Shown here piece by piece: positions 1 to 64,000 of a stretch of DNA of 64,000 nt. A program made the translations under genes and the position numbers. This DNA comes from Hyphomicrobiales bacterium (GTDB lineage: Bacteria > Pseudomonadota > Alphaproteobacteria > Rhizobiales > JAJFHB01): contig JAJFHE010000033.1 of the NCBI GenBank assembly GCA_021775755.1, forward strand, positions 62,001-126,000, given 5' to 3'. The first letter of the stretch is position 1; each line of letters opens with the position of its first letter. A model generated the notes under the pieces. It saw only the letters and a list, made by a program, of their open reading frames with translations. It ran no database searches and was not told the DNA's origin.

Positions 1-2
1 CG

Positions 3-254
3 TCAGGCCTCGCCGTCGCCCGCGTCCGTACTGTCGCCCTCGTCATCCGGCGGCGGCCAGTCAAGGCTGTCGGAAATGTCGAAGCTCAGATCATCGGCGA
101 TGGCCGGCCCGTCATGGCCGCCGAGGCGTTCGGGCGGAATGTGAACCCCGCCGTCCCCGCCGCCATCGTCGCCAGTGCCGGCCTCGTCTGGTGTGTCTGT
201 GTCGTCGCCCCGGTCACTGCCCGGTCTCTTAGGGTCGATAAGGATCTGCAGCAT
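3..254 (-). CDS. small acidic hypothetical protein
   Basis: This complete ORF encodes 83 residues, over a quarter of them Asp or Glu, with runs of Gly and Pro and no visible fold. It lies downstream of the NusG-like gene in the leftward phage-type operon, at the window edge. Acidic low-complexity proteins are common at the early/late junction of phages, but no function can be read from the sequence. The 224 bases between it and the NusG-like gene hold no other gene I can support. Codon use matches the GC-rich neighbours. Confidence 0.5.
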   Translation of the reverse strand: MLQILIDPKRPGSDRGDDTDTPDEAGTGDDGGGDGGVHIPPERLGGHDGPAIADDLSFDISDSLDWPPPDDEGDSTDAGDGEA

Positions 255-478
255 GGCGCGGATTCTAGCCTCGCGGAGTCAACGCTTGCAAGCGCAACCT
301 GCGATTAGGGGCGGAGATTGTCGGTGCTCAGAACTCCGGACGCATCTCTCCATAAGCCGTCTAGCGAGCCGTTGGCGGCTCTGGGCCCGGGTCCTCCGCG
401 CCCCACAATCACCCAACTGTTACTTTGGGCGGCTGGCGTCGGATCGAGGATCGTCCGTTTCGAATCAGTGACAAAACG

Positions 479-1180
479 CTAATCGGCAATTTTGAGAATT
501 TCAAGCGGCATCGGCACAACCCTGTCCGATCCGAACAGCCGAACGACCGTTTCGGCCATATTTCCCTTGACCTTTTTCACCGTGACAAAATGTGTCTCGA
601 GCGCCCCCGAAACCACCTCGCAGCGGTCGCCCGCTTCCGGCTTTTTGTCAAGACGCTCGACAAACCGCGCCTGCGAATACTGCATCATCAGCCGCACCAT
701 GGCCCGCGCCTCCACGCTCTGCGGCACCCCGTCAATGCCGACGACGCCGTTCACAAACCGCCGCTGCAGCACGGCGAGCCAGGGCACCGCCCCGGCGTCG
801 AAGCCGATGAACAGATAGCCCGGCAGCAGCGCGAACTCGCGCTCGACCTTGCGCGCGCTCACCCGGCTCACCCGGCACCACTTCTTGCGCAGCGGCAAAA
901 ACACCGTGAACCCGCGCCGCTCCAGAATGTCCCGCGCCGCGAACTCCTTTTGCGCCGTGACCGAGAGCGCATACCACACCGGGACCCCGTCCAGCGCCCG
1001 CCCCGCGCCGCCGCCCGCCGGGCCCCAGTCCTCGGCCCTGGCCCGCGCGTTCACCCGCGCCTCCGCCCGCTCCGCCACAAGCCGCAAATGCGTCGCCACC
1101 GCCCGTTCCGGCCCGCCGTGTGGCGCCACGCCCGCGTATTCCTCGTCATCGCCCGCCATAACCGCCATCATCCCGTTCAT
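479..1180 (-). CDS. NusG/RfaH-family transcription antitermination protein (element-encoded paralogue)
   Basis: The protein has 233 residues. Residues 69-150 read as a NusG N-terminal (NGN) domain: WYAL at the start, a conserved helix and a FLP/GYLF core. Residues 180-230 resemble a KOW domain (PEAGDRCEVVSG, then VRLFGSDRVVPM). The roughly 65-residue N-terminal extension is Arg/Ala-rich and not part of the family. NusG paralogues such as RfaH and LoaP bind RNA polymerase and suppress termination over long operons. Because the gene follows the replication genes in the leftward operon, I infer it licenses late genes to the left of the window, a role like lambda Q. The family call is sure; the role is inferred. 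Confidence 0.85.
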   Translation of the reverse strand: MNGMMAVMAGDDEEYAGVAPHGGPERAVATHLRLVAERAEARVNARARAEDWGPAGGGAGRALDGVPVWYALSVTAQKEFAARDILERRGFTVFLPLRKKWCRVSRVSARKVEREFALLPGYLFIGFDAGAVPWLAVLQRRFVNGVVGIDGVPQSVEARAMVRLMMQYSQARFVERLDKKPEAGDRCEVVSGALETHFVTVKKVKGNMAETVVRLFGSDRVVPMPLEILKIAD

Positions 1181-1222
1181 AACCGCCTCGCATTTAGAAT
1201 TTATCCAACGATATCAATGCTC

Positions 1223-1334
1223 TTGGGAGCATTTGGGAGACTTGGGAGGTAATATGCATAACCTTTCATGCGCGCACCCGCATGCGCATATGAGGGTTAC
1301 CGCACAAAAACCTCCCAACACGCGCAATCCTCCC
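1223..1334. repeat. iteron-like GGGAG repeats, candidate replication origin
   Basis: TTGGGAG occurs at 1223, 1233 and 1243 with an exact 10-bp period. An inverted CTCCCAA is at 1312 and an inverted CTCCC at 1330. Two more GGGAG copies lie at 1365 and 1385. The stretch between 1250 and 1310 is richer in A+T and has a GCATGCGC-type palindrome. It lies in the gap between the D5-type helicase gene and the NusG-like gene. Phage P4-type alpha proteins bind iterons at their origin, so this is a plausible origin; function is inferred. Confidence 0.45.
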
Positions 1335-1413
1335 GTGGCCCTTGATTTCAAAGGCGAATTCACCGGGAGATACGAAGGCGAGCCGGGAGACAAACCGCCC
1401 GGAAAATGCCGCA

Positions 1414-3150
1414 TCAGCCGTCCTCCACACCGGCGGGAGGCCGCTCTTTCGGCTTCCAGAACCGCGGCTCCGCCTCCCAGTTTTCGATGAAATCCCACAC
1501 ATGCCGCGTTAGCTTGATATCGAACCACCACGACACATCCGACTTGCGCGAGCGATAACCGCGCTCACCAAGCGCCCGCCCGAAGCCCTGTATTTTCCAC
1601 TCACGCTCGCCGTTCGCCCGGCACCATGCAACGAACACCCGGTAAAGCTCCGTCGACTGCACGCGCGCACCGTCCTCGTATTCGGTACAGACCTCGAGGA
1701 ACCGGCCGAGCGGATCGCTCTCGGCGCGGAAATCCGACGTCGCGTCCTCGACCTCCTGCGGCAACACCAGCCCGTTGTCGAGAAAGTCGCGCACGCCATC
1801 GAGCAGCCGGTTCAAGATCCCCGACCCTTCCGTCTTGAGCCGCGCCGGCAGTTCCCGGTCGATATCGGCCTTGCCGACGCGTTTCAGCCAGGGCACCAGC
1901 ACGAGGCGGCTCCAAATGCCGTCATCGGTGCCGTCGATGCGCGGCTTGTAGTTGCCGAACATGGTCAGCGTGAACTGAATGCGCAGGTCGAAATACGGCA
2001 GGTTCAGCTCGCGCACCCGCAGCCGTTCCTCGCCCGTTGCCGTCTTGATAAGCCCTTCGGCGAGCTTGGCGCCCCGCTCCGGCTCCGACGTCATCAGCAT
2101 GCGTTTGCCGGCGAGCGCGGCTAGGTCCGGCGTCGGCGCGCCGCCCTGGCGCTGGCGGCCCTGGTCGAGGAAACTTTCCACCGGGATCATCGCCCCGTAG
2201 TCGCCGCCGACATGGTGCCAGGCGCTCAACAGGGTCGACTTGCCGTTGCGCCCCTTGCCGTACCAGAACGCCATTTTGTGGATCGAGACGTCGCCGGTGA
2301 TCGAGACGCCGCCCCAACAGTGCAGGTGCCGCCGCATCTGCGGGTCGGGCTGCATCTGCGCCAGGAACGCGTCGTACCCGGGACACTCCGCGTCCCGGTC
2401 GAAAGCCACCGGCGCCAGTTTGGTGATGCGGTCGGCCCGGTCGTGTTTGGAAAACCGCACCGTATCGCCGCCGTCAGGGTCGACCTTGAACCGGAGCGTC
2501 CCGTTCAGCACGTTGAACGTCCACGCGTCCGCATCAAAATCGTCTACACTCGCCTCAAGGTCGCAGCGCACCAGCCGTTCGATGCAGTTGATGTGGCTGG
2601 CGCCCTGGCTGGTGAGGCCCCATCCGTAAATCTTGTCCGACCAGAACAGCTTCTTCTTGTCGTCGAACATCCAGTCATCGCCGCTCTCCGCGAAGGCCAT
2701 GGCCTCCTTGCGGATCGCCAGCACGGTCGCGTGCACGGCCCGGGCGAACAGTCCGTCCGCCCGCTCGCGGCTCCAGCGCCGCCCGTCCCACGCGAGCCAG
2801 CCCCATTCGGCGCAATAGAGGAAGGCATCGCCGTGCCGCAATACGAAGCGCTGCGCGTTGCCGAGATCGGTCAGCGGCAGCCGCGCGCAGTCGAGATCCC
2901 AGGTTTCAGCCCCAGATGTTTCTCCCTCGGGTGTTTCGCCATCGCCCTTCCCGCCGCCGCCCCCTTTTTCGGAACCGCGAGTGCCCGAAGCTCCCGTTTG
3001 GGAGGTTTTCGGATCTTCCTTATCGGAAGCAGGGGTGCGGGGTGCGGCGCGCGCGGGCTCCGGTGCCGGCACGTCGGGCGCGACCGGCGCGGACGCCGCG
3101 GCGATGCTGGCGAGGATGCGCGCGCGCGGGTCCTGGGTGTTCTCGCTCAT
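1414..3150 (-). CDS. phage/plasmid D5-type DNA primase-helicase (SF3 ATPase)
   Basis: The protein has 578 residues. The first 80 are a low-complexity Pro/Gly/Glu linker. Residues 85-250 match the D5 N-terminal region. Residues 290-420 are an SF3 helicase core: Walker A GKGRNGKST at 298-306, a B-like KRMLMTSEPE at 349-358, sensor FGNYKP near 399-403 and an arginine-finger-like IWSRL at 412-416. The family unwinds DNA at phage and plasmid origins as a hexamer. The start overlaps the primase stop by 4 bp (ATGA), so the two are translated as a coupled pair. Iteron-like repeats lie just downstream. The initial Cys-rich primase module is supplied by the neighbouring gene. Confidence 0.9.
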   Translation of the reverse strand: MSENTQDPRARILASIAAASAPVAPDVPAPEPARAAPRTPASDKEDPKTSQTGASGTRGSEKGGGGGKGDGETPEGETSGAETWDLDCARLPLTDLGNAQRFVLRHGDAFLYCAEWGWLAWDGRRWSRERADGLFARAVHATVLAIRKEAMAFAESGDDWMFDDKKKLFWSDKIYGWGLTSQGASHINCIERLVRCDLEASVDDFDADAWTFNVLNGTLRFKVDPDGGDTVRFSKHDRADRITKLAPVAFDRDAECPGYDAFLAQMQPDPQMRRHLHCWGGVSITGDVSIHKMAFWYGKGRNGKSTLLSAWHHVGGDYGAMIPVESFLDQGRQRQGGAPTPDLAALAGKRMLMTSEPERGAKLAEGLIKTATGEERLRVRELNLPYFDLRIQFTLTMFGNYKPRIDGTDDGIWSRLVLVPWLKRVGKADIDRELPARLKTEGSGILNRLLDGVRDFLDNGLVLPQEVEDATSDFRAESDPLGRFLEVCTEYEDGARVQSTELYRVFVAWCRANGEREWKIQGFGRALGERGYRSRKSDVSWWFDIKLTRHVWDFIENWEAEPRFWKPKERPPAGVEDG

Positions 3151-4331
3151 GGCCCCGCGCCTTTCACAAGGTCGTTGAAATCGCTATCGTCCGGCGCCCA
3201 GGCCGTGTTCACGCACCGCCCCGGCCGCGCCCACCGGGCCGCCGCGCGCGCATGCGCCATCTCGCCGGTAAAGCGGTCGCTGTCGCCGTCGCCGAGCGTC
3301 AGGACATCGACGGCGCTGTCGGGCGGCATCAGCTGCGGCGCCTCCGCGTCCATCAGCGGATAGGGCCCGGGCACGTTCACCGGCCGCGCCCGCCCCAGTT
3401 TGTCGAGCCGCTTGAGCGTCGGGTGCCGCACCGTGGCGAGCGCCTTGCCGCCGAGGTTGCCGAGCGACACCGCCGCCCAGAACGCGCACTGATCGAGCAG
3501 CTGCGCGTCCTCCTCGGCCAGCAGCGCGCCGGCGACGGTCAGCGTCGTTTCGATCCCCTCGCCGATCACCAGCCGTTTCGGCACCAAGGCCCCGCCGAGC
3601 CGGATATGGCCGCCGCGCGCCGACCCGCGCACCTTCTTCGACGGCTCCTGCTCGCCGGTCTCCGGATTCCAGATTTCCGCCTTGCCCGAGCTTGGCCCCT
3701 TAAACCCCTCGATCAGGATGCGCGGATCGATCCAGGTGATATGACAGCCGATGAACCGCCCGGCCCCGTCGCCGATCGCCGCCACCATGGCGGGTCCGGC
3801 ATAGATGCGCGCGAACTTCGCCGGCTCGCCGAGGCGCGCGTAATAGGCCAGCTCGCCGGTGCCGCGAACCCGGCCGCCCGGCAGCGGCTTGACCCCGCGC
3901 CACTTCAGATAGGCTTGCGCGACCGAAAACTCCCGCGCCCCGTCCCATATCTCCCGCGCCCGGCCGATCTCGCGCCGGCGCCAGGGGTTATCCGCATCGT
4001 TCGCCGCCGGCGGCGTGTGGTGGCGCTTGCGCCGCGTCGCGTCCGGTGCCGGCGCCGCGCCCGCCAGCGTTTCCACGGCGGAAAGAAAGTCGCAGGCGTC
4101 GAGATATTCGACCAGCGCGATCGCATCGCCGCCGCCGCCGCCCTTGCGGCAGTGCCAGACGTTCTTGCGCGCGTTGACGGAAAACCGGTCGGTGCCGCCG
4201 CACACCGGGCACGGCCCCACCATCTCAGATCCCGAGCGCCGCAGCTTGATGCCGCGCCGCTCCACTTCGTGGATAACGCTCACCCGCCGCGCCTCGGCGA
4301 CCCGGTCGTCATTGTCGGTGCGCCCGGTCAT
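3147..4331 (-). CDS. CHC2-type zinc-finger, Toprim-domain DNA primase
   Basis: The protein has 394 residues. A zinc ribbon lies at residues 41-61 (C41-x2-C44 ... H60-C61), followed by a helical region and a Toprim-like domain with GEGIETT near 257-263 and acidic clusters LGDGDSD (346-352) and DDSDFND (381-387). This is the layout of phage and plasmid primases that make RNA primers for an SF3 helicase partner. Its stop overlaps the helicase start, so primase and helicase are probably made together. Its own start overlaps the stop of what looks like the tail of a small interrupted gene (LPPLQAQVAA then TGA). Confidence 0.9.
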   Translation of the reverse strand: MTGRTDNDDRVAEARRVSVIHEVERRGIKLRRSGSEMVGPCPVCGGTDRFSVNARKNVWHCRKGGGGGDAIALVEYLDACDFLSAVETLAGAAPAPDATRRKRHHTPPAANDADNPWRRREIGRAREIWDGAREFSVAQAYLKWRGVKPLPGGRVRGTGELAYYARLGEPAKFARIYAGPAMVAAIGDGAGRFIGCHITWIDPRILIEGFKGPSSGKAEIWNPETGEQEPSKKVRGSARGGHIRLGGALVPKRLVIGEGIETTLTVAGALLAEEDAQLLDQCAFWAAVSLGNLGGKALATVRHPTLKRLDKLGRARPVNVPGPYPLMDAEAPQLMPPDSAVDVLTLGDGDSDRFTGEMAHARAAARWARPGRCVNTAWAPDDSDFNDLVKGAGP

Positions 4332-4345
4332 GCCGCCACCTGCGC

Positions 4346-4374
4346 TTGCAAGGGCGGCAGGTTTCGCGGATGAT
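4346..4374 (+). promoter_or_regulatory. candidate promoter for a leaderless mRNA
   Basis: TTGCAA (4346-4351) and GATGAT (4369-4374) are separated by 17 bp. The -10 end is 7 bases before the ATG at 4382, so transcription would begin at or next to the start codon. No Shine-Dalgarno sequence precedes that ATG. The arrangement resembles the promoters at 11927 and 12723, but the -10 match is only fair. Confidence 0.35.
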
Positions 4375-4381
4375 GCGGCCC

Positions 4382-5173
4382 ATGAACTGGGGCAGGATCA
4401 TAGCGGCGACATTCGCCTTTACACTGATCATTGCAGCGATCATCGCCGCCGCCGCGATGAACAGCGCCGAACCGCTTGAGTACTGGCTGCACCGCTATCA
4501 GACGATGCTCACCGGTTTGCTCGCGGTCGCTACCGGTTTGCTCGTCTATTCGGCGGCAGTCGCACAAATCAAACAGAGTCAGCAGCAGGCGCGGGAAAGT
4601 CGCGAGCGCGGGTACTTGATGCACAACCTGTCGACCGCGAAGACCCTTCTTGCCTATGCCCGGAAGTTGAAACACCACACTTACGTCAGGAATGCTCTGC
4701 TTAAAGCTGTCGCCGATTGGCGCGCCGGCGCTAACTACACGCCTGGCGAGTTTGATGTTGAGTTTTTGAAACCGACTACCGTGCCCGACGGTGTGTATGT
4801 TTCTCAGATACGCGTCGCTGGGGCCTGCTACTACGCGGCAGAGCGCACCACGCACACCCAAGACCTCGGCGAGAAAATTACGGAGTACCTTGAAAACTCG
4901 CCAAATGCGTCCGATGCGAGATCCATGCCGCCCGAGCTTCTGAAACTGCTGAACAGATTTAATATGGAGTCGGCGATTATCGCCCTGTACTCCGTGTTCA
5001 TCGACGAAAACGCCCACCTCCTGAAAACATGCCGGGCAGAAGACCCGGCAACCGTGTTCCTGCCGGCAGAATATGTTGGCGAGGTAGCGCAGTTGCACAG
5101 CGTTTCGCGCGAAGACCTTGAGGAATGGCTCTCGAACATGATCCCGGTTACAGATCCCGGCCTGGACGAATAG
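4382..5173 (+). CDS. two-TM membrane protein of unknown function (accessory insertion)
   Basis: From the ATG at 4382 the protein has 263 residues. Hydrophobic helices lie near residues 5-25 and 42-61, followed by a Gln/Arg/Glu-rich stretch likely to form a coiled coil, then an alpha-helical soluble domain. I do not recognise the family. It points against the leftward replication operon and sits between the DNA-binding protein and primase genes, which look as if they once flanked a different small gene. ATGs at 4370 and 4373 are possible, but 4382 fits the promoter spacing. The layout (paired TMs plus a helical cytoplasmic domain) recalls SLATT-like effector proteins; that is inference only. 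Confidence 0.7.
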   Translation: MNWGRIIAATFAFTLIIAAIIAAAAMNSAEPLEYWLHRYQTMLTGLLAVATGLLVYSAAVAQIKQSQQQARESRERGYLMHNLSTAKTLLAYARKLKHHTYVRNALLKAVADWRAGANYTPGEFDVEFLKPTTVPDGVYVSQIRVAGACYYAAERTTHTQDLGEKITEYLENSPNASDARSMPPELLKLLNRFNMESAIIALYSVFIDENAHLLKTCRAEDPATVFLPAEYVGEVAQLHSVSREDLEEWLSNMIPVTDPGLDE

Positions 5174-5214
5174 GCCGCACCACATTCCTTCCCACCGCTC
5201 GATCTCCGCCGCGC

Positions 5215-6072
5215 TCATCCCCCGCCGTCGCCCTCCTGCGCGGCCCAGTCGGTAGCGATCAGGAACACAAATTCGACCTTGTCGACCTTGCGCAAATCGA
5301 CACATTCGATGTTGTCCAGCACATAGGCCCGGAGATCCGCCCGCGTGATCGCCCAGGCGTCGCCGCCCTGCTGCGCCAGTCGCTTCGAGCCGCGCCGGCC
5401 GGCCTTTAGATCTCCGGAGATGCACGCCGCCGTGATTCCCTTGTCGTCGATACCGAGGATCCGCGCGGCGGCGCGCGCCGACAGTGTCTCGCGCGTCGCC
5501 CGCCGAGACAGCCCCAGGCGTTTCGCCCGCACGACGATCGCGGTCGGCGTGCGCGTGAACCCGTGCTCGCGGAACATTTCCGCCGCCTTGTCCGGATCAT
5601 GCAGCGGCGCCCGTTTCATCAGGGCATTCTCCGCCTCGGTCCAGTTCGGTTCTTTCTTGTGCGCCACGGTCAGGCCGAGCTTGCGGGCCCGGTTTGACAG
5701 CCACCAACGCGGCACGCCGAACCGGTCGGCCAACGCGGCCACCTCGCCCTTTTTCTTTCCGTTCAGCTGCGCCCATTCCGCCCGCAGCGTGTCGTCGAAA
5801 TCGGCCGGTACAACTACTTTCTTGCCGCGCTTACTGCCGGTCTTCTTGACGCCGAGTTTATGCGCGAGCGCGTAGACGGCCGTTGTTGTGCGATGATCCG
5901 GCAGATGCAGCAGACACGCGCTCGCCCCGCCCTCGGGAAAGTACTGTCTGACGATCTCGCACTCGGCCTCGGTCCAGAACCTTTTGTGGTGCTTGCCCGG
6001 CACATAGGGTTTTGAGAGTCGCGGCTCGTGCTCCCAGCCTTTCTTGAACGATACGGGCGCCAGCGCGTTCAC
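5215..6072 (-). CDS. Myb/SANT-like helix-turn-helix DNA-binding protein
   Basis: The protein has 285 residues. At least two Trp-anchored helix repeats are visible, beginning WTEAECEIVRQYFPEGG near residue 33 and WTEAENALMKRAP near 142, each followed by a helix ending in KLGV or RLGL. This is typical of Myb/SANT-like domains in phage proteins. A third segment at about residues 195-240 looks like a helix-turn-helix for an excisionase-type domain (AARILGIDDKGITAACISG). The start overlaps the HerA-like stop by 4 bp. It may recognise element DNA, for example in replication or packaging; the target cannot be read from the sequence. Confidence 0.7.
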   Translation of the reverse strand: MNALAPVSFKKGWEHEPRLSKPYVPGKHHKRFWTEAECEIVRQYFPEGGASACLLHLPDHRTTTAVYALAHKLGVKKTGSKRGKKVVVPADFDDTLRAEWAQLNGKKKGEVAALADRFGVPRWWLSNRARKLGLTVAHKKEPNWTEAENALMKRAPLHDPDKAAEMFREHGFTRTPTAIVVRAKRLGLSRRATRETLSARAAARILGIDDKGITAACISGDLKAGRRGSKRLAQQGGDAWAITRADLRAYVLDNIECVDLRKVDKVEFVFLIATDWAAQEGDGGG

Positions 6073-7337
6073 GTTGCCATCCCCCTTTCGATGCGCACCG
6101 CCCTGTCGGCGCCCTCACCTGAAAACTCGACCGCATTGATCCGGTCCAGCATCGCCAGACCGGCGGCCACGTCGGTGCTGTCGATGGACAGATGGCCGGC
6201 GAGATCGGCAACCCTTGCGCCCTCCGGATAGAGCGGCACCAGCGCGCCCCATATGGCGCCTGCAGCGGGAAAAGCGCCGGCGCGAATAAAGTCGCGCACA
6301 GCCCGGGCCCGCGCCACGTCGGCATTTTTGTCCGCCACCGCGGCGCTTTCGCCCGAGGCTTCCTCGAGCGCATCGATGTCGAGGATTTTTGCCGCCTCGC
6401 GAGGATCGAGCACCGCCGGCGCGGCCAATTCCGGCGCCGCGCCGACATGGTGCGTTGCGACCGGCCCAACCCGCAGGATCGCCGGCGAGCGCGAGAATGC
6501 CGGCCCGATCGACACGAAGTCGCCCGGTGCGAGCATCGGCAGCCGGTCGAAGGCACGCGACGCGTCCCATCCGATGGTTTCCGCCGCGCGGCGGATATCC
6601 AGGTCGAGCGTATTGAGCCCGACCATGAAGTTGTGCACCTCCGACGCGACCGACTTTGCCAGGCGCGCCAGGCGCTGCGTCGCAAGCACTCCCGTCAGCC
6701 CACGCTTGCGGCCGCGGCTCATCAGGTCCGTAACCGCACCGATCGCTTCCTTGCGCACCGACATCGGCGCGGGAGATTGCCCGCCATACGGCGCGAACAA
6801 ATGCGCCTCGTCGATCGCCACCATGACCGGGTGCCAGTCGTCACGCGGCGCATCGACCAGCGCCCGCAACATCGCCGCGACAGTCTTCATCTGGCCTTCC
6901 CGGTCCTGGTCCGACAGGTCCACGATGATCGACAGCCTGTGTTTCCGCACACGCGCGGCGACCGTTGCGATCGCGGCGATATCGAGCCGGTGCGCGGCGA
7001 TCAGCTGATGTCCGAACGTCTCGGCAATGCCGGCGAATTCGCCCTCCGGATCAAGCACGATCTGCTGGATCTCCCCGCTCGTTTGCTCGAGCAGGCGCCG
7101 CAGGGTCCACGACTTTCCGGCGCCCGAGGCACCCTGAATCAGCAGACGGCCGTCAAGCAATTTGGGAAGGTCCAGCCCGACCGGTGCCCGCGTGTCCTCC
7201 GCGTCGCCGACATGCACATCGCCCGGGCGCAGCGTTACCGGCTGCACCATGCGCGCCACATTCGGCCCCGACGTCGCCGCATAACCTGCGTTCATCATCG
7301 CCTTCTGAAATTCCTGGTCGCGTTCGCCAATGTTCAT
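6069..7337 (-). CDS. HerA/FtsK-like ATP-binding protein
   Basis: The 422-residue protein starts at the ATG at 7337, which follows a strong GGAGG 8 bases upstream. A Walker A GASGAGKS lies at 69-76, Walker B VMVAIDEAHL at 171-180 and a sensor LATQR at 218-222, the pattern of the HerA/DUF87 hexameric DNA-pumping ATPases. The C-terminal 150 residues include a likely winged-helix segment. In phages such proteins work on DNA translocation or recombination. It begins the replication block of the leftward operon after the accessory cassettes at 7.4-9.4 kb. The ATPase class is sure; the exact role is not. Confidence 0.85.
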   Translation of the reverse strand: MNIGERDQEFQKAMMNAGYAATSGPNVARMVQPVTLRPGDVHVGDAEDTRAPVGLDLPKLLDGRLLIQGASGAGKSWTLRRLLEQTSGEIQQIVLDPEGEFAGIAETFGHQLIAAHRLDIAAIATVAARVRKHRLSIIVDLSDQDREGQMKTVAAMLRALVDAPRDDWHPVMVAIDEAHLFAPYGGQSPAPMSVRKEAIGAVTDLMSRGRKRGLTGVLATQRLARLAKSVASEVHNFMVGLNTLDLDIRRAAETIGWDASRAFDRLPMLAPGDFVSIGPAFSRSPAILRVGPVATHHVGAAPELAAPAVLDPREAAKILDIDALEEASGESAAVADKNADVARARAVRDFIRAGAFPAAGAIWGALVPLYPEGARVADLAGHLSIDSTDVAAGLAMLDRINAVEFSGEGADRAVRIERGMAT

Positions 7338-7354
7338 GGCTTTGCCTCCAAACA

Positions 7355-7412
7355 AATATACGTATTCCGAATATTACCCCTTGAAACGATATACGCTTTT
7401 CCTATATAGAAT
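7355..7412. promoter_or_regulatory. divergent promoter/operator of the toxin-antitoxin pair
   Basis: Rightward, TTGAAA (7381-7386) and TATATA (7403-7408) are 16 bp apart. The ATG of the toxin lies 6 bases after the -10, which predicts a leaderless mRNA. ATATACG-N2-TTCC occurs twice (near 7357 and 7390), and short AT-rich inverted repeats surround the -10. This is a plausible antitoxin operator. It also covers the 5' leader of the leftward HerA-like gene. Confidence 0.5.
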
Positions 7413-7414
7413 AC

Positions 7415-7666
7415 ATGGGCAAGCGGGTTGACTATACGAAACAGGCGATGCGGGACTTGCGACGCATGCCGCGCAACGAAAGCCAGCGCGTCATGGACAA
7501 GATCGACCAATACGCAGAAGACCCCGCCGCGCAGGCGAACAACGTCAAGGCGTTGCGCGGCCGCGACGGTTACCGTCTCCGCGTCGGCGACTGGCGCGTC
7601 ATCTTCGCGGATTCCGACGACACTGTGATTGTCCTTCGGGTACGTCAGCGCGGGAGCGCTTACTAA
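7415..7666 (+). CDS. RelE/HigB-type toxin
   Basis: The 83-residue basic protein has the RelE/ParE fold signature: a first strand (VDYTKQAMRDLRRMP), helices, then ALRGRDGYRLRVGDWRVIF and a C-terminal VLRVRQRG strand. These toxins usually cut mRNA on the ribosome or poison gyrase. The downstream gene 10 bases away is an Xre-type antitoxin, so the order is toxin first, as in higBA. The gene starts at the predicted transcript start. It is part of the rightward accessory block inserted in the leftward operon. Confidence 0.88.
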   Translation: MGKRVDYTKQAMRDLRRMPRNESQRVMDKIDQYAEDPAAQANNVKALRGRDGYRLRVGDWRVIFADSDDTVIVLRVRQRGSAY

Positions 7667-7675
7667 AGAGGAGTA

Positions 7676-8182
7676 ATGAAGATGGTCAGAAAGAAAGCGG
7701 CGGCTAAACAGGAAAATGTAGTGGACCATTGGAAAGAGTTCTTGGCCACGGTTGACGACACGACCAACACCGAACCTGAGACAATCGAAATCACGATCGC
7801 CGGCAGGGACTACATTGCCGTGCCTCGCGAACTGTTTGTTGAGGTGATGGCGAGCGACGTTACAAGAAGAGCTAACGTTTTCACTACCGCTGCAAATGTC
7901 AATTCCGAGAGCGACGATGCCCTGTTCGATACGGCCATGGCCGACGAGGACCGCGAGGCCCTGCCCGCCGTATTCGTGCGCCGACTTATCACCGGCGAAA
8001 GCCGGCCGCTGCGGCTGTGGCGCGAGTACCGCGAGATGACCCAGGTTGAACTGGGCGATGCCGCCGGCGTCCGCCAGGCGACCATCAGCCAGATCGAGCG
8101 CGGCGAGATCGACGGCAAGGCCACGACCCTCAAGGCCCTCGCCGACGCCCTCGGCTGCATCGTCGACGATTTGCTGCCTTGA
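7676..8182 (+). CDS. Xre-family antitoxin
   Basis: The protein has 168 residues and an AGAGGAG ribosome site just before the ATG. Its last 60 residues are a helix-turn-helix of the Xre class (MTQVELGDAAGVRQATISQIERG), and the first 100 are a larger, mostly acidic domain containing IAGRDYIAVPRE, likely the toxin-binding part. Family members neutralise the cognate RelE-like toxin and repress their own promoter. The gene lies 10 bases after the toxin, so the two are cotranscribed. It is longer than typical HigA antitoxins (about 100 residues) because of the N-terminal domain. Confidence 0.85.
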   Translation: MKMVRKKAAAKQENVVDHWKEFLATVDDTTNTEPETIEITIAGRDYIAVPRELFVEVMASDVTRRANVFTTAANVNSESDDALFDTAMADEDREALPAVFVRRLITGESRPLRLWREYREMTQVELGDAAGVRQATISQIERGEIDGKATTLKALADALGCIVDDLLP

Positions 8183-8295
8183 CGTGCGATCCCCCCCGCC
8201 CGCCAGTGTCCGGCCGTGTGTCTCGCCGTGCGCTGGCGCCGGCCGTGTTGTTCTGTTCTCGTTCGGCGAATATCGGGACGTCGGCCAAAGATGCG

Positions 8296-8341
8296 CCACT
8301 ACGTCCGGCAGTGCCGCCCTCACTTGCAATTGACGTAGTGG
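8296..8341. other. 10-bp inverted repeat before the pentapeptide gene
   Basis: CCACTACGTC (8296-8305) and GACGTAGTGG (8332-8341) are a perfect inverted repeat around a 26-base loop. It lies in the 195-base gap between the antitoxin and the pentapeptide gene, about 35 bases before the latter's start. It could be an operator or the stem of a terminator for the toxin-antitoxin mRNA; there is no U-tract, so an operator is favoured. Confidence 0.35.
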
Positions 8342-8377
8342 GGCCGCACACTTCGCTGCAACAACGGGAGCATATCG

Positions 8378-9373
8378 ATGGCAAGGTGGACCGCCAAAAG
8401 AGTTCGCGAATCTTGGCTCTTTATCGCGTTTGAGGTGATCGGCTTCGCAGCCGTACTTGCTGCGTTGACCGCTTTCGTTATCGATCTCTGGGATCGGCGC
8501 GAGGAGCGCATTGCCCGTCACTGGCAGTTGCTTGCAACGAGATCGGCGGGGGAAGGCGGAAAGAGTATGGCCTTGGAGTATTTGGTGTCCAAGGGCGTTA
8601 GCCTCGCGAACATAGATCTCAGCAGTGTCAACATGGGAGGTCCAGTTACGATCTCCAACGTTGATTTGTCTGGAGCGGACTTTACCGATGCCAATCTCGA
8701 CGATGTCATGTTTCGGAACGTGGACCTCAGTTTCGCGCTCTTTTCCCGCTCGCAACTCAACGGAGCAAGCTTCATTGACGTTAAGGTTCGACACACGAGC
8801 TTTCTGTACGCTGATATGAGCGGAGTGAAGTTTTCGGCAATAGGACTCGAAAGCATCGTTTTCGACAACACAGGCCTCACTGGTGCCAAGCTGGAGGCAG
8901 CTGAATTCTTCAAAGTTTGCTTCACGACGATTGACCCGGACTTCGCAAATTCTGTCTTTAGACCGACCGCATTCGACGACGCCCACGTCTCGTTTATGAA
9001 TGTATATCTTTCGAACACTCGGGAGGAGATAGAAGGTGGGAATAGTGATGACGCGCAGGATGGTTGCGTACTGCCATTGCTGGACCGATCGATCTCGATT
9101 TCGAGTGTCGAACCCGTTGTCCGTTATAGGTATCAAATGCAAATGGCCGGTGGCGATGGAGGATCGCAACAGAGTGACCTTGCCTTCAACGGAATCATTT
9201 GCAGGACAATCTATGACGAACAGCTCGAGCGGAATATCTATGAACAGACTTCGAATGAATCCGTACCTCCAGACATTCTGCGAGCGCGCGGCGAGTTTGC
9301 ACAGTCTGACTGGAACCGTTTGACACTGCGCGATTGTGATGACGGTCAATGGCACTTTTTTGGACGGTCGTGA
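8378..9373 (+). CDS. membrane-anchored pentapeptide-repeat protein
   Basis: The 331-residue protein starts after a GGGAG site. One TM helix lies near residues 14-36, followed by a basic stop-transfer segment. Residues 75-200 contain repeats of the A(D/N)LXX type (NVDLSGADFTDANLDDVMF, then AKLEAAEF), which form a right-handed quadrilateral beta helix. The last 130 residues are a separate globular domain. Pentapeptide proteins can mimic DNA or bind effectors, and membrane-anchored forms appear in phage-defence gene sets. The lower GC content and orientation set it apart from the operon, so it is probably an accessory gene. Confidence 0.8.
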   Translation: MARWTAKRVRESWLFIAFEVIGFAAVLAALTAFVIDLWDRREERIARHWQLLATRSAGEGGKSMALEYLVSKGVSLANIDLSSVNMGGPVTISNVDLSGADFTDANLDDVMFRNVDLSFALFSRSQLNGASFIDVKVRHTSFLYADMSGVKFSAIGLESIVFDNTGLTGAKLEAAEFFKVCFTTIDPDFANSVFRPTAFDDAHVSFMNVYLSNTREEIEGGNSDDAQDGCVLPLLDRSISISSVEPVVRYRYQMQMAGGDGGSQQSDLAFNGIICRTIYDEQLERNIYEQTSNESVPPDILRARGEFAQSDWNRLTLRDCDDGQWHFFGRS

Positions 9374-9384
9374 GCCTGTCATTT

Positions 9385-10071
9385 TCACGCCGCGTCCCCC
9401 TCGAACAGCGGTGCCGGCACCTCGGCGCCGGGCAGGATGGATACGTAGTCGCCCGGCTGTGTCAGCTCATCGCGGCACGGCGGGATCCAGACGAAGCGCG
9501 TGGCGCAGCCGATACCGTGGTCGGGCCCCCACACCATCCAGCAATAGGCCGTCGGCAAATTGGCTTTCGGGTCGAGGCACCCGGGCACCAGCGACACGCG
9601 CTCGGCGAACTGCGCGATGACGGTCGGCGGCGTCTTCGAAAACAGGTCGTTGAACCGCCCCTGCCCCTCGACGAACTGCAGCCGCACCAGCATCGCCACG
9701 CCGACGCGCGCGATCGTCAGTGCCTTTTCGATAAACTCCTGGGCGAGCCGGAACGGTGGATTGGTGATGATCCAGTCGCACTCGTACCGCGTCACCGGCC
9801 ACAGGAAATCCGCAACCTCCGCAAAGACGCCGTAGTCGAAACAGTCGGACAAGATGACATTGCCGACACGGCCTTTCAGGACCTCGCCCATGTGCCCCTG
9901 GCCGCACGCCGGTTCCCACACCGACGCCGCGCGCAGGCTGCGCCCCTTGTCGTGGAGCACATGCTCAAACAGCGCCCGTGTGGCCCACGGGTGTGTCGGA
10001 AAATAGTCCAGCGCATCCGGCGGCATCGCCCGGCTGGCCACAACGGCGGTCGATTTGTTGCGCGGTTTCAC
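9385..10071 (-). CDS. phage-type DNA adenine methyltransferase
   Basis: The protein has 228 residues. It has a SAM-binding motif EPACGQGH at 53-60 and the catalytic NPPF at 104-107, the order and spacing of N6-adenine methyltransferases. No restriction partner is nearby, so it is a solitary enzyme that may protect the element's DNA from host restriction. Its start overlaps the upstream gene's stop by 4 bp. Just after its stop lies an ATG (near 9390) now facing the pentapeptide gene. Confidence 0.85.
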   Translation of the reverse strand: MKPRNKSTAVVASRAMPPDALDYFPTHPWATRALFEHVLHDKGRSLRAASVWEPACGQGHMGEVLKGRVGNVILSDCFDYGVFAEVADFLWPVTRYECDWIITNPPFRLAQEFIEKALTIARVGVAMLVRLQFVEGQGRFNDLFSKTPPTVIAQFAERVSLVPGCLDPKANLPTAYCWMVWGPDHGIGCATRFVWIPPCRDELTQPGDYVSILPGAEVPAPLFEGDAA

Positions 10072-10373
10072 TGGTACTGGCCCTCCTCGTACCAGTGCGC
10101 ATGCGCTTTTGGTGGAGGTTCGCGCGTGGTCTCGGAAGCCAGCTCCACGAGTGTCCCGAGCAACTTGCGCGAGGTGTCGTTCAGGCGATTTTCAAACGCC
10201 AGATCGACACCGAGCACAAGCGCACGCTCGTGCGCTGCAAGCTTCCGGCCTTGCGTGCGCATGGCGGCCATATGCCGCCGCAACCGCATTTCGGTGTCCG
10301 GCTTGACCGGCCCCTTGGTCATCGACACGACCCAGGCCGTCGCCATCAGTTTCTGGAAGGGTGTTTTGGTCAT
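10068..10373 (-). CDS. hypothetical phage protein
   Basis: The protein has 101 residues, mostly helical and rich in Lys, Arg and Ala, with no recognised motif. Its stop overlaps the methyltransferase start (ATGA), so the two are coupled. It is probably a small accessory subunit or an unrelated early protein. The upstream 238 bases hold a palindromic repeat element rather than another gene. Confidence 0.6.
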   Translation of the reverse strand: MTKTPFQKLMATAWVVSMTKGPVKPDTEMRLRRHMAAMRTQGRKLAAHERALVLGVDLAFENRLNDTSRKLLGTLVELASETTREPPPKAHAHWYEEGQYQ

Positions 10374-10382
10374 CCGTCTTTC

Positions 10383-10575
10383 TCGCTCCCGGCAGCGGCT
10401 CCGCCGCGCCTGCGCGGGCGCGTGCCTTCGGCACGACGGGCGCTTGCCCTTGCCTCGCTTCGCTCGGTTCCATGTGCGCGCTCCTCCGCCCCGCGAGGGG
10501 CGGCAAGCGCGACCGCGCGCCGGGCGTCAGCCCGCCCCCGCGGAGGCGTGCCGCTTGCGGCACTGCCGTGAGCGA
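10383..10575. repeat. palindromic repeat element (copy 1)
   Basis: The 193-base element is bounded by inverted ends TCGCTCCCGGCAG and CTGCCGTGAGCGA. Inside are further hairpins such as GTGCC-TTC-GGCAC, CCGCCCC-GCGA-GGGGCGG and GTGCCG-CTT-GCGGCAC. A block of about 70 bases (GCCGCGCCTGCGCGGGCGCG onward) recurs in reverse orientation near 16845-16920. It fills the gap between two operon genes. Confidence 0.6.
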
Positions 10576-10611
10576 CAACAAAATATCCCCCCTGCGCGAT
10601 CACCGTGCCCA

Positions 10612-11124
10612 TCACGCGCCTCCCCGCACTTTCAGCAGCTGCGCCGCGCGCGCGCCGAGCACCGACAGCCAAGCGCCGACGCTTGCGCGTTCCAGCGGAT
10701 AAACGCGGTCGTGGCCGCCGATGCGCACGAACAGCTCCGCCTCGGCGGCCTGCGTGTCCGAAGGATCGCGCACGAATGCCATGGAGATTTCCGCCGTGGC
10801 GCACGCCATGTCGGCGGCGTGCAGGAAACCTTCGGCATAGAGCCCGCGCGTCGAAGCTGGCAGCGCAAGGTAGGTGTCGTACACCGCCCGCCCCGGCTCG
10901 CCGTCGAGCACCAGCGCCACCGCGTCGAAGCGCCGTATTTCGACCTTCGACCCGGCCCGCCGCATCGAAACCGACGATGTCGTTTTGCTAACCGTTCCGT
11001 CCGCAGGACGGCAAGCGCGCCACTCTTCGTTTTTGTGGGCAGCCGGCCCTTGGGCCGCCCCCGCAGTGGCGTTCGGGCCCTTGCCCGAACTGCCGTAAGC
11101 GATATCAAACCCCTTCCCGCTCAT
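10612..11124 (-). CDS. hypothetical phage protein carrying an in-frame repeat element
   Basis: From the ATG at 11124 the protein has 170 residues. The start overlaps the upstream gene's stop (ATGA). Residues about 9-45 are encoded by an inserted palindromic element (10985-11102) and look unlike the rest. Residues 55-165 form a compact mixed domain (EIRRFDAVALVLDGEPGRAV, later AELFVRIGGHDRVYPLERAS). I do not recognise the family; a restriction or recombination helper is possible but not supported. The in-frame insertion near the N-terminus apparently has not inactivated it. Confidence 0.6.
   Translation of the reverse strand: MSGKGFDIAYGSSGKGPNATAGAAQGPAAHKNEEWRACRPADGTVSKTTSSVSMRRAGSKVEIRRFDAVALVLDGEPGRAVYDTYLALPASTRGLYAEGFLHAADMACATAEISMAFVRDPSDTQAAEAELFVRIGGHDRVYPLERASVGAWLSVLGARAAQLLKVRGGA
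10985..11102. repeat. palindromic repeat element (copy 2, inside a gene)
   Basis: The 118-base element runs from TTGCTAACCG to GCCGTAAGCGA and has hairpins CCGTCC-GCA-GGACGG and GTTCGGGC-CCTT-GCCCGAAC. Its ends resemble those of the element at 10383-10575. It lies inside the gene at 10612-11124 without breaking the frame. Confidence 0.55.
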
Positions 11125-11414
11125 TGCATGCCGCCTTCGTTCTCGGCGCAGCTGAGCATGCACTTCTCGAATCTTGTTTTCGCGGTCTCGAGGAACCCGT
11201 CGCGCGCCACGTCGCGCCGCTCTCCGCAGGCGACGGCTACGCTCATCACCAGAACGGCGGCCACGTCGAGGTAAAGAATCGACGTCGTGACAGCGGCCTC
11301 AATGTTAGTCTCGTGTGTCGCGAACTTCCTGCGTATCTGAGTCGCCTGTTCGACAAGGTCGGTAAACTCTGATCGTTGCAGCTGTTCCAGTTCATTTGGT
11401 GTCTCACTCACCAT
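11121..11414 (-). CDS. hypothetical phage protein
   Basis: The 97-residue protein starts at ATG 11414 and overlaps the CII-like gene by 11 bases at one end and the next gene by 4 at the other, so the three are a coupled operon. It has a possible membrane helix near residues 45-60 (YLDVAAVLVMSVAVACG) and is otherwise helical. No family is recognised. The starts further upstream that extend the frame overlap the CII-like gene and are unlikely. Confidence 0.6.
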   Translation of the reverse strand: MVSETPNELEQLQRSEFTDLVEQATQIRRKFATHETNIEAAVTTSILYLDVAAVLVMSVAVACGERRDVARDGFLETAKTRFEKCMLSCAENEGGMQ

Positions 11415-11904
11415 CACGCCCCTCCCCGCCGCCATCGCGCTTCTCCGCGCAGGCCGCACGCAGCGTGGCGAGCGCCTCGATCGCCTCGTCGATCTCGTTG
11501 ACGGCGCGCCCGGCCTCGCGCGCGGTCATCTTGCCGTCGGCGAGATCGGCGGCCAGTTCGGCGAACACGTCGGACACTTCCTTGCCGACCTTGGCCACCT
11601 GCGCGGAAAGTTCCTGCAGGTCCTCCGGCAGGTCGACGCGCCACAGCACATGGCCCGCCTCCGCCGCGAGATAGCGCGTCACGACCGGGTCGCCGGCCTC
11701 GCGCTCGAGCACGCGGACCACATCGACCGGCATGTGCCGGTCGGAATACTCGTCGCGGTCGGTATACGTGAACAGCGCCTGACGCCCGACCCGGCAGCCC
11801 GGCACGTTCGCCGCCGCACTCAGACCGCCCACAAGGTTGATGAGCATTTCCGCCGCCAGTTCGATCGAGCCCGCCGGGCGCGCCTTGAAGGTTGATTTAG
11901 CCAT
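11404..11904 (-). CDS. phage regulatory CII-like protein
   Basis: The 166-residue protein has an N-terminal half (GSIELAAEMLINLVGG, CRVGRQALFTYTD, then MPVDVVRVLEREAGDPVVTRYLA) that resembles the CII regulatory proteins of P2/186-type phages. The C-terminal half (residues 90-150) is a coiled-coil helix pair. CII-type proteins activate lysogenic promoters. It lies after the Cro-like gene, and its first 14 bases are ATGGCTAAATCAAC, the sequence that recurs at both ends of the twin accessory cassettes. The original Cro-CII junction was probably contiguous before insertion. Confidence 0.6.
   Translation of the reverse strand: MAKSTFKARPAGSIELAAEMLINLVGGLSAAANVPGCRVGRQALFTYTDRDEYSDRHMPVDVVRVLEREAGDPVVTRYLAAEAGHVLWRVDLPEDLQELSAQVAKVGKEVSDVFAELAADLADGKMTAREAGRAVNEIDEAIEALATLRAACAEKRDGGGEGRDGE
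11891..11904. repeat. 14-bp junction repeat, copy A
   Basis: GTTGATTTAGCCAT, identical to 12687-12700 and 13417-13430. Read leftward it is ATGGCTAAATCAAC, the first codons (MAKST) of the CII-like gene. It marks the left edge of the first accessory cassette. Confidence 0.8.
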
Positions 11905-11925
11905 ACGGGCGTGCCCCAGTGCTGA

Positions 11926-11956
11926 GTTGTTGAGAATCGAAATGCGCTGCTACGGT
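11926..11956 (+). promoter_or_regulatory. promoter of cassette 1, predicted leaderless
   Basis: GTTGTTGAGAATCG (11926-11939) is shared with the second cassette. TTGTTG (11927-11932) and TACGGT (11951-11956) are 18 bp apart and the ATG follows 6 bases later, so the transcript should start at the ATG. No ribosome site precedes the gene. Copy-A-to-ATG distance is 72 bases, the same as in cassette 2. Confidence 0.55.
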
Positions 11957-11962
11957 TGCGGA

Positions 11963-12502
11963 ATGGAGTGGCTCGCTAATCTCACGGTGTTGGAAACGAT
12001 TCTGAGCATTGTCACCGCGGTGTTTGCCATTGGTGCTACACTCTTTGGCCTCTATAAGTCGTGGCGCGCCCGCACCGCACCTAAGGCTATCCTCGACGTC
12101 ATCCTCGAGATCGTCCCGGGTGCCGAACAGTTCATCCTGGTCAATGTTGACGTGAAGAACACAACGCCCCATGCGATCGAATTTCCATCCTTCGAACTCG
12201 TTTCGCCGGACGGCGCGATGCTTCACTACTTGGGCGAGGTTTGGCGCGCCCCGCCAGCCAGCCCGAACACACGCGAGTATCAAGAACCTTTGGTTCCCGG
12301 CCGCAGCGTTGTCGAGATGAACGAACACATCGGACCCGAGATGAGCCACCGCTTCACCGTTGGCGCGATCTGGCTGCCCGTAGGCGCACCCGCCCGTACC
12401 GCGAAACGCTTCGTGTTCCGGTTCCATTTTCGGTTGAGGGGCCCGCGAGAGACAGAGTGGCGCCCGCAAATCGACCGGCGAAACCCCTGCTCTGTTGATT
12501 AA
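11963..12502 (+). CDS. cassette 1: membrane-anchored protein with beta domain
   Basis: From ATG 11963 the protein has 179 residues. A TM helix spans about residues 10-30, followed by a positive stretch (KSWRAR) that suggests a cytoplasmic C-terminus. Residues 45-165 alternate beta strands and turns (ILVNVDVKNTTPHAIEFPSF, RFVFRFHFRLRG) as in a small beta sandwich. The family is unknown to me. Its size and layout match the cassette 2 protein (177 residues). It converges on a 35-aa TM micro-gene. An upstream in-frame ATG (11942) overlaps the promoter and is rejected. Role: possibly a phage-encoded defence or exclusion component; inference only. Confidence 0.7.
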   Translation: MEWLANLTVLETILSIVTAVFAIGATLFGLYKSWRARTAPKAILDVILEIVPGAEQFILVNVDVKNTTPHAIEFPSFELVSPDGAMLHYLGEVWRAPPASPNTREYQEPLVPGRSVVEMNEHIGPEMSHRFTVGAIWLPVGAPARTAKRFVFRFHFRLRGPRETEWRPQIDRRNPCSVD

Positions 12503-12537
12503 GGCCGAGGCGCGCCTGCCATCCGCGTACGATGTTC

Positions 12538-12645
12538 TCAATCGCGGTGCGACAGGGCGTACAATATGACGATCAGCACTCCGATAATTGCCCCCAATTC
12601 GATCGATATGATTTTCAAGGTCGCGCTTATTGCCTGATCGTACAT
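12538..12645 (-). CDS. cassette 1: 35-aa single-TM micro-protein
   Basis: The ORF begins MYDQAISATLKIISIE and continues with a hydrophobic helix (GAIIGVLIVILYAL) and a SHRD tail. GAGAGGGA lies 7 bases before the ATG. It is a leftward gene between copy B of the 14-bp repeat and the convergent anchored-protein gene, whose stop is 36 bases away. Peptides of this type occur as toxins, holin-like peptides or small membrane-protein regulators. The equivalent cassette 2 gene has the same position, which argues that it is real. Confidence 0.6.
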   Translation of the reverse strand: MYDQAISATLKIISIELGAIIGVLIVILYALSHRD

Positions 12646-12686
12646 GCTGTGGTCCCTCTCTTCCGGCGTCGCATATAATCTGTTGG

Positions 12687-12700
12687 GTTGATTTAGCCAT
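12687..12700. repeat. 14-bp junction repeat, copy B
   Basis: GTTGATTTAGCCAT, identical to copies A and C. It separates the two cassettes. Read leftward, its ATG is preceded by a strong GGAGG (6 bases before the ATG). Confidence 0.8.
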
Positions 12701-12721
12701 GCGCACCTCCGGCAACGTCAG

Positions 12722-12752
12722 GTTGTTGAGAATCGGAGGGCGGTGATACGGT
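12722..12752 (+). promoter_or_regulatory. promoter of cassette 2, predicted leaderless
   Basis: GTTGTTGAGAATCG (12722-12735) and TACGGT (12747-12752) match the cassette 1 promoter exactly. TTGTTG and TACGGT are 18 bp apart, and the ATG at 12759 follows after 6 bases. Intervening bases differ, so only the promoter elements and spacing are conserved. Confidence 0.55.
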
Positions 12753-12758
12753 CTTGCC

Positions 12759-13292
12759 ATGGCCATCAACTGGACATTGGTGATTGCTGGCGGCGCCTTG
12801 GTGTTGAGCGTCATCAACACGGCGACAAGCGTTCGGGATTACTTCAGACGCCGAGCCAAGGAAAGACCGACGGTACGGCTTGAGCTCCACCGCCATTCCG
12901 AGGCCGACAATCGCCACTCTGTGATGGTCGCCGGCGACAACCGGAGCGACCATGTGCTTCGAGTGGTTTCGGTAAAACTCGAAAACCCTGTAACCGAATG
13001 GCACCTCATTCCGATCGGCGAGCTCCGGCCTGACGGGGGCGGTGGCGGTTACATTGACCAGCTCAACGAAGTCTACGCTCCGGACAATGCGCTTGAGTGC
13101 GATCTTGTTGCGCCCCCGAAAACAACTTTGCCGACTGCGCAAGTTGGGTTTCTCGATCACACTCCCTTTGGCACGCTGGGCGAGCACGTATTGCGATTTG
13201 AGATTCGTTACATCATCGAGGCAGAACAGATTGAAACTCGTGCATCCCGGTGGACCCGCCCGGCAACAGCGGTTCAGCCGCTGTTCAGCTAA
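12759..13292 (+). CDS. cassette 2: membrane-anchored protein with beta domain
   Basis: The protein has 177 residues. A TM helix spans about residues 6-24 (LVIAGGALVLSVINTATSV) followed by RRRAKER, predicting a cytoplasmic domain. Residues 38-165 are beta-rich (TVRLELHRH, HVLRVVSVKLENP, HVLRFEIRYIIEA), ending in a Trp/Arg-rich tail as in the cassette 1 protein. Sequence identity to it is low but length, anchor and strand order agree. Its stop codon TAA overlaps the TAG of the convergent 33-aa micro-gene. No family is recognised. Confidence 0.7.
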   Translation: MAINWTLVIAGGALVLSVINTATSVRDYFRRRAKERPTVRLELHRHSEADNRHSVMVAGDNRSDHVLRVVSVKLENPVTEWHLIPIGELRPDGGGGGYIDQLNEVYAPDNALECDLVAPPKTTLPTAQVGFLDHTPFGTLGEHVLRFEIRYIIEAEQIETRASRWTRPATAVQPLFS

Positions 13293-13390
13293 TCGAGTCT
13301 GGTTCCGCGCCCCCAAATGGTCACAGCGGTGTTGACGGCATTCACCACGCAAACGGCAATCAGAATCCAGTCCACGAGTTCGAGATCCAT
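13289..13390 (-). CDS. cassette 2: 33-aa single-TM micro-protein
   Basis: The ORF begins MDLELVDWILIAVCVV and ends WGRGTRLD. AAAGGAAG lies 5 bases before the ATG. The TM segment contains AVNTAVTI, similar to VINTATSV in the anchor of the convergent cassette 2 protein, hinting at pairing of the two helices. The two stop codons overlap in CTAA. The position after copy C of the 14-bp repeat matches that of the cassette 1 micro-gene after copy B. Confidence 0.6.
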   Translation of the reverse strand: MDLELVDWILIAVCVVNAVNTAVTIWGRGTRLD

Positions 13391-13416
13391 ACTGTCTTCC
13401 TTTGCGCTGTCGCTGC

Positions 13417-13430
13417 GTTGATTTAGCCAT
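13417..13430. repeat. 14-bp junction repeat, copy C
   Basis: GTTGATTTAGCCAT, identical to copies A and B. Read leftward, it holds the stop codon (TAA) of the Cro-like gene inside ATGGCTAAATC, so the Cro stop overlapped the CII-like start before the cassettes entered. Confidence 0.8.
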
Positions 13431-13713
13431 GTGCGTTCACCGTGACGGGCGCGCACGATGCGGCCATGGTGGTGTCATGCGAACCCTTCTTTGGTTCCCG
13501 ACCTTCAAGACCAAGATGTTCGACACAGGCGTTGTGATGATCGACGACCGTCACCGCCCCGACCGTTACCTGCTCGATTTTCACGACATCGGCAGTGCCT
13601 GGCATGCGTTTGCCTTTAGCCCAAAGCCGTACAGCTTCCGGCGTTCGGCCCACACGTGCCGCAAAGTCGGAGAAGCTTGTATCCGTGGATTTCAGGTGCG
13701 CCGCTAATCTCAT
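13423..13713 (-). CDS. Cro-like repressor
   Basis: The 96-residue protein has an N-terminal helix-turn-helix (FSDFAARVGRTPEAVRLWAKG, about residues 14-34) of the Cro/Xre kind, then a likely strand (VVKIEQVTVGAVTVVD). It is transcribed away from the CI-like gene, with three CI-type operators in between. By analogy it competes for those operators and commits to the lytic state. The C-terminal 35 residues are not conserved in such proteins. No strong ribosome site precedes the start. Confidence 0.7.
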   Translation of the reverse strand: MRLAAHLKSTDTSFSDFAARVGRTPEAVRLWAKGKRMPGTADVVKIEQVTVGAVTVVDHHNACVEHLGLEGREPKKGSHDTTMAASCAPVTVNAHG

Positions 13714-13721
13714 GATCCGAA

Positions 13722-13740
13722 ATCAAACATATTGTTTGAT
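13722..13740. promoter_or_regulatory. CI-type operator 1
   Basis: ATCAAACATATTGTTTGAT, a palindrome with 8-base arms around 3 bases, next to the start of the Cro-like gene. It is the best match to the consensus ATCAAACA-N3-TGTTTGAT seen at six sites in the element. Confidence 0.7.
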
Positions 13741-13744
13741 TTCT

Positions 13745-13763
13745 TTCAACCAATTTGTTTGTA
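13745..13763. promoter_or_regulatory. CI-type operator 2
   Basis: TTCAACCAATTTGTTTGTA, arms matching operator 1 with about one mismatch each, centred 23 bp from it. Confidence 0.5.
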
Positions 13764-13771
13764 AACATGCG

Positions 13772-13788
13772 CCAACAATATGTTGTAT
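13772..13788. promoter_or_regulatory. CI-type operator 3
   Basis: CCAACAATATGTTGTAT, a degenerate copy overlapping the -10 element (TATTCT, 13786-13791) of the repressor gene. Its centre is about 25 bp from operator 2, so the three sites are spaced like a lambda-type operator region. The ATG at 13798 is 6 bases after the -10, so the repressor mRNA is probably leaderless. Confidence 0.45.
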
Positions 13789-13797
13789 TCTGCGGGC

Positions 13798-14379
13798 ATG
13801 AACGAACCCGCCCCAAATCGCATCAAGGAATTGCGCAAACAGCGCAGCTGGTCGCAGCAGCAACTGGCCGAACTGATGAACACAACGAACCAGCAGGTTG
13901 GGAACCTCGAGCGGGGCGACCGCCGGCTCAGTGATCCTTGGATTAAGAAGCTGGCGAAAGCTTTCGAATGCACGCCCGGCGAACTTTTTGAAGCGACCGA
14001 CAATAACGTTGCTCACGTATCATGGGTACAGGCTGGTACCTTCGCCGATACGGTCGATCCGTATCCGCCGGAGGGCACCCCGATGATTGCGGTGGCCGGG
14101 TTGAAGCACACCAACCACATCGCGCTGACCGTGGACGGCGACAGCATGAACCTGCTCGCGCCCGAAGGCTCGATCATCATAGTTGACTTTACGGATAGGG
14201 ATCTACGGCCTGGAAAAGACTATGTGTTCCGAATGAACGACCAGGCCACCTTCAAACGCTGGCGCGAGGATCCACCGAGACTGGAACCCCGGTCAACCAA
14301 TCAGGAACACGAGACCATATTCCCCGACGGCGAGTTCGATATCGTCGGCCGCGTCGTCAAGGTGATTGTGGACCTTTAA
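13798..14379 (+). CDS. CI-like phage repressor (Xre + LexA-type S24 peptidase domain)
   Basis: From the ATG at 13798 the protein has 193 residues. Residues 8-65 are an Xre helix-turn-helix (WSQQQLAELMNTTNQQVGNLERG). Residues 75-190 are a LexA/S24 domain with an Ala-Gly cleavage site in WVQAGTF (79-80), the nucleophile in DGDSM (Ser116) and the base in ATFKRW (Lys153). These are the residues needed for RecA-stimulated self-cleavage, so the element should be inducible by DNA damage. It maintains lysogeny by binding the operators to its left. An upstream ATG at 13780 lies in the promoter and is rejected. Confidence 0.92.
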   Translation: MNEPAPNRIKELRKQRSWSQQQLAELMNTTNQQVGNLERGDRRLSDPWIKKLAKAFECTPGELFEATDNNVAHVSWVQAGTFADTVDPYPPEGTPMIAVAGLKHTNHIALTVDGDSMNLLAPEGSIIIVDFTDRDLRPGKDYVFRMNDQATFKRWREDPPRLEPRSTNQEHETIFPDGEFDIVGRVVKVIVDL

Positions 14380-14383
14380 GGCG

Positions 14384-15529
14384 TCACGGAATTGACGCTA
14401 TCTTATTCCGAACACCGGTTTGAATTTTGGCATACGATTTCTGCAATTTCTCCAGACCAGCGATCGACGACTGAACTTCATTGTATTTCGTAATTATTGA
14501 GTTCGCATACCTTGTGCTCTCGTGCCCCAGTGGCAGACTTGAAGGCGGCCTAAACGCAAAACCCCTTTCTCCGTCGAAGTATGAGAGCTCGTTATATTCC
14601 GTACGAAAACGATCACCTCCGCGGCCACCGCCGCTATCATCGTATACACATGTCGTAAATGTCTCATCTCTGGAAGTTTCCTCGTATGAGTATCCAATCT
14701 TACGGTTGCCTACGATTTTTGAGTTGTATTTGGTAACTCTGTAAAGAGTACAAATTTGATTGCCCGATGAACTGCTGTTCACATAAATCGGCGGGCTTGA
14801 TGTCCAGGATGCAGTTGCGCCGGAAAATACGTGATCTAGAGTGTTCAAGTATTCGTCCAACTTAGCACGAAAAGTCACCAATTGAGATAGTTGTACCGCA
14901 ATCGAGTGATAACCGCTTCTTCCGTCCGCTCCCTGCAACACTTGGGTGAAGAAACTGTCAATTGTCTCTAACGCTGACTTTCTGAATGTCGCACCTACAT
15001 TAAGGAGAGCAGCGCAATCGTCTTCTACATTATATGCCAGGCCAACCAGTGTACCGGCGGGGACTCCATACCCCGTTATCGTCCGCGTTTCCGATCTCAG
15101 ATCGTGATAAATACTCGTGAGCTGCTGTTCTATTTCAGGTGTAATATCACCGCCGAGCTCAATCCCTTTTTTTAGTTCCAGATACATTTCCATCAGGCCG
15201 TGTAATCTTTGCGAAACGAAGTTGACAAAGCTCCGTTCCAAAGCCCGATCAAGCAGCTGAGGGAACCCGCCTAGGAACCTCTCAATGTTCAGAAGCGTAT
15301 CTTTGATTTGCCGAATCTCCTGGCTGATCTGATCGATTTGATCAACCACATCACCGTCACGATCTGTAACTTTGCGAAACAGTTCAACGACGGAAGCAAA
15401 CGCCGTCACCCAAGCAGCAACCGCTGCCCCTCCGTCTTCTGGAATCCAAGGATAACGCTCCAGGCTCGCCCCTGGAAGCATACGTGCTTCGAGCTCCAAA
15501 AGCTGATCTATCGTGAAATCCCTAGTCAT
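14384..15529 (-). CDS. hypothetical protein, 381 aa, helical N-terminus (accessory)
   Basis: This AT-richer gene converges on the repressor gene with 4 bases between stops. The protein has a hydrophobic helix near residues 33-50 (GAAVAAWVTAFASVVELF), then a coiled coil (DQIDQISQEIRQIKDTLLNI) and further long helices to about 250. A polar, Ser/Gly/Tyr-rich domain follows. No family is recognised. The layout recalls alpha-helical pore-forming toxins, but no diagnostic motif supports that. Base composition and position beside the immunity genes suggest a lysogeny-expressed accessory gene. Confidence 0.7.
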   Translation of the reverse strand: MTRDFTIDQLLELEARMLPGASLERYPWIPEDGGAAVAAWVTAFASVVELFRKVTDRDGDVVDQIDQISQEIRQIKDTLLNIERFLGGFPQLLDRALERSFVNFVSQRLHGLMEMYLELKKGIELGGDITPEIEQQLTSIYHDLRSETRTITGYGVPAGTLVGLAYNVEDDCAALLNVGATFRKSALETIDSFFTQVLQGADGRSGYHSIAVQLSQLVTFRAKLDEYLNTLDHVFSGATASWTSSPPIYVNSSSSGNQICTLYRVTKYNSKIVGNRKIGYSYEETSRDETFTTCVYDDSGGGRGGDRFRTEYNELSYFDGERGFAFRPPSSLPLGHESTRYANSIITKYNEVQSSIAGLEKLQKSYAKIQTGVRNKIASIP

Positions 15530-15568
15530 GCATTCTTACTCCGCTCATAACTATTCCAACATCGCCAG

Positions 15569-16183
15569 TTACTGCCTGGTTGCAGAAGCGGCATCGACAG
15601 TCTGTAACAACGCCTCAATTTCATTCAACGGCAGAAAATCGTTATAATGCGTACCGCTGTTGTTCCGCACTCTGAACAGCCATTGCCCGTTCGCGCGCTC
15701 CGGCGAATTCGGAGCAACCGCACGCCGCAACTCTCCCTCCGGGACCGTGAATGCAGCGTGCTCTCTGAATGTGCAGATGTTCCGCGAGCAGTACTTGTCG
15801 TCATGCAGGCGCTGCGCGCGGACGGTTGTGGGCGGGTTTCCGAACTCGCCGCCTTGCGGGTACATCCAGCCGCTCGTTTGAGCCATGACGACGTACACCT
15901 GAAACGATTTCGTTCCGTCCGCCTTGGCTACGAACCCGCGCAGGAACGCATCGCTCTCGGGTGAAAACATAATGAAGTTCGTGCGGCGGAACCCGTTCTG
16001 GGTACTGAACACATGATTCTGACCGAGCGCATCATCCTCGACCGTGATCCGTGCCCGGTACGCGGCTATCGGCTCGATCACCGTATTCCCGGGATCCTCC
16101 TGCAGCGCCTGCTCGACGGACTTGCACCCGACGAGCGCTCCGCATACGGACACCAATCCTATGAACAAAAGGAACAATCGCAT
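15569..16183 (-). CDS. lipoprotein of unknown function
   Basis: From the ATG at 16183 the protein has 204 residues. It opens with MRLFLLFIGLVSVCGALVG followed by Cys20, a lipoprotein signal with a lipobox LVGC. The mature part is a soluble domain with a Cys pair (KYCSRNIC) and no recognised family. A TTG start 15 bases upstream (16198) is possible. It lies 39 bases before the 381-aa gene's start on the same strand, so they may be cotranscribed as a lysogenic conversion unit, with the lipoprotein exported to a membrane. Confidence 0.75.
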   Translation of the reverse strand: MRLFLLFIGLVSVCGALVGCKSVEQALQEDPGNTVIEPIAAYRARITVEDDALGQNHVFSTQNGFRRTNFIMFSPESDAFLRGFVAKADGTKSFQVYVVMAQTSGWMYPQGGEFGNPPTTVRAQRLHDDKYCSRNICTFREHAAFTVPEGELRRAVAPNSPERANGQWLFRVRNNSGTHYNDFLPLNEIEALLQTVDAASATRQ

Positions 16184-16298
16184 CGCCAGCCCCGGCAATC
16201 CAGCGTTTTTAAGCTGTCAGCTTACACGCGCCGCGTGAGCGTGTGAAGGCGAATCACCCAATTGCCATGTAACTCAAACCTCGTTATCAAACATCTAA

Positions 16299-16317
16299 AT
16301 CAAACAGTTTGTTGTTT
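16299..16317. promoter_or_regulatory. CI-type operator 4
   Basis: ATCAAACAGTTTGTTGTTT matches the consensus of the sites near 13.7 kb. A further half-site ATCAAACA lies at 16285. Confidence 0.55.
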
Positions 16318-16332
16318 TTGGGTTGACGCAGA

Positions 16333-16351
16333 ATCAAACATATTGTTTATT
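16333..16351. promoter_or_regulatory. CI-type operator 5
   Basis: ATCAAACATATTGTTTATT, nearly identical to operator 1. The centres of operators 4, 5 and 6 are about 33 bp apart, close to three helical turns. Confidence 0.65.
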
Positions 16352-16364
16352 TTTGGCAATTCTC

Positions 16365-16383
16365 ATCAAACGGATTGTTGCCA
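16365..16383. promoter_or_regulatory. CI-type operator 6
   Basis: ATCAAACGGATTGTTGCCA, overlapping the ATG at 16383. The gene and its operon should therefore be repressed in lysogens. Confidence 0.55.
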
Positions 16384-16718
16384 TGCTCTCAGCCGAACAC
16401 CTCCTCGAACTTTCAACCGACGGGCACATTCCCCCCGCCGCCCGGGCGCGGGCCCGCGCCATCGACGCGGCCGCGCCGCGGCGCGTGAGCCTCGTGCGCA
16501 TCGGCGCGGTGCGGATGAAAACCGACACCATGATCGACCTCATGGCGCAGACCATCGTCCAGCGCTGGGCGGCGTCCGGCACCGTGACGGAGGCCGATTT
16601 CGAACAGCTCGGCCTCACCCGCGCGCAGATGTACGAACACCGCGCCGCAGCCTTCGCCCGCGCCACCGCGCAGGACCCCCGCATCGCCGCCATGGCGTCG
16701 CAGGACGCGGCGGCCTGA
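16383..16718 (+). CDS. hypothetical protein, first gene of CI-controlled operon
   Basis: The 111-residue protein starts at the ATG that overlaps operator 6. It is helical and Ala/Arg-rich; a segment VTEADFEQLGLTRAQMYEHRAAA suggests a helical DNA-binding or adaptor fold, without a clear family match. The stop TGA overlaps the next gene's ATG (TGATG). Longer reading from upstream would run through the operators and is rejected. Repression by CI is inferred from the three operators. Confidence 0.65.
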   Translation: MLSAEHLLELSTDGHIPPAARARARAIDAAAPRRVSLVRIGAVRMKTDTMIDLMAQTIVQRWAASGTVTEADFEQLGLTRAQMYEHRAAAFARATAQDPRIAAMASQDAAA

Positions 16719-17197
16719 TGGGCCGCAAGCGCCACGAGGCCCGCCGACACGGCATCGCCGCAAGCGAAAGCCTCGGCCGCATAAACACGCCCACCGAGCA
16801 AAGCGAGGCAAGCGCGACCGCGCCCTCCGCCAACCGCATAAGCACGCCGACCGAGCAGAGCGAGGCAAGGCCGACCGGCCGTCGTGCCGACGGCACGCGC
16901 CCGCGCAGGCGCGGCAAAGCCGATGCCGCGAGCGACAACCCTTCAAGTCGCATTGTTCCGCGTGAAACAATCACCCGTGAAACATCTATTCCCGACCTGC
17001 CGCCGGTCACGTCCCTGCCGGCCATTTATTCGATCTTCGACGGCGCGATACACATGACCATGGGCCGCCCGCGCCGCGCGCTCGCCGCACTTCTCACCGC
17101 CCGCCGCCACATCAACAACGCCATCCGCCGCTGCCGGCGCCAAGTCGCCCGGGAAACTGTGGCGCGGAGGGATCGAAAACACGGAGACGCACCATGA
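16718..17197 (+). CDS. hypothetical protein with in-frame repeat insertion
   Basis: The 159-residue protein is translationally coupled to the gene before (TGATG) and overlaps the next by 4 bases. Residues 12-72 are encoded by a repeat element and include two near-copies of a short peptide (NTPTEQSEAS and STPTEQSEAR) and the block GTRPRRRGK. The conserved part is probably residues 85-150 (IPDLPPVTSLPAIYSIFDGA, then a basic helix). No function is recognised. The insertion is odd because it keeps the frame, as palindromic elements inside coding genes do in some alphaproteobacteria. Confidence 0.6.
   Translation: MGRKRHEARRHGIAASESLGRINTPTEQSEASATAPSANRISTPTEQSEARPTGRRADGTRPRRRGKADAASDNPSSRIVPRETITRETSIPDLPPVTSLPAIYSIFDGAIHMTMGRPRRALAALLTARRHINNAIRRCRRQVARETVARRDRKHGDAP
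16751..16937. repeat. dispersed repeat element (copy 3, inside a gene)
   Basis: This stretch holds ACCGAGCA(A/G)AGCGAGGCAAG twice, 16791 and 16850, and a block from there to 16920 that matches 10402-10474 in reverse orientation (GCCGTGCC/GGCACG hairpin, GCGCCCGCGCAGGCGCGGC). It begins near CCGCAAGCGA and ends near CCGCGAGCGA. Confidence 0.55.
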
Positions 17198-17397
17198 CCG
17201 CGACCTGCACCTCGCCGCAGATCGCGGCGCGCTTCGGCAAGGGCCGCAACTGGTTCGCCCGCAACTGGCGGCGCTACCGCGACGCCCAGGGCTTCCCCGC
17301 CCCGCTGCCGTCCGCCTACCGCGGCGCCCGCCGCCGCTGGTCCCGCGACGCGGTCGATGACTGGTTCGAGGCGAACGCCACGGAGAAAGCGGCATGA
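17194..17397 (+). CDS. AlpA/excisionase-like small helix-turn-helix protein
   Basis: The 67-residue protein is basic and has a MerR/AlpA-like pattern: TSPQIAARFGKGRNWFARNW, then RRWSRDAVDDWFEANA. Such proteins act as excision factors or regulators of integrase genes. It overlaps the preceding gene by 4 bases. Its stop codon overlaps an ATG (GCATGACC at 17394) that seems to be the start of a lost downstream gene, now abutting the SLATT-like gene on the other strand. Confidence 0.7.
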   Translation: MTATCTSPQIAARFGKGRNWFARNWRRYRDAQGFPAPLPSAYRGARRRWSRDAVDDWFEANATEKAA

Positions 17398-17402
17398 CCA
17401 GA

Positions 17403-17930
17403 TCAAGCAGACTTCCGGCTGTTCCAATAGTCGGCGCCGTCGAAGGGCCAGATGTTGCGCAACAATCTGTGATGCCAAGGCACGCTGATCATAAGGTCTC
17501 GCCGATCGTAATGAATGCATGCTTCAACCCAGACCAGACCAAACAACGCGCGATACGCTGGTGGCTCATCTGCGTGAATCATTCCCAGACGATGTTTCCA
17601 ATCCGAGAATTTCTCGGCGGTGGCCTCGGAGCTATCCACATCGGCGAGCAATGTCATGCAGCGTCGATAGAAGTTCTCATGGTCACGGGCGTTACCCATA
17701 AAATCAAAAACAAGGTCAAGCAATCCCGCAAATGCAGGCAGTGCAAACACGTACTTTGCGTACTCATAGTCAGCGACAAGTCCAGAAAAAGCGGCAGACC
17801 CCACAAACACGACGACGAACATCAAGAACCTGTGACAGCGATCGAGGAACCCTCGACGCGCAGAGTGGTATGCGGAATTCGCGCGCAGCGTGAAAATCAG
17901 ATCCTTCAAATCCAGAGCCGACGGCGCCAT
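17403..17930 (-). CDS. SLATT-like two-TM membrane protein (accessory)
   Basis: I place the start at ATG 17930, which overlaps the stop of a 50-aa gene in TGATG; the longer frame upstream is that gene read in the wrong frame. The protein has 175 residues: a helix with YHSARRGF, two TM helices near residues 35-52 and 58-75, then ARDHENFYRRCMTLLADVD and a helical tail. This order (helix, two TMs, helical cytoplasmic tail) is that of SLATT domains, which are predicted pore-forming effectors in bacterial conflict systems. Domain assignment is by architecture, not a database match. Confidence 0.65.
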   Translation of the reverse strand: MAPSALDLKDLIFTLRANSAYHSARRGFLDRCHRFLMFVVVFVGSAAFSGLVADYEYAKYVFALPAFAGLLDLVFDFMGNARDHENFYRRCMTLLADVDSSEATAEKFSDWKHRLGMIHADEPPAYRALFGLVWVEACIHYDRRDLMISVPWHHRLLRNIWPFDGADYWNSRKSA

Positions 17931-18082
17931 CAGTCGTCCGGCTCCCCGCCCTTGTCGGGCCGCACGGGAGCTGGGGTTAGAGGTGGCCGGCCTCTTCTCG
18001 GCTTTGCTTTTTCCTCCAACGTTTCCGGCAGCGTCCTTGGCTTCGGCGGCTTTGAGCTTGCGTGCCATGTTTCACCTTTCAT
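17930..18082 (-). CDS. small proline-rich protein coupled to the SLATT-like gene
   Basis: The 50-residue ORF has GGAGA 11 bases before its ATG and ends in TGA overlapping the next ATG. It is basic/proline-rich (KPRRGRPPLTPAPVRPDKGG). An upstream micro-gene (18178-18336) ends with a very similar PPNNPAPVRPD motif, so the two are probably duplicates. It is too short for usual gene prediction. It may be a regulator or sensor for the SLATT-like protein; inference only. Confidence 0.55.
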   Translation of the reverse strand: MKGETWHASSKPPKPRTLPETLEEKAKPRRGRPPLTPAPVRPDKGGEPDD

Positions 18083-18177
18083 GAATTTGGTTCTCCAAAG
18101 AGTCGCTCACTTTCAATTGGGTGCGCGACATTGCGGTGAATGGCGTTGCGAAGAGAGTGCGGGCAACGCACGCCGAA

Positions 18178-18336
18178 CTACTCGCTCGGGTCTGGTCGCA
18201 CCGGTGCCGGGTTGTTTGGGGGGCGACGCGTTCCCTGTCGTCCACCCTTGCGGCCGAGGTCGGGTTTATCCGGCTCATTGCGGGGCTCCTTTCCAGAACG
18301 ATCGTTTCCTGCGGCGCTCAACAGATCGCCATCCAT
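18178..18336 (-). CDS. small proline-rich protein, related to the 50-aa gene downstream
   Basis: The 52-residue ORF begins MDGDLLSAAGND after an AAGGAGG site 10 bases away and ends RRPPNNPAPVRPDPSE. The tail is shared with the 17930-18082 product. The overlapping 68-aa frame (18072-18278) also has a ribosome site, but its protein lacks this similarity, so I prefer the 52-aa reading. Its promoter is not evident. Confidence 0.45.
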   Translation of the reverse strand: MDGDLLSAAGNDRSGKEPRNEPDKPDLGRKGGRQGTRRPPNNPAPVRPDPSE

Positions 18337-18384
18337 TTCTTCTTGTCCTCCTTGGAGATTTCTCGATCAGGTCGAGGAGGGCAC

Positions 18385-18413
18385 GGGGCGGCTCGGATTC
18401 CTCGAGCCGCCCC
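18385..18413. other. strong hairpin between the SLATT cassette and the next gene
   Basis: GGGGCGGCTCG (18385-18395) pairs perfectly with CGAGCCGCCCC (18403-18413) around a 7-base loop. No U-run follows on either strand, so it may be a boundary element rather than an intrinsic terminator. Confidence 0.35.
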
Positions 18414-18565
18414 AAAGTGTACCACAGGTTGAGTGTTGCCGCATTGCAATGCCACCACGGCGGAGATCACAGACGTGCGAGGCCAAAACATGGCCAAACC
18501 TACTGGCCTTCACCAGGATTCGCGTTCCCGCCCCCCACAGCCGAGGAGTAAAGGAGTACCCGACG

Positions 18566-18898
18566 ATGCCCACGCCTATACCAACGCTTGGCTATGCAAC
18601 GCGCACCGAAGCCGTCATGGCGCTCACGGCGAAGGGTGTGCCGGCACGCACCATTGCCGACCGCATCGGCATCACCACGGGCACCGTCGCCGCCCTGCGC
18701 CACTCGGGCGCCCGCAAGCGGCGCCCGCGCAAGAGCGAGATCTACGGCCGCACGGTCGTCATGCCAGTCGATGTGCTCGAGGCCCTCAGGCCCCATGCGC
18801 TCGCGCGCAAGATTTCTCCCAACGAACTCGCCCGCCGCATCGTCGCGTCGGTTGTCGATGATGATATCGTCACCGCCGTGCTGGACGACGACACCTGA
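18566..18898 (+). CDS. helix-turn-helix protein of phage type
   Basis: The 110-residue protein starts at ATG 18566 after GGAGT AAAGGAGT. Residues 12-40 are a helix-turn-helix (ARTIADRIGITTGTVAAL). Residues 60-105 resemble a ribbon-helix-helix-like segment (VVMPVDVLEALRPHALARKI). It is in the rightward operon with the ASCH gene, 15 bases apart, and probably regulates element genes. The long frame upstream is not coding. Confidence 0.7.
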   Translation: MPTPIPTLGYATRTEAVMALTAKGVPARTIADRIGITTGTVAALRHSGARKRRPRKSEIYGRTVVMPVDVLEALRPHALARKISPNELARRIVASVVDDDIVTAVLDDDT

Positions 18899-18913
18899 CA
18901 GGGAAACCGGATC

Positions 18914-19333
18914 ATGGTCGCCTACAACTTCAAAGCCCGGTTCGAGTATGACGTCGTCGCGCGCACCAAGCGCCAGACCATCCGCGCCGACCGCAAGCGC
19001 CACGCGCGGCCCGGCGAACGCATCCAGCTTTACACCGGCATGCGATCGAGGCACTGCCGCAAGCTCATTCCCGACCCCGTGTGCACCGCCGTGCACGACA
19101 TCGAGATCGACGTCGCCGGCGTGATAGTGATTCAGATCGCCGGCATCCGGATTGACGGCGTCCTCGTCGACCCGGCCGACATGGAGGCCTTTGCGGCCGC
19201 CGACGGGTTTCAACCCGGCCCCGGCTCCGACCCCTCGATAACCGCACTGACCCAGATGGCGCGTTTCTGGCACACCACACACGGCGCCGGCCTCTTCACC
19301 GGCAAGCTCATCAAATGGGATCCGACCCGGTAG
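18914..19333 (+). CDS. ASCH-domain-like protein
   Basis: The 139-residue protein has the ASCH pattern: an N-terminal strand (AYNFKARFEYDVVARTK), then RQTIRADRK and PGERIQLYTGMRSRHCRKL, and a C-terminal helix (GFQPGPGSDP). ASCH domains bind RNA or act in nucleotide biology, and such proteins are common in alphaproteobacterial phages. The start is ATG 18914. It runs into the next small gene with 2 bases between. Confidence 0.7.
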   Translation: MVAYNFKARFEYDVVARTKRQTIRADRKRHARPGERIQLYTGMRSRHCRKLIPDPVCTAVHDIEIDVAGVIVIQIAGIRIDGVLVDPADMEAFAAADGFQPGPGSDPSITALTQMARFWHTTHGAGLFTGKLIKWDPTR

Positions 19334-19335
19334 CC

Positions 19336-19548
19336 ATGCCCCGCCGCACGACCATAACCGTCGACCGCATCGAGAGCGCCCTGGACAAGGTCGCCTGGTG
19401 CATCGCGTCTTACGGCGACGAGGCCTTGCCCATATACGAGCGCCTCGAGAACGAACGCGACGCCCTGCTCGCGCGCACCTCGGCCCGCGAGCGCGCCCTC
19501 AGGCGCGCGGGAAAAGCCCGGCCGGCACCGGCAAAGCAATCTTCATAA
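19336..19548 (+). CDS. small hypothetical protein
   Basis: The 70-residue basic protein starts at ATG 19336 and ends in the 51-bp repeat copy 1 (its last codons are ATC TTC ATA AGC TGA equivalents). It has no recognised domain (TVDRIESALDKVAWCIASYG, then a basic helix). Before the insertion at 19590 its tail would have overlapped the integrase tail convergently. Confidence 0.55.
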   Translation: MPRRTTITVDRIESALDKVAWCIASYGDEALPIYERLENERDALLARTSARERALRRAGKARPAPAKQSS

Positions 19549-19589
19549 GCTGATCGCGCCGCCACGCCAGCCCGCCGCCCTCGCCATAG
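19539..19589. repeat. 51-bp direct repeat of the integrase 3' end (copy 1)
   Basis: Identical over 51 bp to 21095-21145. Read leftward it encodes YGEGGGLAWRRDQLMKI, the part of the integrase that starts with its catalytic Tyr. The reading continues past it to ALPVPAGLFPRA, an alternative integrase end. Confidence 0.9.
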
Positions 19590-19614
19590 ATCGACCGACG
19601 TTAGATCAATTGAG

Positions 19615-19923
19615 TTAGCAGCCGTTGAATTTTCGACATTGCGCCAGTTGAGCTCTTAGTCTCTCGTTGCACAGCACCCTGCACTGGTGCCGCGCCTCTG
19701 TTGTAGAACGGGTGTCACACAGAATGCTGCAACTTCTTGAATTGGAAAACGCCCGATTCTGACAACTTGCACACGACTCCGCGGCAACACGTAATGGCCG
19801 CACATCATCCGCCTCTCTGGGAATTGATCGGTCCGGATTCACCAAATCCGAGGCAATAGACGAAAGCGGCACAAGCAAAAACATCGCAACGGCAAAATGG
19901 ACAAACAGCAGGCGCATAATCAC
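19615..19923 (-). CDS. secreted cysteine-rich small protein
   Basis: The protein has 102 residues. A hydrophobic signal sequence (MRLLFVHFAVAMFLLVPL) ends at ASD-like residues near 25. The mature part has eight Cys (SCASCQ, CSILC, CRVLC, CRKFNGC), suggesting disulfide folding in the periplasm or outside. No family is recognised. It is AT-richer than the island core and part of the 1.5-kb segment between the 51-bp repeats. Confidence 0.6.
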   Translation of the reverse strand: MIMRLLFVHFAVAMFLLVPLSSIASDLVNPDRSIPREADDVRPLRVAAESCASCQNRAFSNSRSCSILCDTRSTTEARHQCRVLCNERLRAQLAQCRKFNGC

Positions 19924-20026
19924 ACCCCGATAGTTTGGATCCCAGAACGGGAAACAGCTGGTTTGATGTTTGGTCGATGATCACGAGACGCCCCGAAACG
20001 AGTGAGACGCAGGAAGTCCGTCCAGT

Positions 20027-20236
20027 TTAGTTGGTGTCGCGGCGAACGATCATTACCTGACGGCGATCCAACTGAACCTGCAGTACTCTTTCGTCTTTGT
20101 TGCACGCCTCGTAACAGGGCTTTGTGCCCGTCAAGCAACATCTTTTTGGCCCTGCCTCAGCTTCACTCGACCCGATTATTGATTGTCCAAACCCAAATCC
20201 AATTACTGCAAGCACGGCGATAGCTAATTTGGTCAT
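20027..20236 (-). CDS. small exported protein, cysteine-rich
   Basis: The 69-residue protein starts at ATG 20236 (GGAGAAGATA before it). A signal helix (KLAIAVLAVIGFGFGQSI) is followed by a short mature part with CC, C and C. A micro-ORF MLSLWRR just upstream ends in TAA that overlaps the ATG (TAATG), so translation may be coupled. The upstream region has a 36-bp duplicated ribosome-site segment. No family is recognised. Confidence 0.55.
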   Translation of the reverse strand: MTKLAIAVLAVIGFGFGQSIIGSSEAEAGPKRCCLTGTKPCYEACNKDERVLQVQLDRRQVMIVRRDTN

Positions 20237-20604
20237 TATCTTCTCCATAGTGACAACATCTTCTCCGTAGTGGCAACTCGCCGCAAGCGGCGTCACAGTA
20301 ATCAACCAATATATGGTTGATTCTACGTCGACATAAGACTCCGACTAAGTAAGATAATTCCACACTGTGTATGCAAATTGATAGTCTATGTATATTTTGT
20401 ACAATTCAACTCACGAAAACGTGTACAGATACGAACTCGTATCATCGGCATAATATGCTTGGCTTATCTTACCCGATTGACACTTGGACTGATGAACAAG
20501 CATTCGGAGAGTTACTGGTTTGCGAGCACCGATTCATGAATATTATGTCTGAAACGAATTAACTACATTATTGTTAAGGTTGGACTCCAGCACCGAGGCC
20601 TAAT
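20237..20604. other. AT-rich intergenic region with a perfect palindrome
   Basis: No convincing gene lies here. The clear signal is AATCAACCA-ATATA-TGGTTGATT (20300-20322), a perfect 9-bp inverted repeat 64 bases before the 20236 start, similar to CI operator arms but with a 5-base centre. A 63-codon frame at 20371-20562 has no ribosome site. Confidence 0.45.
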
Positions 20605-21021
20605 ATGAAAGCGTCGAAATACAATTTGGCAGTGTTGGCCTTTATAACGATTACCTTTTCTTCGGCAAATTTCTCGCCACTGCCAACTACAGCGTATGCC
20701 GCCCAAATATGCGTGGCCGTGGCAATAGGAAAGAAGCGATATTATTCCGGGAGATGGAGGGCAGTTAAGATAACCGCTCGGAGTCGCCGTTGTGCGACGG
20801 CAAAACGAACCGCCCTATTAAGATGTAGGGTGCATTATGCTCGTTGTAGAGTGGTTGGAGCACACAACAGAAAGTGTGTTGGTATAGGCATCGGTTCCCG
20901 AGGGGCGTGGGCAACGAGGTGGGCCGATGATCGGCTTGAAGCGAGGGCGAACGCAGCTGTAGCTTGCCGCAGGATAAATTGGCGGCGGCAGAACTGCACT
21001 GTGTTTAGCGCGTGCCCCTGA
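20605..21021 (+). CDS. secreted cysteine-rich protein (DUF4189-like)
   Basis: The 138-residue protein has a signal peptide (residues 1-32, ending AYAA) and a mature Arg/Cys-rich domain with regularly spaced Cys and Trp, including CRRINWRRQNC near the end. The pattern ALLRC..., C.VV...C..I... resembles DUF4189 domains, found in secreted proteins. It is the third exported small protein in the segment. It is inferred to be lysogenic-conversion cargo. Confidence 0.6.
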   Translation: MKASKYNLAVLAFITITFSSANFSPLPTTAYAAQICVAVAIGKKRYYSGRWRAVKITARSRRCATAKRTALLRCRVHYARCRVVGAHNRKCVGIGIGSRGAWATRWADDRLEARANAAVACRRINWRRQNCTVFSACP

Positions 21022-21063
21022 AAACAGGGGGACTGCAAACCCCAAAAGTAAACCGCAGTGCTT

Positions 21064-22383
21064 CTAAAAGGTGCAACTATCGAATGGTAGCGTGATCTTC
21101 ATAAGCTGATCGCGCCGCCACGCCAGCCCGCCGCCCTCGCCATAGTCCGGGCGGTCGGTGGCATGCCCCATCAGATGACAGCGCAGCTCATAGTCGAGCC
21201 CGCCCTCTTTCATGCGGTCCTCGAACGCGTGGCGCAGCGAATAGGGCCGGTGCGCCGGCGTCGGCAGCAATCCGTTGTTGCGGAAGAATTTCGACAAGAG
21301 CGCCGACAGCGTGCCCTCGTTGTCGCGGTAGCGCGGGAAGCCGCCGGGCGCGCGGCGCAACGCCTCGAGCGACACACCGACAAGGGGAATATCGCGCCGT
21401 GACGATCGCGTCTTGACCTCGCGGCCGTCGGGGCGGATGCGGATATGCGGCACCTCGCCATCGAGCACGATCGTTGTTTCGGTGAGATTCGCGATTTCCG
21501 ACGGCCGGCACCCGGTCTCGACCATGGCGTAAACGATGTGCCGCGCCTCCTCGTTCAGCCCGGCGAGCGCGCCAGGCGCGATGATCTTCTCGACAATCCA
21601 CTCCACCGGGAACGGCGGCACGTCGCTCTCCTGGGCGCCGGAGAACGCCAGGTCGCGAAACGGGTTCACCCGGTCGCGCTCGCCAACGTGCCGGTAGAAG
21701 TCGCCATAGAGCTTGCGCACATTGCCGAAGCCGCGCTTTGCCGTGGCGCTGGCGATGCCCTTGGAGCCATCCGCCGGCATCAGGCGGCCGACATACCACT
21801 TGTGGAAGGCGAGCGCATGATCGCGCGTGATCTCGCTCATGACCAGGTCGCCCTCGAGCGCGATAAAATCGCCGATGCCGTGGCGCTTGGCGTTCTTGAA
21901 CTTGCGCCATTGCCCGGCCGACTTCTGGCGCCGTTCCTCGATCGCGATTTCGTCGAAATAGATCTCGAGCGCCTGGCTGAGTTTCACCGCCGGACGCGGC
22001 GCCGTGCCGAGCACCGCCTCCGCCTCGGCGCGCGCCGGTTTGCCGGGCAGCTGCTCGACACGGTCGAGAAGCGCCGTCAGCGGCGCGTCCGCGGCGATCT
22101 GCGAGACCGGCTGGTAGGAGAGGTTAAGGGCGCGGGCGCGCAACACAGCGGCCTGATAGCGCGCCTTGGCGCGGTCGTGATCGCCCGACACCAGCGACGA
22201 CCAGTATTGATTGTCCGCCTGCTCGAACACGTCGCGCTTCATCCGCGCCGCCTCGATCGACTGTGTCTTGAGCGTCTGGCGTACCATGCCGCGGCGGTCG
22301 ACATGCTCGTATTCGGCCGGCACCCGGCGCACGTAATGCCACCATTCGCCACGCCGGACGAGATAGCGGTCCTCCTCCGACAC
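21064..22383 (-). CDS. tyrosine recombinase/integrase of the element
   Basis: The 439-residue protein starts at GTG 22383 after GGGGAGG. An N-terminal Arm-DNA-binding domain precedes a core-binding region (ALEIYFDEIAIEERR near 138) and a catalytic domain with Arg293 (ETGCRPSEI), Lys324 region, Arg384 (YSLRHAF), His407 (MGHATD) and Tyr414 (DYGEGG). The usual His before box II Arg is a Tyr (YSLR). It integrates the element into the tRNA-Glu gene just upstream, whose 3' end faces it. Its last residues follow a 51-bp repeat that also occurs at 19539. Confidence 0.95.
   Translation of the reverse strand: MSEEDRYLVRRGEWWHYVRRVPAEYEHVDRRGMVRQTLKTQSIEAARMKRDVFEQADNQYWSSLVSGDHDRAKARYQAAVLRARALNLSYQPVSQIAADAPLTALLDRVEQLPGKPARAEAEAVLGTAPRPAVKLSQALEIYFDEIAIEERRQKSAGQWRKFKNAKRHGIGDFIALEGDLVMSEITRDHALAFHKWYVGRLMPADGSKGIASATAKRGFGNVRKLYGDFYRHVGERDRVNPFRDLAFSGAQESDVPPFPVEWIVEKIIAPGALAGLNEEARHIVYAMVETGCRPSEIANLTETTIVLDGEVPHIRIRPDGREVKTRSSRRDIPLVGVSLEALRRAPGGFPRYRDNEGTLSALLSKFFRNNGLLPTPAHRPYSLRHAFEDRMKEGGLDYELRCHLMGHATDRPDYGEGGGLAWRRDQLMKITLPFDSCTF
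21095..21145. repeat. 51-bp direct repeat of the integrase 3' end (copy 2)
   Basis: The functional copy inside the integrase gene, identical to 19539-19589. Between the two lies the AT-richer segment with three secreted proteins. Confidence 0.9.
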
Positions 22384-22402
22384 GCCCGCCCTCCCCGTTT
22401 TT

Positions 22403-22436
22403 GTTACACAAACTGTTACACAAATTGTTACACAAA
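22403..22436. repeat. three GTTACACAAA direct repeats upstream of the integrase
   Basis: GTTACACAAA occurs at 22403, 22415 and 22427 with an exact 12-bp period, between the integrase start and the attachment side of tRNA-Glu. They could be integrase arm sites or an operator for the integrase promoter. Confidence 0.55.
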
Positions 22437-22533
22437 AAACGGGAATTGACTACCCGCCGTAATACACGGCATCTCGCGAGAGAGATTATGTTAATAATTA
22501 CAAAGCCTTAATGGCATACAGCGCAAAACCCTT

Positions 22534-22609
22534 TGGCGCCCCCAAGGGGAATCGAACCCCTGTTTCCGGCGTGAGAGGCCGGCGTCCTAGGCCGCTAGAC
22601 GATGGGGGC
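22534..22609 (-). tRNA. tRNA-Glu (anticodon CTC)
   Basis: The 76-base cloverleaf has acceptor GCCCCCA/TGGGGGC, anticodon arm CCGGC-CTCTCAC-GCCGG with CTC in the loop, T-arm AGGGG-TTCGATT-CCCCT and an encoded CCA. The 3' end points at the integrase, so its 3' half is the likely attachment core; a second copy of it is expected left of the window. Confidence 0.95.
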
Positions 22610-22668
22610 CCAAGGGACCGTTGAGCTATACCGCGCCGCGCGCGCGCATATCAAGCAGAACCGCCCGC

Positions 22669-23097
22669 CTACTGGCCAGCGTCCGGTGTCTCCACGAGCT
22701 TGACGCGGCCGAGAAGTTCGCCGGTGCGAAGATCGATGATGATGATTTCCTGGCCCCCCGGCCCGCTCGTGTGCACCGCCATGCGGTCGCCATCGAGTTC
22801 GATCTGGCCGACGCTTGTGCGCGGCGCCACATCGACATCAAGGCCTGAAAACGCTTGCTCCGGCGCAATACGCGGTTCAGACGACGCGGTCGGTGCGACA
22901 GTGCTCTCCTCGCCCATTTGGACGGCGCGGTAGGCAATGGTAAAGATGATGGCGATAAAGCCGAACACGAGCATGAACGCCATCACGATAACGGCAATTT
23001 TCAAGATTTTCACACCGCGTTCGCTGAACGGCCCTTGCTGTTCAGATCCGTCTTCTGAGTGAGACGGGGCGTTTGGGGAGTTTTCCTGTTCAATCAT
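22669..23097 (-). CDS. single-TM membrane protein (DUF6476-like)
   Basis: From the ATG at 23097 the protein has 142 residues. A TM helix spans about 28-52 (ILKIAVIVMAFMLVFGFIAI), followed by a periplasmic domain with repeated GQIELDGDRMAVHTSG and IIDLRTGELLGRVKL strands, like a small beta-propeller blade. The gene beside rluD is often of this kind in Rhizobiales. Its start codon overlaps the rluD start by 2 bases in the opposite direction. A longer frame upstream would overlap rluD and is rejected. Confidence 0.7.
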   Translation of the reverse strand: MIEQENSPNAPSHSEDGSEQQGPFSERGVKILKIAVIVMAFMLVFGFIAIIFTIAYRAVQMGEESTVAPTASSEPRIAPEQAFSGLDVDVAPRTSVGQIELDGDRMAVHTSGPGGQEIIIIDLRTGELLGRVKLVETPDAGQ

Positions 23098-24091
23098 GAC
23101 CGACCAGCATCGCACATTTGTTGCTTCCGAAGCAGAAGCCGGTGACCGCCTCGACCGCGTGTTGTCCCTACGCTTCGACGACATCTCCCGCTCACGCTTC
23201 AAGGAACTGGTAAAGGCCGGACGCGTCAACATCAATGGCGCAGTTGTCATTGAGCCGAATTTCCGCATCGCGCCGGATCAGGAAATCGCTGTCGTCGTGC
23301 CCGCGCCCGAGCCCGCCATTCCGCAACCGGAAAGCATTCCTCTCGATATCGTCTTCGAGGACGCGGACCTCATCGTCATCGACAAGCCGGCCGGTCTCGT
23401 CATTCATCCGGCCGCCGGCAACTGGACCGGCACCCTCGTCAACGCGCTGATCGCCCATTGCGGCGACAGCCTTTCAGGCATCGGCGGCGTCAGGCGGCCG
23501 GGCATTGTGCACCGGCTCGACAAGGACACGACCGGGCTTCTGGTCGTCGCCAAGAACGACCGTGCGCATCAGGGCCTCTCCGACCAGTTCGCCGCGCATG
23601 GCCGCGACGGACGGCTGGAGCGCGCCTATCTGGCGCTTGTGTGGGGTGGGCTTGACCGCAAGAGCGGAACCATTGACGCCGCGCTTGAGCGCAAGGCGAC
23701 GAACCGCCAGAAGATGGCCGTCTCGACGCGGGGCGGCAAACATGCCGTAACCCACTACAAGGTGCTTTCGAGCTTTGGCGGTGAAGGCAACAAGACCCTC
23801 GCCAGCCTGGTCGAGTGCCGATTGGAAACCGGCCGCACGCACCAGATCCGCGCCCATATGGCGCATATCGGCCACCCGGCTCTGGGCGATGCCACCTACG
23901 GCTCGGGCTTTGCCGCAAGCGCGCGCAATCTGACCGAAGACGCGGCCTCGGCACTTGCCGTGCTGAAGCGCCAGGCGCTGCACGCCTACAAGCTTGGCTT
24001 CGAACACCCGGTAAGCGCCGAGGCGCTCAAGTTTGAAAGCCCGCTGCCGGTAGATATTCAGGCTTTGCTCACGGCCCTCAAAACCGGCTAG
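23096..24091 (+). CDS. rluD: RluD-family 23S rRNA pseudouridine synthase
   Basis: The protein has 331 residues. Residues 15-75 are an S4 RNA-binding domain (RLDRVLSLRFDD, SRSRFKELVKAGRVNING), and the catalytic domain carries HRLDKDTTGLLV with the Asp nucleophile, plus RTHQIRAHMAHIGHP near 240. RluD-type enzymes make pseudouridines in helix 69 of 23S rRNA. The start overlaps the opposite-strand start of the DUF6476-like gene by 2 bases, with no good ribosome site. Confidence 0.95.
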   Translation: MTDQHRTFVASEAEAGDRLDRVLSLRFDDISRSRFKELVKAGRVNINGAVVIEPNFRIAPDQEIAVVVPAPEPAIPQPESIPLDIVFEDADLIVIDKPAGLVIHPAAGNWTGTLVNALIAHCGDSLSGIGGVRRPGIVHRLDKDTTGLLVVAKNDRAHQGLSDQFAAHGRDGRLERAYLALVWGGLDRKSGTIDAALERKATNRQKMAVSTRGGKHAVTHYKVLSSFGGEGNKTLASLVECRLETGRTHQIRAHMAHIGHPALGDATYGSGFAASARNLTEDAASALAVLKRQALHAYKLGFEHPVSAEALKFESPLPVDIQALLTALKTG

Positions 24092-24555
24092 CGAACGCTG
24101 ACGACCTGCCCCGAATAGGGATTGAACGTGACGGTCTTGCGCGCGCCCCCGCGCACGGCGGAAAACACATAGCGCGAGCCCGAACAGCTGCGCACCCTGA
24201 TGCTGGAAAACCCGCCCTTGAAGCGCAAGGTCAGCTTGGCGCGGTGGCACGTCATGCGACCGTCTTCGTGAAAATGCGCCGGCCCGGTAAAGCCGAACCC
24301 GCCGCCGCTGCCGTTCGAGTTCGGAACCGCATCGATGGTGCAGGATTCGGCAAGTTTCGGGCCCGGCCTCGCCTTTGCAACGGGGTTCTCCTGAACGGCA
24401 TCGAAGGCGCTTGTTGCCGAGCGCGCTTCATCCGCCGAGCCTGCAACGCCCAGCATACCGGCAATCGCCGCAATCGCTACGCCCACGCACATGCCCGCAC
24501 CGGCAAACTTCGGGCGCGTTCTCGCATTCGGGTTGTTTCTGGTTGTCTGGATCAT
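24088..24555 (-). CDS. exported protein of unknown function
   Basis: The 155-residue protein starts at ATG 24555 after GGAGG. A signal or anchor helix (FAGAGMCVGVAIAAIAGMLG) begins near residue 17. The mature domain has two Cys pairs and an aromatic/Gly segment (GFGFTGPAHFHEDGRMTC), then strands with RVRSCSGSRYVFS. No family is recognised. Its stop and that of rluD overlap in CTAG. A longer start lies in the intergenic DNA before it. Confidence 0.6.
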   Translation of the reverse strand: MIQTTRNNPNARTRPKFAGAGMCVGVAIAAIAGMLGVAGSADEARSATSAFDAVQENPVAKARPGPKLAESCTIDAVPNSNGSGGGFGFTGPAHFHEDGRMTCHRAKLTLRFKGGFSSIRVRSCSGSRYVFSAVRGGARKTVTFNPYSGQVVSVR

Positions 24556-24741
24556 CGCATTCGTCCTCCGCTCCGGGTGCTGCATCCCGATCGTCAGTGT
24601 GAAGACTACCAGTTTCGCCATCATTTGGGCCGAAAAGTGACGATTTTTCGTTTCCGTAACAATGACATTGCGCTCTCGCGCTGCGTCAAATACATTTGCG
24701 CCGGATCCCATAAACAGCGCCACCCAAGTGCCGTCAGGGTC

Positions 24742-24770
24742 TTAAAACCTTCACAAGGGATGCCTATATA
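24742..24770 (+). promoter_or_regulatory. candidate rpoH promoter
   Basis: TTAAAA (24742-24747) and TATATA (24765-24770) are 17 bp apart. The boxes also read CTTAAAA ... CCTATAT, close to the CTTGAAA and CYTATNT pattern of alphaproteobacterial sigma-32 promoters, so autoregulation is possible. The interval 24556-24863 (308 bases) shows no other clear feature. Confidence 0.4.
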
Positions 24771-24863
24771 CACAAAAGCTGCCCGTTGGGCGGCAGGGTG
24801 ACGTGTGCGCTGAGTTCCGCGCCACGGCACTCGCGAAATGACAACCAAGAGGGTCGACACAAC

Positions 24864-25745
24864 ATGGCAGGCAAACTGCCCACAATTTCAAGTGAAGGCG
24901 GCCTGAGCCGCTATCTTCAGGAAATCCGGCGTTTTCCGATGCTGGAACCGAATCAGGAATACATGCTGGCGCGCAGCTGGCGTGAACACGAGGATTCGGA
25001 AGCCGCCCATCAGCTGGTGACAAGCCATCTGCGTCTCGTGGCGAAAATCGCCATGGGCTACCGCGGTTATGGCCTTCCCGTGGGCGAAATCATTTCTGAA
25101 GGCAATGTCGGCCTCATGCAGGCGGTGAAACGCTTCGATCCGGAAAAGGGCTTCCGGCTTGCGACTTACGCCATGTGGTGGATCCGCGCCTCGATCCAGG
25201 AGTTCATCCTGCGCTCGTGGAGCCTCGTTAAAATGGGTACCACGGCGAACCAGAAGAAGCTTTTCTTCAATCTGCGCAAGGTAAAGGGCCAGATACAGGC
25301 GATCGACGATGGCGATCTGCGGCCCGATCAGGTGTCTGAAATCGCCACACGCCTTGGCGTGACGGAAGAGGACGTCATTTCCATGAACAGGCGCCTTGGC
25401 GGCGACACGTCGCTCAACGCGCCGCTGCGTCAGGACGCGGAAGGCGAATGGCAGGACTGGCTCGTCGACGATAGTGAAAGCCAGGAAACCAAGCTCGCCA
25501 ATTCAGAAGAGCTCACCTCCCGCCGTGAAATGCTCGGCCGCGCGCTCGCCAAACTGAACGAGCGCGAGCGCCGTATATTCGAAGCCCGCCGCCTCAGTGA
25601 AGACAGTTCGACACTGGAGGAACTATCGCAGGAATTCGGCGTATCGCGTGAGCGTATCCGCCAGATCGAAGTGCGTGCGTTTGAGAAAATCCAGAAAGCC
25701 GTGAAACGCGACGCGCAAAAAATGGCCGAAAGCGTACCTGCCTGA
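24864..25745 (+). CDS. rpoH: RNA polymerase sigma-32 factor
   Basis: The 293-residue protein begins at ATG 24864 (AGAGGG before it). It has sigma-70 regions 2 and 4 (LVTSHLRLVAKIAMGYRGYG, ATYAMWWIRASIQEF, then LNERERRIFEARRL and GVSRERIRQIEVRAFEKIQ) and the RpoH box QKKLFFNLRK that separates heat-shock sigma factors from others. It directs transcription of chaperone and protease genes, including ftsH in many bacteria. Confidence 0.96.
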   Translation: MAGKLPTISSEGGLSRYLQEIRRFPMLEPNQEYMLARSWREHEDSEAAHQLVTSHLRLVAKIAMGYRGYGLPVGEIISEGNVGLMQAVKRFDPEKGFRLATYAMWWIRASIQEFILRSWSLVKMGTTANQKKLFFNLRKVKGQIQAIDDGDLRPDQVSEIATRLGVTEEDVISMNRRLGGDTSLNAPLRQDAEGEWQDWLVDDSESQETKLANSEELTSRREMLGRALAKLNERERRIFEARRLSEDSSTLEELSQEFGVSRERIRQIEVRAFEKIQKAVKRDAQKMAESVPA

Positions 25746-25866
25746 CACCCTTTCCCGCACAGTGGCACAATTCGAATGTCACGTTGCCGTGAGCGGCCTT
25801 CTATAAGGCCGAACACGCCCTTTATGGTAGGGCAACCTATCTTTCGTCCAAGCTTGGAGAGCAACA

Positions 25867-26436
25867 ATGTCCCAAATTTCGCCCGTCTTCCCGCGCCAGA
25901 CAGCGCCCGCCCTGACCGTTCAAACGATCGACGGCGCACCCTGGACCCTTGCCGGCCAGACACCGGAGAACTTCACCATGGTTGTGGTCTACCGCGGCCT
26001 GCATTGCCCAATCTGCAAGGGCTATCTTGGCGACCTCAACCGCAAGGCCGATGACTTCGCCGCCGCCGGCATAAACATCATCGCCCTGTCGAGTGACAGC
26101 CAGGATCGCGCCGCGACCGCCAAGGCGGATTGGGGTCTCGACAACCTCACCGTCGGCTACGGCCTTGATCTCGACAAGGCGCGCGAGTGGGGCCTATATA
26201 TTTCCGAAGGCATCGGCAAGACATCGGCGGGCATAGAAGAGCCCGCGCTGTTCGCCGAGCCCGGCCTGTTTCTGGTTCGCCCCGACGGCACAATCTACTT
26301 CGCTTCCGTACAAACCATGCCGTTCGCCCGCCCGGCATTCGGCGATGTTCTGAACGCCGCAAAATTCGTTGTCGACCGCGGCTATCCCGCACGCGGCGAA
26401 GTGATCGACCACAAGGCCGCACAAGCCGCCGAATAA
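25867..26436 (+). CDS. AhpC/TSA-like peroxiredoxin family protein
   Basis: The 189-residue protein has a thioredoxin fold with HCPICKGYLGDL near residue 48, a CxxC at the active site, and the later FLVRPDGTIYFASVQTMPFARP. The family reduces peroxides or disulfides; the exact substrate is not clear. The start follows GGAGA. It is followed by a PNPOx-like gene on the same strand, 80 bases away. Confidence 0.85.
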   Translation: MSQISPVFPRQTAPALTVQTIDGAPWTLAGQTPENFTMVVVYRGLHCPICKGYLGDLNRKADDFAAAGINIIALSSDSQDRAATAKADWGLDNLTVGYGLDLDKAREWGLYISEGIGKTSAGIEEPALFAEPGLFLVRPDGTIYFASVQTMPFARPAFGDVLNAAKFVVDRGYPARGEVIDHKAAQAAE

Positions 26437-26516
26437 CCGGTTTGGAATTCGTTCAAGGCGCCCGGCAGGTATACTGCCGTGCGCCTTTTCTATTGCGGAG
26501 AGATGGAGCAGCCCCC

Positions 26517-27122
26517 ATGAGCGCCATGACCGACATTGCCTTCACCGACGCCGTCAAGGCTGCACAGGAGCGATTTGGCACGCGCGATGCCTGCCGCTTT
26601 GTTGAAGACCACGGGCGCGTTCCTGAGATTTCCGAAGACCTCGCGAAGTTCATCGCAACGCGAGATTCAGTCTACCTCGCAACCGCAAGCGCCGGCGGCC
26701 GGCCGTATATCCAGCATCGCGGCGGCCCGAAGGGGTTCATCAAGGTGCTTGATGCCCACACGCTGGGCTTTGCCGAGTATCCCGGCAACCAGCAGCTCAT
26801 CACCGCCGGCAACCTGTCGGAGAACCCCCACGCCTTTCTCTTCATGATGGACTATGCCACCGCCCAGCGCGTCAAGATCTGGGGCCGCGCGGAGATTGTC
26901 GACAAGGACGCGGAGTTCGCCGCGCGCGTCTTCGACGAAGGCCTGCCGCTGGCGACCGAACGTGCATTGAAGTTCACCCTCGAGGCCTGGGACCTCAACT
27001 GCCGCAAATACATCACCGCGCGCTATTCGGAAGAAGATGTGAAAGCCGCCACCGCCAAACTGACACAACGTATTGCGGAGCTTGAGGCGGAAGTGGAGCG
27101 GTTGAAAGGATTGACGCCTTAG
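26517..27122 (+). CDS. pyridoxamine-5'-phosphate oxidase-like FMN-binding protein
   Basis: The 201-residue protein has the split-barrel pattern (VYLATASAGGRPYIQHRGG, LGFAEYPGNQQL, RVKIWGRAEIV) of the PNPOx-like superfamily and a C-terminal helix (LTQRIAELEAEVERLKG). Many members are not PdxH but bind FMN or F420, so the substrate is unknown. The C-terminal end overlaps the next gene's end by 4 bases, opposite strand. Confidence 0.8.
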   Translation: MSAMTDIAFTDAVKAAQERFGTRDACRFVEDHGRVPEISEDLAKFIATRDSVYLATASAGGRPYIQHRGGPKGFIKVLDAHTLGFAEYPGNQQLITAGNLSENPHAFLFMMDYATAQRVKIWGRAEIVDKDAEFAARVFDEGLPLATERALKFTLEAWDLNCRKYITARYSEEDVKAATAKLTQRIAELEAEVERLKGLTP

Positions 27123-27904
27123 TGAATTTCCATCGGCCGCTCCCGGCCGCTCAACCGCGCATAGGCGACGGCGAGGAAGACGGCGACCAGCGCATAACCC
27201 GCAACATTTGCCAGAGCCAGAATGGCGGCGAAAAAGACAAGGTCGCCGCCCGGAAGCATGCTCCCTGTTTCCGGTTGAAAGTAAATCCATACGAACATTA
27301 CCGCGACCAAAGCCGCCCCCAGGACCAGCCCACAAATGATCGAGAAGCCTAGAAAATTGAAAAACAGTGCCACGGTGTTGTCGCGGCTGAGTGCCCATCC
27401 GGCAAACACACCTGGACGTTCCCCCAATGAAATCGCCGGAAACGCCACATACAGGCGGACCATTACAACCCAGGCCACGAGCAGGGCGATAAAAAACAAC
27501 ACCCAGAACGCCTGCCCGGTACCGACAATTGAACCGGCAACAAGAACAAAGAGAATCATTGGAACGATAACCACTAGGAAGATTGCGATAGTGTAGGCCA
27601 CCATTCGTACCGCAGGTGCGAGATGCGATGACGACCCCGCAACACTCGATACCTCACCTGCCAGGCACCCGCGGTGAAGCCGCACCATGAGCCACGAACT
27701 GAGAAGAAGGCTCACCCCAAAGTAGACACTGTCCGCCACAGCCGTATCAGCCTCGGAGATTCTGGTAATATCGTCACCATAGGGCGAGTAGAGGACCGCG
27801 AATGCGAGTGTCCAGATAACAAACGGAAAAACGGACAGAATGGCAATTTCCCGCAAGTTCGACCACGCCGTGCGAATGGCCTCGGCAATGACACCTGATA
27901 GCAT
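27119..27904 (-). CDS. multi-TM membrane protein of unknown function
   Basis: With ATG 27904 (GGAG 7 bases before) the protein has 261 residues and at least five strong TM helices, for example ILSVFPFVIWTLAFAVLY, FLVVIVPMILFVLVAG, FWVLFFIALLVAWVVM, and two near the end. The N-terminus is possibly extended (ATG at 27910 or 27931). The pattern is of the YciC/DUF975-like polytopic type, but I do not assign it. The gene is divergent from the PP2C gene. Confidence 0.7.
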   Translation of the reverse strand: MLSGVIAEAIRTAWSNLREIAILSVFPFVIWTLAFAVLYSPYGDDITRISEADTAVADSVYFGVSLLLSSWLMVRLHRGCLAGEVSSVAGSSSHLAPAVRMVAYTIAIFLVVIVPMILFVLVAGSIVGTGQAFWVLFFIALLVAWVVMVRLYVAFPAISLGERPGVFAGWALSRDNTVALFFNFLGFSIICGLVLGAALVAVMFVWIYFQPETGSMLPGGDLVFFAAILALANVAGYALVAVFLAVAYARLSGRERPMEIH

Positions 27905-28036
27905 GTTCATCTCCGTGATCGAATGTGACAACTCTCACTTAACGTGTAATATATTATATATACACCCTTAAGTAAATTGAATTCTAAAGCTATTGGCCTT
28001 CCAATTCGCCCGGACAATCGCCACCCTCGAACAACG

Positions 28037-28753
28037 ATGCACCACACCGCAAGATCAGACGTCGGACGGGTCCGTTCAAACAACGAAGATGCGTATTCCT
28101 GTGCGCCCGATATCGGCCTCTTCATCATCGCCGACGGTCTCGGAGGCCACGATGACGGCGAAATCGCAAGCCGGTTGGCCGTGGACACCGCACGCGCCTT
28201 TGTCGAACGTGCAGCGGACCCCGGGGGGGCCGTCGAGACCGTCGCCTTGAGGCAGGCGCTCCTGGAGGCTCACGCCCGCGTGCTGGCGGAGAACGCGGAC
28301 CGCTTGGGTACCGCCGCCATGGGAACGACGCTTACCGCCGTCGCCGTCTCACAGGGCCGGCTGAATTTCGCGCACGCAGGCGACAGCCGCGCCTACGTTG
28401 TTCATGCCACCGGCAGCACCGCCCAGATCACCCGCGACCACACGCTGGCGCAAAAGATGCGCGACGACGGCGAACATCCCGCCCGTATTTCGGAATGGGA
28501 ACACTCCACCCTCCTGCAGGCCGTCGGCCTCGAAGGCGAATTCGAACCTGACACCGGCACCGTGCCCCTTTCAGCCGGTGATACGATCCTTCTTTGCTCC
28601 GACGGGCTGAGCGATCTCGTCACCCTGGACGAAACAGCCCACCTGGTTCAGAGCACGGGCGGCGACCTTGATACAGCCGCTGACGCTCTCATCGCCCGCG
28701 CCAACGAGGGCGGCGGCCGCGATAACATAACCGTGGTACTGGTGCGCCCGTGA
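28037..28753 (+). CDS. PP2C-family serine/threonine protein phosphatase
   Basis: The 238-residue protein has the full set of PP2C motifs: RSNNEDAY (metal Asp), FIIADGLGGHDDGE, GTTLTAVAV, AGDSRAYV, SDGLSDLV and GGRDNITVVLVRP. It dephosphorylates Ser/Thr on proteins, as in Stp/PppA-type regulators. No kinase or forkhead gene is near, so the partner is unknown. The start is ATG 28037; the TTG upstream at 27977 is less likely because the extension lacks similarity to the fold. Confidence 0.88.
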   Translation: MHHTARSDVGRVRSNNEDAYSCAPDIGLFIIADGLGGHDDGEIASRLAVDTARAFVERAADPGGAVETVALRQALLEAHARVLAENADRLGTAAMGTTLTAVAVSQGRLNFAHAGDSRAYVVHATGSTAQITRDHTLAQKMRDDGEHPARISEWEHSTLLQAVGLEGEFEPDTGTVPLSAGDTILLCSDGLSDLVTLDETAHLVQSTGGDLDTAADALIARANEGGGRDNITVVLVRP

Positions 28754-28784
28754 TGCCGTTCCGGTCCCCGACCGCCCTCAAGCT

Positions 28785-29567
28785 TCACCCGAAATAGCGT
28801 GCCGGTGTAACGCCGAGCACTTCGCGGAATGCTTCGATGAAGGCGCTGGGCGTCGCGTAGCCGAGCGCCAGTGCCACGGAAGTGACCGGTTCCTTGTCGG
28901 CGAGACGCTCCAGCGCATGCAGCACTCTCAGCTGCCGCCGCCATTCGCGGAAGCCCATGCCGGTTTCTTTTGCAAACAGCCGGATCAGCGTGCGCGGCGT
29001 CGCGCCAACGGTTTGCGACCACTGCGCCAGAGTGCGCCCGTCCGCCGGATTGGCCTCAAGCGCATCGGCAATACGCCGCAGCCGTGCATCTCTTGGTTCC
29101 GGCAGCCACAAAGGTGCAACATCGATCCCGGCGATCTCGTGCAGCAAAAGCTCAATCATTGCCGGGCGCGCGTGCGGTGGAGCACCATCCACGAGTTTCA
29201 GGATCAGCTCACGCAACAGGCCGGAGACCGGCCACACGGCACAGGCATCGGGAAATCCCGGCGCATCGCCGGAAATATAGAGCGTGCGCATGGAGACCGC
29301 CGTCGCGCAGCGGATCCAATGCACCATGCGCCGCGGCATCCACAACGCCCGCCCCGGCGGCACCACCCAGGCCCCGCTTTCCGTCGTAACGCGCATGACA
29401 CCGCGCGCCGCATGCACGATCTGATGTTGGTCGTGCGCATGCGGTGCGATTAGAAATCCCTTTGGATCGTCGCGTGCCAGACCCTCTACATGCATCGAAC
29501 CGCGTCCGTTTGTCACTTTAACGGTATAATGAGGCATCTTCCCGACAGATTGCAATGTCGAATTCAT
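28785..29567 (-). CDS. AraC-family transcriptional regulator with cupin sensor
   Basis: The 260-residue protein has an N-terminal cupin (APHAHDQHQIVHAARGVMRV, WVVPPGRALWMP) and a C-terminal AraC helix-turn-helix pair (LAQWSQTVGATPRTLIRLF, VTSVALALGYATPSAFIEAF). It is divergent from an MFS gene 43 bases away, as in the NimR/NimT-type pair, so it probably controls that transporter. The start may be 29537. Confidence 0.85.
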   Translation of the reverse strand: MNSTLQSVGKMPHYTVKVTNGRGSMHVEGLARDDPKGFLIAPHAHDQHQIVHAARGVMRVTTESGAWVVPPGRALWMPRRMVHWIRCATAVSMRTLYISGDAPGFPDACAVWPVSGLLRELILKLVDGAPPHARPAMIELLLHEIAGIDVAPLWLPEPRDARLRRIADALEANPADGRTLAQWSQTVGATPRTLIRLFAKETGMGFREWRRQLRVLHALERLADKEPVTSVALALGYATPSAFIEAFREVLGVTPARYFG

Positions 29568-29610
29568 CTATGCTGCAAAAATCAGCAGCCATTCACCGGA
29601 TCTCTCAACG

Positions 29611-30795
29611 ATGTCGCCTCGCCTCACTCTGCATTTCTTGAACATGGCGCATTTTCTCGACCATTTTTTCCTGCTGATTTTCCCGACCGCGGTAATCGCC
29701 CTGCTTGTCGAGTGGGGCCTCACCTATGGCGATGCGCTGGCCTATGGTACGCCGGCGTTTGCCGCCTTCGCGCTCGGCACACTGCCCGCCGGCTGGCTTG
29801 GCGACCGCTGGAGCCGGTCCGGCATGATCGCGGTGTTCTTCGTCGGCATTGGGCTTGCCTCCATTGCCACCGGCTTTGCACAAAGCCCCCTGTCGTTGAT
29901 GGCCGGCATGGCAGCACTCGGCCTTTTTGCGGCGATTTTTCACCCCGTCGGCCTTGCCATGGTCACGGAGGCGACGGACCGCCCGGGACACGCGCTGGCG
30001 GTCAATGGTGTGTGGGGCAACATGGGGCTTGCGGGCGCCGCCATCGCGACGGGGCTCCTCACCGACTGGATCAGCTGGCGCAGCGCGTTCATCGTGCCCG
30101 GCCTTTTCTCATTCGCTGTCGGCATCACTTATCTCCTGGCACTCAGAAGAGCAGGGCGCGACGCCGCACATCATGAGCGCCGCCGCGTCGCGCTGCTGCC
30201 CGCATCGGCAAACGAACGCTTGCGCGTTTTCAGCCTGATTGCGGTGTCAGCGCTTTTCGGCGGTCTGATTTTCAATGGCGTCACCGTGTCCCTGCCGAAA
30301 CTCTTCGAAGAACGCCTCGCCAGCATTGCCACCGAACTCTCCGAGATCGGCCTTGCCGCCTCGCTCGTTTTCGCCATTGCCGCTTTTGCCCAGCTTCCCG
30401 TCGGACGACTGCTCGACCGCTTCGGCGCCAAACCAATCCTGCTCGTCGTGCTCGCTTGCCAGATGGTCTTCCTGATCGCGGTCGCGGGCGCCGTCGGCAC
30501 CGTCACCATGGCTTACGCCATTCCACTTCTGCTGGTCATTTTCGGCGCCCTGCCGATCACCGGCTGGCTCATGGCACGGTACGTGCCATCCGAGTGGCGC
30601 GCCCGCGCGTTTGCGCTGGAATACGTGCTCTCCCTCGGCGTCGGCTCGCTCGCGGTGCCGATGATCTCCGTCATGCACGAGGCCGGCGGATTTGAGCGCC
30701 TGTTCACGGTGCTCGCGGGCGGCGGCGTCATCATATTCGCCACCGCATGGCTGCTGCCGGGGTTCACCCGCAAACCGGTTCCCGCCTCCGCGTGA
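29611..30795 (+). CDS. MFS transporter
   Basis: The 394-residue protein has about 12 TM helices and MFS loops (AGWLGDRWSRSGMIAV near residue 70, PVGRLLDRFGAKPIL near 264), with GLFAAIFHPVGLAMV in TM4 as in fosmidomycin-resistance-type carriers. It is likely a drug or metabolite efflux pump, under the divergent AraC-type gene. The substrate cannot be read from the sequence. Confidence 0.88.
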   Translation: MSPRLTLHFLNMAHFLDHFFLLIFPTAVIALLVEWGLTYGDALAYGTPAFAAFALGTLPAGWLGDRWSRSGMIAVFFVGIGLASIATGFAQSPLSLMAGMAALGLFAAIFHPVGLAMVTEATDRPGHALAVNGVWGNMGLAGAAIATGLLTDWISWRSAFIVPGLFSFAVGITYLLALRRAGRDAAHHERRRVALLPASANERLRVFSLIAVSALFGGLIFNGVTVSLPKLFEERLASIATELSEIGLAASLVFAIAAFAQLPVGRLLDRFGAKPILLVVLACQMVFLIAVAGAVGTVTMAYAIPLLLVIFGALPITGWLMARYVPSEWRARAFALEYVLSLGVGSLAVPMISVMHEAGGFERLFTVLAGGGVIIFATAWLLPGFTRKPVPASA

Positions 30796-30808
30796 ACCCG
30801 TTCTGGCG

Positions 30809-32461
30809 CTATCGCTCTTTCCACCATGCCCGCCAGGCATCGACGTCATAGGCGAAGCGTTTGCCCGTGACCGCACTCAGTGCCCCCGCAATGTCGCCCT
30901 TGAGCCAAAGCGGATCATCGCCGTGCTCAAGCCGGGCCATCAGTGCGGCAAGGGTCGAGTCGTCGTTCTGGCCGGTTTGCGAGATTGTCCACAGCGCTAT
31001 GGGCAAGGGATCAAAATACTTTTCCGAGCGATGCGGCGGCACGTTCCAGGGGTGTTCCAGCAATTCTTGCGGCACATGGCCCGCGCCCGCGACGCCCATG
31101 CCCCAGAGCACGATCCAGCGGCCAAGGTCGGACATCGGCACCATCATTTGTCCACCGATCATGCCGATATCGGCGCCGGGCATATCACTGGACAAAAGCC
31201 GCGCCAGAGCCACGCCGCCTGGCGTGCCCATCTTCGCCAGCTCAAAGACCGGTGCACGCAGCACATCGCGGCCGTGATTGCTGTAATTTTCGGGAACGGC
31301 AAGCGCGGCGCCGATCGATGCTTCCAGCTCGGCGATACGGGCCACGTCGACGGGCATAGTCGGGCGTTCCGGCAGCTGAGGAGGCGCTTCAGGCACCTCG
31401 CCCAGCCTGCCAAGGCTGCCCCACAGCACACCTTCATTCTCACCTGCGGTCCCGCCGATGAAGACGGCGCCCTCATGCGCCATCGTGGACATCGGACGGC
31501 CGCCCGCAAAGAGCCGCCCGGGCACCCAGGTTTCGCCGGAGCGCGACCACCACAGCCGCCCGCCGCCCTTTTCGCGCACCGCCGCCCACAGCCAGTCGCC
31601 GGTGCTGACGAGATCGACAGGCCGCCAGTCGACACGTGGCGTGTGCATGCGCCGCGCCGCCAGGTTGCGGGCGCGCCAGACCGCATCGCCGATATTGGTG
31701 TCGCGACCAATCCAGTAGGCAACGTCATAATGGGTCGTAAGGCCCCAGATCCGCGGCCCCTGATGCCAGTCGGGCACATCGCGCGGCTCGCCGCCCTCTT
31801 CCCAGTAGACCAGCCGGTCATACCCCCAGTCGCGCAGCCAGCCGTAGACCCGCTCGCCGTGAAATTCCAGCACCGGCATGCGGCTGACACGGCCCTCCGG
31901 CGTTTCATGGTCATAGACCTGCCGCCATGTAAGGCCGCCATCGTCGCTCGCCTGAAATCCGGCGCGCCACGCAGACGTCGCCGCCAGCAGGCCGCCGCGC
32001 CGCGAACCTATCCCGTGCACATGAAATATCGTTGCGCTCGGCACTTGAAGGTCGCGCCAGTCCTCGCCATTGGTGACGGTAACAGCGCCCCATCCCAAAG
32101 AAGCGCGGCTGTCTTCGTGAGGCCAGTAGAGCAGACCGTTGTGGACGACCGGCTTGCCAACGTCCTGTGAGAACAGATGGCGCTCGTGGCGCAGTTCGCC
32201 GGTCTCGGCATCGACACTCCAGATTTCCGCGGAGTTGTGGTTCACGCCCTTGACCGAATTCGCAAACCACACCCGCCCGCGATAGGCGATCAGGCGCGAG
32301 ACGACGGGCCACGGCCCAACGCGCGCCAGTTCGCGGATCTCAAGGTTACGCGACAGCGAACCCGCCTCCGCAGCTTGCACCGCGGCCAACAGGCACACGG
32401 CAGCCGCAAGAACCGCCGCCCACCGGCTAGAAACTCTTCGAAGAGCTGCTCCCATCGCCAC
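30809..32461 (-). CDS. exported beta-propeller-like protein, unknown function
   Basis: The 550-residue protein has a signal peptide (residues 12-34, AVLAAAVCLLAAVQAAEAG). Repeats such as SDDGGLTWRQVYD and WWSRSGETWVPGRL look like BNR/sortilin-like propeller blades, then a helical HEAT-like C-terminal part (ISQTGQNDDSTLAALMARLE). No enzyme motif is evident. It probably binds carbohydrate or protein in the periplasm; inference only. Confidence 0.7.
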   Translation of the reverse strand: MAMGAALRRVSSRWAAVLAAAVCLLAAVQAAEAGSLSRNLEIRELARVGPWPVVSRLIAYRGRVWFANSVKGVNHNSAEIWSVDAETGELRHERHLFSQDVGKPVVHNGLLYWPHEDSRASLGWGAVTVTNGEDWRDLQVPSATIFHVHGIGSRRGGLLAATSAWRAGFQASDDGGLTWRQVYDHETPEGRVSRMPVLEFHGERVYGWLRDWGYDRLVYWEEGGEPRDVPDWHQGPRIWGLTTHYDVAYWIGRDTNIGDAVWRARNLAARRMHTPRVDWRPVDLVSTGDWLWAAVREKGGGRLWWSRSGETWVPGRLFAGGRPMSTMAHEGAVFIGGTAGENEGVLWGSLGRLGEVPEAPPQLPERPTMPVDVARIAELEASIGAALAVPENYSNHGRDVLRAPVFELAKMGTPGGVALARLLSSDMPGADIGMIGGQMMVPMSDLGRWIVLWGMGVAGAGHVPQELLEHPWNVPPHRSEKYFDPLPIALWTISQTGQNDDSTLAALMARLEHGDDPLWLKGDIAGALSAVTGKRFAYDVDAWRAWWKER

Positions 32462-32550
32462 AGCCTATACGCTCGCCCTCCTTTTGAGCAGAGCCACACA
32501 TCAATTTGATTGCAGGCTGAAGTTCGAAACCCCTCGCATAAGAAGGTTCC

Positions 32551-32982
32551 GGCCGCAACGTGACCGCGACGGCGACCGCCCGCCGGGCTTTGCCCGCCCC
32601 CTCGGAGGCCTGAGCAAAGCGAATGTCGGAAGCAAACAAGGGGACACTCTTCGATACCCGACCGGGCCGCAACGTGGCCGCAAGGGCGACTCCCCGCTGA
32701 GCTTGTCCCGCCCCCTCGGAGACCTGAGCGAAGCGAATGCCGGAAGCAAACAAGGGAACACTCTTCGATACCCGCCCCGGCCGCAACGTGGCCGCAAGGG
32801 CGACTCCCCGCTGAGCTTGTCCCGCCCCCTTCGAGACCTGAGCGAAGCGAATGCCGGAAACAAACAAGGGGACACTTTTCGATACCCGCCCCGGCCACAA
32901 CGTGGCCGCAAGGGCGACTGCCCGCCGGGCTTTGCCCGCCCCTTCGGAGACCTGAGCGAAGCGAACGTCGTGAGAAAAACAA
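32551..32982. repeat. 114-bp tandem repeat array next to a tRNA gene
   Basis: Four units start at 32551, 32665, 32779 and 32893, an exact 114-base period. Each begins GGCC(G/A)CAACGTGGCC (first unit GTGACC), and contains CCCGC-rich arms and GAGCGAAGCGAATG. The last unit stops at the 3' end of the tRNA. The unit is a multiple of 3, so it is open in several frames, but I see no real gene. The gap from 32462 to 32550 has nothing else. Confidence 0.9.
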
Positions 32983-33059
32983 TGGTGCGCGCGGGAGGAC
33001 TCGAACCTCCAACATCCCGCTTCTGAAACGGGCGACTCTACCGATTGGCCTACGCGCGC
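32983..33059 (-). tRNA. tRNA with CAG anticodon, class I fold (unusual)
   Basis: The 77-base gene has acceptor GCGCGCG/CGCGCGC, T-arm GGAGG-TTCGAGT-CCTCC, discriminator A and an encoded CCA. The anticodon arm is CCCGT-TTCAGAA-GCGGG, so the anticodon is CAG (CUG codons, Leu). Bacterial Leu tRNAs are class II with a long variable arm; this one has only 5 bases (ATGTT). The D-stem is weak (3 pairs). It may be a noncanonical tRNA. Confidence 0.75.
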
Positions 33060-33266
33060 GGAGATTTACAGCACGCCGCGAGGAAAAAAACTCTGAGGAA
33101 GAATGGATCCGGCCGGCGCCCGTTCACAGGGCGTGCGGAAACCGTCAGCTCAGGCCGAGCGGCGAGCGTGTGGCGGTGCCCGATAGTCGGGCGCTGTGGC
33201 GGATCGTGTTCATAGCGGGCGGGTGAGTACGCCCGTGCGGCAATTTTGTCAACAGGCGGGCCCCGA

Positions 33267-35099
33267 TTACTCCGCCGCGGCCGGGGACGCCGCTTCACCC
33301 TGAGGCTTCAATGCCGGGAAATCGTCAGGCGTTATTGTTTCGCGCTCGAGCAGCATCCGCGCACCCGCATCGAGGTTGCCAGCGTGCTTTTTGAGCAGTT
33401 CTTTGGCACTCGCATAAGCTTCATCGAGAAGCCGGCGCAGGGCCAGATCGATGTCCTTCGCGGTGGCTTCTGAAAACTCGCGCGGTGTCGCCATGATCCC
33501 CTGCTCGCCGAGATAACGCTGGCGTTGCGGATCGTAGACCACCTGGCCGAGTTCTTTCGACATGCCGAACCGCATCACCATCTGCCGCGCGATGTCGCTT
33601 GCCTTGTCGAGATCGTCCGCCGCGCCGGTCGATATTTCACCGAAAGTCAGATCTTCCGCCGCGCGGCCCGCAAGCAACACCGTCATGCGGTTTTTCAACT
33701 CCTGCGTCGTGATCAGGAAACGGTCCTCGGTCGGGCGCTGCAAAGTGTAGCCGAGCGCTCCGATGGAGCGCGGAATGATGGACACCTTGTGCACCGGATC
33801 GGAGCCCGCGAGGTTGGCAGCAACCAGCGCGTGGCCCATCTCGTGATAGGCGACGACCTCGCGCTCATGCTCGTTCAATAGTCGGCTCTTCTTCTCGGCG
33901 CCCGCAACAATGCGCTCCACCGCGCGGGTAAAGTCCTGAAGGGTCACTTCCTCACCGTCACGCCGGGTCGCCACGATCGCCGCCTCGTTGACGAGATTGG
34001 CAAGATCGGCACCGGTGAAGCCCGGCGTCAGACCGGCGATCTTTTCAGGATCTGCATCGGCAGCGAGTTCCACCTTTTTCATATGTACGCGCAAGATGGC
34101 GGCGCGGCCAACTTTGTCCGGACGATCGACCACCACCTGCCGGTCGAACCGGCCGGCACGGGTCAGCGCCGGATCGAGGATCTCCGGCCGGTTGGTCGCC
34201 GCAAGCAGCACGATACCGCCGCGCGGATCGAACCCGTCAAGTTCGGACAATAGCTGATTGAGCGTCTGCTCCTTTTCATCGTGCCCGCCGCCGAACGTGC
34301 CGGGCCCGCGTGCCTTGCCAAGCGCGTCGAGCTCGTCGATGAAAATGATGCAGGGCGCCGCCTTGCGCGCCTGCTCGAAAAGATCGCGCACCCGCGCCGC
34401 GCCTACACCGACGAACATTTCAACGAATTCGGAGCCCGATATCGAAAAGAACGGCACACCCGCCTCGCCGGCGACAGCGCGCGCCAGCAGCGTCTTGCCG
34501 GTACCCGGCGGTCCGACCAGCATAATGCCCTTGGGGATGCGCGCGCCGAGCCTGCCGTATGTTTCCTGGTCCTGCAGGAAGGACACGACCTCCTGCAGTT
34601 CCATCTTGGCCTCATCGACACCCGCCACATCGTCGAAGGTGACGCCGGTCTCGCGCTCGACATAGACCTTCGCCTTGCTCTTGCCGACATTCATGAAACC
34701 GCCCATGCCCTGACGCTCGGCAATGCGGCGGAAGAAGAACATCCACAGGCCGAAAAAGATCATCACCGGCACGACCCACGACAGGATATCGCGGATAAGC
34801 GTGTTTTCCCTTTCACCGGAAAAGCTGACGCCCGCGTCTTCGAGCTCCCGGGCGAACTCCGGGTCGACGCGGTTGGTAACGATGATCTCCTTGCCATCGA
34901 TCGGCGTCGCGAGATCGCCGCGCAACGAGTTTTCCAAAACCACCACCTGCTCGATCTGACCACCGCGCAGGAGTTCCAGAAAGCGGCTGTAGCTCACCTG
35001 CTCGACGGTGCGCGTCGAGATGAGCCAACTCTGGAACATCATCACCGCCGCAACGGCGGCGACGAGATACCAGAAATTGAACTGATGCTTCTTTTCCAT
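33267..35099 (-). CDS. FtsH-like membrane AAA+ metalloprotease (paralogue)
   Basis: From the ATG at 35099 the protein has 610 residues. Two TM helices (10-26 and 106-124) flank a periplasmic part. The AAA module has Walker A GPPGTGKT at 196-203, FIDELDALG and a second region, and the M41 site is HEMGH in [12 protein letters not shown] second FtsH is encoded at 58514, so this is an extra copy rather than the main enzyme. Differences are FIDELDA (not EIDA) and HEMGH (not HEGGH). It degrades membrane or cytoplasmic proteins; targets are unknown. Confidence 0.9.
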
Positions 35100-35419
35100 A
35101 AACGGCCTTTGCGCACGGAAAGAGAGACCGGCAAACCCTACCACAAATGTTGGGCGCCGGCGCACCGCGCACAAGCCCTCTGCGGCACCCTGTCAACCGC
35201 GGCGAGGGCGCGTTCGCACCAACGTTCCAACAACTCGGCCGGTTTACACTCGCGCTCGATGAGCACATTGCCAATCTCCAGCCGCCGGCGAACTGCCAAT
35301 TGATCCTGATCAAGAGATGCCTGGACGGAGCACCCGTAAACTTTGCCATCGAGCGAAGATCATCGCATTCGAAAAAGGTGTGCAAGGCTAAATCGGTCCT
35401 GCAAACAGGGAGGAACTCA
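35100..35419. other. intergenic region between ftsH paralogue and a small gene
   Basis: No gene is convincing in this 320-base interval. A long frame that enters from 35147 carries no ribosome site until ATG 35420. GGGAGGAACTC just before 35420 is a ribosome site. Confidence 0.5.
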
Positions 35420-35716
35420 ATGACAGTCGTATTCACAAGAACGGTTACTCCGAATTCCGGCCATCTGGACGACACCATGAAATTCGTGAAGAGGCGCATT
35501 CGCGCCCTGAAGAAAACCTATGGGCTGGATGTTTCTCTGAACGGCAGGTTTGGCGGCCCGGCCGGCCAACTCATCATGGTGTCGTATCATGACGACATGG
35601 GATCGCTGGAGAAAATGAGGCGGAAGATCATTGCCGGCGTCGCCAGCGGAAAAATCCCGCAACCGAAACCCGGCCTGATCAAAAACGTCGAGGATGCCGT
35701 CTGGATCAGACTCTAG
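35420..35716 (+). CDS. small conserved hypothetical protein (alpha-beta barrel-like)
   Basis: The 98-residue protein starts after a perfect GGGAGG. Residues 2-30 (VVFTRTVTPNSGHLDDTMKF) and 50-75 (QLIMVSYHDDMGSLEKMRR) alternate strand and helix as in the ferredoxin-like dimeric alpha-beta barrel fold. No function is known. It stands alone between the FtsH paralogue and the LysR gene. Confidence 0.75.
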   Translation: MTVVFTRTVTPNSGHLDDTMKFVKRRIRALKKTYGLDVSLNGRFGGPAGQLIMVSYHDDMGSLEKMRRKIIAGVASGKIPQPKPGLIKNVEDAVWIRL

Positions 35717-35759
35717 AACTTCGCGTGCTTCGCGATAATTAGGGGTCGCGACCGTCGAC

Positions 35760-36683
35760 TTACGTGGGTGTTCCGGGTTTCCGGCGCGGCCGTACAACCG
35801 CGTCATGGGCCTCCGTCAAAACCCAGTCGCAGAACGTCTTAATGTTCATCCGAGCCCGCGCCTCAGGTGGATGCACCAGATGGTAGGCGCCCTCAAGTTC
35901 AACAGAGCGCGCAAAGAGACGAACCAGCGTCCCCTGGGAAATCTCGTCTTCCAGCAGTGCTTCAGCGCCCAGCGCCACGCCCTGCCCCTCGACAGCGGCT
36001 TGATGCACCACATTGGGATCGTTCATCGTAACGCCTGATCCAAGGTTCAGATCCTGCGCGCCGACGGCATTGAGCCAGGAGCGCCAAAGACGATGATCGC
36101 TCTCGTGCAACAAAGTATGGTTCTCGAGGTCTTGGATCTCGCGCAGGTGTGGGTGTTCATCCAGAAACCGTGGACTGCACACCGCGATGATCCGGCTCGG
36201 GATGAGGAGTTCACTTACAAGACCCGGCCAGTCGCCGTGCCCCCAGGCCACCGCGATATCCAGATCCATGCGGTTGAAGTCAATCTCCTCGTTGGTCAGT
36301 TGCAGGTGCATCGCGATATCGGGAAAGCGGGCGGAAAACCGGCCGATCCGGCGCGTCAGCCAGCGCGCCGCAAAATAGGACGTCAAGCCGACCCGCAAAG
36401 GCAAAGTACCGCCACCGGCACGGATCTCGTTGACGGTTTGCTCAACCCGGTCGAAGCTTTCCCTCAGCACTGCCTGCAAGCGCTCGCCCGCTTCGGTGAG
36501 GCGAAGCTGGCGGGTCAGCCGCAGGAACAGGCGAATACCGAGATCTGACTCCAGTGCCTTGACCTGATGCGATACAGCCGACTGCGTTACGAACAGTTCC
36601 TGTGCCGCCAACGTGAAGCTCAGGTTCCGCGCCGCAGCCTCAAAGGCGCGTAGCGACACAGGCGATGGCAGGTTACGGCTCAT
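35760..36683 (-). CDS. LysR-family transcriptional regulator (GcvA-like)
   Basis: From ATG 36683 the protein has 307 residues: winged helix-turn-helix near residues 5-60 (SFTLAAQELFVTQSAVSHQV) and a C-terminal effector domain (ARWLTRRIGRF, FPDIAMHLQL, DLDIAVAWGHGDW). It is divergent from the emrA-like gene with 175 bases between, so it likely controls the efflux operon. The effector is unknown. A start at 36698 is also possible. Confidence 0.85.
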   Translation of the reverse strand: MSRNLPSPVSLRAFEAAARNLSFTLAAQELFVTQSAVSHQVKALESDLGIRLFLRLTRQLRLTEAGERLQAVLRESFDRVEQTVNEIRAGGGTLPLRVGLTSYFAARWLTRRIGRFSARFPDIAMHLQLTNEEIDFNRMDLDIAVAWGHGDWPGLVSELLIPSRIIAVCSPRFLDEHPHLREIQDLENHTLLHESDHRLWRSWLNAVGAQDLNLGSGVTMNDPNVVHQAAVEGQGVALGAEALLEDEISQGTLVRLFARSVELEGAYHLVHPPEARARMNIKTFCDWVLTEAHDAVVRPRRKPGTPT

Positions 36684-36858
36684 AACACTGTTATACATGA
36701 ATTCACCTAATCCATAGCCTCAAATTAAATCACTTGTCGCCTTCATTTCAAAGGTGGGAAGCTGGATTGTTCCTAGTTCGGCATAGAACTTACATGAAAC
36801 AGTTTTGCGCATCGCGCGCCGGGTGCCCCGGCGGCCCTCCCGGGAGAATGGCTGGGTA

Positions 36859-37926
36859 ATGTCTGCCATCGTCCGCAGAAAACTTCGAGCCGTGTTGCTC
36901 TACGCGATTCCGGTTCTGGCTGTGCTGGGCGGCGCCTATGTCTATGGCCTTGGCGGCCGCTACGTTTCGACAGAAAACGCCTATGTTCGTGCCGACATCG
37001 TCGCCATCAGTTCAGAGATCGATGGCCGGGTTTCAAGTGTTCTCGTTGACGACAACGAGTTCGTCGAAGCAAACCAGATCCTGTTCGAGATCGATCCTGA
37101 ACCGTTTCTCCTGAAGCTTGCGGCGGCGGAAGCTGAACTGTCGATCGTCCGCCAGCAGATCGCGTCGCATCGCGCCCGCTACCAGCAAAGCGAGGTTGAT
37201 ATTCGCATCGCCCATGAGCGTATCCGCTATTTGACGCTGGAGTTCGAGCGCCGCCGCAAATTGGCCGAGGATGGCCACAGCGCTCAGGCTCAACTGGAAT
37301 CGGCAGAACATGATCTCGAAACCGCACGGCAAAGGGTCGGCTCGCTTGAACAAAGCATGCTCATGGTCATTGCCGATCTCGGCGGCCGCCCCGATCTCCC
37401 GGTCGACGAGCACCCCAACTATGTCCGCGCCCTTGTCACGCGCGATCAGGCTGCCCTCGACGTTACCCGCACAAAAGTCCGCGCGCCCTCGGCTGGCCAT
37501 CTCGGCAACGTCACCCTCGAGGTCGGAGAACAGATCGAGGCGAGCGACACCGTGTTCCCCCTGATCACCACAACCGAACCGTGGATCGAAGCCAATCTCA
37601 AGGAAGTCCACCTCACAAATGTGGCGGCAGGCCAGCAAGCAACAATCGAAATCGACAGCTATCCGGGCGAAGTCTGGCACGGCACCGTTGAAAGCATCTC
37701 ACCGGCAACCGGTGCGGAGTTCACTCTCCTCCCCGCCCAGAACGCTACCGGCAACTGGGTGAAGGTGGTGCAGCGCATCCCGGTCAAGTTACGCATCGCA
37801 CCAACTCCGGGAATGCCGGTTCTGCGCGCCGGCATGACCGCAACAATCGAAATCGATACCCGCCAGGCCCGCTATGTCGATACGTTCATCGACATGGTTT
37901 TCGCAAGTACCGATGACGGCGGCTAG
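36859..37926 (+). CDS. emrA: EmrA/HlyD-like membrane fusion protein
   Basis: From ATG 36859 the protein has 355 residues. A TM helix (residues 9-31), the lipoyl/barrel-sandwich half-motif (DIVAISSEIDGRVSSVLVDDNEF), a helical hairpin (QQIASHRARYQQSEVDIRIAH...) and a second half (VRAPSAGHLGNVTLEVGEQI) are in the right order. It bridges the inner-membrane transporter and an outer channel. The following emrB-like gene overlaps it by 14 bases. Confidence 0.9.
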   Translation: MSAIVRRKLRAVLLYAIPVLAVLGGAYVYGLGGRYVSTENAYVRADIVAISSEIDGRVSSVLVDDNEFVEANQILFEIDPEPFLLKLAAAEAELSIVRQQIASHRARYQQSEVDIRIAHERIRYLTLEFERRRKLAEDGHSAQAQLESAEHDLETARQRVGSLEQSMLMVIADLGGRPDLPVDEHPNYVRALVTRDQAALDVTRTKVRAPSAGHLGNVTLEVGEQIEASDTVFPLITTTEPWIEANLKEVHLTNVAAGQQATIEIDSYPGEVWHGTVESISPATGAEFTLLPAQNATGNWVKVVQRIPVKLRIAPTPGMPVLRAGMTATIEIDTRQARYVDTFIDMVFASTDDGG

Positions 37927-39451
37927 CGTCAACGCTGAAGCATCCGCGCTGCCGACGGGAACGCGCCGCATTCTGATCATTCTCGCGGGCATGGGCGGCA
38001 GCTCGGTCTATGAGTTCACCTGGTCAATTGCCGGGGTCGCCCTGCCACATATGCAGGGCGCGTTTTCCGCAACCCCGGATCAGATCTCATGGGTGATGAC
38101 ATCCTTCATCATGGGCACAGTAGTGACCATGGCATGCTCTGGCTGGCTCGCCGCGCGCTTCGGCACCAAGCGCGTCTATCTCGTCTCCATCGTCGGCTTT
38201 GGCATAAGCCTTTTCATGTGCGGCGCGGCAACGACGCTTTTTGAAGAAGTTGCCTGGCGCCTGACGCAAGGCGTCTTCGGCGCCGCCCTGCTCCCCCTCG
38301 GTCAGGCGATAACGGTAAGCGCCTATCCCCCCGAGCGCCACGGCGCCGGCACCGCGGTCTGGACCATAGGCACCATCGGTGGCGCCATCATGGGGCCTGT
38401 TGTCGGTGGCGTGGTTGTCGAATTCATGAGCTGGCCGTGGGTTTTTTATCTGAACATCCCGCTCGCGATTATCGCCTTCATCATTGCCTCGACCGTCCTG
38501 CCGAAGGACGAGCCGCATGACGATGTGCGCCTCGACGTTTTCGGCTTTGCCGCGATAATGGTGGCCGTAACATCGTTCCAGATCCTGCTGACGCGGGGGG
38601 AGCGGCTCGACTGGTTTGCGTCAACGGAAATCGTGTTGGAATGCGGGCTGAGCATCCTGGCGCTCTATATGTTCATCGTGCACTCGCTGACCACCGAGAG
38701 GCCTTTTTTCCGCCCCGCCCTGTTTCGCGACCGAAATTTCAGTCTCGGCCTCATTGCCGCCATCGCCAACGGCGCGATTGCCACACTGCCCCTCGTGGTG
38801 CTTCCGCTGATGCTTGAACAAATGGCGGGCTACCCGGTTCTTGACGCAGGCCTGCTCCTCGCTCCGCGCGGCATCGGCCTCGTCGTCGTGTCAATCCTGC
38901 TGGCCCGCTATGACGCTTATCTGCGGCCGAGATACGTGATGGTCGCGGGCTTCGCTCTGACCTTCGTTTCAGGCATGGCCATGGCCGAATGGACGGCGGA
39001 CGTGAGTACTGCGGAGATCGTTTGGGTCAATATTGCACAAGGCGTCGGCGGCGGCGCCGTCTTCATCGCCATCAACGTGCTGACCTTCTCAACGCTGAAA
39101 CAGGAATACAAAACCGAGGGGCTCGCCATCTATTACACGGTGCTGTTCAGCGGTGCGACCATCGGCATCGCCGCCATCGTTGCCGTGCTCACGCGTATGG
39201 GCCAGGTCGCACACAGTGTTGTTGGCGCACATATCAATCCCTTCAATGAACGCTTCCGCCTGCTCGCGTTACCAGAGACATGGGATCTGAACAATCTTGA
39301 AGGCCTGGCGGCCCTGCAGCGCGAAGTAGCGCGGCAAGCGGAGATGATCGCCTACGCCGACAGCTTTCTTGCTGCTGCGATCATCGCACTTGTGGCTTTG
39401 CCCCTTGCATTCTTTTTTCGGGATCCGAAGCCGGAAACCGCCGGCCGATAG
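37913..39451 (+). CDS. emrB: DHA2-family MFS drug efflux transporter (EmrB-like)
   Basis: The 512-residue protein starts at ATG 37913, overlapping the emrA end by 14 bases. About 14 TM helices can be seen. Typical motifs include SWVMTSFIMGTVVTMACSGW in TM2, LAARFGTKRVYLVSIV in loop 2-3 and GPVVGGVVVEFMSW in TM5. It pumps toxic compounds with EmrA and a TolC-type channel. The LysR gene upstream is the likely regulator. Confidence 0.9.
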   Translation: MTAASVNAEASALPTGTRRILIILAGMGGSSVYEFTWSIAGVALPHMQGAFSATPDQISWVMTSFIMGTVVTMACSGWLAARFGTKRVYLVSIVGFGISLFMCGAATTLFEEVAWRLTQGVFGAALLPLGQAITVSAYPPERHGAGTAVWTIGTIGGAIMGPVVGGVVVEFMSWPWVFYLNIPLAIIAFIIASTVLPKDEPHDDVRLDVFGFAAIMVAVTSFQILLTRGERLDWFASTEIVLECGLSILALYMFIVHSLTTERPFFRPALFRDRNFSLGLIAAIANGAIATLPLVVLPLMLEQMAGYPVLDAGLLLAPRGIGLVVVSILLARYDAYLRPRYVMVAGFALTFVSGMAMAEWTADVSTAEIVWVNIAQGVGGGAVFIAINVLTFSTLKQEYKTEGLAIYYTVLFSGATIGIAAIVAVLTRMGQVAHSVVGAHINPFNERFRLLALPETWDLNNLEGLAALQREVARQAEMIAYADSFLAAAIIALVALPLAFFFRDPKPETAGR

Positions 39452-39505
39452 GCCCAGGCAATTTTCGGTATCGATCGATACGACGTCGAGACCGCCGCAC
39501 ACCGG

Positions 39506-40318
39506 TCACGATATGGCGTCTGAAAATTCAGCGATCGCAGTTTTCAACTGTGCCGGAACGGCGACATTCGACTGCACTTCGGCGAGAATGTCTTCTCCCT
39601 GTGTCCAACGGTGCAGCGCATCTTCAGTTCTCAAGATCACACTTACAGCCTCGCTCATTTCGTAACTGGCCCAGGGAAATCCGAGCGAGCGCAGCGCGGC
39701 GGTCAGGGTGATTGAACAGCCCTCGCCGAATGTCTGCCTGGCGGTGTCCTGGGGAACCGTGCCCCCGCCCACCTTGTTGAAACCATCGATGCAGGCCTGA
39801 ACGGAGTAGGAGCACGTCTTGCGGCACACGACGGGCCGGACTTCGTAAACACTGCATTTGTCGTCAACCAGAAACGGGCACGGCAGCAACTCATTGTCAT
39901 AGCGTGCGGTGGGACCCATCCCGGCCAGTGGGCGCGCCCGCTTCAGAAATTCATCGACGGACATTGCGCCTTCGTCTCGCACGTGCTCGGAAAACCGCTC
40001 TGCAAGCAGAAAGGCCTCGGGCGCGGTGACAGCGACGAAGGAATGGCAGCAGTAGCTGCATCCGGCCTTGCACGACAGCGGATCCGGTGGCGGATGCCGA
40101 TCGGCGCTCAGGTCGTAGAGCTTATAGGCGAGCCGCGCCGCGTCTATGATTCCGCGACCTTCCTCGCCGTTTTCGATGCAGTCGCGAAACAGGAGCGCCA
40201 GACTGTGCGCCAGTTCGCGCGTCCCGGTCGGCGCCATGCCGCCACTCAGCAGCGCCTTGTGGTGTTTCCGCAGTTTTCGCCGGTAAAGGCGCTGTTGCTG
40301 GCGTGATTGCCCTGTCAT
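39506..40318 (-). CDS. YkgJ-family cysteine cluster protein
   Basis: The 270-residue protein has the metal-binding Cys cluster CKAGCSYCCHSFVAVT and CPFLVDDKCSVYEVRPVVCRKTCSYSVQAC, the CxxxC-x-CC and later Cys pattern of YkgJ/UPF0153 proteins. Members bind zinc or iron-sulfur clusters; the biochemical role is not known. The N-terminus is basic and long (about 80 residues). Confidence 0.85.
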   Translation of the reverse strand: MTGQSRQQQRLYRRKLRKHHKALLSGGMAPTGTRELAHSLALLFRDCIENGEEGRGIIDAARLAYKLYDLSADRHPPPDPLSCKAGCSYCCHSFVAVTAPEAFLLAERFSEHVRDEGAMSVDEFLKRARPLAGMGPTARYDNELLPCPFLVDDKCSVYEVRPVVCRKTCSYSVQACIDGFNKVGGGTVPQDTARQTFGEGCSITLTAALRSLGFPWASYEMSEAVSVILRTEDALHRWTQGEDILAEVQSNVAVPAQLKTAIAEFSDAIS

Positions 40319-40634
40319 CCGGCCTGTCTATCCCGGCCGCGAATGCCAGGCAAGCAGCTGTCCGTGGGCATTTCCGTTGTGTGAAGGAGCGCGGGGATGG
40401 CGATTTCGCAAAATAATATACCGCATACTGAAAGAATAGTTTGAACAACTATTTGTGATTGAAAAATATACGTCCGTGACAGGGAAAACCAATTTTTGGT
40501 TAAACTTTCCCATATGTTGAAATAGTTAGAGTTTCCAAATAGATCCTGGCGCAATACCGTCTGCCTGTTCGAATGAATTCAAGAGCGGCAAGGCTTGCAG
40601 AACAGCGCAACGAGCGCGCTGAGGGGAAGGTTTT
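40319..40634. other. intergenic region with palindrome before the autotransporter gene
   Basis: This 316-base, AT-rich interval holds AATAGTT-TGAAC-AACTATT (40435-40453), a perfect 7-bp inverted repeat that could be an operator. GAGGGGAAGG lies just before ATG 40635. No gene is visible. Confidence 0.45.
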
Positions 40635-42143
40635 ATGTTGCGCACACAAGACCCGCGGTCAGCGGGCATTCTGGCCAAAGCCGCCCTGCTGGCGCTTTCG
40701 GCAACTGCCCTGGCGACCAGCCTGGCGCCGGACGAGGCCGCCGCCTTTTCCGCCGCCTGCATTGCCCTCAACAGCCGTACGGATACCATCCCTCATAGAT
40801 CCAAAATAAACATTTCCGGGTTTGAACCCGGCGACGTAATCACCGTGATGGCCCAGTACACTGGAACCAGCACACCCAGCCCATCCATACAGGCCCGGTT
40901 CAACACTGGGAGTGGGTCAACCCCATTCTTCGACGAAGACAATTTTGCATTCAATGAATCACGGACGAGTGGGCCCCAGACCAATACCAGCGGGGCTTCA
41001 TTACTCATAAACACCAGTAGGATCAAATCCGGAGGCACGACCACTTTTTTGCTCAGCTACCAGTGCGGAACCCCGGCGGAACCCACCTCTCTCGATGACC
41101 AGCAGGACAGCTTCACACCGCTGGGCATGAACCAGACGGCGCAGGGTCTCTCCGACGGGGTGAGCGGCAACGTCAATGGCAGGTTCAATGGCGGCGGTGT
41201 GATGACGCTCTCGCCGACAAGTTTCTATGTGCAGTCCTCGGGCATGCAGCAGTGGCTTTCCGACCGCCGCCGCGACATCGCACGTGAGCAGCGCGACCTT
41301 GTGATGAATGCGGACGAAGCCAGAACCGTCATCACACCCGCCGCCGATACCGATCCCGTGACGGTGCGGGGCATCGGACCCTTGTTCAATTTCTGGCTGA
41401 GGGGCGAGGTGAACTATTTCGACGGCGACGGCTCAAGTTTCGACGGACTGACCGCCGATATCATGGCGGGCGCCGACTACAAGATCACCGACAGTTTCCT
41501 GATCGGCGTGCTTGGCGGATACAACAACGCCGACTTCGATATCTCCCTTGCAGGTGTCAGCGGCGACTTCAATGCGGAAGGTTTTTCCGTCGGGCCCTAT
41601 ATCGGGGTCCAGATATCCGAACACCTCGTCTTCGATGCGCTGTTTGCCTATACGCGATCCGACTATGACAACCGCTCCGGCGTCACGACGGGCGACTTCG
41701 ATGCGGACCGTTATACATTCGCCGCCAATCTCACCGGCAAATGGGAGCATGGGAACTACATCTTCGAGCCTTCCGTCGGCTTCACCTATGCAACGGAGAA
41801 GCAGGAAAGCTATGTCGACAGCGCCGCGACAGCGCACTCCTCAACCACCATCGAGGCCGGGCGGCTTACCGCCGGCCCACGGGTCGGGCGCACCATCCAT
41901 GTCGATCGCGGCACGCTGACGCCTTGGTTTGCGGGCTACTTCGTTTATGACTTCTCCAACCGGGGCAATGCGCCGGGCTCGGGCCTGCCCGATCTCGGCG
42001 ACGTCGCATCGGCGCGCGTCTCGACCGGCATCGATGCCGCCCTTCAGGGCTTCAACCTTGCCATCGAGAGCAACATCACCGGCCTCGGGTCTGGAGAGTA
42101 CGTCAGCTACGGCGGATCGGCCCGGATCGACGTGCCGTTTTGA
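40635..42143 (+). CDS. autotransporter outer-membrane beta-barrel protein
   Basis: The 502-residue protein has a signal sequence (residues 1-38, ending DEAAAFS), a passenger of about 180 residues, then an autotransporter beta domain from about residue 240 (FWLRGEVNYFDGDGSSFDGL, YKITDSFLIGVLGGYNNADF ...) ending in DVPF, a C-terminal Phe as needed for BAM insertion. The passenger is short and lacks a beta-helix repeat, so its function is unknown. A hydrolase gene follows 12 bases away. Confidence 0.88.
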   Translation: MLRTQDPRSAGILAKAALLALSATALATSLAPDEAAAFSAACIALNSRTDTIPHRSKINISGFEPGDVITVMAQYTGTSTPSPSIQARFNTGSGSTPFFDEDNFAFNESRTSGPQTNTSGASLLINTSRIKSGGTTTFLLSYQCGTPAEPTSLDDQQDSFTPLGMNQTAQGLSDGVSGNVNGRFNGGGVMTLSPTSFYVQSSGMQQWLSDRRRDIAREQRDLVMNADEARTVITPAADTDPVTVRGIGPLFNFWLRGEVNYFDGDGSSFDGLTADIMAGADYKITDSFLIGVLGGYNNADFDISLAGVSGDFNAEGFSVGPYIGVQISEHLVFDALFAYTRSDYDNRSGVTTGDFDADRYTFAANLTGKWEHGNYIFEPSVGFTYATEKQESYVDSAATAHSSTTIEAGRLTAGPRVGRTIHVDRGTLTPWFAGYFVYDFSNRGNAPGSGLPDLGDVASARVSTGIDAALQGFNLAIESNITGLGSGEYVSYGGSARIDVPF

Positions 42144-42155
42144 GGAGAGCGAACT

Positions 42156-43202
42156 ATGGCGATGTGGAGATGGCTTTCTTTCTCAGTATTGTCGGTGCTG
42201 GCGGTCCTCGCCTACTCCGACCCGGCCTTGTCATTTGAAACCGTGCGGTTTCAGGCGAGCGAAAAATACAATGGCCGGACGGTAACGCTTCGCGGTGAAT
42301 TGTTCAGACCCAGCGGCACCGGGCCGTTCCCCGCCGTCATACTCATGCACGGCTGCGGCGGCTGGCAATCATCGGTTCACAAGGCGCTGCGCACGCATGC
42401 ACGGTATCTCGCGCAGAACGGCTTCGTTGCTCTCAATCTGGACAGCTTCGGGCCGCGGCGCAATTCCGGCGGCTGGGTCTGCCGCACTTCCGACCGCCTG
42501 AGCGATGCGAGAGCCTACCGTCAGGTTGACGCATTGGATGCCGTGGACTTTCTGCGCGCCCGCGACGACGTCGATCCCGACAACATGTTCCTGATGGGCC
42601 AAAGCAATGGCGGCAGCGTTGCCGTCATTATGGCGCACAAGAACGTGCGCGTGCTGCACGGTGAGCGAGCCGTCAGAGACGGCGTCCCGACATTTCGGGC
42701 AATGGCTGCCTACTACCCCTGGTGCGGCACCTTGACCGCGGCGATTTCAAAGCTTGAGCTGATCTCGCCGCTTTATGTTTTCGGCGGCGACCGGGACGAC
42801 TGGACACCGCCCGCGGGCTGCGCTTCCGACACGGTGCGCGGGGCGGAGTACCGCTACAAGATTTACCCCGGCGCGGCCCATTCGTTCGACCTCAATATCG
42901 GCCTCCAGAGATATCTCGGCCATCTTGTCGGCTACAACCGCACCGCAACACGTGACAGCCGGGTCCGGATGGTCGAGTTTTTCCGCTCCCATTTCACCGA
43001 GGAACTGCAGCTGCGGGCACCGCTAACCGTTTTGCAGGCCCAGACCATTCTGAAGGCGCAAGGGCTGGACCCTGGCCCACTCGACGGCGCCTGGGGCCGC
43101 AAGACGCTTGCCGCCCTCAACGCGCTTCGCGAACAGCACAATCTCGAGCCGGTGGACGCGCTGGATGCGACAAGCGAAGAATTGCTGAAGTCGCTTCAAT
43201 AG
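42156..43202 (+). CDS. secreted dienelactone-hydrolase-like protein with peptidoglycan-binding tail
   Basis: The 348-residue protein has a signal peptide (residues 1-26). Catalytic Ser is in MGQSNGGS near 149, Asp in GGDRDDWTPP and His in PGAAHSFD, the order of an alpha/beta hydrolase. Residues 275-345 are a PG_binding_1 domain (TILKAQGLDPGPLDGAWGRK, ALNALREQHN). It probably works in the periplasm near the wall. It is 12 bases after the autotransporter gene and likely in one operon. Confidence 0.85.
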   Translation: MAMWRWLSFSVLSVLAVLAYSDPALSFETVRFQASEKYNGRTVTLRGELFRPSGTGPFPAVILMHGCGGWQSSVHKALRTHARYLAQNGFVALNLDSFGPRRNSGGWVCRTSDRLSDARAYRQVDALDAVDFLRARDDVDPDNMFLMGQSNGGSVAVIMAHKNVRVLHGERAVRDGVPTFRAMAAYYPWCGTLTAAISKLELISPLYVFGGDRDDWTPPAGCASDTVRGAEYRYKIYPGAAHSFDLNIGLQRYLGHLVGYNRTATRDSRVRMVEFFRSHFTEELQLRAPLTVLQAQTILKAQGLDPGPLDGAWGRKTLAALNALREQHNLEPVDALDATSEELLKSLQ

Positions 43203-43270
43203 GTTTGGTTGGCACGCTGAAAGTTTGCGGGTTCAAAGCGAGACGAACCGTATTGTCAGCCCGTGCAGCT

Positions 43271-44185
43271 TCACATGCCGCTCTGTTCGACCTCTCCCCA
43301 TCCGACATGGATGTGATCGTCATGGCGCGCTGAATTGCAGCCGGCAAATCCGATGATTTCGGAAAACACTCCAAGGCGCGTTGCCATATGCGGCTCGATC
43401 AGGATTTCCGAAACAGCGTGGTCGCGGCCGCTTTCCACCAGCCACTGCAACATCGAAGCGGTGCGCGCATCGTCGAGCTGCAGAGGTTTCCAGTAACGCT
43501 GGAGCCAATCGAGATCCCAGCGCAGCGTGAATGCCGGCTGCCCGTTCGCGCATGGAAGCTCCGCATCTGGCGAAGGCTGCACAAAGCCCCAATAGCCGAT
43601 CGGCGAGGGCGTGCGCATCGGTTTGTAGGTTCCGTTTGCGTCCTGGAAAAAATAGGCAAGGTCGATTTTGCGCCCGTCCTTATGACTTTGATGGGGCAGC
43701 AGGGGAAAGCCATCGAGCAGCGGAAAGTTCGCATCGAGATAGGCGGTGACGGTGCCCGGGTGCTGTTCGGCCAGGTCCTGTGCCATGGCCTCCACTGCAT
43801 CGCGCAATTCAGGGCGCACATACTGCCGGTTCATGAGGCACAGAAGCGGCGTATAGGCGCCGTAGGGCTGCGCCTGCGTGGGGATGCATTGCAGCGCAAC
43901 CCGGCCGCTCCACTGCGCCATGATCGGCGCCAGCACAACAAAGCCGGCAGCGTAGATGGCAATGAAGATGAAAAAGTGCACCGGAAAGGCGCGCCAGCCG
44001 GACAGTTGACGGTTGGAGACGAGCGACCAGACCAGAAGCGTCGACACCAAAAGCACCACGCCGCCCACCTGCGTCAGCACCGTCAGCAGCACGAACAGCA
44101 AAACATAAAGGCTCCGGCGCAGCCCTCTCATGCAAATAATCCCACAGTGCGTCCCGTCACATGTGGGAACATGATATGGCGTCAT
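43271..44185 (-). CDS. membrane-anchored LAS-type (MepA-like) metallopeptidase candidate
   Basis: The 304-residue protein has two to three N-terminal TM helices (YVLLFVLLTVLTQVGGVVL; VHFFIFIAIYAAGFVVL). The C-terminal domain has HQSHKDGRKIDLAYFF and RHDDHIHVGW, which fits the H-x6-D and HxH metal motifs of M74/M15-type murein endopeptidases. Usual MepA is a soluble periplasmic protein, so a TM-anchored form is unusual. It likely cuts peptidoglycan crosslinks; the specificity is unproven. Start 44185 is uncertain; 44131 is possible. Confidence 0.65.
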   Translation of the reverse strand: MTPYHVPTCDGTHCGIICMRGLRRSLYVLLFVLLTVLTQVGGVVLLVSTLLVWSLVSNRQLSGWRAFPVHFFIFIAIYAAGFVVLAPIMAQWSGRVALQCIPTQAQPYGAYTPLLCLMNRQYVRPELRDAVEAMAQDLAEQHPGTVTAYLDANFPLLDGFPLLPHQSHKDGRKIDLAYFFQDANGTYKPMRTPSPIGYWGFVQPSPDAELPCANGQPAFTLRWDLDWLQRYWKPLQLDDARTASMLQWLVESGRDHAVSEILIEPHMATRLGVFSEIIGFAGCNSARHDDHIHVGWGEVEQSGM

Positions 44186-44237
44186 CTCCCGTTTGGGTAG
44201 AGATCATGCTCTGCGATGGCTTGGGTCGGAACCCTAG

Positions 44238-44500
44238 GGTCAGGACCCATTAAATTCATGCAATTCTGTTTGGTCAGGAGGGTTCGAATGCTGGAAAACA
44301 AGCGCAAGATAAGGCTTTCCGCCTTATCGAGCATTGTTTGCCTGCAGGCGAACCCTCCTGACCAAACCCTACGGGCGCGGTGGATTTGCCTCCTGAGCGC
44401 GTTGGGCAGGCTTGAAAACCGGACGGTATTCGGCGCCTACCCGCCTTCTCCGCAGTCAAATCCACCGGCGCAGAATGGATGAATTTAATGAGTCCTGACC
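44238..44500. mobile_element. MITE-like element at the purA stop codon
   Basis: Terminal inverted repeats begin GGTCAGGACCCATTAAATTC (left) and GGTCAGGACTCATTAAATTC (right, reverse strand) and match over 21 of 22 bases. Both sides are flanked by CTAG (44234-44237 and 44501-44504), a 4-bp target duplication that fits the YTAR preference of the IS5 group. The 263-base element has no gene. The right CTAG contains the purA stop codon (leftward TAG), so the insertion kept PurA intact. Confidence 0.8.
44269..44366. repeat. nested long hairpin inside the MITE-like element
   Basis: TTTGGTCAGGAGGGTTCG (44269-44286) pairs perfectly with its complement at 44349-44366; the inner part has a second inverted repeat around GATAAGGC/GCCTTATC. 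It may be a second element inserted in the first or the core of an RNA hairpin. Confidence 0.7.
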
Positions 44501-45793
44501 CTAGTCTTCGAACGGATCCTTCATGAGGATGGTGTCGTCGCGCTCCGGCGAGGTGGAGAGTAGCGCCACTGGTGCCTCGATGAGCTCCTCCACATGGCGA
44601 ACGTATTTGACCGCCTGCGCCGGCAGTTCCGCCCAGGTGCGCGCACCCGCCGTTGACTGCGGCCAGCCCTCAAGCGTCTCGTAAATCGGCTCCACCCGCG
44701 CCTGTGCCCCTTGCGCCGACGGCAGGTGATCGATCACCTCGCCATCGAGCCTGTAGCCGATGCACACCTTGAGTTCCTCGAAGCCATCCAGAATGTCGAG
44801 CTTGGTGAGCGCAATACCGTTGATGCCGCTCGTCTTGATCGCCTGACGCACCAACACCGCATCGAACCAGCCGCAACGGCGCTGGCGCCCGGTAACGGTG
44901 CCGAACTCATGGCCTCGTTCGCCGAGCCGCTGTCCGATCTCGTCTTCAAGTTCGGTGGGAAACGGCCCCGACCCGACGCGCGTCGTATAGGCCTTGGTGA
45001 TACCGAGCACATAATCGATGGCGCCCGGTCCGATACCGCTGCCGGTCGCCGCCTGTGCGGCAACGGTGTTGGACGACGTAACGAACGGATAGGTGCCGTG
45101 ATCGATATCGAGCATCGTGCCTTGCGCGCCCTCGAACAGAATGCGCTCGCCGGCGCGGCGCTTCTGGTCGAGCAGGTCCCACACCACATCCATGTATGCC
45201 AGCATGCGCGGCGCGATGGCGGCGAGTTGGTCGTTCAGTTCCGATGCCGATATCTCCGCTTCGCCGAGGCCGCGGCGTAGAGCGTTGTGATGCGTCAACA
45301 GCCGTTCGATCTTGGCCGGCAGTGTTTTGGGGTTCTGCAGATCCATGACACGGATAGCGCGCCGTCCCGCCTTGTCTTCATAGGCCGGGCCGATTCCCCG
45401 TTTCGTGGTGCCGATCTTACCGGCACCCGCCGCCGCCTCACGGATCGCATCGAGCTCACGGTGCAGGGGCAGGATCAGGATCGCATTCTCGGCAATACGC
45501 AGATTGTCGCGCGTCACCTCCACGCCCTGTCCGCCGAGCCGGTCGATCTCATCGGCCAGTGCCCAGGGATCCACCACCACGCCGTTGCCGATCACGGAAA
45601 GCTTGCCGGGCCGCACAATCCCCGAGGGCAGCAGCGACAGTTTGTAAGTCACCCCGTCGATGACAAGCGTGTGGCCGGCATTGTGGCCGCCCTGGAACCG
45701 CACCACGACATCGGCGCGTTCCGACAGCCAGTCGACGATCTTGCCCTTGCCCTCATCGCCCCACTGCGATCCGACCACGACGACGTTCGCCAT
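44501..45793 (-). CDS. purA: adenylosuccinate synthetase
   Basis: The 430-residue protein has the full PurA signature: [16 protein letters not shown] at the start, [32 protein letters not shown], and [12 protein letters not shown]. It joins IMP and aspartate with GTP in AMP synthesis. It ends KDPFED followed by TAG in CTAG, which is the target-site duplication of the MITE-like element. A terminator-like hairpin lies 27 bases before the start. Confidence 0.97.
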
Positions 45794-45819
45794 GTAACAC
45801 TCCCCATGCGCCCCAATTC

Positions 45820-45853
45820 AAAAAGAAGCCCCGGCGCAGGCGCACCGGGGCTT
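45820..45853 (-). terminator. terminator-like hairpin in the purA leader
   Basis: Read leftward: AAGCCCCGG - 10-base loop - CCGGGGCTT followed by CTTTTTG. The stem is 9 bp and the U-tract immediately follows, 27 bases before the purA ATG. It is not placed after any leftward gene, so it may be an attenuator for purA. Confidence 0.55.
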
Positions 45854-45986
45854 GCAGCTTTGTTTACACCAACGTTTCGCGATTCAAAAGCGGCAGCTGC
45901 GTACAGGGCAATTTCCCAGCGCGTCGCAAAATGAATAGAATCAGGCGGCAATATGATTGCTGAACTAGAGACCGAACCGGGAGGAT

Positions 45987-46364
45987 ATGAAAATGGCCAG
46001 TCATGGCGAGTTCCACTGGAATGAACTGATGACCGATGAGGTCGAAGCGGCAAAGGTGTTTTACGCTGAAACGCTCGGATGGACCTATGACGCATTTCCC
46101 ATGGGCGAGATGACCTACTGGGTCTGCATGTCGAACGGCAAGCCGGTTGGCGGCATCATGCCGCTCACCGGTGTAGCGCTGGACGGTGCGGGACCACACT
46201 GGTTTTCCCATATCGCCGTCGATGATGTCGACGCCCGCGCCGCAACCGCAAAGGCTTCCGGCGGCGAGATCGTCCGCGAGCCCTTCGACATTCCAGGCGT
46301 TGGCCGCGTCGCCATAATTCTTGACGCCACCGGCGCCGGCGTCGGGATGATTACGCCCGCATAA
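45987..46364 (+). CDS. VOC-superfamily (glyoxalase-like) protein
   Basis: The 125-residue protein is one VOC unit: FHWNELMTDEVEAAKVFYAE at the start, WFSHIAVDDVDARAATA near residue 73 and GMITPA at the end. Such proteins bind a metal and act in glyoxalase or dioxygenase-like reactions or in antibiotic binding. The start follows GGGAGGAT. It converges on the DUF2269 gene. Confidence 0.85.
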   Translation: MKMASHGEFHWNELMTDEVEAAKVFYAETLGWTYDAFPMGEMTYWVCMSNGKPVGGIMPLTGVALDGAGPHWFSHIAVDDVDARAATAKASGGEIVREPFDIPGVGRVAIILDATGAGVGMITPA

Positions 46365-46370
46365 CGCCGC

Positions 46371-46835
46371 TCACGGCTTGTAGACCATCCAGTAGAGGTT
46401 AACGAGCGGCAGAACTGTTGCGATAACACCCCAAATATACCAATGGCGGTTGAGCCGGAAGTATCTCTCGGGGATTGGGCTGCCATCGGCGAATGTCCGC
46501 GCTAGCCGATGCAGTTTCGTTTGCACCGGGATCAGGATCAAAACCCAGATCACACCCGATGCGATGAACATGCCCTGCCCCCACACAAGCCACGATTCTC
46601 CGTACAGGTCGAACCCGCCAGCACTCGCCATTCCATGTGCACCAATCTGTATGAGCACGATGCCACTGGCGGTAAACACAAAATCCGTCATGGAAACGAG
46701 CCGCTGGGAGAATGCGACAACCTTTGGCTCTTGCGTACGGTCAGCAAACATCTTCCAGATAGCGGTGACGATGATATTGCCGAGAAACAGAATGACACCG
46801 AGCAGATGCACGGCCTTGAAGAACTCATATGTCAT
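46371..46835 (-). CDS. DUF2269-family integral membrane protein
   Basis: The 154-residue protein has four TM helices, beginning AVHLLGVILFLGNIIVTAIW, as in DUF2269 proteins, and ends with YIWGVIATVLPLVNLYWMV. Function is unknown. It is divergent from the TetR gene, with an operator-like palindrome between them, so the TetR protein probably controls it. Confidence 0.85.
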   Translation of the reverse strand: MTYEFFKAVHLLGVILFLGNIIVTAIWKMFADRTQEPKVVAFSQRLVSMTDFVFTASGIVLIQIGAHGMASAGGFDLYGESWLVWGQGMFIASGVIWVLILIPVQTKLHRLARTFADGSPIPERYFRLNRHWYIWGVIATVLPLVNLYWMVYKP

Positions 46836-46881
46836 TGAGGCACCGATTGCATTTGAGATTACACATTGAAAGGACGTATAA

Positions 46882-46907
46882 TTTACAGCATAAATTTATA
46901 TTGTAAA
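46882..46907. promoter_or_regulatory. operator-like palindrome between TetR and DUF2269 genes
   Basis: TTTACA-N14-TGTAAA in an AT-rich 124-base gap (46836-46959). It is centred in the divergent promoter region, as TetR operators usually are. Confidence 0.5.
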
Positions 46908-46959
46908 CTACATTGAGCGAATCAATACCCGACCACCAGGTATCGAGCTGAGGGAGCCC

Positions 46960-47565
46960 ATGCCAAAAACGCTTACCCAACAGGAAGTCGATGAACTCAA
47001 GGACCGCATCGTTGCGGCCGCCGAGCGGATACTGGCAAAAGACGGGCTCCCCGGCCTCACACTGCGCGCGCTGGCCACGGAGATGAATTGCAGCCAGATG
47101 TTGCCGTACCGCTATTTTCGCGACAAGGAAGGCATCATCGCCGCTGTGCGCACCAGGGCATTCACAAGATTCTCGGAGGCGCTCGAGGCGCCTTCGCCGG
47201 TACCCGCCGATCCTGAAGACTTCTCTGCCCGCGTCGGCGACGCCTATGTTGAGTTTGCCTTTGCTCACCCGCAGCTCTACCGCTTGATGTTCGATCTGGC
47301 CCCGGTCGAGCGCGGACGCTATCCAGAGCTGGACATGGCCGTCGAGCGCGCCCGGCGGACGATGACGGAGCACATCAAGCAGAACATCCGGCAAGGGACG
47401 CTCGCCGGAGACGCTGAAATAATCGGGCGCCTGTACTGGGCGGGCCTGCATGGCCTTATCGTTCTGCAACTGTCCGGACAACTTGGCACCGAGCCCGGCT
47501 TTGCAAAGCTTCGAAACGCCATGTTCGAAACCTTTCGCGCGAGCCTCTCTCCGAAAGGCGCCTGA
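46960..47565 (+). CDS. TetR-family transcriptional regulator
   Basis: The 201-residue protein has an N-terminal helix-turn-helix (GLTLRALATEMNCSQMLPYRYFRDKEGI, approx. residues 32-58) and a helical ligand domain. Divergent from the DUF2269 gene, it likely represses that gene and itself. A cation:proton antiporter lies downstream, 119 bases away. The ligand cannot be predicted. Confidence 0.9.
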   Translation: MPKTLTQQEVDELKDRIVAAAERILAKDGLPGLTLRALATEMNCSQMLPYRYFRDKEGIIAAVRTRAFTRFSEALEAPSPVPADPEDFSARVGDAYVEFAFAHPQLYRLMFDLAPVERGRYPELDMAVERARRTMTEHIKQNIRQGTLAGDAEIIGRLYWAGLHGLIVLQLSGQLGTEPGFAKLRNAMFETFRASLSPKGA

Positions 47566-47684
47566 CGGTACCGGTGCATGAAACGGTCCGGAAACAGGCG
47601 CGAATCAGATAACAATTGAGATGTATCAATTATTTGTGCGTGAGCTAATTTTCGCCTTCAATTCCAAGTGGAAAGCGCGCCAGC

Positions 47685-49157
47685 ATGCACCACGAATCCG
47701 AATTTTCGATCTGGGAATATTCCGCGATCATTTTCGCTGTCGTCCTCATCGCCAAACTCATCAGCAAGAAGACCGGCACGGTCGACGTCCTGTGGCTCAT
47801 CGTCGCCGGCGCGGTTCTCACGAACATGGGGTTCTTGCCCGAGCACAATGAATTTCTGGAAACAATCGGCGAATGGGGCATCGTCTTCATCATGTTCGCG
47901 CTGGGACTGGAAGAGGACCTCGGGCGCTTTTCGCAAGGACTGAAACGTAGCATCGGCATCGCTCTGATCGGCGCGGCGTTCCCGTTCATTGCCGGCTACG
48001 GCACCGCGAGCATGTTCGGTTACACGCACAACTCCGCCATGTTGTGGGGCCTGACCATGACCGCAACGGCGGTCAGCCTCACCATGATGAGCCTGCGCGG
48101 CGACCTGATGCACCGGTCGACGGCCGCTACCGGCATCATGACGGCAGCGGTTATCGACGATGTGCTGTCACTTGTCGGCGTGGCAATCCTCATTCCCATC
48201 ATTTTGGTTTCGAATGCCGGAGACGGTGCGGAGGCCGTAAGCCTCGGCAGCATTGCCTGGATCGTTGCCAAGGTGTTCATATTCTTCGGAATAACGCTGT
48301 TCGTGGGACTGATCGCCTTCCCGGAACAATCGCCCCGGGAACTGCCCGATAACCCGACACTCTATCAAAAGCTCGACCACAAGGTGTCGCGCGCCATGGC
48401 GTCTTTCGGCGCACGGCGCTTTCTCATGGTTCACCGAGGCGAGTTCACGCCTTTGATCATGCTGTTCATTGCCATGCTGATCGGCGTTATCGCATTTGAA
48501 CTTGGCTTCCATCCCGCCATCGGCGCCTATTTCGCCGGCCTGTTCCTGCACGCGGACTACTTCGTTCATACGAAAGTCCACCGCTACAAGAACGAGGACG
48601 GCGAAGTCGTTGAAGAGGAAGAGCACGACGACCAGTTTGACGCCGCCCGCCATGTTATCGAGCATCTGTCATTCACGATTTTCGGACCGATATTCTTCGT
48701 CAATCTTGGCGGCAAACTCGTCTTCGACATGGAAGTCGTGATGCAGGCTCTGCCCGCGGTCATTGTTCTCTATCTGATTGTCGTCGTCTTCCAGGTAACG
48801 TCCGCAAGCTTGGCGGCCCGCTACACAGGCGGCTACAAGAACCACGAAGGGGTCATGATCGGGCTCGGAATGCTGGGCCGGGCAGAGCTCGCCTTCATCG
48901 TCATCAACATCGCCTTCGTGCAGCACAAGATCATCGACACCACCCAGTTCTACACCCTGATGTTCACGGCATTCCTATTGAACATAACCGTGCCGATCAC
49001 CCTCAAACTCTGGAAGCCCTACTATCTCGGCTTCAAGCAGTTGAAGATCGGCGGCGTGACACTCTCGCGTCCGGAGCCCGCCCCGGTTCCCGCGGACATG
49101 CCGGAGTACAAGGAGATGATGGACGAGGAGCGTCGACGCTACCTGCCGGACGACTGA
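47685..49157 (+). CDS. CPA2-type cation:proton antiporter
   Basis: The 490-residue protein has about 12 TM helices. Features are VDVLWLIVAGAVLTNMG, VIDDVLSLVGVA (the ND-like pair replaced by DD: AVIDDVL), GFHPAIGAYFAGLF and an acidic His-rich loop (EDGEVVEEEEHDD). It is Kef/NhaP-like in layout, without a TrkA-N domain. The ion and regulation are unknown; the acidic loop may bind a metal. Confidence 0.85.
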   Translation: MHHESEFSIWEYSAIIFAVVLIAKLISKKTGTVDVLWLIVAGAVLTNMGFLPEHNEFLETIGEWGIVFIMFALGLEEDLGRFSQGLKRSIGIALIGAAFPFIAGYGTASMFGYTHNSAMLWGLTMTATAVSLTMMSLRGDLMHRSTAATGIMTAAVIDDVLSLVGVAILIPIILVSNAGDGAEAVSLGSIAWIVAKVFIFFGITLFVGLIAFPEQSPRELPDNPTLYQKLDHKVSRAMASFGARRFLMVHRGEFTPLIMLFIAMLIGVIAFELGFHPAIGAYFAGLFLHADYFVHTKVHRYKNEDGEVVEEEEHDDQFDAARHVIEHLSFTIFGPIFFVNLGGKLVFDMEVVMQALPAVIVLYLIVVVFQVTSASLAARYTGGYKNHEGVMIGLGMLGRAELAFIVINIAFVQHKIIDTTQFYTLMFTAFLLNITVPITLKLWKPYYLGFKQLKIGGVTLSRPEPAPVPADMPEYKEMMDEERRRYLPDD

Positions 49158-49161
49158 ACGC

Positions 49162-49485
49162 TCAACGCTTCAGGTCAAAGAACTCCACCGGCGTCATCAA
49201 CCGGTTGTTCTGACTGGCCAGGGCGCCAAGCTCCGCGCTGCGGCGGATATAATCGAGCCATTCGCGGTCCTGCCACATGGCCGCGCGCCGCGCTTCTCGG
49301 TCGCCGGCGTTTTGGAACACCCAGATGTGCATGAATTCGTTGACGTTGCCGGTCTCGGTCTTGAGATAGGCAAGCGGCTCGCCCAGGTGCCGCGTCTGCG
49401 GCCCCTTGCCATATTCGCCATAAAGCGCCAGATGCGCATTGATCGTGCCGGGCCGGCAGCAATAGGTACGGACATCCAAAAGCAT
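49162..49485 (-). CDS. NIPSNAP-family protein
   Basis: From ATG 49485 the protein has 107 residues. It has the NIPSNAP pattern (LLDVRTYCCRPGTINAHLALYGEYG, VNEFMHIWVFQNAGDREARRAAMWQDREWLDYI). The family has a ferredoxin-like fold; function in bacteria is unknown. A MITE-like element ends at 49492, only 6 bases upstream of the start codon, so the original ribosome site and promoter are displaced. Confidence 0.8.
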   Translation of the reverse strand: MLLDVRTYCCRPGTINAHLALYGEYGKGPQTRHLGEPLAYLKTETGNVNEFMHIWVFQNAGDREARRAAMWQDREWLDYIRRSAELGALASQNNRLMTPVEFFDLKR

Positions 49486-49491
49486 GACTAA

Positions 49492-49751
49492 TACCAAGTG
49501 CAGCAATTATTGGCCCATTTCATGGGCCGTTCCGGCTCGCTCGGCGAGACGCGGGCCGCAGTGCGATGCGGTGTATCGGACAAGGCCCGCAACGCGGGCG
49601 ACGAGCCGGATCGGCCCACCGCAGGCCGGGTGCTTTTGCCCTCCAGCAGCGTTGCGTACTGCTTACGGCACCTGTGCCGTGGCGCAGTACGCGCCTTGCC
49701 GGAGGGTAAAATCATCCCGGTGAAATTGGTCAATAATTGCTGCATTTGGTA
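49492..49751. mobile_element. MITE-like element upstream of the NIPSNAP gene
   Basis: Ends CCAAGTGCAGCAATTATTGG (left) and CCAAATGCAGCAATTATTGA (right, reverse strand), with similarity continuing for about 12 bases, flanked by TA on both sides. TA target duplications are typical of IS630/Tc1-like elements. No gene is inside; several GC-rich hairpins are. The right end is 12 bases from the serA stop. Confidence 0.75.
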
Positions 49752-49763
49752 TGACTCCTTCGA

Positions 49764-51344
49764 TCAGAACGCCAGCGGTTTGGCCTGTTGAACATGCGGC
49801 AGGGCGCGCACCGCGTCGAGCACTTCCGACGGTACCGCATTGTCGACCTCGACCAGAGCGATAGCGTCGCCGCCTTCTTCCTGGCGTCCGAGATGGAATG
49901 TCGCGATGTTGACGCCGGCATCGCCAAGGGTTGTGCCGAGCGCCCCGATAAAACCCGGCTTGTCCTCATTCGTGACATACAGCATGTGCGGCGCGAGCCC
50001 CGCTTCCATGTCGATGCCCTTGACCTGGATTATGCGCGGCTTGCTGTCGGAAAACACGGTGCCCGCGACGGAGCGTTCCTGCCGTTCGGTCTTCACGGTA
50101 AGGCGAATGTAGGTATCGTAGGCGCCGCGCTTGCCCCGCGTCAGCTCATCGACGGCCAGACCGCGTTCGCGCGCCACCACCGGTGCGTTGACCATGTTGA
50201 TCTCCGTCAGTATCGGCCGGAAAAGCCCGGCAAGAAGCGCCGACGTGAGGGCGGCACGGTTCAACTCTCCGACCTGGCCCGCATACTCGATGGTGACACC
50301 GGTCATGCTGCTTTCGGTCAACTGGCCGGCAAACGACCCAAGCTGCTCGGCAAGCGCCACAAAGGGCTTGAGCCGCGGCGCCTCTTCAGCCGATATCGAG
50401 GGCATGTTGAGCGCGTTGCTCACCGCGCCGGTAAGCAGATAGTCGGACATTTGCTCGGCCACCTGAACCGCAACGTTTTCCTGCGCCTCCTGCGTCGCAG
50501 CGCCCAGATGCGGCGTGCAGATGACGTTCTCATGGCCGAACAGAATATGCTCCCGTGCAGGCTCGGTTTCGAAGACATCGAGCGCCGCGCCGGCCACATG
50601 GCCACCATCGAGCGCATCTTTGAGGGCTTCTTCGACGATCAGACCGCCGCGCGCGCAATTGACGATACGAACGCCGGGCTTGGTCGCCGCGAGTGTATCG
50701 CCGTTGAGTATGCCGCGGGTCTTGTCGGTCATCGGCGTATGCAGCGAAATGAAATCGGCGCGCCGCAGCAATTCATCGAGATCGACCTTCTCAACGCCAA
50801 GCTCAAGTGCCCGCTCAACGGAGAGGAACGGGTCGTACGCGATAACCCGCATACGCAGGCCGATGGCGCGTTCGGCGACGATCGAACCGATGTTGCCGCA
50901 ACCGATAATGCCGAGCGTCTTGGAGTAGATCTCCACACCCATGAATTTCGATTTTTCCCATTTGCCTTCATGCGTCGAACGGTCAGCTGCGGGAATGCGC
51001 CTTGCCAGCGCCAGCATCAGCGATATCGCATGTTCCGCCGTGGTGATCGAATTGCCGAACGGCGTGTTCATGACGATGATGCCCTTGGCGGTGGCGGCTC
51101 CGACATCGATATTGTCGACGCCGATCCCGGCACGTCCGATGACCTTGAGGCGCGACGCCGCGTCGACGACTTTCTCCGTCACCTTGCTCGCCGAGCGCAC
51201 CGCCAGTCCGTCGAAGTCGTTGATGATGTCAATCAGACCGTCCCGGTCGAGGCCGGTTTTGGTTACGGCTTCAACGCCGCGTTCTTCGAAAATGGCGGCG
51301 GCGCGGTCGGACAGTTTGTCGGCAATCAAAACACGAGGTGTCAT
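49764..51344 (-). CDS. serA: D-3-phosphoglycerate dehydrogenase
   Basis: The 526-residue protein has a Rossmann domain (GIIGCGNIGSIVAERA near 147), the catalytic Arg-Glu-His set (NCARGGLIVEEAL, TPHLGAATQEA), an intervening ASB-like domain, and a C-terminal ACT domain (MLYVTNEDKPGFIGALGTT). It starts serine synthesis from 3-phosphoglycerate. serC lies upstream on the same strand with 54 bases between. Confidence 0.96.
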   Translation of the reverse strand: MTPRVLIADKLSDRAAAIFEERGVEAVTKTGLDRDGLIDIINDFDGLAVRSASKVTEKVVDAASRLKVIGRAGIGVDNIDVGAATAKGIIVMNTPFGNSITTAEHAISLMLALARRIPAADRSTHEGKWEKSKFMGVEIYSKTLGIIGCGNIGSIVAERAIGLRMRVIAYDPFLSVERALELGVEKVDLDELLRRADFISLHTPMTDKTRGILNGDTLAATKPGVRIVNCARGGLIVEEALKDALDGGHVAGAALDVFETEPAREHILFGHENVICTPHLGAATQEAQENVAVQVAEQMSDYLLTGAVSNALNMPSISAEEAPRLKPFVALAEQLGSFAGQLTESSMTGVTIEYAGQVGELNRAALTSALLAGLFRPILTEINMVNAPVVARERGLAVDELTRGKRGAYDTYIRLTVKTERQERSVAGTVFSDSKPRIIQVKGIDMEAGLAPHMLYVTNEDKPGFIGALGTTLGDAGVNIATFHLGRQEEGGDAIALVEVDNAVPSEVLDAVRALPHVQQAKPLAF

Positions 51345-51398
51345 GGGGGGGTCCTCACGAATGGGAAATGTGCAGGTGAAACGGGCGGTGCCAGAGTA

Positions 51399-52571
51399 TT
51401 ACGCGGCGGCGAGATCGGCGCGGCAGGCGTCAAATGCCCAGTCGAGCCAGTCTGTAAGACAGGCGACGTCGCCGGCCTCCACGGTCGCGCCGCACCAGAT
51501 GCGCAAACCCGGCGGCGCATCTCGATAGGCGCCGATATCGTATGCGGCGCCGGCCGCCTCAAGCTTTCCGACAAGCGTCTTGGCAAAGCTTCGCTGCGCG
51601 TCGAGCGAGAGGGAGGCGACATCCCGGTCCGCGAATTGCAGACACACGGATGTGTTTGAGCGGACTTTCGGATCTGCCGTCAGATGAGCAATCCACGCGG
51701 TGTTCTCCACCCAGGCATCGACAATCGCGGCATTGGCATCGGCACGCGCGATCAGCGCGTCGAGACCGCCTGTCGCCTGCGCCCACTCAAGCGCCAGCAG
51801 ATAGTCTTCGACGCACAGCATCGAAGGCGTGTTGATGGTTGCGCCATCGAATATCGCGCGGTTCAGCTCGCCGTTCTTGGTGAGGCGGAAAATCTTAGGC
51901 AGAGGCCACGCCGGCTCGTAGGTTTCAAGCCGCTCCACGGCACGCGGCGACAGTACAAGCATACCATGCGCCGCTTCACCGCCGAGCACCTTCTGCCAGG
52001 AGTAGGTGACGACATCGAGCTTGTACCAGTCGAGGGCTTGCGCAAACACCGCAGATGTCGCATCGCAAATCGTCAGCCCTTCGCGGTCCGCGGCGATCCA
52101 GTCCGCGTTGGGCACACGCGCACCCGATGTCGTGCCGTTCCAGGTGAAAACCACGTCACGGGCAAAATCGGCTTCGCCAAGATCAGGCAGACTGCCATAG
52201 TCCGATTGCAGGATGCGTACGTCTTCAAGGCGAAGCTGTTTGATTACGTCGCTGACCCAGCCGCGGCCGAAGCTCTCCCAGGCCAACATGTCGATGCCGC
52301 GCGCGCCGAGCATCGACCACAGGGCCAATTCCACAGCGCCCGTATCCGATGCGGGAACAATCGCGATGAGATGATCGTCGGGAACGCGCAGCACGTCGCG
52401 GGTGAGATCGATGGCCCGCTTCAGCCGCGCCTTGCCTTCCTTGGAACGGTGCGAGCGGCCGGTGAGCGCACGGCTCAGCCGGTCGGCGCTCCAGCCGGGA
52501 ATTTTCGGGCACGGCCCGGATGAAAAATGGGGATTAGCCGGCCGCACGGCCGGAACAGGCAGGTCAGTCAT
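51399..52571 (-). CDS. serC: phosphoserine aminotransferase
   Basis: The 390-residue protein has the PSAT pattern: [25 protein letters not shown], and the PLP Lys in [14 protein letters not shown]. It makes phosphoserine, the next step after SerA. It is the first gene of the serC-serA unit and is preceded by a structured leader. Confidence 0.96.
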
Positions 52572-52573
52572 TT

Positions 52574-52620
52574 TCCTCTACCCTCACAGATAGTCGCCCC
52601 TCGTTGGGGAGGGGTGTCCC
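52574..52620 (-). ncRNA. serC-motif-like leader RNA
   Basis: Leftward, GGGACA is followed by CCCCTC-CCCAAC-GAGGGG (52597-52614), GAC, and CTATC-TGTGAG-GGTAG (52578-52593), then GAGGAAA and the serC ATG. Two hairpins abutting the ribosome site match the description of the alphaproteobacterial serC RNA motif. The ligand, if any, is not known. Confidence 0.7.
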
Positions 52621-52710
52621 ACTTGCGGATCTAGGAAAGATCAGGACCCAAGTCAACCGCCAGAATGACGCATAGGAATTTTAGGAAGCATTATCAACGC
52701 GTTATATGTC

Positions 52711-52747
52711 AAAATAGAAAAACCCCGCACAGGAACCCGGTGCGGGG
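52711..52747 (-). terminator. intrinsic terminator of the porin gene
   Basis: CCCCGCAC (52723-52730) and GTGCGGGG (52740-52747) form a hairpin followed leftward by TTTTTCTATTTT. It lies 29 bases after the OMP gene's stop (52777). Confidence 0.85.
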
Positions 52748-52776
52748 CGTTTTCGTCGTCGTCCCTAAACCGGTAA

Positions 52777-53475
52777 TTACCAGTCCTGGAAATTGAACCG
52801 CAGACCGACGCGGATATCGTGCGTGACGATATCGTCGACAAACATCGTCGTGCCGCCGCCGCCGGTTTCGGCGTCGCCAAGGTCGGCATAGCGGTAACCG
52901 ATATCGAGCGCCACATTGTGCGTCAGATCAACCGCGATACCCGCCTGAACGTTCCAGGCAAAATCCGTATTCTCGCCGTCCGTAAGGCCGGCCGGAAGGT
53001 TCACGTCGTCAACTTCATGATGCGCGAAGCCGACACCGCCGCCGACATAAGGCGTCACCCGTCCCCAGGTGAAGATGTCCCAGTAGAGGTTGACGAAACC
53101 GTAAATCGACGACAATTCCGCATCGAGACCGCCAAAGGCTTCTTCCATGCCGGCGCCGTCGCGATAACCGATGGTACCGTCGATGCGCACCGATTCCCAA
53201 ACGCGGCAACCCAGACCGCCCTCGATGAACCATGTATCGTCGAGTTCCTCATCTGTCGCCTCGTTGCCAGCGCCCCACGGCGCGGCGCCGTTCTTGTAAA
53301 TGTCGGGGCGTTCATGGAACGAATAGCCGCCGTCAACGCGCGCATAGAAGCACGAATCCTGGGGCGGCAGTTCAGGGGGCGGGGGCGGCGGAGGAATATC
53401 GGCCCCGAAAGCTTGACCAGCGCTCAGCAACACCGTGACGGCACTGCCCAACAACAGGTTCTTGCGAATTTTCAT
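52777..53475 (-). CDS. outer-membrane beta-barrel protein (Omp25-like)
   Basis: The 232-residue protein has a signal peptide ending AFGA, a Pro-rich linker (DIPPPPPPPELPP) and a barrel of about eight strands (CFYARVDGGYSFHERP, WGRVTPYVGGGVGFAHHEV, HNVALDIGYRYADLG) ending HDIRVGLRFNFQDW with C-terminal Trp. Members are surface proteins of Rhizobiales. A terminator follows. Confidence 0.9.
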   Translation of the reverse strand: MKIRKNLLLGSAVTVLLSAGQAFGADIPPPPPPPELPPQDSCFYARVDGGYSFHERPDIYKNGAAPWGAGNEATDEELDDTWFIEGGLGCRVWESVRIDGTIGYRDGAGMEEAFGGLDAELSSIYGFVNLYWDIFTWGRVTPYVGGGVGFAHHEVDDVNLPAGLTDGENTDFAWNVQAGIAVDLTHNVALDIGYRYADLGDAETGGGGTTMFVDDIVTHDIRVGLRFNFQDW

Positions 53476-53830
53476 TGAGACAACTCCATTTACTCAAGCA
53501 AACCACAAACACAACAACCTTGGACGTTACCAAACGAGTAAGTAAATTTAACAACTCGTAAAGACGTCACGCACCGATTCTTCCTGAAATCAAACAGCCA
53601 CACAGCTATAATCATCCACTCCACAAATGGAAGTCTCGGATTCACATTCTGTTATCGATGAAACAGATTAAGAAGGGCTTAAGGTAACCAAACTATTGCC
53701 ATTTTCGGTAAAATCCAACGCATTCGAACAAATAGCGCAAGACAGATTCCCATCGTGCGGATAGGCTCTCCGCGCGCCCGGCAACGATCGTAAATCGCCC
53801 TGTTCAACCACAAGAAAAGCACCAGAACCC
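53476..53830. other. AT-rich intergenic region, no gene seen
   Basis: This 355-base stretch holds the leftward promoter region of the porin gene and the rightward start of the aminotransferase gene. No repeat or RNA stood out. Confidence 0.5.
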
Positions 53831-54982
53831 GTGATTCCCAGTCAACGCCATATTTTCGATATTCCAGACGATGTCGCCTACCTGAATTGCGCCTGTATCT
53901 CGCCCCTGATGACATCGGCGGCACAGGCGGGCGAGGGCGGCATCCAGCGCAAGGTGCACCCGTGGACCATTACACCGCCGGACTTCTTCTCGCAGTCCTG
54001 GTCGTGCAGGGAACTCTTTGGCCAGCTTGTCAATGCCGATGCGGGCAGCATTTCCATCCTGCCGTCGGTCTCCTACGGCACCGCGGTTGCCGCGAAAAAC
54101 CTGCCCGTGCGCGAAGACCAGGAAATCATCGTCCTGGAAGACCAGTTCCCCTCTCACGTTTATGTGTGGCGCGAAAAGGCCCGCGAAGCCGGCGCGCGGA
54201 TGAGAACCGTTGCAAAATCGCAGGCCGAGCAATCCAACGCCGGTCCCGACTGGACCGCTGCGATTCTCGAGGCGATCGACGAGAACACCGCCATCGTTGC
54301 CTTGCCTCACAACCACTGGACCGATGGTGCATTGATCGATCTGGTTGCGGTCGGTGCGGCGGCGCGAACCGTTGGTGCCGCGCTCGTTGTCGATATCACC
54401 CAGTCAGGCGGCGCCCTGCCCTTCGATGTCGCCGACGTGCGGCCCGATTTCCTTGTTTGCGCCTGTTACAAGTGGCTGCTAGGCCCGTACTCGCTGGGCT
54501 TCATGTATATCGATCCCAAATGGCACGGCGGCGCACCGCTTGAGCACAACTGGATCGCCCGCCGCGGCTCGGAAAATTTTGGCGGACTTGTCGATTACGT
54601 CGATGGCTATCAGGACGGTGCCCTGCGCTTCGATATGGGCGAGCGCTCATCGTTCCAGCTCATGCCGATCGCCCATGCGGCGCTGACGCAGCTTCTCGAC
54701 TGGGGTGTTGAGAATATTGCGGAAACTCTGAGCGTCCGCACCGCGGCCATTGCGAAACGAGCCACACGGCTTGGCCTGTCATCGGCGCCGGCTGCCAGCC
54801 GGGCCGGGCATTTTCTGGGACTGCGTGCGCCGGACGGCATTCCCGCGCGCCTGCCGGAAAGCCTGGCGAAACAGCAGATCTATATAAGCGTTCGCGGCGA
54901 CTCCATGCGTGTCACGCCGCATCTCTACAACAGCGACGAGGATGTCGACCGTTTGTTTGACGCCCTCGAGCGTGAACTTTGA
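53831..54982 (+). CDS. class V aminotransferase-like PLP enzyme
   Basis: The 383-residue protein starts at GTG 53831. It has the class V fold: YLNCACISPLMTSA, VDITQSGGALPFDVADVRPD, and the PLP Lys in CACYKWLLGPYSLGFMYI. It resembles kynureninase and isopenicillin-epimerase-type enzymes, but the substrate is unclear. An EamA transporter overlaps its stop (TTGA), suggesting export of its product or substrate. Confidence 0.85.
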   Translation: MIPSQRHIFDIPDDVAYLNCACISPLMTSAAQAGEGGIQRKVHPWTITPPDFFSQSWSCRELFGQLVNADAGSISILPSVSYGTAVAAKNLPVREDQEIIVLEDQFPSHVYVWREKAREAGARMRTVAKSQAEQSNAGPDWTAAILEAIDENTAIVALPHNHWTDGALIDLVAVGAAARTVGAALVVDITQSGGALPFDVADVRPDFLVCACYKWLLGPYSLGFMYIDPKWHGGAPLEHNWIARRGSENFGGLVDYVDGYQDGALRFDMGERSSFQLMPIAHAALTQLLDWGVENIAETLSVRTAAIAKRATRLGLSSAPAASRAGHFLGLRAPDGIPARLPESLAKQQIYISVRGDSMRVTPHLYNSDEDVDRLFDALEREL

Positions 54983-55917
54983 GCGCACCGGCACCGGTCG
55001 GACTGCACGGCCAGCGAACTCTTACAGACTGGCTGTTGCTGCTCGTTCTAGTGGTGTGCTGGGGCTCATCTTTCGCCATCACCAAGATCGCGGTTGAGAC
55101 GATCCCCGCAAGCTGGGTCGCCGCTGGGCGCCTGAGTGTCGCCGCAGCGGTGCTGTTGCCGCTGGTCATTGTGCGCGGCCGGGGTCTCGCCCACGTGTTT
55201 AAGCATTGGGGCTGGGTATTGTGGCTTACGCTCGCCGGTACGATCGTGCCGTTCGTTCTGATGGCATGGGGCACCAAGCAAATCGCATCCGGGCTGGCCG
55301 GCGTGCTTATGGCGTTCGTGCCGCTGGTTATCCTCGTATTCGCGCATTTTCTGCTGCCCGACGAACGGATGACACGTCCAAAAGCGATTGGGTTTGGCCT
55401 TGGGTTTACCGGCGTCATCATCCTCATCGGCCCGCAAAACCTGGTGAATTTCGAGGCTCAGGGCATGGCGTTCTGGGGCCAGGCCGCGATCATCGCCTCA
55501 ACGCTGTTCTACGGCTCGCATGCAGCCACGACCCGTCTCATGCCGAGCGTCGGCACACTCGAGCTTGCCACCGCGACCATGCTTCTGGGCGCGGTGATTG
55601 CATTGCCCCTATGCCTCTGGACGGCACCTTCGGCGCTTGCCGACGCCTCGGTGCGCTCCCTGCTGGCGCTTGCTGCACTCGGCGTCTTTCCAACCGCAAT
55701 CGCCTCGCTCGCGCTCTACCGCAGCCTGACGCGTGCCGGCGCGACATTTACGGCGACCTGCAACTACATGATACCGATTTACGCTGTCGTACTTGGCGCC
55801 GTGTGGCTAGACGAAGTTATTACGCTCACGACCATCGGCGGCTGTGCGCTGGTACTGACAGGTATTGCTGTCAGTCAGCGGCTTTATCGCCACGTTCGAG
55901 TTGGAACTGCCGGCTAG
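54979..55917 (+). CDS. EamA/DMT-family transporter
   Basis: The 312-residue protein starts at TTG 54979, overlapping the aminotransferase stop. Ten TM helices form two EamA repeats (LLLLVLVVCWGSSFAITKIA; FWGQAAIIASTLFYGSHAAT). It is a likely metabolite exporter, coupled to the upstream PLP enzyme. The glmM gene is downstream on the other strand. Confidence 0.85.
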   Translation: MSAPAPVGLHGQRTLTDWLLLLVLVVCWGSSFAITKIAVETIPASWVAAGRLSVAAAVLLPLVIVRGRGLAHVFKHWGWVLWLTLAGTIVPFVLMAWGTKQIASGLAGVLMAFVPLVILVFAHFLLPDERMTRPKAIGFGLGFTGVIILIGPQNLVNFEAQGMAFWGQAAIIASTLFYGSHAATTRLMPSVGTLELATATMLLGAVIALPLCLWTAPSALADASVRSLLALAALGVFPTAIASLALYRSLTRAGATFTATCNYMIPIYAVVLGAVWLDEVITLTTIGGCALVLTGIAVSQRLYRHVRVGTAG

Positions 55918-55923
55918 ACCGTT

Positions 55924-57267
55924 TCAGGCTGCGACGTCTTCGAGCGCGGAAACGATATCGCCGACGACGGACTTCACCAGCCCCTCATCGTCGCCTTCCG
56001 CCATCACCCGGATGACCGGCTCGGTGCCAGACGGGCGGATGACCAGCCTGCCGCTTTCGCCTAGACGTGACGTACCTTCCGCGATGGCATCGCGAACCGC
56101 TTTTTCGTCAAGTGGCTTGCCCTGCTTGTAGCGCACGTTCCTGAGGATCTGCGGCAGCGGTTCAAACAGCTTGCATAAATGCGATACCGGCTTGTCCCGC
56201 GACGCCACGACACCGAGGATTTGCAGCGCCGCGACGAGCCCGTCTCCGGTTGTCGAGAAATCGCTCAAAACGATGTGCCCCGACTGCTCGCCGCCGACGT
56301 TGTAACCGTGCTGGCGCATATGTTCCACGACATAACGGTCGCCGACCTGTGTTCGTTCAAGCGTCAGACCTATGGACTTCAGATAGCGCTCAAGTCCGAG
56401 ATTGGACATCACCGTGGCAACTACGCCGGAGGCCGACAGCCGGCTTTCCTCGTGCCACGCCTGCGCGATAAGCGCCATGACCTGGTCGCCATCGACAATT
56501 TCGCCGTTCTCATCGGCAATGATCACGCGGTCAGCATCGCCATCCAGAGCTATGCCGATATCGGCACGCACTTCACGCACCTTCTCGCACATTCTTTCCG
56601 GGTAAGTGGAGCCGCACTTGGCATTGATGTTGAAACCGTCGGGCTCAACGCCGATTGAGATCACTTCCGCGCCGAGTTCCCACAGTGCCATGGGGGCAAC
56701 CCGATAGGCGGCGCCGTTTGCGCAATCGACAACGATCCGCAAACCTTCAAGCCGCAGCTGCCGGGGAAATGTCCGCTTCGCGAACTCGATGTAGCGCGCT
56801 TGCGCATCCTCGATACGTTTGGCCCGCCCAATATGGTCCGCATCGGCGAGCACGGTGGAAATATCGGCATCGACGAGCCGCTCGATACTGAGTTCCACCT
56901 CATCGGAAAGCTTGTAACCGTCCGGCCCGAACAGCTTGATGCCGTTATCGCCGTATTCGTTATGCGAGGCCGAAATCATGACGCCGAGATCAGCGCGCAA
57001 GGAGCGCGTCAGCATGGCAACCGCAGGCGTCGGCAGCGGCCCGAACTGGAACACATTCATGCCCACCGAGGTAAAACCGGACACAAGGGCCGATTCGATC
57101 ATGTAACCCGACAGCCGCGTATCCTTGCCGATAACAACACGATGCGGGTGATCGCCGCGCGTAAACACCGTGCCCGCCGCCATGCCGACACGCATGGCGA
57201 CATCGGGCGTCATCGGCCAGGTATTGGCCTTGCCGCGTATTCCATCGGTTCCAAAATACTTGCGCAC
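55924..57267 (-). CDS. glmM: phosphoglucosamine mutase
   Basis: The 447-residue protein has [12 protein letters not shown], the phospho-serine loop [14 protein letters not shown], the metal site [10 protein letters not shown] and sugar loop GGEQSGH, then [12 protein letters not shown]. It turns glucosamine-6-P into glucosamine-1-P for peptidoglycan and LPS. It is downstream of folP. Confidence 0.96.
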
Positions 57268-57353
57268 GTGTGCTCACTCACCGTTGTTGATCGTGTTTGA
57301 TATGCCGGAATTGACCCCAGTTTAGGACATTCACGAAAAAATATCGTTAAATC

Positions 57354-58415
57354 TCAAGCGGTGTCCCCAAATATGCCGCGCCACGTGCGCACCGCCTGTA
57401 CTGTCTCGTCGACATCGTGCACACGCAGGATCTGAACCCCCTGCATGAGACCCGTGAGTGCTGCCGCCACCGATCCAACGACCCGTTTGCCGGCGGCTTT
57501 TTCGCCTGTCAGCCTGCCGATGAACGCTTTGCGCGACACCCCCAGAAGCAGCGGCACACCGAGCCCGTGGAAGATCGCCAGTGAGCGCAACAGCTCATGA
57601 TTGTGCACGAATGTCTTGCCGAAGCCGATGCCCGGATCGGCGATAATCCGCGCACGATCGATGCCCGCGGCCTCGCACACCGCAATGCGTTCGGCCAGGG
57701 CGTCGTAGACATCGAGAACCACGTCGTCATACGTCGGATTGTCCTGCATGACCTTCGGATCGCCGGCCGAATGCATGAGAATGACCGGTTTGCCGAGTTC
57801 ACGCACGGTTGCCATCGCTTGCACATCGAAACGCAGCGCGGTGATGTCGTTGACGATTGCCGCGCCCGCATCGACGGCGCGGCGCATGACACCGGACTTG
57901 CGCGTGTCGATCGATATGGGAACGCCGCACCCGCGCACCCCCTCTATTACCGGCAAAACCCGTTCAAGCTCGCTCGCCTCCGACACCGCGTCGGCGCCGG
58001 GACGCGTGGACTCGCCGCCGATGTCGAGAATATCAGCACCGTTTTCCGCTAACGCCAGCCCTTGCGCCACGGCGCGCTGCGTGTCGGAAAACTCACCGCC
58101 ATCGGAAAAGCTGTCCGGTGTGACGTTGACAACTCCCATGACCGACACCGCAGGCAGACCGGCATCGCGCAGACCATGCCGGGGCGCCGTCAGGCTCGAC
58201 AGACACGCTTCTAGGTGGCCCTCAGAAGACGCCGCGAGATCGGCATAGGCGTGGCGCGTACGAAGGGTTTGTGCTCCCGTGCGCTCGATGAGTTCTGCCT
58301 GCGTAAACGCAACCGCGCCCCCGGCAAGCGCGCCTGCGAGGCCCTGGGCGACCGCATCTTGCGCATCCGGCCCCTGGAGCAGCCCGGTCGGGCGCAAGTA
58401 AGCCTGTGTCGTCAT
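57354..58415 (-). CDS. folP: dihydropteroate synthase
   Basis: From ATG 58415 the protein has 353 residues. The DHPS core begins near residue 90: MGVVNVTPDSFSDGG, IDIGGESTRPGA, VPISIDTRKSGV, and ends GVSRKAFIGRLTG with HDVDE. It joins p-aminobenzoate with the pterin in folate synthesis. The 90-residue N-terminal extension is longer than usual (FolP is about 280 aa) and has no known role. Confidence 0.95.
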   Translation of the reverse strand: MTTQAYLRPTGLLQGPDAQDAVAQGLAGALAGGAVAFTQAELIERTGAQTLRTRHAYADLAASSEGHLEACLSSLTAPRHGLRDAGLPAVSVMGVVNVTPDSFSDGGEFSDTQRAVAQGLALAENGADILDIGGESTRPGADAVSEASELERVLPVIEGVRGCGVPISIDTRKSGVMRRAVDAGAAIVNDITALRFDVQAMATVRELGKPVILMHSAGDPKVMQDNPTYDDVVLDVYDALAERIAVCEAAGIDRARIIADPGIGFGKTFVHNHELLRSLAIFHGLGVPLLLGVSRKAFIGRLTGEKAAGKRVVGSVAAALTGLMQGVQILRVHDVDETVQAVRTWRGIFGDTA

Positions 58416-58443
58416 GAAAAACTTGTGCCCTAAGAATCTGTGC

Positions 58444-58479
58444 AAAGAAATCGGGCCGGACCCATCAGGATCCGGCCCG
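58444..58479 (-). terminator. intrinsic terminator after ftsH
   Basis: Leftward, CGGGCCGGA - 10-base loop - TCCGGCCCG then ATTTCTTT. It is 35 bases after the ftsH stop (58514) and before folP. Confidence 0.8.
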
Positions 58480-58513
58480 AGTGTGTCTCAAGCGCAAATG
58501 CAAGTGCAACCGT

Positions 58514-60442
58514 TCACGTTTGCGGTTGCGGCTCCATGTCACCGGCATCTTTGTCGTCTTCACTGCGCGATGCATTGCCCGTCACCGGCACTGCCGGCCC
58601 GGTTTCGCTCGGCGTATCGTCACCCGAATCGCGAACCGGCTCGCGGCCCTCAAGCAGACCCTTGATCTCATCGCCGGTCAGCGTTTCATACTCAAGCAAA
58701 CCGTTCGCGACGGTGTGCAGGTCGGCCTTGTTCTTTTTCAAGAGATTGGTGGCCAGCTGATAGCCTTCATCGACAAGCATGTGAATTTCGCTGTCGACCA
58801 GCTTCTGCGTTTCTTCTGAAAGATTCTGCGTGCGCGTCACCGAATGGCCGAGGAACACTTCCTCCTCGTTATCGCCGTAAGCCAGGGGCCCAAGCTTGTC
58901 GCTCATGCCGTACTGGGTGACCATGGCGCGCGCCAGAGTGGTCGCCATCTTGATGTCGGACGATGCGCCGGAAGTGACCTTTTCCTCGCCGAAGATCAGC
59001 TCTTCCGCAACACGGCCGCCCATGGCAACCGCGATGTCGGCTTTCATCTTGGCGCGCGTCACCGAAAGGTGATCGCGTTCGGGAAGCCGCATGACCATGC
59101 CGAGTGCACGGCCGCGCGGGATGATTGTCGCCTTGTGCACCGGATCGGACGCTTCGAGATTGAGCGCAATCAGAGCGTGGCCGCCTTCATGATAGGCCGT
59201 CAGCTTCTTCTCTTCCTCGCTCATCACCAGCGAACGTCGTTCGGCGCCCATGAGCACCTTGTCCTTGGCGTCCTCGAAATCCTGTTGCATCACTAGACGC
59301 TTCGAACGCCGTGCCGCAAGAAGCGCGGCTTCGTTCACCAGATTTGCGAGGTCGGCGCCGGAGAACCCGGGCGTGCCGCGCGCAATAACCTTCGGCTCGA
59401 CATCGGGCGCTAGCGGAACTTTGCGCATATGCACCCTGAGGATTTTTTCGCGGCCCATGATGTCCGGGTTCGGCACGACAACCTGACGGTCGAAGCGTCC
59501 CGGACGCAGGAGCGCCGGGTCAAGCACGTCCGGCCGGTTTGTCGCGGCAATGAGGATGACGCCTTCATTGGCCTCGAAACCGTCCATCTCGACAAGCAGC
59601 TGATTGAGCGTTTGCTCGCGCTCGTCGTTACCGCCGCCAAGACCGGCACCGCGGTGGCGGCCAACCGCATCGATTTCGTCGATGAAGATAATGCAGGGTG
59701 CGTTCTTCTTCGCCTGCTCGAACATATCGCGCACCCGGCTCGCACCGACGCCGACAAACATCTCGACGAAATCGGAACCGGAGATCGTGAAGAACGGAAC
59801 ATTGGCTTCGCCGGCAATAGCGCGCGCCAGCAGCGTTTTACCCGTGCCCGGCGGTCCGACGAGAAGCGCACCTTTCGGGATACGCCCGCCAAGACGCTGG
59901 AACTTGTGCGGATCCTTGAGGAATTCAACGATTTCCTCAACATCCTCCTTGGCCTCGTCAATGCCGGCGACGTCGTCAAAGGTTACCCTTCCGTGCCGCT
60001 CGGTGAGAAGTTTGGCCTTGGACTTGCCGAAACCCATGGCCTTGCCGCCGCCCGACTGCATCTGGCGCATGAAGAAGATCCACACCCCGATCAGCAGCAG
60101 CATCGGGAACCACGAGATCAGCACTCCGAGCAGCGACGGCACGTCGTCGCTTTCCGGCTGCGCCGCGATCGTCACGCCCTTCTGATGCAGGCGCTCCACG
60201 AGATTGGCATCCTGCGGCACAAATGTGTGGAACGTCCGGTCGTCCATAAAGTGACCGGTGACCGTTTCTCCCGAGATCGTGACATCTCGGATATTGCCGC
60301 GCTCGACTTCCGTCAGGAGCTTGGAAAAGCTGATTTCATCGTTTGCGGGACCGCGTTGGGCGGGGCCCTGGAACAGGTTGAACAGAGCCACCAGCAACAA
60401 AGCAATGATGACCCATACGGCAAAGTTCCGAAAATTATTCAC
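58514..60442 (-). CDS. ftsH: ATP-dependent zinc metalloprotease FtsH
   Basis: The 642-residue protein has two TM helices (about 7-23 and 105-125) around a periplasmic domain, the AAA module (GPPGTGKT 196-203, [18 protein letters not shown]) and the M41 site HEGGH in [13 protein letters not shown]. It degrades membrane and regulatory proteins, among them sigma-32 and LpxC in other bacteria. The rpoH gene is also in this window. A second FtsH is at 33267. Confidence 0.96.
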
Positions 60443-60691
60443 GCGCGGTCCTTTCGCACTGAAACTCGCGCGCTGGCCGCTTCGCCCGAGACGAAGGCCG
60501 ACGCACGGGAAAACCTCTGAAGGTGACTCATAAAATAGGACTCACATCCCGTTTTGCCAAGGCTAACTGAGTCATCTGGCTCAGGAAAAGCAAGTGGCAT
60601 GCCAGATCGCCGCACATATAGCAGCCGGAGACAAATTTTGCATTAACTCACCGCAGCCATGGGCAGGCGGCCCTGACCATGTACGGCACTC

Positions 60692-62062
60692 TTAAATGGC
60701 GCCGAGACGATCAACGACCTTTGCGCCCTCAACCAGCGGAAAATTGCAGAAATCTGCCGAAAATTTAACGTGAGTGTTCGCATCCGCATCCCTGTATCCA
60801 AGGTGGGGCACTGCGATCAGCCGGTCGAGGTGCCAAAGGGACACCAGGCCTTCGCGGTAGGTTTTGGGGCAACTGAGCCCGGATTTTCGGACCTCGGCCC
60901 AGCCGTCGTCCATCAGCGCACGCACGCAGAATTTACCGTCAGGGGCCGCTGACGTGCCGGAACAGTCCACTTTGACGCGAAATCTGCCATCCCACAGCTG
61001 CGATGTTCCAGGCACAACCGCATCGCCGCTGCGGCTCATGCGACCGGCTTCGCGCACCAGGATGATCTCGCCGCCTCCAGACACGATGTGACATCCGCCA
61101 AAGGTGCCTTTCCACCCCTCATCTTCACTCAGCGTCCCGGCCGTGCGTTCGAGCCCGGCCGCACTCAGGTGCGTGTCCGATCCTCCCCCCGCCCGCAGAC
61201 AACCGCTCAACAGGCGCAACCTGATTTCTTCCGGCTGGTCGAGCCAGGGAGTACGAAGAATTGCAAAGACGCCGGCGGGATCGACCTCGACGCAGGTCGC
61301 CATCGCGCGTGCCACCGCATCGTCGATCGCGGCGCGCACCCTGCGCAATCGTGCCGCGGTAAGCGCCAGACTGTCCGTACTCAAGCCGAGAGCACTCAGC
61401 TCAGGCGCGGCTTTGCGCACCCGGATGCGCTCAAACTGCGGGTCCTCATTGCTTGGGTCATCGATCCACATCACCCCGCGCGCACCGAGATAATCGCGTA
61501 GTGCGTGTCGTTGCAGATCGAGCAGTGGCCGCACCAGCGAGATGCCTGCGCGCAACGATACCGGAGCCATACCGCTCAACCCGTCAAGTCCGCTGCCGCG
61601 CGCCAGACGCATGATCACCGTTTCGGCCTGATCGTCCTGGGTATGCGCCACGCCAAGATGCGTCGCACCATGCGCCACGCACCAGTCGGTCATTAGCCCG
61701 TAACGCGCCTCCCGGGCCTTTTCCGGGAGGCCGGCTTCGGGTTTGTCTCCGCGCCAGGCGAGCGTTTCGTGGCGCATGTCGAGCGCCGCACACGCGGCCG
61801 CAACAGCCTCTGCCTCGTCGCCCGAACCCTCCCGCAGACGGTGATCCACCGTCAGCACGCTTACCTCCGGCGCCTCGGACCCAAGCGTTACACGCCAGTC
61901 CTGCACCAGATGCAACAAGGCAAGGCTGTCCGAGCCGCCGGAAACTGCAAGCGCAATATGGGGAGCACTGGTGAGCGCCTCAAACCGGCGCGCCAGATCG
62001 CGCGGCGTTCCTAGCCCCTGAGCCGTGTCAGCAGCCGGCACGGCGGCGTTCCCGCACCGCAA
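60692..62062 (-). CDS. tilS: tRNA(Ile)-lysidine synthetase
   Basis: The 456-residue protein has the N-type PP-loop SGGSDSLALLHL, HHRL-like VDHRLREGSGDEAE, and LGVAHTQDDQAETVIMRLARG. It modifies tRNA-Ile so that AUA is read correctly. Its start lies 34 bases inside the end of cpoB, so the two are coupled. The C-terminal part (residues 380-450) is the accessory domain. Confidence 0.95.
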   Translation of the reverse strand: MRCGNAAVPAADTAQGLGTPRDLARRFEALTSAPHIALAVSGGSDSLALLHLVQDWRVTLGSEAPEVSVLTVDHRLREGSGDEAEAVAAACAALDMRHETLAWRGDKPEAGLPEKAREARYGLMTDWCVAHGATHLGVAHTQDDQAETVIMRLARGSGLDGLSGMAPVSLRAGISLVRPLLDLQRHALRDYLGARGVMWIDDPSNEDPQFERIRVRKAAPELSALGLSTDSLALTAARLRRVRAAIDDAVARAMATCVEVDPAGVFAILRTPWLDQPEEIRLRLLSGCLRAGGGSDTHLSAAGLERTAGTLSEDEGWKGTFGGCHIVSGGGEIILVREAGRMSRSGDAVVPGTSQLWDGRFRVKVDCSGTSAAPDGKFCVRALMDDGWAEVRKSGLSCPKTYREGLVSLWHLDRLIAVPHLGYRDADANTHVKFSADFCNFPLVEGAKVVDRLGAI

Positions 62063-63122
62063 GGCTACGGATGGTTTCCGAGGCGTTCGGAAATTCCTGC
62101 TGCACCTGAGCGAAACTCGCGCAGGCCTGCTGCTTCTGTCCGAGATTTTTCAGCGACATAGCGAGCTTCAACAGGCTGTCGGGTGCCTTCGCGCTGGAAT
62201 GAAAATCCCGGTAGCCGATAAGGAATGCCGCGGCGGCCGCGCGATAATCGCCACGCGCATAGTGCGCCTCGCCAAGCCAGTACTGCGCGTTGCCGGCAAG
62301 CTGATGGGTGCGGTAGCTTTGCAGGAATTGTTCGAAGCCCGACTGCGCACTCTCAAAGCGCCGGCGCAGGAGGTCGTCGTAGGACTGCTGATAAAGCGCA
62401 TCCGCACCGCTCGTGGCGGCGTTGCCGAGAGCCGCCTGCTGCGAGGGCACGCTGCCATCGAGGGGCTGTGCTTCAACCGGCTCAGGCAGTGCCGAGGGCG
62501 AAGGCTGGCTCGGCTGCAGTTCCGACAGGGGAAGCGTTCCGAGAACCTGTGTGCCGGTGGCATTGTTGAGATTGACCGGCCCGGAACCGCCCGCGCCGTC
62601 GTCAATTCCTGGATACTGATTGAGGACGGAGAGGTCGCCATAGGGCGACAGCGCATCGTTCAGACCCGCAACCTGCGTACCGTTGTCGTTGCTCGCAGGC
62701 GGTGCCGCATTGCCGGACCGGCCGTCCCGTACCCGGCTTTCAAGCTCCTGAAAGCGGAATTCCGCGTCCTCGGAAAACCGGCGAAGCTGCTCGCTCAGCT
62801 GCTGCATTTGGAAATTCAGCTGCTGCACCTGGCCCAGAAGGTTGCGCAGTTCCCCTTCGACCCGGTCGATGCGCAGCGACAGTCCGGCAGCCGTTGCGGG
62901 ATCGGACCCGTAGGCCGGCGCCGGCGCGGGCTGCTGATAAACCGTTCCGCCACCGCCCTGCTCAATGCCGCGCAAACGATGCTCAAGCCGGATAATGCGA
63001 TCGTAAAGAGAATCCCATTCCGTATTGCTTTGTGCGAGGCTCACGCCGCCGCTCCACAACAGCGCAGCGCACGACACCGCCAGCACAGGCGCGCGCCAGG
63101 GCACGCGGCATTTAAAAATCAT
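62028..63122 (-). CDS. cpoB: cell division coordinator CpoB/YbgF
   Basis: The 364-residue protein has a signal peptide, a trimerising coiled coil (LRIDRVEGELRNLLGQVQQL, residues 70-120), a Pro/Ser/Gln linker, then TPR repeats in the last 120 residues (ALYQQSYDDLLRRRFESAQS, AQYWLGEAHYARGDY). It helps coordinate Tol-Pal with wall synthesis. It lies between pal and tilS on the same strand. Confidence 0.95.
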   Translation of the reverse strand: MIFKCRVPWRAPVLAVSCAALLWSGGVSLAQSNTEWDSLYDRIIRLEHRLRGIEQGGGGTVYQQPAPAPAYGSDPATAAGLSLRIDRVEGELRNLLGQVQQLNFQMQQLSEQLRRFSEDAEFRFQELESRVRDGRSGNAAPPASNDNGTQVAGLNDALSPYGDLSVLNQYPGIDDGAGGSGPVNLNNATGTQVLGTLPLSELQPSQPSPSALPEPVEAQPLDGSVPSQQAALGNAATSGADALYQQSYDDLLRRRFESAQSGFEQFLQSYRTHQLAGNAQYWLGEAHYARGDYRAAAAAFLIGYRDFHSSAKAPDSLLKLAMSLKNLGQKQQACASFAQVQQEFPNASETIRSLAVRERRRAGC

Positions 63123-63351
63123 CTCAGATAGTCTCCCGCACCGGCAATCATCTCACACCAAGCTCGTGTCAGGCCACCGAATGGTTCGCAGCCCCGACCT
63201 CCCGGTCGGCACTATATCCCGAATGAGCCGTTCCGAACAGCCACGGCGCGCGTCATCGCATAGCGGCAAATCCGGTCAGAACTGAGGCAAGCCTGAGGGC
63301 ACGGCAACGTTCGGTTGCCGCGAAACACTTCGGTTCTGCCCGATTTTCAGA

Positions 63352-63840
63352 TCAGGACTGCGCGCCGGATGTAAGGAGCGTCACGGACCGCCGGTTCTGC
63401 GACCAGCACGATTCCGCATCGCAGAGCGCCACCGGGCGTTCCTTGCCGTAGGAAATTGTATCGACGCGCGCCGGATTGATGCCCTGGCTGACGAGGAACG
63501 CCTTCGTGGTGTTTCCCCGCCGTGCGGACAGCGCGATATTGTATTCCCGCGTGCCGCGTTCATCGGCATGGCCTTCGACCTGAATGCGCACATTCGGATA
63601 CAGCTTCAACCAGGCCGCCTGCCGCCGCAGCGTTTCGCGCGCCGCATCCGTCAAGGTTGCCGTGTCGGTCAGGAAAAACACGCGATCGCCGACATTGACG
63701 ATGAAATCCCGCTCCGAACCAGGTGTCGCCGGTTCCGCATTTACGGCCCCGGGTTGCTCCGTATTCGTCGATTCACATGCCACCAGCGCCACTAGCGCAA
63801 GCCCCACCACTACCGCACGAAGAGCCGTTAGACGAATCAT
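63352..63840 (-). CDS. pal: peptidoglycan-associated lipoprotein
   Basis: The 162-residue protein has a lipobox LVAC at residues 19-22 and a C-terminal OmpA-like domain (VQVEGHADERGTREYNIALS-like, RRGNTTKAFLVSQGI, ISYGKERPVA) that binds peptidoglycan. It anchors the outer membrane to the wall through Tol-Pal. The tol genes should lie to the right of the window. The 160 bases to the window edge are its leader region. Confidence 0.96.
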   Translation of the reverse strand: MIRLTALRAVVVGLALVALVACESTNTEQPGAVNAEPATPGSERDFIVNVGDRVFFLTDTATLTDAARETLRRQAAWLKLYPNVRIQVEGHADERGTREYNIALSARRGNTTKAFLVSQGINPARVDTISYGKERPVALCDAESCWSQNRRSVTLLTSGAQS

Positions 63841-64000
63841 GCACTCATACTCCTTTCACAGCGATCTTCGCTATCTAGTATAGAAATCAGACACCTGAAG
63901 TGCGCAATCCTAGGGCATTCTGTCACAGTGATCAGAATTCCCGTAAATACGCGCAAATTGTACTGATTTATCTAGCCGTCACTGTGTATTACCCAACTTA

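Follow-up and report, generated by a model that had tools for sequence, protein, structure and literature searches.

The 64,000-nucleotide stretch of DNA analysed here (the window) contains one occupied site of a prophage cargo hotspot that lies between a tyrosine integrase gene and a small convergent gene. Two properties mark the place as a hotspot: different cargo is found at one fixed position between conserved phage genes, and known defence families occur in that cargo. For the window site, the reading we favour, at a probability of roughly 0.6, is phage module exchange with its anchor in the 3′ coding end of the integrase, an event that would have left the overlap between the two genes in duplicate. 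The site bears on the question of how prophage hotspots gain and lose defence genes, and its kind preserves readable scars: a tail travelling with cargo, a displaced tail that completes the gene next to it and a leftover of earlier cargo.

The integrase, the convergent gene and the segment between them

The site comprises the following features, given in window coordinates.

19336..19548, plus strand: conserved convergent flank gene, 70 aa, of an unnamed family, recognised by profile match and alignment
19499..19538, minus strand: remainder of the displaced integrase tail (ALPVPAGLFPRA plus stop)
19539..19589, minus strand: left repeat copy, the first part of the displaced integrase tail
19590..21094, no strand: cargo segment, 49% GC, with no recombinase among its three ORFs
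19615..19917, minus strand: exported-looking orphan, 100 aa, 8 Cys, its sole match in 150 genomes being itself
20027..20248, minus strand: exported-looking orphan, 73 aa, 4 Cys, its sole match in 150 genomes being itself
20605..21021, plus strand: exported-looking protein, 138 aa, 8 Cys, weakly similar to DUF4189 proteins
21064..21094, minus strand: integrase tail outside the repeat (TLPFDSCTF plus stop), on the integrase side only
21064..22383, minus strand: intact tyrosine integrase with a DUF6538 N-terminus and a phage integrase catalytic domain, tail TLPFDSCTF
21095..21145, minus strand: right repeat copy inside the integrase ORF, beginning one base ahead of the Tyr codon and running into the I codon of QLMKI
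22534..22609, minus strand: tRNA-Glu adjoining the integrase start, a probable attachment site

The window integrase matches Pfam PF20172 with an E value of 8e-7 and a bit score above the cut-off, PF00589 with an E value of 6e-6 and a score just below it, and the PHROG integrase profile with an E value of 3e-25. The tyrosine of its motif MGHATDRPDY, which we take to be the nucleophile, does not vary among the 16 integrases aligned, of which the window's is one. Many related integrases share a K-I-x-LPFD-x-x-I-V ending, so the tail on the integrase side is normal for the family, and as far as sequence can tell it holds that the gene keeps a working 3′ end, with its reading frame intact and TLPFDSCTF fitting the family. 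This bears out the proposal of a first-pass annotation of this DNA that the second repeat copy rebuilds the integrase C-terminus. The same annotation had suggested looking for integrases that end in ALPVPAGLFPRA without the segment, and none was present among the loci whose tails were compared. The best relative of the window integrase reaches only 50% identity, with none closer among 385 genomes of the class; in the absence of a close relative, we infer the window's donor and former state.

The two repeat copies are in direct orientation with a spacing of 1556 bp, and they are identical, as the first-pass annotation had stated, over all 51 bp. They constitute the sole two matches at up to three mismatches in the 5.47-Mb genome; chance origin of so exact and singular a pair is ruled out, and the identity requires either that the event was recent or that the donor was nearly identical. 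On the minus strand, the left copy continues from QLMKI into ALPVPAGLFPRA and the integrase-side copy from QLMKI into TLPFDSCTF. The annotation further placed the start of the repeat at the catalytic Tyr codon, which is accurate to one base, the repeat beginning one base before the Tyr codon of MGHATDRPDY. The significance of that position did not stand: none of the other three measured cases described below begins there, and we therefore judge the coincidence to be probably accidental rather than meaningful.

It is also important to note that a direct repeat flanking foreign DNA looks like a duplicated target, the pattern expected if ordinary transposition or tandem duplication had made it. 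We regard such an origin as highly improbable, since 51 bp is far longer than the usual target duplications of transposons, none of the three cargo ORFs was recognised as a transposase, the tail on the integrase side resembles those of the family and the genome holds no further copy of the cargo proteins. The annotation had named a repeat that also frames unrelated DNA in the host, or a tandem duplication with the same cargo, as grounds for abandoning its view; the genome lacks further copies of the repeat at up to three mismatches, and no duplicate of the cargo proteins accompanies it. Tandem duplication was in addition rejected on the ground that the shared part is only 51 bp.

The low GC content reported earlier for the 1.5-kb segment is confirmed, at 49% against 67% for the integrase. 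So is its description as encoding three Cys-rich exported proteins (8, 4 and 8 Cys), where export is predicted from hydrophobic N-termini. A Pfam scan of the three ORFs gave no match, and hence neither a recombinase nor a transposase was seen; PADLOC gave none for the one ORF scanned, and searches found no relatives on viral contigs for two of the three or on plasmids for one. The 138-aa protein has matches in 7 of 149 other genomes (E 2e-6 to 7e-4), and three of these seven relatives were scanned, all being DUF4189 proteins (E 9e-25 to 3e-20); for the window's own protein there is no DUF4189 match. These weak matches are likewise exported-looking proteins. Among the 25 inverted-repeat pairs listed of 46, none joins both ends of the segment. 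The cargo may serve in defence or superinfection exclusion, and our guess from the position of its products is that they could block superinfection at the cell envelope.

On the other side of the cargo, the stop codon of the convergent gene (19546-19548) falls within the left repeat copy. This gene has no match in Pfam or PHROG. The profile used in the first survey included the window's own gene, and the window was retested with one built from 76 other loci; the gene was then the only match among 1033 window ORFs (E 2e-16). Reversed ORFs, used as a control for the convergent-gene profile, gave 0 matches in 12,261.

Judged by these surroundings, the window probably contains the tRNA-proximal end of a prophage or similar element. 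To the left lie genes for a CII-like activator, a phage repressor, primases and a HerA-like ATPase, and to the right of the integrase, beyond the tRNA-Glu, are RluD-like and heat-shock sigma factor-like genes, the latter two by ORF reading only. A second copy of the tRNA-Glu was considered as the far end of the element and rejected: the last 26 bp of the tRNA do not recur in the genome at up to three mismatches. Nor do 14- to 16-mers of its 3′ end occur elsewhere in the window.

Empty and occupied sites in related elements

Integrase relatives were drawn from 9 genome records and from viral contigs. The survey comprises loci L033-L134 plus the window (103 in all) and, later, L174-L264; L003-L032 and L135-L163 stand outside it, having only short flanks. 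Before counting, 18 loci showing no difference over 1.2 kb were left out, as was a further copy of the window integrase, L054, L105 was set aside for its broken integrase and 66 repeat fetches were removed.

In the resulting set of 91 distinct loci found by integrase queries, the small gene lies near the integrase end in 85, with 61 empty sites and 21 sites occupied by 0.3-6 kb of cargo between the two genes. The first survey contributes 78 loci with the small gene out of 84 (55 empty, 20 occupied, two with the gene on the other strand and one with a broken integrase), and the later integrase search adds seven distinct loci, all with the small gene, of which six are empty and one occupied. Searching by the small gene alone recovered a convergent integrase of the same kind in 36 of 38 loci, many of them on contigs already sampled; the 16 that were new (14 empty, 2 occupied) contain the small gene by construction and, among the 23 new loci in all, are counted apart. 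At empty sites the two genes overlap convergently in 51/55 and 6/6 cases of the two integrase searches (57/61), and in 70 of 75 empty sites overall the convergent gene ends inside the integrase ORF. DNA comparison downstream of the integrase placed the same conserved flank directly at the integrase end in some loci and 1-3 kb away in others.

Clustering the 84 integrases at 90% identity yields 53 clusters, of which 14 include occupied sites and 32 include empty ones, and at 70% identity 36 clusters, 8 with occupied sites, 25 with empty sites and 4 with both. Most of the 20 cargoes in the first survey differ from one another, common DNA being present in only 5 of 190 pairs (E < 1e-5). Other cargo at the same place, for which the first-pass annotation had proposed a search, thus exists in related elements. 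In L047 and L072, which belong to separate integrase lineages, the first cargo gene is distantly related (24% identity, E 4e-13).

Of 18 occupied loci tested besides the window, eight carry cargo with matches to defence families, known or candidate. The PADLOC scan took part of the cargo ORFs, with L133, L188, L193 and L212 outside it, and 10 of 29 cargo proteins gave E values below 1e-10, from L044, L045, L046, L048, L049, L051, L061 and L068. As a control, the largest ORFs beyond the convergent gene, taken from 10 of 19 loci, gave 0/10 below this threshold, with two weaker matches (capH at 3.6e-8 in L062 and PDC-M64B at 1e-3 in L126). The cargo families include Fic proteins in L044 and L045, each preceded by a small gene that by its look is presumably a VbhA-type antitoxin, a dGTPase in L046, a dCTP deaminase in L048, a beta protein with an IrrE-like peptidase in L049 and L068 (the peptidase scanned in L049 only), two candidate defence proteins in L051 and, as the only match in L061, a methyltransferase. 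The convergent gene can accordingly serve as a marker for mining the hotspot for new defence genes, which perhaps include the orphan exported proteins of the window.

Displaced tails and the entry of cargo

Displaced integrase tails akin to that of the window are found at a minority of the occupied sites. Of 23 such sites, three have a clear displaced tail, three a short trace and 17 none (14 loci of the first survey and three of the second). The clear cases, with identities derived from alignment scores, are the window (51/51 bp), L044 (40/44), whose cargo consists of Fic and a small antitoxin-like gene, and L072 (36/42). The trace in L047 spans 19 bp (18/19) and scores 16.5, barely above the maximum of 15.0 reached by the self-repeat control, in which the tail was reversed or complemented; those in L045 and L049 are about 15 bp long, with L045 scoring 14 against a control of 12. 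Since 17 of 23 occupied sites lack a displaced tail, its retention is not obligatory, and these sites show that other gene endings are tolerated. In both the window and L044 the stop of the convergent gene lies inside the displaced tail. Empty-site relatives exist for L044 and L072, and none for the window.

One such exchange can be seen in L049. Its integrase body is mostly 90-100% like that of L045, whereas identity in the last 60 nt falls to 67%, and its cargo differs from L045's. Its three cargo proteins are instead 93% identical to those of L068, an element whose integrase is only 54% identical, and at the DNA level L049 and L068 share 56% identity in the integrase body, 67-77% in its last 60 nt and 80% in the cargo. 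With a tail only 67-77% alike, L068 is not a close-match donor. Just ahead of the convergent gene, L049 retains a stretch that matches the terminal part of the Fic cargo of L045, as would be left if older cargo had been exchanged for new. In this one prophage a foreign integrase tail has thus been acquired together with its cargo. L072 presents a similar drop, its last 60 nt being 33-50% like those of its empty relatives L078 and L069 and much of its body about 83% alike. L044 shows no drop in the tail relative to L042 and L034, and its tail therefore comes from its own lineage.

In the usual state, which is empty, the integrase and the small convergent gene overlap at their 3′ ends. In light of these comparisons, we propose that cargo enters by recombination with another phage. 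One crossover would fall in the conserved integrase 3′ coding end, such that the cargo brings a replacement integrase tail with it, and a second, non-homologous junction would connect the distal end of the cargo to a point within the former integrase tail. As a result the overlap would be duplicated, one copy completing the integrase and the other the convergent gene. This would account for the repeat, because overlapping convergent genes can be separated with both ends unchanged only if the overlap exists in two copies; the left copy is more readily understood as the 3′ end that the convergent gene kept. We infer the order of the crossovers, as well as selection on the convergent gene.

The first-pass annotation had interpreted the site as the footprint of an insertion into the integrase gene that leaves it working. 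An insertion at the 3′ end and an intact integrase are retained in our proposal; an element moving in by itself is not, given that the three cargo ORFs include no recombinase, that the repeat intervals differ between loci and that the left copy has the better explanation just given. A related alternative is a cassette devoid of its own integrase, which would use the integrase 3′ end as attachment site, with a tyrosine recombinase (perhaps the integrase described here) acting on it in trans, and would restore the 3′ end of the gene as elements in tRNA genes or icd do. Such a cassette is compatible with the direct repeats framing the cargo, with the difference between the integrase-side and displaced tails and with the variety of cargo found at this gene end. 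Relative to the Tyr codon, however, the repeat occupies positions -1 to 50 in the window, 37 to 81 in L044, 58 to 100 in L072 and 60 to 79 in L047. These differing intervals disfavour a fixed attachment site, although erosion could mimic the difference; in particular the window and L072 share no core, albeit one that repeat erosion could hide. The want of a recombinase among the window cargo ORFs and the far junction of L049, which adjoins a remnant of older cargo, further count against this cassette, and we consider it quite improbable.

In another alternative, a single illegitimate crossover, one unusual junction suffices: the whole integrase and the cargo of one phage would be joined to a second phage inside the latter's integrase tail, for instance by deletion between tandem prophages at the same tRNA, with the 51-bp identity reflecting shared ancestry and not duplication. 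Such an event also explains why cargo and tail travel together, and for the window it predicts the same sequence as module exchange does. It is at odds with L049, where the integrase body is of the recipient lineage and only the tail is foreign, and a perfect 51 bp followed at once by unrelated tails would be awkward for two different integrases. We deem this route unlikely. Module exchange with a duplicated overlap remains our preferred reading. A broader and rather doubtful extension of it is that the integrase 3′ coding end might act as a general docking sequence for small defence cassettes, each of which would carry an integrase tail and enter any related prophage at the conserved active-site codons without harming the integrase, the two tails then allowing exit.

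Relation to known hotspots and exchange systems

Passages of Rousset et al. 2022 (PMC9122126) considered here describe integrase-adjacent defence hotspots of P4-like satellites, Vibrionaceae and Bacillus prophages; they speculate on cos ends and homologous recombination and leave the recombination route to further experimental work. The present hotspot differs from those in its neighbours, an integrase of the DUF6538 type and a convergent gene of an unnamed family, which at empty sites mostly overlap. It differs also in the displaced integrase tail that remains after some insertions, and its traces point towards the 3′ coding end of the integrase. In the literature searched (titles, the beginnings of abstracts and some passages) we recognised no description of this gene pair or its footprint. 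The integrase-side defence hotspot is thus known in kind, and this particular gene pair and footprint appear to be new, no description having been found.

Two further systems invite comparison. Integrative elements in the 3′ ends of genes such as those for tRNAs or icd restore the gene end and leave a displaced copy, as observed here; unlike in those elements, no recombinase was found in the window insert and no core common to all cases was seen, though erosion may have hidden one. Phage module exchange occurs at short conserved sequences at gene borders, and the present sites resemble it in that a conserved coding block at the border would act as the crossover point, with cargo and a piece of the border moving together. 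They differ from known module exchange in that the border is the active-site end of an integrase and that its overlap with the next gene is duplicated.

A small gene beside the integrase

Convergent with the DUF6538-type integrase gene, on the far side of the optional cargo, lies a small conserved gene:

window 19336-19548, small conserved gene of about 70-80 aa
L049:3793-4038, minus strand, example from a related prophage locus

Integrase queries yielded 91 loci, and 85 of them carry such a gene close to an integrase of the DUF6538 type; no PHROG family was assigned to any of the six members scanned, and the five compared with Pfam gave no convincing match. It possibly acts as a factor in integration or excision.

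Repeats at the integrase, in the cargo and beyond the convergent gene

window 22401-22436, three adjoining TTGTTACACAAA-like copies, immediately upstream of the integrase start
L044:4167-4532, gene with a tandem array of a ~27-bp unit (GGAATASGDG-like repeats), beyond the convergent gene of this prophage locus

The three upstream copies are possibly arm-type binding sites for the integrase. The integrase reading frame of another relative, L105, carries an early stop. Elsewhere in the window, a 57-bp unit forms a tandem pair (16777-16890; copies 77% identical), and adjacent near-copies (90%) of a 20-bp unit at 20238-20277 overlap the second cargo gene at its start. Three further prophage loci (L033, L034 and L041) contain a region corresponding to the L044 array, and multiple register matches in the DNA comparison suggest that this array recurs among related prophages.

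Distantly related cargo genes in L072 and L047

L072:1535-2278, first cargo gene
L047:1536-2288, first cargo gene

Neither gene matched PHROG, and the L072 gene, scanned also against Pfam and PADLOC, matched neither collection. The two are distant relatives from two prophage lineages, and we regard them as a candidate for an undescribed defence gene.
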